Shown here: one piece after another, positions 1-23,966 of the stretch | Position numbering within the stretch: the first letter of the stretch is position 1 | How the letters are laid out: the number at the start of each line of letters is the position of its first letter | Virus record (IMG/VR): IMGVR_UViG_3300042890_000256 | Span: 1 to 23,966 of that record | From: a virus | Strand: one strand, 5' to 3' | Length of the DNA: 23,966 nt | The notes under the pieces: generated by a model | What the model was told of the DNA's origin: nothing | Seen by the model: only the letters and a program-made list of their open reading frames with translations | The model's database searches: none | Made by a program: the position numbers and the translations under genes

Positions 1-1
1 A

Positions 2-106
2 CTAAGAGCTAAAGAGCTCAAGATACGTCATATATTAGATGACAATTGTACAACGCATTTAGTGAGTCAATTCTTAATTGCTCCTGCACAAATCTCTTAT
101 AAGTAA
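2..106 (+). CDS. C-terminal end of an upstream gene (partial, 5' end outside window)
   Basis: The frame starting at base 2 is open for 34 codons and ends with TAA at 104-106; the other two + frames hit stops within the first 12 bases. The visible tail reads LRAKELKIRHILDDN...APAQISYK. The stop overlaps the start of the next gene by one base (TAATG, 104-108), the tight spacing expected of translational coupling and matching the other junctions in this window. Too little is visible to name a family. By position it should be another virion or tail-region gene of the same transcription unit, but that is inference. Confidence 0.7.
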   Translation, partial: LRAKELKIRHILDDNCTTHLVSQFLIAPAQISYK

Positions 107-2037
107 TGAGTGGTAAAGTAAAATGCACATGTGGATGGAGCTGGAACAAATCTGATTCTAGTGTTAAGGATATGTACATATGTCATGAGTGTGGTAGAGA
201 CAATTCTAACAACATGAAGAATGGTGGTTGGTTAGACAACTATGGTAAAGAAGAAAATGCAAATGATTCTTCTGTATCATTACCAGAAGGATATGTAGGA
301 GAAGGAATATTCAATGGTCCTATATTTGAAAACCCTGCTGTTAAAGGACAGTTTCAAATGGGAGGAGTAATGCCAGGAGCTGTAGGACATATGTATGCTA
401 GACATGGATCTCCTAGTAAAGGACCACGTAGAAACCAAACTGATGTTACAGATGCTTCTGCACAGAATGGCAAAGAGATGCAATACTACCAAGAAGGATT
501 AGATTGGAAACCTAAGACTATTAGTAAGAATGGTGCATGGTTAGATGGATATGATAAAGCACAAGATGGTGATATATTAGATAAATGGAGAGCAGATCAT
601 CCATCTGTAAGAAGTATGAGAAATGATGCAATGAATAGAAAGATTCAAGAAAATAAAGGTAAAGGTAAAGAAACTGCAGTTACGCAAAAAGATAATACAA
701 GAACTATTGCACCTAAAGAAATTAAAAAACTATCTGGTAGACAGCAAAATGAATTAGCTCAAAGACAATCGGAAGAGCAAGCTCGTAAAGAGCAAGTGTT
801 TGAAAATATGCAAGAAGCATATAAGTCTCCATTAATGTCTCCAGGATATTTTACACCTGAAGGAGCAGCAATAGGTGCATTACAAGGAGCTTTTAAAATG
901 CCTGGACATATAGCTGAAGGTGATTATAAAGGTGCAGCAATAGATGCTTTTATGGCTTTACCAATTGGTATTCCTGCTGCAAAAAAATTATTACCTAAGT
1001 TTATACCTAAACAAAATTATACTTTACCAGAAATTGAATCAGAATTAAATTTGAATGTTAATCAACCTAGATTTAATCAAGTAAGATCAGCTCCTAGAGT
1101 TAAGAAAAAATTAGTAAACCAATGGGAAGACAAACAATTAGATAATGGATTAATTGAACAAACTCCATTAAGAAAAGGAATTAATGAAGATGTTGTTAAA
1201 AAAGTTACTGTACCGAATAAAGGTGATGTAACTTTAAAAACATCAACAGATGCTACAGGTAATCCTACTTATTATTTTAGTGCAAATGTACCAGAAGGAG
1301 GATTAAGTGCAGGTAAAGCATATAAACATTTAGAACAGTTTATACCTAAAGGATCAAAAATTCTTGAAAAAAAATCTTTAAGTACTGACAGTTTTTATAA
1401 TGTAATGCAAAGAGCAAAAAATCCTAAACAATTTACTTGGGTAGATGAAGGAAATTTTTTACCATTAAATAATGCAGGTAAAAATAAATTATTTAGTAAT
1501 AGTGATAAAATAGTTCCAGGATCAACAAATGTAAAGTTTGAAGATTTTAATGAAGCAAAGAAAGCTTTAAATGAATTTAATTCTAGGATAACAATTAAAG
1601 GAATGCCTAAAGCAAGACTATCAAAAATAGTTGATGATTTTCAGTCAGTAGAAAATGGTCCATGGGTTAAAAAAACTACATTTGGTATTGACACTCCTAA
1701 TATTGGATTAATAAAAGAATACAAGCAAGGAGGAGTTATTAAAGATGATAGAGGACAATGGGATCATCCAGGAGAGATAACAGAAATCAATTCTAATGAT
1801 ATAACAATGGAAGGAGTTCCTTATGATGTCCTTGGTATATCAGATACTGGTGATACTAAACTAATGAAACCAGGAAAGAATTATAAATTCAAAGGAAAGA
1901 AGGTGACAGAATATCCTATGGCTAAGAATGGTGTAAATCAACAAGACCAAAAAACTTTTGAACAATTAGATCAATTGACTAACTTTACAAACTACAATAA
2001 ACCACAACCAGGTTCATGGTTGGAAAAATATAATTAA
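106..2037 (+). CDS. Zinc-ribbon virion-associated protein with WLDxY repeats (crAss-like phage structural region)
   Basis: A 643-aa protein of unknown biochemical role, probably a virion component. Residues 7-29 form a small zinc ribbon (C7-x-C9 ... C26-x2-C29); these are the only four cysteines in the protein. A short motif recurs three times: NGGWLDNY (39-46), NGAWLDGY (142-149) and PGSWLEKY (635-642). NG/GG peptides of the type also seen in the next gene lie at 118-123, 151-156, 540-545 and 605-610. Residues about 250-292 are glycine/alanine-rich and moderately hydrophobic. Residues about 540-608 (QGGVIKDDRGQWDHPGE...VTEYPMAKNG) are a small domain I recognise from structural proteins of Bacteroidota phages. 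The DNA for residues about 300-490 is clearly more AT-rich than its flanks, suggesting an inserted or exchanged central domain. The start overlaps the upstream stop; one base separates its stop from the next ATG. Phage context is well supported, exact function unknown. Confidence 0.7.
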   Translation: MSGKVKCTCGWSWNKSDSSVKDMYICHECGRDNSNNMKNGGWLDNYGKEENANDSSVSLPEGYVGEGIFNGPIFENPAVKGQFQMGGVMPGAVGHMYARHGSPSKGPRRNQTDVTDASAQNGKEMQYYQEGLDWKPKTISKNGAWLDGYDKAQDGDILDKWRADHPSVRSMRNDAMNRKIQENKGKGKETAVTQKDNTRTIAPKEIKKLSGRQQNELAQRQSEEQARKEQVFENMQEAYKSPLMSPGYFTPEGAAIGALQGAFKMPGHIAEGDYKGAAIDAFMALPIGIPAAKKLLPKFIPKQNYTLPEIESELNLNVNQPRFNQVRSAPRVKKKLVNQWEDKQLDNGLIEQTPLRKGINEDVVKKVTVPNKGDVTLKTSTDATGNPTYYFSANVPEGGLSAGKAYKHLEQFIPKGSKILEKKSLSTDSFYNVMQRAKNPKQFTWVDEGNFLPLNNAGKNKLFSNSDKIVPGSTNVKFEDFNEAKKALNEFNSRITIKGMPKARLSKIVDDFQSVENGPWVKKTTFGIDTPNIGLIKEYKQGGVIKDDRGQWDHPGEITEINSNDITMEGVPYDVLGISDTGDTKLMKPGKNYKFKGKKVTEYPMAKNGVNQQDQKTFEQLDQLTNFTNYNKPQPGSWLEKYN

Positions 2038-2038
2038 T

Positions 2039-5000
2039 ATGAAAGCACAGATCCTTAAAATTGCTGGTGTAAAATCTGAGAAAGAGTTTTACAAAAAATA
2101 TAAAACTGAAGCAGACTTCATGAAAGTGCATGGTAAAGAGTTTAAGAAAGCTCAAACTGGTGCTGCAATAAATGCATCACAAGTACGTCAACCAGCTTTT
2201 AAACCTTTAAATTATCAAGATCAATTTGATGATGTTGACAAAATGTTAACAGGTTCAACAGCTGCACAAAGACAAGAGCTTGCACTTAAACAACAATCTG
2301 CTTCAAAAGATAGTGGTGGTGGTGGATTTGATATTGCTGGTCTTATGAAGTTAGCTGGTGGTGCTATGCAAGGTGGTGGAATGGGTGATATGGGTGGAGC
2401 TGCAGCAGGTGCAAGTTCAGTAGCAGCAGCAAGATATGGGAGAGATATTCCTAGAGCACAATTTGGTGGTAATTATGATTTAGGAAAGAGTCCTGATTTT
2501 TCAGTAAATATGCCTCAAGGTTTTCCTAAACAAAAGAGTAGCTTTTCAATGGCTACTCCTAAGTTTAATGCATATGATCCTCAAGGAGATCAAGCAGGTG
2601 GAAAGATGGCTCAAGGTATTTTTAGTGGTGCACATTCTGTAGCAGATAGTCCTTTTTCAGCTCCTGGTGATTCATTGTCTAAAATTGGAGGAGCTGTAAG
2701 TCAACTTGCAGGACCAGTTGGAAGTATTATTAGTGGTATTGGACAATTGGCTGGTGCAAAAAAAGCAAGGAAAGCTGCTGAACAAGCAAGGGATGTAAGT
2801 AAAGTATCTCTTAAAGCAGCAGAGAGTGTTGATGTAGATGCAAGAAGACAACAATCTGAAAACATAGCTAAGCAAAGAGAAGCACAAATGCCAGTTAATA
2901 CAGGAGAAGAGTTCTTCCCTATATTTGGTGCAGGTACAAATATTCTTGCTAGGAATGGTATGATGTTACAAGGTGGTGGAGAAATACAAAATACATTTGC
3001 TCCAAATGATATATACACAGACAGTGGATATGAACCATTGAATGATAGTAATATAAAACAATATGCACAAGGTGGAAGATTACCTAAAATGCTATTTGGT
3101 GGTGCTGCTAGTGGTGGAGGAACTCCATGGGGAGCTATTTCAGGAGCGGCTACAGGTATAGGGCAATCATTAATGGGTGGTCAAAATGCTGGAGGTGGTC
3201 TTGGTAGTACTATTGGTTCAACTCTTGGTATGGTAGGTGGTCCTATAGGTTCTGCAATAGGTGGATTTGTTGGAGGTATAGCTGGTAATCTTTTAGATAC
3301 AAATTCTAAGAAAATGAAGAAAGCACAAGCAGAGACAGAAAGAAACATGCAAGGAATGGCTAATGCTAATATGGCTAAAGGTATTCAAGCACAGAACCAA
3401 TCTTATATGAAAGATGGTGGATGGGTTAGTCATGATTGGCAGCCACAAGTTATAGCTTCATTCGGTGGTCTTGATGAACAAGAAGTTTATGACTATGCAC
3501 ATGAAGGAATGGATACATTAAGAGCTGGTGGACATTTAAGAGATTATACACCTCCTAGTGATAGAGCTATGGAAACATATGAAGATGGTGGTGAGATTCA
3601 ATCTTATGGATTGGGTGGAGAGTTACAAACACATTGGGGTGGAGGAGCTGAAACTATTTCACGTAATCCTTACTTACCTGGTACAGGAGAAACAATTATG
3701 TTTAGAGGTAAGAGTCATGAAGAATATTCTCCTAATGGAGAAACAGGAATAGGTGTAACTTACGGTGGTAACCCAGTAGAAGTAGAAAGAGGAGAACCTA
3801 TGGTAGAATTAGAAGAGGGTGGAACAATAGATCCTGAAACAGGAGAAGTACAAAAATCAGGAGTGGTGTTCGGTAACTTACAAATACCTAATCAATATAT
3901 AGATATGCTAGGAGATAAAAATGCTAAAGGTAAAAAGTTTAAAAACTATGTAGCTGATCTATCTAAGATAGAAGAGAAACAAAACAGTATTATAGATAAA
4001 TCATCTAAAGAACTTAATGCTCTTGATCCTATAAACTCTTTTGATAAGTTAAAGCTTACAGCATTACAAGCTAATATACAAGGAGCTAATATGAAACTTA
4101 AAGAACTAGCTGATAAAAAGATAAATGCAGCTTCTCTTCAGAATGCTATCAATGATACAGCAGAAGAACATGGATTGGTTGCTGATGATCTTGCTAGAGG
4201 TAAAGCTAAGGTGGATAAAAAAGCTCTACAAGAATATGCTGAGTATGGTAAACAAATGTTTGCAGATGGTGGTTCTATAATTGATCCTTTGGAACAATTG
4301 AAAGACTTATTAGGATCTAAAGGATTTGACTACAAACAATCAAGCGGTACAAGAGCAGGTTCAAAAACTAAACAAGGAAAAGCATCTAGACACAGTACTG
4401 GAGAAGCTATGGATTTAACATTTCCTAAATTAGGAAAAGATTCATACAACGCAATGTTACAAGATCCTGAGATAGCTCAATTTATGTTAGATAATAATCT
4501 TACAGCTATAGATGAATATGATGATGATATAAGAAAACAAACTGGAGGTTCTGGAGGACATTTACATATTGGATTAGATAAGGGTACAGCTGTTTCAGAT
4601 AGATTTAGAAATCAAGCTCAAGCATTGTATGGTGCTAAAACACCAGCCACTACAACTGATAGTACTACTGGTGCACCAACTACTACAACTGAAGTTACTA
4701 AACCTCCAAGAATGACAATAGCAGAAGCTATCAAAGCAGGTTATAAACTCAATCCAAAAACTAAACAGTATGAACTTATTGTTAAAGGGGTACAAACACC
4801 TGGTACTGCAACAAATGAAGGAACAGCATTAGAGAAAATTCCTGAAGGACAAAAACGTGGTACATCAGGTTTGTATGGTAAAGTGACACAAGAAGCTTTT
4901 GAAAAAGCAAAACAAGAAAACCCTTGGTTTGATTGGACAGGTTTTGATCCTTCTAAGAAAGCTGATGTAAAAAAATATCAAGATGCATTTAATGCTAAAG

Positions 5001-5944
5001 CTAAAGAGATTGGATCAAAAGCTTATATCAAACCAGACAGTGCATTTGGAGAACAAACAGCAAGTGCTAGAATAGCTCAAGCTAAACAACAAACTCCTCC
5101 TGCTGATACAATACAAATAGCAGATGTATATGATCCTGAAGCAACAACAACTACAGAAGAAACTACTAAAACAAATTGGTGGGATACAGCATCAACAGTA
5201 GCTAATGCAATACTTCCTAGTATTAGACCAAGTGATGCAGAAGGATTGGATACAGCTCAGTTATATCCAGAGATGTTTGCTATGGCTACAAATCAAGTGG
5301 CTCCTGTGCAAGCACAGACATTCCAACCTGATTTAGGAGTTCCTTATGATATATCATATCAAGATCAATTGAATGCTAACCAAGCAGACTATAGAGCAGC
5401 ACAGAGAATGATGGGTTACAATCCAGCAGCTCAAGCTAATCTAAATGCACAGAAGTATCAAGCTAATCAATCTGTATTAGCTGATCAGTTCAGAGCTAAT
5501 CAAGGTATGAAAGATAAAGTGTATGGTGAGAATAGAAACATGCTTAATCAAGCTAAGCTTACTAACCTAGGTATATTTGATAAGCAATATGAAAGACAAA
5601 CAGAAGCATTAGCTAATACAAAAGCTACAACACAAGCTGCTTTGAATTCTATATCTGACAAGTATGCTAAGAATAAATTAGAGAACAGAGAGTTGAAAAC
5701 ATATGAGAATATGTACAACTATAGATTTGGTCCTAACTTCAGAGCACAGAATATGAATCCTTTAGCGCAGTGGGATACAGATTATAAAGGAGCTTCTGCT
5801 GAAGAACTTGATGCTATGTCAGCTTATAAAAAAGCATTAGCTAAGAGAGAAGCTGCTGAAGAAAAGAAAAAGAAACCTTCATTAGCTGGAGAAAGCATTG
5901 CTAAAAGAAACGGTTCTATCGTAAAATCTTATAAGAATATATAA
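2039..5944 (+). CDS. Large virion protein with glycine zippers and M15-type peptidoglycan peptidase plus wall-binding-like segment
   Basis: A 1301-aa multidomain protein without a single cysteine. Residues 1-41 (KIAGVKSEKEFYKKY ... KKAQTG) form a short conserved N-terminal module. Glycine-rich stretches at 92-125, 213-240 and 351-417 include two glycine-zipper segments, each followed by a Lys/Arg/Ala-rich helix (241-282, 424-450). Residues about 530-610 contain VEVERGEPMVEL and FGNLQIP, typical of a Bacteroidota-phage structural domain. Residues about 758-865 match peptidase M15: SRHSTGEAMD gives zinc ligands H785 and D792, and GHLHIG gives H841/H843. Residues about 960-1012 (DVKKYQDAFN ... 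FGEQTASA) resemble a PG_binding_1 repeat. A Thr/Pro-rich linker lies on each side. The C-terminal 200 residues are Asn/Gln/Ala-rich and helical. Expected role: local cleavage of peptidoglycan peptides during genome entry, with membrane-active segments. It ends in AKRNGSIVKSYKNI. Peptidase call good; virion role inferred. Confidence 0.75.
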   Translation: MKAQILKIAGVKSEKEFYKKYKTEADFMKVHGKEFKKAQTGAAINASQVRQPAFKPLNYQDQFDDVDKMLTGSTAAQRQELALKQQSASKDSGGGGFDIAGLMKLAGGAMQGGGMGDMGGAAAGASSVAAARYGRDIPRAQFGGNYDLGKSPDFSVNMPQGFPKQKSSFSMATPKFNAYDPQGDQAGGKMAQGIFSGAHSVADSPFSAPGDSLSKIGGAVSQLAGPVGSIISGIGQLAGAKKARKAAEQARDVSKVSLKAAESVDVDARRQQSENIAKQREAQMPVNTGEEFFPIFGAGTNILARNGMMLQGGGEIQNTFAPNDIYTDSGYEPLNDSNIKQYAQGGRLPKMLFGGAASGGGTPWGAISGAATGIGQSLMGGQNAGGGLGSTIGSTLGMVGGPIGSAIGGFVGGIAGNLLDTNSKKMKKAQAETERNMQGMANANMAKGIQAQNQSYMKDGGWVSHDWQPQVIASFGGLDEQEVYDYAHEGMDTLRAGGHLRDYTPPSDRAMETYEDGGEIQSYGLGGELQTHWGGGAETISRNPYLPGTGETIMFRGKSHEEYSPNGETGIGVTYGGNPVEVERGEPMVELEEGGTIDPETGEVQKSGVVFGNLQIPNQYIDMLGDKNAKGKKFKNYVADLSKIEEKQNSIIDKSSKELNALDPINSFDKLKLTALQANIQGANMKLKELADKKINAASLQNAINDTAEEHGLVADDLARGKAKVDKKALQEYAEYGKQMFADGGSIIDPLEQLKDLLGSKGFDYKQSSGTRAGSKTKQGKASRHSTGEAMDLTFPKLGKDSYNAMLQDPEIAQFMLDNNLTAIDEYDDDIRKQTGGSGGHLHIGLDKGTAVSDRFRNQAQALYGAKTPATTTDSTTGAPTTTTEVTKPPRMTIAEAIKAGYKLNPKTKQYELIVKGVQTPGTATNEGTALEKIPEGQKRGTSGLYGKVTQEAFEKAKQENPWFDWTGFDPSKKADVKKYQDAFNAKAKEIGSKAYIKPDSAFGEQTASARIAQAKQQTPPADTIQIADVYDPEATTTTEETTKTNWWDTASTVANAILPSIRPSDAEGLDTAQLYPEMFAMATNQVAPVQAQTFQPDLGVPYDISYQDQLNANQADYRAAQRMMGYNPAAQANLNAQKYQANQSVLADQFRANQGMKDKVYGENRNMLNQAKLTNLGIFDKQYERQTEALANTKATTQAALNSISDKYAKNKLENRELKTYENMYNYRFGPNFRAQNMNPLAQWDTDYKGASAEELDAMSAYKKALAKREAAEEKKKKPSLAGESIAKRNGSIVKSYKNI

Positions 5945-5985
5945 CTAAACTCATTATAAAAAATTACTACAAAATGTTATTAAAT

Positions 5986-6016
5986 TTTGATAGTATAATA
6001 ATTTAAATTAAATTTG
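5986..6016 (+). promoter_or_regulatory. Candidate Bacteroidota-type promoter (TTTG-N19-TAnnTTTG)
   Basis: TTTG at 5986-5989 and TAAATTTG at 6009-6016 are separated by exactly 19 bases. This matches the known Bacteroides housekeeping promoter pattern (-33 TTTG, -7 TAnnTTTG) with no mismatch. It lies in the only real intergenic gap of the window, upstream of the endonuclease, cargo and polymerase genes, and predicts a start near 6020-6023. The region is very AT-rich, so chance matches are possible. A TATAAT at 5994-5999 lies in the spacer but has no good -35 partner. Confidence 0.45.
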
Positions 6017-6022
6017 CTAATC

Positions 6023-6038
6023 TACATATTTATATGTA
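6023..6038. repeat. 16-bp palindrome TACATATTTATATGTA at predicted transcription start
   Basis: A 7-bp perfect inverted repeat around a TT centre, lying directly after the promoter candidate and 15 bases before the endonuclease ATG. It could be an operator, a 5' mRNA hairpin or an AT-rich coincidence. A second short palindrome (AATTTAAATT, 6000-6009) overlaps the promoter. Confidence 0.35.
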
Positions 6039-6053
6039 TTAAAATAACAGACT

Positions 6054-6077
6054 ATGGCTTCATGGGCAGGAAAGATT
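6054..6077 (+). repeat. Copy 1 of duplicated gene start (MASWAGKI), fused to the endonuclease
   Basis: The first eight codons of the endonuclease encode MASWAGKI. The downstream gene begins MSSWADKI: six of eight residues are identical, including the Trp. DNA identity is concentrated in ATG, TGGGCA and the AAR-ATW codons, while Ser is TCA here and AGC downstream, so if the two copies share an origin it is not recent. Confidence 0.5.
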
Positions 6078-6674
6078 TACATAACCACAAATAATATAAA
6101 TGGTAAAATTTACATAGGACAGACTATGTCAAAAGATACTAGATATATAGGCAGTGGTGTATATCTAAAACAAGCTATCAAACAGTATGGTAAAAATAAT
6201 TTTACCAATAAAGTGTTAGTTGATAATATAGAATTACCTGAACAGTTAAACTGTTTAGAGATGTTTTATATAAAATTATATGATTCTACTAATACTGAGA
6301 CAGGATATAATCTAAGAATAGGCGGTGAAAACAAAGCGTTTAAGCATACACAAGAATCTTTGGAAAAAATAAGTAAGAGAAGTTTGCAACCAGATAATAT
6401 GGAAAGAATAAAGAACTTACAAAGAATTGTTTCTAATAATAGAATAGGTCAGCATTGCTCTAAACAAAGAAAGTTGAATACTATGTTATCAAAATTTGGA
6501 AAAATTTATGAAATAGAAGTGTATAAAGATAATAAATTATTATATACATGTAACTTTTCAACTGAAGCTGCAGAACTAACAGGTGTGAAACCTGCTGCTA
6601 TACGAAACAACTTGTCGAATCTATCAAAATCTTCAGGTGGATTTATTTTTAAATATAAAAATTTACAATCATGA
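6054..6674 (+). CDS. GIY-YIG homing endonuclease, free-standing
   Basis: A 206-aa DNA endonuclease that would cut a specific site and promote copying of its own gene. The GIY-YIG core is complete: GKIY (6-9), KIYIGQT (18-24), catalytic Arg R30 in the DTRYIGSG segment, catalytic Glu E69 in LEMFYIKLYDS, and GYNL (84-87). Residues about 97-135 resemble a NUMOD3 DNA-binding segment (KHTQESLEKISKRS). Residues about 153-202 resemble a NUMOD1/IENR-type helix-turn-helix recognition module (STEAAELTGVKPAAIRNNL ... GGFIFKY). The family usually begins near 'GKIY', so the leading MASWA is an extra prefix; it closely matches the start of the next gene (MSSWADKI). The 6054 start is needed because the next Met is residue 25, inside the core. 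Its stop overlaps the next start (ATGA, 6671-6674). It has three cysteines (67, 135, 166), unlike the virion genes around it, and is the only gene here ending in TGA. It does not split a visible gene, so it is not intron-borne. Confidence 0.92.
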   Translation: MASWAGKIYITTNNINGKIYIGQTMSKDTRYIGSGVYLKQAIKQYGKNNFTNKVLVDNIELPEQLNCLEMFYIKLYDSTNTETGYNLRIGGENKAFKHTQESLEKISKRSLQPDNMERIKNLQRIVSNNRIGQHCSKQRKLNTMLSKFGKIYEIEVYKDNKLLYTCNFSTEAAELTGVKPAAIRNNLSNLSKSSGGFIFKYKNLQS

Positions 6675-6694
6675 GCAGCTGGGCAGACAAAATA
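6671..6694 (+). repeat. Copy 2 of duplicated gene start (MSSWADKI), start of cargo gene
   Basis: This is the functional start of the 842-aa gene, overlapping the endonuclease stop by four bases. It runs straight into the conserved PTFNPYVQQLPVEAM segment, so this start is chosen with confidence. It pairs with the copy at 6054-6077. Confidence 0.5.
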
Positions 6695-9199
6695 CCAACT
6701 TTCAATCCTTATGTTCAACAATTACCAGTGGAAGCAATGGTAAAGGTTGGTATGGCTAAACAGCAACAGTATGAAGAGGGAGTACAAAAGATACAAACAA
6801 GCATTGACAATGTTGCAGGACTAGATGTTGCCAATGAAGTAGATAAAAAATACTTACAATCTAAACTTAACTCATTAGGTAATAACTTAAAACTGGTGGC
6901 TGCTGGAGATTTTTCTAATTTTCAGTTGGTCAACTCTGTTTCTGGTATGACTAAACAAATTACCAAAGATAAAAACGTTGTTAATGCAGTTAGTTCTACA
7001 GCATGGTTAAGAAAGCAACAAGCTGAAATGGAAAAAGCCATATCAGAAGGAAAGTCTTCACAAGCTAATCAATGGGATTTTTCACAAAAAGCTGATAAGT
7101 ATTTAAACTCTACTGTAGCTGGTGAAAAATTTAATGGAAGATATACTCAATATACGGATGTAAATAAAAAATGGTTAGAAGTTTTTAAAACTTTACATCC
7201 TAGTATAACAGAAGAAGATATGCCATATGTTAAAAATAATGATGGCACTATTAACTATAAACAAACTGCTGCAGCAATGAGTAGAATAAGTAAAGAAACA
7301 GTATCTGAACAACAGATAGCAGATGCTTTACGTTCTAGTTTAACTCCTGATGATTTAAATCAATTATCTATAAATGGTAGATATCAATTTCAAAGTGCTG
7401 GTCCAGAACAACTAAATCAATACTCTGCAAAAAAATATGAAAGTGCAGTTAAAGGATATGATGGTTATATAAAACATTTTGAAGGATTAGCTAATATGAG
7501 CAATGCTGATCCTGAAGTAAAGAAACAAGCATTAGCATCAATTGAGTATTATAAAAAAGCTAAAGAAAATGCTAAGGTAGAGTTAGATGAAGATCTTGAA
7601 TTGGCAATTAGTAATCCTGATGAAGCTAAATCTAATATTTATAAAAATGGAGCTATACAAGAATTTGCACATGCTTATTCTTGGGAAAGTAATAAATTAC
7701 AAGTTTTAGATAATCCTATATTAAATGCTGAGTACAAAGAAAAGAATTATCGTTTAGACGTAGCTAAATATGATTTATCTGTTAAAGCTGAAAAATTTAA
7801 TCAATGGAGAGATATAAAAACTTTAGAAAATTCAGATAGAGATTATGATTTAAAGCTTAAAGAGTTAGTGCTTAAAACTACAGGAAGTCAAAGTGGTGCT
7901 GTTGTATATGGTGGTAAAGCTACAAATATAAAAGATCCATTAACAGCTATGAATAATGATGCTGTAGAGTCTGACGCTGCTGCTAATTCTATTATATCTA
8001 AATATGCAAAAGCAAACAATGTTAATTTTGATACAGCACAGAAAAGATTTGAAGCATATAGAAGAGGGGATAAAACTGCTATTGATAGTAGATGGCAAGG
8101 TGAAGCTCAAAACTGGAAAAAGAATACAACAGAATCTGAAAATATTTTAGAAGCAATTGCTTTAACTAAAAAAGAAGTATATAGTTCTGATGAAGCTAAA
8201 ATAGCTAATGCTAAATTTAAAGCTGATGTTAATGTACTCCCTGCTTTAAAGTATAATATTAATGGTAAAGTGTACTCTTTCACAAAAGAGGAATTAGTTG
8301 AGTATACGAAAAAAACTAAGCCTATGAGTGCAACTTATGGTTTAAATGTTCCTAATAAACCATTAACAGCAAAAGAAAGAATTCTAGATAGTATTTCAAA
8401 ACATGATATCACAGCAGCAAATAATTTAAATAAATATCGTGTTGCTGTTGATAATAACTATAAAAATATTAAAAAATTAGATGACAGAGTTAATGAGCTA
8501 TTGTTAGATAAAAATGGATCATATGTTCCAGCTGTCTATAATATGAATGTATCAAATAAAGAAGGTGCTACTTCTAGAGATAACATGGAAGGACTAGTTG
8601 GGAGTGTTCTTATGAGATTTGGAACAACACTAGGAGGTCAAAAAGGAGGTGGAGAAACTTTAAGTTCTGATAAAGTTAATATAGCAAGAAGCTGGTTAGC
8701 TGGAGAAGGTAAAGATGATATACAGTATAAAAGACTTAAACAAGGTAAGAAACAATATATTGTTATGATGAAAGGTACTGAAGAAATTGTTGTACCAGTA
8801 ACAAATGAAGAAATACCTTTTCTACCTAAAAATGAAAATGAACCTTCTCCTGTAGAAGCTGATGTAATATCATTACAAGAAAGATTCAACGGTACAACAA
8901 ATTATAAACATATTCCTCATAAAGGATATTTTCAACCAGAAGATTTTACAAATGTTAAAAACTTAAATGTAACAGCTGATCTTGAATGGGATGAAAGTAA
9001 TCACTCACTGAATTATATTAACTATAATATTAAACTTCCATCAGGTTGGTATTACATGCAATTAGAAGGATATAAAATGAGTGCTGATGAAGCTGCAAAA
9101 GTTATACAAGGAAATACAGATAATCAGATAAAGCAATTATTCTTAAATAATCCTAAAGTTGGTTCAAAGATTAAAAAAGAAATACTAAACCTTAAATAA
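6671..9199 (+). CDS. Conserved crAss-like phage virion protein, putative capsid cargo protein
   Basis: An 842-aa, mostly helical, Lys/Asn-rich protein with no cysteine, no signal peptide and no obvious membrane segment. The N-terminus (residues 9-75: FNPYVQQLPVEAM, GVQKIQTSIDNVAGLD, LQSKLNSLGNNLKLVAAGDF) is a pattern I recognise from large virion proteins encoded just before the RNA polymerase gene in crAss-like phages. In phages of this order with known structures, proteins from this block are packaged in the capsid as cargo. I see no catalytic motif. The central part (about 250-410) is charged and helical, possibly coiled coil; the C-terminal third contains short beta-rich stretches (KQYIVMMKGTEEIVVPV). 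The start overlaps the endonuclease stop, and seven bases separate its stop from the giant gene, so the two are probably co-translated. The cargo role is inferred from position and family resemblance. Confidence 0.7.
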   Translation: MSSWADKIPTFNPYVQQLPVEAMVKVGMAKQQQYEEGVQKIQTSIDNVAGLDVANEVDKKYLQSKLNSLGNNLKLVAAGDFSNFQLVNSVSGMTKQITKDKNVVNAVSSTAWLRKQQAEMEKAISEGKSSQANQWDFSQKADKYLNSTVAGEKFNGRYTQYTDVNKKWLEVFKTLHPSITEEDMPYVKNNDGTINYKQTAAAMSRISKETVSEQQIADALRSSLTPDDLNQLSINGRYQFQSAGPEQLNQYSAKKYESAVKGYDGYIKHFEGLANMSNADPEVKKQALASIEYYKKAKENAKVELDEDLELAISNPDEAKSNIYKNGAIQEFAHAYSWESNKLQVLDNPILNAEYKEKNYRLDVAKYDLSVKAEKFNQWRDIKTLENSDRDYDLKLKELVLKTTGSQSGAVVYGGKATNIKDPLTAMNNDAVESDAAANSIISKYAKANNVNFDTAQKRFEAYRRGDKTAIDSRWQGEAQNWKKNTTESENILEAIALTKKEVYSSDEAKIANAKFKADVNVLPALKYNINGKVYSFTKEELVEYTKKTKPMSATYGLNVPNKPLTAKERILDSISKHDITAANNLNKYRVAVDNNYKNIKKLDDRVNELLLDKNGSYVPAVYNMNVSNKEGATSRDNMEGLVGSVLMRFGTTLGGQKGGGETLSSDKVNIARSWLAGEGKDDIQYKRLKQGKKQYIVMMKGTEEIVVPVTNEEIPFLPKNENEPSPVEADVISLQERFNGTTNYKHIPHKGYFQPEDFTNVKNLNVTADLEWDESNHSLNYINYNIKLPSGWYYMQLEGYKMSADEAAKVIQGNTDNQIKQLFLNNPKVGSKIKKEILNLK

Positions 9200-9206
9200 T
9201 AAACCT

Positions 9207-12200
9207 ATGCCAGATTTTGATAAAAATCTTCAACCTATAATTGAAAGTACAAAGTTTCCTGGATTTGATTTAAATGTACAAGAAGTAAGACCACAACCTA
9301 TGCCAGATCTTTTATCAGGGTTTGGTGGAGGAACTTCTGATCATACTGAAAAAGATATTTATGACATATTAGGACAAGCTCAAGCAAATTCTAGACAAAA
9401 AGGTAAAGGTGTTAGGGTTACGGATGCTCAATTAGTAGCTAATAAAAGATATGATTTCTTTAATCCTACTATAGAGAACTATGAAGACTTTGCATCTTAT
9501 GGTCAATCTGGTTGGGAGAAAGCTAGGAATGGTGTACTTAAAGGAACTAATCTAGCAGGTACAACAGTACTTGGTGGGTTTGGTATGTTATATGGTATAG
9601 GTAAATCTTTGTTTGGTTCAGAACATAAACTATCTAGTATATGGGATAATGAGATTATGCAAGGGTTAGATAAATGGAATAACAAAGTTGATCAAGAGTA
9701 TCTACCTAATTACTATTCTGAAAAAGAAACAAATGCAGATTGGTATGATAGAGATAACTGGATGACTACTAATTTCTTATTTGATAAAGTTATTAAGAAT
9801 GCTGGATTTGCTGTAGGAGCAGTTTATTCTGGTAACATAGCTAATGGAGTTTTAGGTGCAGCTGGTGCTGTCATAGGGGAATCAGCTATGGCTAGAGCTG
9901 TTGCTATGGAATCTTCTCAAGTGTTCAAAGCATTTGCTCCATTATTAAAAAATACAGCAAGAGCTTTTTCTAAAGCTAAAAATATTGAAGCTTCTGAAGT
10001 ATTAAAAAAAGGTATAACATCTATTGCAGATGTAGTAGACCAATCTTCACAAATAGCAAAAATTGCTAAGATAACAAATCAATTTAATAATTTTAGTGAT
10101 GCTGCAAGAAGAACAGCAATAGCTGCTTATTCATCAGGAGGTGAAGCTACATTTGAAGCATTACAAACTTCTAATGAACATAGAACTAATTTAATTAACA
10201 ACTATAAAAATACACATGGAGGAGTTGCTCCTACAGGAAAAGATTTATCAGATATTGATAATGAAGTTGCTGATGTAGGAAGAGTTTCTTTCTTAGGTAA
10301 CATGGCTTTGTTATCTATAACAGAATATGTACAGCTTCCTAAGTTATTAGGAAGTTCATACGCTGCTGAGAGACAAGCTTCAAATAGTTTATTAGGGAAA
10401 GCAGATGATGTCCTTCTTGACAAAGGAAAATATATAGGTAAAGAAGCTACAACTAAGTTTGGTAAATTATATAACAGAGCTGCAGGAGTAAGTAGATATG
10501 TTTTTGATCCTAAAGAAGGTGGTCAAGAATTAGGACAATATGCTTTACAAGTAGGAACACAAAACTATTATAAAAAATCTAGAGAGACAGGTGCTGCAAA
10601 TATGTGGACTGATGGATTTGTTTATGGATTTGTTGGAACAGATGAAAAAGGAGAAGATGTTGGAGCTTTAACTTCTAAAGCAGGTGCTGAAGGTGGTATA
10701 ATAGGTGCATTCACTGGAGGAGTTATGCAAGCAAGATCAACTTATGCTACAAAGAAACAAGCTAAAACAGGAACTGCTAACTTTTTAAATTTACTTAATG
10801 ATGCACCAACATTTAGAGATGCATTTAAAGATAAATTAGATTCAGCTAACAGAGGTATTAAACTTCAAGAACAACAACAAGATGCTGTACTTAGTGGTGA
10901 TAAATTAGAAGCTATTGATTTAAGATCAGACATGGCTATAAACTATTTATCTGCACGTATTAAGTATGGTAGAATGGATATGGTAAAAGATGATATTGCT
11001 GACTTAAGACAATATAGTATAACAGAAGAAGGACTTGCATCATTAAAAGAACAAGGACTTGCTAATATAAATGATACAAGAGAATCATATCAAAAAAGAC
11101 TTGATAGTTTTGAAACTATGTCTAAGAACATAGAACAAATATACAAAGCAACTGACTTAATGTATAGTGGTGCTATACTAAAAGATGAAAAAGATAATCC
11201 TATAGTGTCTCCTGATGGGAAACAATTAAGAAAATATTCTCCACATGTAATTGATAAAATGGTTTATTCAGCCAGTAAAATTACAGATTATGATCTTCGT
11301 ATACCAGCAGTCAATGCATCACTTATAGCTGCTGGTGTTAATACAATGGATGTATTACAAAGTATTATATTAAACAATAAACCTAGTAGAGAAGCTACAG
11401 ATGCAGCATTAAAACAAATTAATGAGCTTGACATACGCTCTGACTTGAAAGATCAACTTAAAGCAGATCTATCAGATGTTATTGAATTATCTTTACGTAG
11501 AAAACTATTCTTACAAGAGCATGCTGATATAACAAAGAACCCATTAAATTATGAATATAATCCAGAATTTGAATTTGGAGAATCAGAAGAGCTTGATGTT
11601 AAGGTGGAGCAACAAGAGAAAATTAAAGGGAAAAGAAAACCTTTAATCACAGAGAAAGAGTTAGAAGTTAATAAGGAGTATTCTTTAGCAGAACCTTTAA
11701 GAAAAGAAGGAACTACATTACAACTTGCTCCAAAGATTACTGTGCTTTCTCAAACATTAGGCGGTGAGTTTGAGGTGAGACTTCCTAATGGTCAAGTTAA
11801 ATTTCTTACACCAAGCGAATTTAAAGAATATAACATTTCAGATGAAGATAATACTTCTGAAGAAATGGGTGATATTTTAGATAAGGCTATTGACACTGTA
11901 TTAGATAAAGAAGAATTTGCTGATTACAAAGAAGAATTAGAAATAGCTGGTGTTGATAATATTTTTAACAAGAGAGCCTTTATCAATGATCTAGACAATC
12001 AGAAACTTATTGATGCTATTGAAAAAGAATTCAATAAACAAGCTGGAGATCTTATTGCAAAAAAAGAAAAACAGATAGCACAACAAAAACAACTTGTTCA
12101 GAATAAAGAACAAATAATTAAAGAACAAACTGAATTAGAACATGATTCAGGAACCATAGCAACTAGTAACAACATTCCAACAGAACCTTTTAAAGAAGGA

Positions 12201-15200
12201 AAACTTATTGATGCTGAGGCATTGTTTCTTTCTAGTACAACAGAATCTGAAGGAACAGAAGATGCTACAAAATCAGCACAGCATATTAAGAACTCTAGAG
12301 TGTTCTTAAACAACGTTGGTGAGTTTCCTAATAGATCTAATATAAGAGCTATCCTAGTAACACCTAAACAAGTGGCTGGATTAAACCTTAATGGTTTAGT
12401 TCAGATGTCTTATGGAAAAGAATTAACAGATAGTGTTGATTCTATAGAGGATGTTAATAGTATAGATAATGGATTTGTTGCTCAAGTGTTTGTAGAACAA
12501 AACAAAGATGGTTTATTCTATGTGAACAAGGAAGGAAAGATAATTGGTAAAGTTGGAGAAAACTTAGGTGATAATCTTAAAGATGTTATATTCCAAACAA
12601 TGCGTACCACTTCTTTAACATATAGAAATGGTAACCCAAGATATAGATCTGAACAAGAAGCTGAAGCTAGAGCTTATGCAGCAGCATGGAAAGAATATAG
12701 AAAAAAGTTATTCAATGCTGAAGCTACAGAGTTTCCTACATTTGAATTCTTTGTATCAGCTGGTATTCCTATTGAAATAAAATCTGCAGATGGCATTAAA
12801 GAAAAAAATCATGTAGGTGGTATATTAATCAAAGAAGAATTAATAACTAACCAGGCAAACTTAATTGTAGTACCAACTAAAGGAACTATAACTAACAGTA
12901 GAGGAGAGATACAAAAAACTCCTGCTGGTGTACCTGTATTAAAATATGGAGATACATTACAATTCTTAAACAATAGATCTTTCAATAATAGAGAAGCAGA
13001 AGGTATATATGAAACTATTAGAAGACTTGCTAGTCAAACTGTAGAACAATCTAATACAGGACAAGCAATAAGCTTTAATAAACAATTTGCTAAGTTTTTA
13101 CAAAATGTATTGTATTGGAAATCAAAAGCTGATACAGCATCGCCAAATCAAATTGGTATAGATGTTAATACAATGAGTTTAAATCTTGGTAATAAGAGTT
13201 TTCCATTAGCTGAAATAGAGAATTATAAAAAAGAAATAGTTGATCATTTAACAGATGCTAAAACATTTAATAGTATCAATAATAAAACATTAACTGATTT
13301 ACAATCATCTCCATTTGAAGAGTGGTATATAAATCAAGAAGGAAACTTTGTTTCAAGTAAATGGGCAAACTACCAAACATATTTATTATCTAATAAATAT
13401 CCAAGTGGTAAAGCTAGACCAATAGGTGATACACCTCTTTCTACTTCTATAGCTAAGCCTACAGAAGCAGTTCCTTATTCTTTTCAACAAAGATATTCCA
13501 CAATAACACAACCAGATAGTTTTAATGTGCAAGTGGTTGCTCCAGTAGAAAAAGCAAAAGAGGAAGTTGCTGCACCAAAAACATTTGAGTTTAGGGCTGG
13601 TCCTGTAGATTATACATCACAGGAAGATGCTGATGGTAACTTCACTGTTGAGGTGGAAAGAAACGCAACAACAGCTGCTGTAGCTGGTAATAAAGATGAT
13701 TTAGAAAAAGTTATTGGAGCATTAAAGGCTGCTGACAAATTTGATGCTTCTATTCCAAAAGGACAAGAAGAAACATATGTTACAGATTTTATGGCTATGC
13801 AAATAGCTGCGTCATTAAAAGCTGAGAATGTAAAACAAAAAGAATCCCCTGTTATTCCTGATGAAGTTTATGAAGCATTTTCTGAAGAAATTGAAGAGAG
13901 CAGACAACAATCAATAGAACAAGAACAACAAGATATAGAAGCTAAAAAAGCTGATATAGAAAAAAGAAGAGAAGTAGAAATTAATAAACAATCTAGAAAA
14001 AAATCAATGATTGATTTTAAAGCTTTTTCTATAGCTGTTGCTAAATTATCTGAAAAAGGTGGAGGTTCTTTTTCATATAATTTTAGTATTGAAACAACAA
14101 CTCCAAGATTTAGTGATAAATTAAAAAAAGTTGTAAGTATTGAAAGAAATGAGTTTGCAAGACTTGAAAATAAAACAAATAGTTTTACAAAAGAATATTC
14201 TTTAGAAACAGAAGATCAAGTAATCATTAATGATGTTTTAGAAAATTTTAAAAATGATAATGCATTTAGAGAATTTACAAGTGACCCTAAATTAATAGAA
14301 ACTTATTCTTATCCTAAAAAAATTGAAGAAATCAATGCTAAATATGATGCAGAACTAGCTGCTTTAGAAAGTGGTGAAGAAACAAATATAGGTAAAGAGA
14401 TTACAGCTGTTGCACCTTTTAATAAAGGAACCATTACTGGTAAAATAGTAAGTGTAACAGAAAACAAAGCTAAAAAAGGATTGTATTCTATTACATTAGA
14501 TAATGGAGAAAGAGTTTCAGGAAGTTTTAAAGACAATAAATTTACTTGGATAAAAGAAGAAAAAGAAACTCCTCCTAGTGAATTCCCTAGTGGAGATTTT
14601 AGGAGAGTTGGTGCAGATGGTAAAGAAAGAATGACTGATGTTGAACTAACATTATTTAAAGAATGGCATGCAGCTAATGTTCCTAACATTCCTTTTGAAG
14701 TGTTAGATAACATCATCACTACATATGATGGTGAGAAAGCTTGGGGTGTATTTGAAAATGGTGTAGCTAAGTTTGTAAGAGGTGGATTAAGAGCTACAGA
14801 ATATCATGAGGTATTTGAAGGTATATATAAAGGTATGCTATCTACTGAAGAGCAACAAGCTCTTCTTAATGAATTTAAAAATAAAGATGGATTCTTTATA
14901 GATAGACAAACAGGTAAAAAGATTCCTTTCCTTGAAGCTACAGATCTTCAAGCTAAAGAAAGAATAGCAGATGACTTTGCTGATTTTAGAAAAGGAAAAC
15001 TACCAGTTAGATCATTAGGAGAAGCTGTTCGTAATTTCTTTACTAAGTTATTAAACTTCTTTAAATCATTTGTAACTAATCCTTCATTAAAGCAAGAACT
15101 ATTTGATGCCATTGATACAGGTAAGTTTAAACAAAAAACATTATCTGCTGAATCTATTAAATCATCTCCTGAATACAGACCTGTAGAAGACCTAACTGTA

Positions 15201-18200
15201 CAACAAGCTAATAACTTTGTACAAGATATGTTAGCTAGAGCTTCTGGTATATTATTTAGAGATGGAGAAAAAGGATTATTATTTAACCCTGCAGGAATTA
15301 CTGGTACAGAAATGTTTAATAAGGTTGAGGAAATGTATATCAAAGAAGGTAGAAGACAATTACTTTCTGATACAACATGGACACAACTTAAAGAAAGAGT
15401 TAAGGATAAACTAAGAGTACAAGGAATTAACTTCAATGAAGAAGAAGTTCAAGATATAAATAATGATGAAACAAATAAGAATGATTATGTTTCTGATCCA
15501 TTCACTGTAGAAGGTAAGAAAAGTGCTACACCAGCTGTTAAGTTTTTATTATCTACACAAATTCAAAGAGAGTCTACTAATCAAGAAAGTGCTATTACAT
15601 TAAATACACCACCTCCTAGTTATTCTGAAATGAAGGTGAAAGGATTTCCTATTAAAGGATATAAGCTTATGGACTATAGTAGAACATTTGCTACGTTATT
15701 AGATAAACTTTCTAATTCATCAAGTGTTTCTAAATTTACAGATAAGTTATTTAACTTGGCTCAAGATGATGCTAACTATGTAGGTGTGTTTCAAAAAATT
15801 GGTGGTAAAGATAAAGTGATTCCTTTCAAAGACTTTAAAGCTAATGATTGGAGATTGTTTATTGATTTCATGCAAACATTTGCTAGACAAAAACCAGATG
15901 CATTAATTCAATACAAATCTATTGATAGTGTTCATACTGGAGCAGCTAATCTATTTACTGCTAACAGACAAACTGAACAGTCTTGGATGGAGAATATAAA
16001 AACTCTAGCTAAAGGTACAGGGACCATTGTTAATTTCAATAACAAAACTTATACAATAGATCAAGAAGCTCTTCAAGCAATGCGTTTAAGAAAACCTGCA
16101 GACATGATTGCATTCTTAAATGCTATTGGAATAGAGTTTGACCTTGATACATATAACAAATTAAAGTCTTATCAGAAAACAGGTAAGAATGGCTTTAATG
16201 AACAAGTGCAAAGTATATACGCATTCTTTGGTAGTAATAATAATTTAATGAGTGTATCAGGTAAGACACTTGATATAGGTGGACCATTGTCTACACTAGC
16301 TGAATTATATAATAAAGTTAACAACCCTGCACAAGAAAGTACATACTTTGGTGTAGAGAATCAACGTATTGGTTCATTCTCAGAAAATAACACACCATCT
16401 GTATTTGAAAATGAGTTCAATGAGTCAGATACATTAACTGAGTTAAAACAAACAAGAACAGAACTTAATGACACATTCTCTACAGGTAGTCAAGTCTTAA
16501 AAGAAGGTGGATTGTTTTATGATAAAAATGGAAATAAAATAAAAGACTTCAAAGTTTCTTATATACAAGGGGAAGATAATCAAGATACTGATAAAGGAAC
16601 GTCAACATCTAAATTAAAAATAGGTGATAGATATACATTAGAGATTAACCAAAATCTTAATGGTAACTATTATATACTAATGCCTGCTGATGGTTCTACA
16701 GAATGGATGATGAACATAGGTAACAATGTTTCATTTGATTCTATACAAAGTGGATCATACAAAGACATCAACACTATATTCAAAGGATACTTAATGGATG
16801 ATATTAACTTAGCTTTAGATTATAAAACTAGAGAGAAGTTGTATAATGTTACTGATAAATTTGAGAATTTAGGTAAAGCAAAAGAGCTACGTTTCTTTAA
16901 AGATATATTAGCTGATGAACAACTGTCTGCAATTAATAAAATGATTGAGGATAATGAATCATTAGATGAGATTAAAAAATATGTAGATACAAACATAGGT
17001 GCTATTAATAATTCTGTAAAAGAATTTATTGATAATATGAATGCAGGTACAAAAAATATATTAGTAGAGAATAAAAAAATTATAATAGGAGAAAGAACAT
17101 CTAAGTATGTAGATTTAGATGGTAACTTTGCTAAAGCTAATTCATTAAACAAAAATGCTTTGACAGAAAAATCTGTTGATGACATTATTAATTTTGCTAA
17201 TACAAACTACATCATTGCTAATATAGAGTATCACAAAATATTATTTGGTGATCCATATCAATTTGCTGTTAAGAAAGATGGCTCAATAGATCAAACAAAA
17301 CGTATTAAGTCTTGGCTATCTCCTAGAAGAACTACATTTGATTCTCCTGAGTATAATACATTCTTAAATAACAATGCAAACAAAGCTGATGGTATTAAAA
17401 TAGATGAGTATGTATATGATGCTGAAACTAATACCTGGACTGGAGACTTAGGTGGTCACAAATTTAAATCTCATACTAACACTGTAACTATCAAAGATGT
17501 TACTACAGCAGGTAGCTTAGCTAACATCAATAAATTGTTTGGTGATAATAATGAAGCAGATGCTGTATCATGGTTAATGGATACTACTCATAGAGAAGTT
17601 AAACTTAAGAACAAGCAATGGGATTTAGAAGGACAAGAAGAAAAGTTCTTCCAATGGCAAATGGCTTTCACAAGACAAAATCTTCCTGGATATAAGTATT
17701 CAAACACTGCATTAGAAGCTCACGATAAAGCTTTAATGGAAACTGAAAGACCTAAGCATACACTTGAGATATTAAAACCAATTGTTACAGGTAATAAGTT
17801 TAACAAGAATAATTTTGACCAAGTGCTAGATAAGTTCTCTCAGGTGCCTATTTACTACAGTATGGTGAAAGGAACCAATCTTGAGAAACTTTATATTCAA
17901 ATGATGAAACAACAAATAGGATATGCTATTGTTGAATCTGGTAGAAAGGTTGGGGCACAAGAGTTACATGGTCTTTATAATGGAGATGGTTCATTTAATA
18001 ATGAAGCCTTCTCTGAAGAATCAATTGTACAAGTTCCATGGAAAGCTTATGGTATACAAGTAGAAACTGCTAGTAGTGATAACAAATCACAGACACGAGG
18101 ATCTCAGCTTACTAAGTTAGCAAGTATGGATATATTTGATAATGGTGTAGCATCTAGTGTTGAAGCTGAAAAAGAATATAATAGAAATAAGAATATTCTT

Positions 18201-21200
18201 GATCTAATGCACATTAATGGATACAAAGAACTTCTTATTGATTTAGGTATAGAAGATCTTGGTACTGAGTTTGTAATGAAAGATGGTACATCTATATCAG
18301 AAACATTAATGAGAGAAATGTTAAGAAGAGAAGTATCAGATAATTCAAAAGATACTCTTGAACTTAATGAAGAAAATCAATTCATTATTCCATTTGAAGC
18401 ATCCCCTTCTTATACACAGATTAGAAGTATTCTTTATTCTATGATAGATAAAGCTATTGGTTCTCCTAAAATGACTGGAGGAGCACATGTACAGATGCCT
18501 GCAACAATGCTTGAATCTGCTACTAAAGGTAGAAGTATTGTTATGAAGAATGAGAAAGGAATTTGGGAAAAAATAACAAAGGAAAAATATGCTACATTAA
18601 CTGCTGCACAAAAAGCTAATGTTATGCTTACAGATGATACATTGAAATTTTACACTAAGGCTGAGCCATGGTGTGAAGTTTATATGCCTCATTGGTTTAA
18701 AGATAAGTTCAAAGGTAAATTTAAAAATGATAGAGAATTATTAAACTATCTTAATGGTACAACAGAAGGAAAAGCTATTCTTTCTGGTATTGGATTTAGA
18801 ATTCCTACACAAGCACTATCTTCTGTTGAGGTGTTTAGAGTGAAAGGGTTTCTTCCACAATACATGGGAGCAACAGTTGTTGTACCATCAGAAATTACTA
18901 CTAAAGCAGGATCAGATTTTGATATTGATAAATTGAACATGTATCTTAAATCTGTGTATGTAGATAATAAAGGTGACATCAAGTTAGTTAAGTATTTAGA
19001 TTCCGAAGAAGCTACAAAAGAATTCTTTGGTAGAATATATGATGAAACTATTTTAAAAGATATACAAAAGATAAAAGACTCTGATGCATTTAGAAAAGAG
19101 TTATATGATTTTCTTGACCCTACAAAAGTTGTTTCAGAGATAGGAGCTACAAGACAACAAGTTTTCTATAATCAAAATGAAGCATTAATAAATGAGATTA
19201 TATCACAAGCAGATAATGCTGATAAAGCTCCTGTAGATTATATCAATGATCAGATCCAAATGTTAGCTGGTAAAGAAGCTAAGTTAAATGCTAAGTTATT
19301 AAATGATACATTAAGAAATAGATATGTTAAAGAGATGTATAAGAAGTCTCTTGAGAATGAATACTATGATTCTCTTGAGAAACTTATTACACTACCAGAG
19401 AACTTTGATAGACTTATATCTCCTATTGATGATGCAGGATTAAAAAAATTAGCTGGTGAATTAGATGTATTAAGACAAACTAATGAGAATAGTATTCCTA
19501 ATAGAATTCTTAATAGAAACTTCATGACACCATTAAGAAACTCATTTGTAATGGGTAAAAAATGGGTAGGTATTGTAGCTGTTAATATTACAAACCTTTC
19601 ATTGAAACAAAAAAGTCAAGTGTACATTGATCCTGAAAGATTTCAACTTGTATCTTTAGATGATCAAGTGTTCTTAGGAGATGGAACAATAGCTTTAAAC
19701 CATAATACAACTACAGTTAATGGTAAAGAAATGGTATCTTTATCAGGAACTACAGTGAAAGATTCTACAGAGTTAATATCTAATAGACTTTCTGGGTATG
19801 CAACTGCTGTGGTGGATGTAGCTAAAGATGACTTTATTACTAGAATTATACAATCAGATCTTGTTATAGGTACATTCATGTTCCTTGAGAATATAGGTGC
19901 AGGGAGACAAACAGCTTTCTTCTTGAATCAACCAATCATATCTGAATATTTAAAAATTGTAAATGCTAACAATGCATCTAACTTATTTGATAGAAATAAT
20001 ATTACATTAGTTAAAGATAAGTTTGGAGCAAGAGTTAACTTTGTTAAAAACAATATAATAAATCTTGATAACTTAGAAAGTAACATTTCTGATTACTACT
20101 CTGATGTAAAATTTGATGAAGCTAGAAATGCAGAACAGTTAAAAATATTTTCTGAGTTTCTTAAGTATGCTAAAATGGCTGAGTACAATTTTAGTTTTAC
20201 ACAAGCTACTAACTATGATACAAGCAGATTTGGATCTGGGGACATGTATTCTAGAAAAGAATGGAAAACACAGGCAGCTAATGAAACTAATATTATTTTT
20301 TCTGCTAAGAATATACTTAACTCCACTTTCATAGGAACACAAGCAACATTACTTTCTAATTCAATGCAAGCAATGAGTGCTGTATTTAATTTAGAGAGAT
20401 CAGATTTAAGAATGATTACGGAAAATATAATGAAGGTGTATGGTAAGAACAAGTATCTAAGCCAAGATAACTTTATTAAAATTTCTAATAAAGCAAAGAT
20501 GGCTTTCTTAGATTACATTATACAAACTAAAACAGGAGTGAGTGACAGAACATACGCATTACTTGTTAATCCAAAATCATGTGTAGCAAATAAATTAGAG
20601 AAAGCAAAAATAAGATATCCTTTTATAGAGATTCTAAAAAATCTAGAAGTTACTCCTTCTGACAGACTAGATGGTGCTAAAACTATTCAACTTAGAGTGA
20701 ATGATAAATCTGCTGAAAGTGAAAACTTGAATCAGGAAATGATGAGAGAACTGAGAGATTACAATGAAGAAACAAAAGAACTATATGATGATCTTATATC
20801 AGTAGCTATTCTTCAAGGTAGTTATCAATCAGCAGTGTCTATTAAGAATATTATTCCTATTGAGGACTATTCTGCTATCGTGGCACCTGTTGTAGCTTCT
20901 ATATCTTCAACAGAATCATTAAAAGCATTTAGCGAAGGGTTCTTTGAGAGAAATAACTTTGATGATCAATTGATTATGCCTAGAGTGATTCCTTTCTTCA
21001 AAGAAAAAATAGAGCCAGGTGATGATCCATTTTCAGAATATAGAACATATAAATCTGATTCATTTCCTACATTAGAAGGATTAGGCCTTAATACAATGGA
21101 TAGACAAGTTATGCTTATTACAGATAAGTATAATCAAAAAGCTATGAATAGTAATTATGTAGCTGTAAATAAAGTTACAAAACTTAAAGATGGCACACGA

Positions 21201-21635
21201 GTAGATGTAACAACAGGTAACACAGTTACTAAAAAAGACTATGCTGTAAGGCTTTCTAAAGGAGATTATTCTTTAAATGATGTGATAGGGTACAAAAGAG
21301 TTTTACTTACATCAGGAGAACCATTGAGGATATATGACAATCAAGGAAACTTGCAATCTGTATACAAAATGGTTAATCTATATGGTGATGGAGCTAAAGC
21401 TTCAGAATATTACACAACATTTAGACCTTCTGTTATTGAAAATGGTACACTGCAAGTTAAAAGAGAAATGGATGACAGAGATATTGTTAACTATTATGGT
21501 GGTGAAATTGCAGAAGAAACTGTACCTTTACCAACAGAAGTAATAGAAACTGTAAGTGAAAAACCTGAAGGAATATCACAAGAAGAATGGGATGGTTTAT
21601 CTCAAGAAGAAAAAAATAAAATAAACGAATGTTAA
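9207..21635 (+). CDS. Giant virion RNA polymerase fused to membrane-like, coiled-coil and zincin-like regions
   Basis: A 4142-aa protein. Residues 109-137 and 197-226 are Gly/Ala-rich hydrophobic segments, with a shorter one at 493-510. Residues about 820-875 look like an SH3/Tudor-like barrel. Coiled coils lie near 936-980 and 1555-1600, and a KOW/SH3-like strand region near 1738-1785. A zincin-like domain spans about 1835-1960: HEVFE (H1867, E1868, E1871), then ERIADDF (E1918-F1924) and an amphipathic helix; the second His of HExxH is Glu. The polymerase region covers about 2100-4000: GSQLTK (K2970) is a candidate first-barrel lysine region, GFRIPTQ (3196-3202) parallels the beta-prime R.PTLH segment, and DFDID (D3237, D3239, D3241) is the metal-binding triad of crAss-like phage virion RNA polymerases, related to cellular two-barrel polymerases and eukaryotic RNA-dependent polymerases. 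GYATAVVDVAKD (3530-3541) follows. Only three cysteines (3156, 3792, 4142). Likely packaged, injected and used for early transcription. Polymerase call strong; N-terminal roles inferred. Confidence 0.88.
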   Translation: MPDFDKNLQPIIESTKFPGFDLNVQEVRPQPMPDLLSGFGGGTSDHTEKDIYDILGQAQANSRQKGKGVRVTDAQLVANKRYDFFNPTIENYEDFASYGQSGWEKARNGVLKGTNLAGTTVLGGFGMLYGIGKSLFGSEHKLSSIWDNEIMQGLDKWNNKVDQEYLPNYYSEKETNADWYDRDNWMTTNFLFDKVIKNAGFAVGAVYSGNIANGVLGAAGAVIGESAMARAVAMESSQVFKAFAPLLKNTARAFSKAKNIEASEVLKKGITSIADVVDQSSQIAKIAKITNQFNNFSDAARRTAIAAYSSGGEATFEALQTSNEHRTNLINNYKNTHGGVAPTGKDLSDIDNEVADVGRVSFLGNMALLSITEYVQLPKLLGSSYAAERQASNSLLGKADDVLLDKGKYIGKEATTKFGKLYNRAAGVSRYVFDPKEGGQELGQYALQVGTQNYYKKSRETGAANMWTDGFVYGFVGTDEKGEDVGALTSKAGAEGGIIGAFTGGVMQARSTYATKKQAKTGTANFLNLLNDAPTFRDAFKDKLDSANRGIKLQEQQQDAVLSGDKLEAIDLRSDMAINYLSARIKYGRMDMVKDDIADLRQYSITEEGLASLKEQGLANINDTRESYQKRLDSFETMSKNIEQIYKATDLMYSGAILKDEKDNPIVSPDGKQLRKYSPHVIDKMVYSASKITDYDLRIPAVNASLIAAGVNTMDVLQSIILNNKPSREATDAALKQINELDIRSDLKDQLKADLSDVIELSLRRKLFLQEHADITKNPLNYEYNPEFEFGESEELDVKVEQQEKIKGKRKPLITEKELEVNKEYSLAEPLRKEGTTLQLAPKITVLSQTLGGEFEVRLPNGQVKFLTPSEFKEYNISDEDNTSEEMGDILDKAIDTVLDKEEFADYKEELEIAGVDNIFNKRAFINDLDNQKLIDAIEKEFNKQAGDLIAKKEKQIAQQKQLVQNKEQIIKEQTELEHDSGTIATSNNIPTEPFKEGKLIDAEALFLSSTTESEGTEDATKSAQHIKNSRVFLNNVGEFPNRSNIRAILVTPKQVAGLNLNGLVQMSYGKELTDSVDSIEDVNSIDNGFVAQVFVEQNKDGLFYVNKEGKIIGKVGENLGDNLKDVIFQTMRTTSLTYRNGNPRYRSEQEAEARAYAAAWKEYRKKLFNAEATEFPTFEFFVSAGIPIEIKSADGIKEKNHVGGILIKEELITNQANLIVVPTKGTITNSRGEIQKTPAGVPVLKYGDTLQFLNNRSFNNREAEGIYETIRRLASQTVEQSNTGQAISFNKQFAKFLQNVLYWKSKADTASPNQIGIDVNTMSLNLGNKSFPLAEIENYKKEIVDHLTDAKTFNSINNKTLTDLQSSPFEEWYINQEGNFVSSKWANYQTYLLSNKYPSGKARPIGDTPLSTSIAKPTEAVPYSFQQRYSTITQPDSFNVQVVAPVEKAKEEVAAPKTFEFRAGPVDYTSQEDADGNFTVEVERNATTAAVAGNKDDLEKVIGALKAADKFDASIPKGQEETYVTDFMAMQIAASLKAENVKQKESPVIPDEVYEAFSEEIEESRQQSIEQEQQDIEAKKADIEKRREVEINKQSRKKSMIDFKAFSIAVAKLSEKGGGSFSYNFSIETTTPRFSDKLKKVVSIERNEFARLENKTNSFTKEYSLETEDQVIINDVLENFKNDNAFREFTSDPKLIETYSYPKKIEEINAKYDAELAALESGEETNIGKEITAVAPFNKGTITGKIVSVTENKAKKGLYSITLDNGERVSGSFKDNKFTWIKEEKETPPSEFPSGDFRRVGADGKERMTDVELTLFKEWHAANVPNIPFEVLDNIITTYDGEKAWGVFENGVAKFVRGGLRATEYHEVFEGIYKGMLSTEEQQALLNEFKNKDGFFIDRQTGKKIPFLEATDLQAKERIADDFADFRKGKLPVRSLGEAVRNFFTKLLNFFKSFVTNPSLKQELFDAIDTGKFKQKTLSAESIKSSPEYRPVEDLTVQQANNFVQDMLARASGILFRDGEKGLLFNPAGITGTEMFNKVEEMYIKEGRRQLLSDTTWTQLKERVKDKLRVQGINFNEEEVQDINNDETNKNDYVSDPFTVEGKKSATPAVKFLLSTQIQRESTNQESAITLNTPPPSYSEMKVKGFPIKGYKLMDYSRTFATLLDKLSNSSSVSKFTDKLFNLAQDDANYVGVFQKIGGKDKVIPFKDFKANDWRLFIDFMQTFARQKPDALIQYKSIDSVHTGAANLFTANRQTEQSWMENIKTLAKGTGTIVNFNNKTYTIDQEALQAMRLRKPADMIAFLNAIGIEFDLDTYNKLKSYQKTGKNGFNEQVQSIYAFFGSNNNLMSVSGKTLDIGGPLSTLAELYNKVNNPAQESTYFGVENQRIGSFSENNTPSVFENEFNESDTLTELKQTRTELNDTFSTGSQVLKEGGLFYDKNGNKIKDFKVSYIQGEDNQDTDKGTSTSKLKIGDRYTLEINQNLNGNYYILMPADGSTEWMMNIGNNVSFDSIQSGSYKDINTIFKGYLMDDINLALDYKTREKLYNVTDKFENLGKAKELRFFKDILADEQLSAINKMIEDNESLDEIKKYVDTNIGAINNSVKEFIDNMNAGTKNILVENKKIIIGERTSKYVDLDGNFAKANSLNKNALTEKSVDDIINFANTNYIIANIEYHKILFGDPYQFAVKKDGSIDQTKRIKSWLSPRRTTFDSPEYNTFLNNNANKADGIKIDEYVYDAETNTWTGDLGGHKFKSHTNTVTIKDVTTAGSLANINKLFGDNNEADAVSWLMDTTHREVKLKNKQWDLEGQEEKFFQWQMAFTRQNLPGYKYSNTALEAHDKALMETERPKHTLEILKPIVTGNKFNKNNFDQVLDKFSQVPIYYSMVKGTNLEKLYIQMMKQQIGYAIVESGRKVGAQELHGLYNGDGSFNNEAFSEESIVQVPWKAYGIQVETASSDNKSQTRGSQLTKLASMDIFDNGVASSVEAEKEYNRNKNILDLMHINGYKELLIDLGIEDLGTEFVMKDGTSISETLMREMLRREVSDNSKDTLELNEENQFIIPFEASPSYTQIRSILYSMIDKAIGSPKMTGGAHVQMPATMLESATKGRSIVMKNEKGIWEKITKEKYATLTAAQKANVMLTDDTLKFYTKAEPWCEVYMPHWFKDKFKGKFKNDRELLNYLNGTTEGKAILSGIGFRIPTQALSSVEVFRVKGFLPQYMGATVVVPSEITTKAGSDFDIDKLNMYLKSVYVDNKGDIKLVKYLDSEEATKEFFGRIYDETILKDIQKIKDSDAFRKELYDFLDPTKVVSEIGATRQQVFYNQNEALINEIISQADNADKAPVDYINDQIQMLAGKEAKLNAKLLNDTLRNRYVKEMYKKSLENEYYDSLEKLITLPENFDRLISPIDDAGLKKLAGELDVLRQTNENSIPNRILNRNFMTPLRNSFVMGKKWVGIVAVNITNLSLKQKSQVYIDPERFQLVSLDDQVFLGDGTIALNHNTTTVNGKEMVSLSGTTVKDSTELISNRLSGYATAVVDVAKDDFITRIIQSDLVIGTFMFLENIGAGRQTAFFLNQPIISEYLKIVNANNASNLFDRNNITLVKDKFGARVNFVKNNIINLDNLESNISDYYSDVKFDEARNAEQLKIFSEFLKYAKMAEYNFSFTQATNYDTSRFGSGDMYSRKEWKTQAANETNIIFSAKNILNSTFIGTQATLLSNSMQAMSAVFNLERSDLRMITENIMKVYGKNKYLSQDNFIKISNKAKMAFLDYIIQTKTGVSDRTYALLVNPKSCVANKLEKAKIRYPFIEILKNLEVTPSDRLDGAKTIQLRVNDKSAESENLNQEMMRELRDYNEETKELYDDLISVAILQGSYQSAVSIKNIIPIEDYSAIVAPVVASISSTESLKAFSEGFFERNNFDDQLIMPRVIPFFKEKIEPGDDPFSEYRTYKSDSFPTLEGLGLNTMDRQVMLITDKYNQKAMNSNYVAVNKVTKLKDGTRVDVTTGNTVTKKDYAVRLSKGDYSLNDVIGYKRVLLTSGEPLRIYDNQGNLQSVYKMVNLYGDGAKASEYYTTFRPSVIENGTLQVKREMDDRDIVNYYGGEIAEETVPLPTEVIETVSEKPEGISQEEWDGLSQEEKNKINEC

Positions 21636-21636
21636 T

Positions 21637-23966
21637 ATGGCACACTGTGTAAATAGAAGTTCTCCAGAGTTTATAGCATTAGCTGAACAATCTAACATCA
21701 ATCCAATAATTCTTGCTGCAAAGGTTTCTCTGTGGCAAGAAGAAAATGGATTAGATAATTTTCCTGTATTAGAAAATATAGTAAAATCTACAGAAGAAAA
21801 AACTATACCACAAACTGCATCACCACAAACTCTATCGTTAATAAAAGATTTTATTAAACGTATTGGTGTAGATACAAAACCAATGCAAACGATTGTAGTG
21901 AATGGTGTTAAGCAAGATGCTAATGGTGTAGCTTTATTGATGCAAAAACTTATACAAGTGGTAGAAGGAACAGAAGCACAGTCTCTTCCTGAAGAAGCTA
22001 TGCACTTTGCTGTAGCTATTATTAAACAAACCAATCCTAAGTTGTATAAAAAATTGATGAGTGAGATAAATAACTATCAATTAAAGAATGAAGTGTTTGA
22101 AGCTTATGGTAGTGATCCAGCATATCAATTAGATGGTAAGCCAGATGTTATTAAACTTAAAGAAGAAGCTATTGCTAAAGTGTTAGTTGAGACTATAATC
22201 AACAATAATGAAAACAATCCTGAAAAACTAGAACTTATAGCTAAGTCACAATCTTGGTGGAATGATATTATAGATTATTTAAAAAACCTATTTACACAAA
22301 GTGGGTTTGATAAACTGTCAATGGATATTATTTCAGGAAAAGAAATAGGAACAGCAGAAGATATTAGAGAAGAAGAGGGTACATTCTTTTTACAAAAATC
22401 TAAACAAGAACAAATAGTTAATAGTTTAAAAGAAAAATCTGATAAAATAACTTTAGACACTGTTAAGAATGATGCTGGAGGAGAAGAGAATAAATACTTC
22501 ATTGATGGTAAACAAATAAAAAACAGAGTTAGTAACATCATCAAAACTTGGTATGATATATTACGTAGTGAGAAAGCATTAAATGATTCTGAATTTAAAA
22601 AAGCAACTAATACACTAAAAGCTGATAAAGGAACAGCATTGCATAAAGATAATGAACATGCAATGAAAATACTTACAGATGAGAATGGTAAACTAAGAAG
22701 TCAAGATGAATTAGATAATATTATAGCTAACGATAATCATGTATCATTTGGAGATCCAAACAACAATGATATGTATCATCTCTTGAGAGACAATCTAAGA
22801 GCTCGTATGGAATCATTTCCTAAAGACACTGTATTTATGTCTGAGGTTACAATCTATGATCCTAAGCGAGATTTAGCAGGTACAGTGGATTTCTTAGCAG
22901 TCACACCAGCAGGAAAAATAAATATACTAGACTGGAAGTTTATTGGACTTGATACAGATAAGTTTAAAGATATTCCTTGGTATAATGTTGCTTCTTGGAA
23001 TAGACAAATGAATCAATACAAAACTATAATTAAAGATAATTATGGTGTAGAGAATAAAGATTTTGAACAAACAAGGATGATTCCTATCAAAGCTGTTTAC
23101 TCAGAAGCTAATGCAAAAACAAATACCCTTCCTAGATTATTAAATGTAATAATAGGAGATGTTAATGTTAAGAATATTAAAGAAGATTATTTAATACCTG
23201 TACCAGCTCCTGGAGAAAAAGTTATTATAGAGAATGATGCAGTGGCTAGTAAAAAGATTAATCTATTGCTAGATAAGTTAAATGATGTATATGCTAAACT
23301 TTCTGATCAAAAAGTTCTACCATCTGAGAGGCTTAATAAATCTGAGCAATTAAATGCTTTATATTCTGCAATTAGACAATTGCAAATGAAACAGGATGTT
23401 GGTCCTTTATTGTACCAAGCTAAAGTGTTGAATGTACAGATAGAAGGAATAATAGAAACATACAATACTAAGTTTAAAGATGTAGCTAGAGAAACTCTAA
23501 GTGCTAATGAGATAAAAGATTTTACAGAAGCAATGTTAGTAGCAGAAGATGCTTTACAACATTATACAACATTAGATTTAGATTTAGATTTTCTTTTTGA
23601 AGGAAAAACTACTGAAGAAGAAAAAACTTTAAAAGAGGAACTAAGGGAGACAGCTTATCAATCTAGAAAACTTAAAGAAACATTAGGTGATTTATTCACA
23701 GAGTTCACTGTAGATAATATTGGTGGTACAGAAAAAGGAGAGAAAGTAGTTAAAGATATTTTTTCTAAATGGTTGGGATCAACTTCCACTATACAGATTA
23801 AAAGTGTTCAAGATTTATTCAAGATGGCTAATGCAGCATTTGGACGTGCTGGTATGGATACACAATCAGAAGTTAAAAGATTAACAGAATTAAAAAAATC
23901 TTTTCAAACTTGGGCAAATGCTAAAGGTCTTACATCTAAGAACATGTTCTCTCTCATTAAGAAAAA
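21637..23966 (+). CDS. Large protein with zincin-like segment and RecB/Cas4-type PD-(D/E)XK nuclease (partial, 3' end outside window)
   Basis: The frame stays open from ATG 21637 to the window end (776 full codons). One base separates it from the giant gene's stop (TAAtATG). Residues 1-45 (NRSSPEF, NPIILAAKVSLWQEENG) form a short N-terminal module. Residues about 75-225 resemble the zincin-like domain of the upstream giant protein: LPEEAMHF (E119-H123), EEAIAKV (E176-V182) and a Trp-rich amphipathic helix; the first His of HExxH is Glu. Residues about 325-465 carry a full RecB/Cas4-family nuclease set: GTALHKDNE (H336, E340), E403, LAGTVDF (D418), LDWK (D432, K434) and QMNQY (Q457, Y461). The remaining C-terminal part is helical with no motif I recognise. 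One cysteine (C4). It could degrade host DNA, process phage DNA ends or aid recombination; position next to the virion polymerase suggests another injected protein. Nuclease fold call is good, substrate unknown. Confidence 0.8.
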   Translation, partial: MAHCVNRSSPEFIALAEQSNINPIILAAKVSLWQEENGLDNFPVLENIVKSTEEKTIPQTASPQTLSLIKDFIKRIGVDTKPMQTIVVNGVKQDANGVALLMQKLIQVVEGTEAQSLPEEAMHFAVAIIKQTNPKLYKKLMSEINNYQLKNEVFEAYGSDPAYQLDGKPDVIKLKEEAIAKVLVETIINNNENNPEKLELIAKSQSWWNDIIDYLKNLFTQSGFDKLSMDIISGKEIGTAEDIREEEGTFFLQKSKQEQIVNSLKEKSDKITLDTVKNDAGGEENKYFIDGKQIKNRVSNIIKTWYDILRSEKALNDSEFKKATNTLKADKGTALHKDNEHAMKILTDENGKLRSQDELDNIIANDNHVSFGDPNNNDMYHLLRDNLRARMESFPKDTVFMSEVTIYDPKRDLAGTVDFLAVTPAGKINILDWKFIGLDTDKFKDIPWYNVASWNRQMNQYKTIIKDNYGVENKDFEQTRMIPIKAVYSEANAKTNTLPRLLNVIIGDVNVKNIKEDYLIPVPAPGEKVIIENDAVASKKINLLLDKLNDVYAKLSDQKVLPSERLNKSEQLNALYSAIRQLQMKQDVGPLLYQAKVLNVQIEGIIETYNTKFKDVARETLSANEIKDFTEAMLVAEDALQHYTTLDLDLDFLFEGKTTEEEKTLKEELRETAYQSRKLKETLGDLFTEFTVDNIGGTEKGEKVVKDIFSKWLGSTSTIQIKSVQDLFKMANAAFGRAGMDTQSEVKRLTELKKSFQTWANAKGLTSKNMFSLIKK

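Follow-up and report, generated by a model that had tools for sequence, protein, structure and literature searches.

A putative GIY-YIG homing endonuclease within the first codons of a phage gene, followed by a recoded replacement start for that gene

The stretch of viral DNA analysed here (23,966 nucleotides, IMG/VR record IMGVR_UViG_3300042890_000256; hereafter the window) contains two overlapping open reading frames (ORFs) whose N termini resemble each other (Table 1). This resemblance, MASWAGKI against MSSWADKI, had been noticed in a first-pass annotation made from the sequence alone, and we confirmed it in both translated frames. The upstream ORF contains a GIY-YIG catalytic domain: it matches Pfam PF01541 above the cut-off (E 5.2e-5; 23.9 bits against 22.6), carries the motif GKIYITTNNINGKIYIG, and matches PHROG 314, annotated as 'homing endonuclease', with an E value of 6e-26. 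The first residues of the GIY-YIG core are GKIY, from residue 6, and MASWA is therefore an extra prefix. The endonuclease stop codon TGA and the ATG of the downstream gene overlap as ATGA.

The downstream, or target, gene encodes an 842-aa protein with no match in Pfam, PHROG or PDB, which leaves the earlier label of a 'cargo' gene as an unsupported guess from position. Against the phage collection, blastn and tblastn searches with this gene each returned one weak record. It is followed by a single ORF of 4142 aa (9207–21635), an unusual length, that is related to crAss-like RNA polymerases. A tblastn search with 1000 aa of this neighbour matched 125 phage records; the matches listed (15 of the 125) are crAss-like by name or record, together with Cellulophaga phage phi14:2, at 24–27% identity. 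Judged by this related polymerase, the window phage looks crAss-like (Crassvirales), with the record representing a 24-kb fragment.

Table 1. Features of the endonuclease locus, in window coordinates.
Feature	Position	Strand	Basis
Tract of L009-like sequence flanking the element, approximate limits; wider surroundings L003-like	5354..6795	+	informative sites
Intergenic leader, native to the target gene and taken over by the endonuclease	5945..6053	+	last 100 nt identical to empty loci L009 and L011
Box TAAATTTG, fitting TAnnTTTG	6009..6016	+	motif match
GIY-YIG homing endonuclease, 206 aa, starts MASWAGKIY	6054..6674	+	Pfam PF01541, PHROG 314, motif GKIYITTNNINGKIYIG
Captured native target start ATGGCTTCATGGGCAG, now the endonuclease start	6054..6069	+	16/16 bases identical to L009 and L011
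TGGGCAG, left copy of a short repeat at the insert border	6063..6069	+	read from sequence
Target gene, 842 aa, starts MSSWADKIP	6671..9199	+	adjoins the 4142-aa RNA polymerase-related ORF
Re-supplied, recoded target start ATG AGC AGC TGG GCA GAC	6671..6688	+	11/18 bases identical to L011, then 100 of the next 102
Right copy of TGGGCAG; the target gene follows the empty-site sequence from this point on (codon 6 GAC for GAT)	6680..6686	+	

Relatives of the window phage are either occupied or empty at this site. Searching IMG/VR with the 842-aa protein yielded 12 loci (L001–L012), three of which (L001, L002 and L006) carry the same endonuclease. At L003–L005 and L007–L011 the endonuclease is absent, and the gene starts with ATGGCTTCATGG behind the same intergenic DNA, giving the N terminus MASWADKI (MASWQDKI in L007 and L008); a distant relative, L012, also lacks the endonuclease, and its gene starts MAGFSEN. 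A 20-base motif spanning leader and start retrieved 12 IMG/VR contigs, comprising 11 from the loci above plus L097, of which 3 are occupied and 9, including L097, are empty; several of these contigs are near-copies of one another. The endonuclease is thus seen to be present or absent at a fixed site in related genomes. The check suggested with the first-pass annotation, that endonuclease-free relatives should begin MASWA directly behind the same intergenic DNA, came out as predicted apart from MASWQ in L007 and L008, and the junctions are clean.

We aligned the leader with those of L003, L007, L009 and L011. Contiguous identity to the window extends 121 bases upstream in L009 and 148 bases in L011, and no dissimilar upstream region was found in the endonuclease-free relatives. 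The insertion point lies 16 nt inside the native coding sequence, and thus not between genes. Compared as proteins, prefix and target N terminus give a p of about 0.03 against unrelated pairs, which is modest because the prefix is short. MASWA is nevertheless the native target start, because the 16 start bases and the upstream DNA are identical in endonuclease-free L009 and L011. These identities uphold the earlier proposals that MASWA is a captured prefix and that the endonuclease kept the target's start codon and upstream signals. Among the GIY-YIG loci compared, a start of the form M[AS]SW was found in copies of the window element and in no unrelated enzyme. The leader includes a TAnnTTTG box, which we take to be a Bacteroidota −7 type promoter element. 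In all 11 loci examined, such a box lies 22–46 nt 5' of the first start, with 0.09 expected per 90 nt; neither the window nor L016, a second occupied locus described below, has one in the 150 nt 5' of the re-supplied start.

The start of the target gene has been rewritten. At its 5' end the occupied gene reads ATGAGCAGCTGGGCAGAC where empty loci read ATGGCTTCATGGGCAGAT. The window has a short rewritten stretch of 18 nt, and in the alignment with L011 the codon change is confined to this start, with near-identity beyond. The first-pass annotation had correctly described a replacement start, supplied through the ATGA overlap, that keeps the target frame whole, and had taken the differing serine codons as a sign of an old event or of selection at the amino-acid level. 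It had overlooked the contrast between the recoded start and the nearly unchanged DNA beyond, the surrounding tract of other ancestry and the recurrence at other genes. The altered start is not simply old, since the DNA directly after it matches L011 at 100 of 102 bases.

A second lineage, L016, is occupied at the same site by an endonuclease 52% identical to that of the window, with its own replacement start; its empty relatives are L089–L091 and L094. The L016 leader matches that of empty L089 at 98 of 100 bases, and the target genes of the two differ at 3 of 18 bases in the first six codons and then match at 159 of 162. The L016 prefix, MPDFNGT, is of unclear likeness to the native MASFTDT (p 0.98), which counts against universal in-frame capture of the target start.

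The flanks of the element are mosaic. Informative sites are L009-like rather than L003-like in the 700 nt to the left (20 vs 2) and in the 125 nt to the right (16 vs 1), and turn L003-like further out, both on the left to 1200 nt (4 vs 27) and on the right to 300 nt (4 vs 9). The window target protein as a whole is 93% identical to that of L003. This L009-like ancestry tract of about 830 nt is compatible with co-conversion around a cut site. Ordinary recombination could also leave it, since these phages are mosaic generally: about 300 nt into the target gene, DNA identity in L007, L009 and L011 has dropped to roughly 50%.

Taken together, we consider it highly probable (roughly 0.86) that a free-standing GIY-YIG homing endonuclease inserted, with neither intron nor intein, in the first codons of the 842-aa gene and came with a recoded replacement of the gene's 5' end. 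Three parts of this arrangement are visible in the DNA: the endonuclease stands behind the target's leader and has the target's start codon and first five codons as its N terminus; a replacement start with changed codons lies behind the element, overlapping its stop, so that the target frame is whole; and the element sits in the tract of different ancestry. The remaining steps we infer. The enzyme would cut the empty site near the target's first codons in a co-infecting phage, and repair would copy the endonuclease together with the replacement start. Insertion and recoding would shield the occupied copy from cutting, and recoding would prevent recombination between the two starts and hence loss of the element. 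Translation of the target would now depend on ribosomes re-initiating once they have finished the endonuclease. The element would, in effect, bring its own rescue of the gene that it invades.

We looked for the same arrangement at other GIY-YIG loci by comparing the 300 nt 5' of each GIY-YIG core with the N terminus of the downstream gene, using pairs of unrelated loci as the null. Among 93 non-redundant loci, limited to those found with the window endonuclease or with the window and L016 endonucleases, 12 reached p≤0.01 (0.93 expected) and 10 reached p≤0.001 (0.09 expected); one source search of this set, taken alone, gave a single locus among 30 at p≤0.01, where 0.3 was expected. In a larger set, 29 of 186 loci reached p≤0.01, representing 24 endonuclease clusters and 11 downstream families, a biased count that is not a frequency because the set includes loci fetched with trait-bearing endonucleases. 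Within these 29, L171 is chance-like or doubtful, L371 and L372 are weak, and L188 (glutaredoxin) may be two neighbouring genes. A Pfam scan of 10 downstream proteins identified thymidylate synthase, nicotinate phosphoribosyltransferase (two), IF-3, a PD-(D/E)XK nuclease, DUF6267 and glutaredoxin, and gave no match for three. About 10–48 codons are repeated or recoded in these other cases.

An endonuclease-like query from a huge phage (L127:5997–6614, HNH-like by eye, no Pfam match) retrieved 39 loci with 17 cores, of which 10 were testable and none positive. Further endonuclease-like frames lie directly behind a captured-start case in the same huge phage (L127:5214–6617), one with weak NUMOD matches and the other with no Pfam match. 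When we tested for the C-terminal arrangement, 7 of 117 loci scored at least 40, a score reached by 0.4% of null pairs, and several of the seven are 5' case loci. At L131, L132 and L076, resembling fragments stand up- and downstream of the endonuclease, possibly reflecting C-terminal replacement.

The clearest set of cases at another gene involves a 174-aa gene of huge phages, for which 80 of 202 loci were kept (L220–L299). In 65 of the 80, the motif AWATATTTAT, perhaps a late promoter, lies no more than 40 nt from where the gene starts. Of the 15 loci that lack it there, eight have an endonuclease or the remnant of one (L220, L221, L237, L268, L274, L280, L286 and L289), and the other seven are without any endonuclease sign (L224, L226, L231, L247, L262, L294 and L299). 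In six of seven endonuclease or remnant loci examined, AWATATTTAT instead precedes the captured start; the exception, L268, has GAATATTTAT. The endonuclease is fused to the captured start in L220, L268 and L289 and follows it as a separate frame in L280 and L286, and the prefix in L274 is weak. In L237 the captured start runs into the terminal portion of an endonuclease (1141–1279) and a replacement start follows at 1280; read from this arrangement, the locus is the scar of a lost endonuclease.

Cultured crAss-like gut phages provide three further occupied and empty pairs, each with a rewritten 5' end of 30–120 nt and then near-identity. In crAss001, gp41 precedes the HU/IHF-like gene gp42, and PhiCrAssBcn17 is without gp41; gp42 matches Bcn17 at 60 of 87 aligned bases in the changed 5' part and then at 458 of 459. 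For the crAss001 gp37/gp38 pair compared with Bcn1, gp38 matches at 19 of 30 bases and then at 610 of 615. In 'tikkala', a GIY-YIG gene precedes the tail tubular gene, which matches Bcn1 at 54 of 84 bases and then at 215 of 216 over the stretch compared. The native start is kept at the head of gp37 (ATGCTA) and of the tikkala gene (ATGGTTAA). We found no captured prefix on crAss001 gp41, which matches NUMOD-type models and no GIY-YIG model in Pfam; this gp41 form is present in full in six records. Across occupied and empty pairs, recoding followed directly by near-identical DNA is clear in four of five, the fifth being L016.

In PhiCrAssBcn14 an endonuclease likewise precedes this HU gene, whose start is about as native as that of other isolates. 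The change in this phage (L431, 1056–1189), relative to Bcn1 and Bcn19, is at the 3' end of the gene upstream of the endonuclease, which mirrors the 5' cases and has the polarity of fungal elements considered below. Occupied isolates (PhiCrAssBcn20, 22, 23 and 25) and empty ones (e.g. PhiCrAssBcn1 and 17) have Bacteroides intestinalis DSM 108646 as their recorded host, which would make crosses possible. Variable endonucleases have been reported for the crAssBcn isolates, and in the part of that report consulted we found nothing on replaced gene starts (PMC10354031).

Seven of the eight T4 endonuclease genes tested (segF, segA, mobB, mobD, segE, mobE and segG) have no prefix (scores 19–27); the scoring did not include segB, segC, segD and the pseudogene mobA. 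The eighth, mobC, scored 40 against nrdG, and its start, MNYDRIY, is like that of nrdG. We did not count this pair as a captured start, because Mob enzymes share MNYxxIY-like starts and the exact identity with two mobC-less phages is just 11 bases. Nor does nrdG have a replaced start: nt 1–60 are E. coli-like (7 vs 1), nt 61–300 are Klebsiella-phage-like (73 vs 2) and the remainder is again E. coli-like (50 vs 0). This mosaic (L436, 42446–42916), with nt 61–300 like Klebsiella phage KMI12 and ends like E. coli T4-like phages, represents an internal imported stretch. As the import is internal, T4 is left out of the argument, which never rested on it. The T4 record also notes alt.-1 and alt.-2 (L441, 23065–25502) as a duplicated first part of alt with no endonuclease between, perhaps an old scar.

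Among alternatives, the one that survives best, though improbable, is that the 5' end of the gene was simply duplicated in tandem and that an endonuclease gene happened to land between the copies, with no function connecting the two. Duplicated N termini are visible at many loci, and the old alt duplication in T4 has no endonuclease gene. Fresh duplicates would share codons, however, whereas four of the five pairs are recoded at the start and near-identical beyond, and fragments are commoner at endonuclease loci than mismatched pairs predict.

A self-splicing intron, in which translation would run in frame from exon 1 into the endonuclease, is a slightly poorer candidate. Read by eye, the two TGGGCAG copies are 617 nt apart, and excising the DNA between them would restore MASWADKIP in a joined frame matching the empty gene. 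Yet no Rfam family was detected at E≤1 in 5900–7000 of the window, and none at the Rfam gathering level in seven other loci. Endonuclease ORF fills nearly the whole insert, so that an intron core would not fit; the target gene is preceded by a complete start that includes an ATG; and the 10–48 repeated or recoded codons elsewhere would be needless for splicing. The endonuclease thus appears free-standing, and an intron around it is unlikely.

Ancestral occupancy, with precise deletion of the element in the empty phages, has about the same small likelihood as the intron. Empty sites occur in the more diverse phages (L003, L007, L009, L011 and L097), which have one native start in common, and imprecise loss looks different, as in L237 with its captured start and endonuclease end. 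Chance or protein-level convergence of the prefix, which the protein-only p of about 0.03 and the shared Mob starts (perhaps including the mobC/nrdG likeness) would allow, is negligible and refuted for the window by the 16 start bases and the 121 and 148 upstream bases of native DNA.

Returning to insertion with a replacement start, we think it somewhat favoured that this extends beyond the window. Free-standing phage endonucleases would then commonly enter coding sequence by a natural form of home-and-rescue. They would seize the expression signals of a gene and supply it with a 5' end that is recoded, resists cleavage and also prevents their excision. The candidates span at least 10 gene families and include cultured crAss001-like phages and scars left after decay, as in L237.

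Homing endonucleases are thought to limit harm by residing in introns, inteins and intergenic gaps. If the proposal is true, entering a gene start while bringing a recoded replacement would be a further route. It would explain phage endonucleases that overlap the start of the next gene, rewritten 5' ends and resistance to precise loss, and would offer a natural, testable counterpart, in culture too, to engineered home-and-rescue drives. Integrative elements such as SXT in prfC also give the gene they enter a new start in place of its 5' end; that entry is integrase-based site-specific recombination, unlike homing. In the open-licence literature, as represented by titles and the starts of abstracts, we found no report on phages that describes captured starts together with replacement 5' ends, and earlier notice is possible.

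The T4 seg and mob genes are likewise described as homing without introns, using host promoters, overlapping neighbouring genes and undergoing co-conversion (PMC2988022), where homing and co-conversion of the window element are our proposal. In contrast, the T4 enzymes are intergenic and cleave hundreds to thousands of bp away, and the consulted portion of that review contains no captured start or replacement 5' end that we could find (PMC2988022). It does name MobE in nrdA of Aeromonas phage Aeh1 (PMC2988022), and a nucleotide reductase gene that an endonuclease gene divides into two parts is mentioned elsewhere (PMC10448857). Like the window element, these lie within coding sequence; that gene stays in two pieces, whereas the window gene is made whole by its replacement start (PMC2988022, PMC10448857).

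The closest natural likeness is to the mobile ORFs (mORFs) of fungal mitochondria, as far as the excerpt consulted describes them: in Allomyces atp6 and in Glomus atp6, atp9, cox2 and nad3, an ORF for a free-standing endonuclease lies at one end of the gene and brings a replacement for the end it displaces, and the two Glomus atp6 ends are 63.5% identical in DNA and 91% in protein (PMC3630166). The displaced gene end is replaced in the window as well. However, the fungal replacements concern the C-terminal end, with a LAGLIDADG example, whereas the window case is N-terminal, GIY-YIG and phage-borne and takes the leader and start (PMC3630166). The HomeR home-and-rescue drive, in the sections consulted, similarly combines homing into a gene, a re-coded rescue and use of the native promoter (PMC7968924). 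The parallel is one of analogy only, HomeR being a man-made CRISPR construct at the 3' end of an insect gene and the window element a natural phage element at a 5' end (PMC7968924). We read the window arrangement as a natural counterpart of home-and-rescue and a mirror image of the fungal mORFs.
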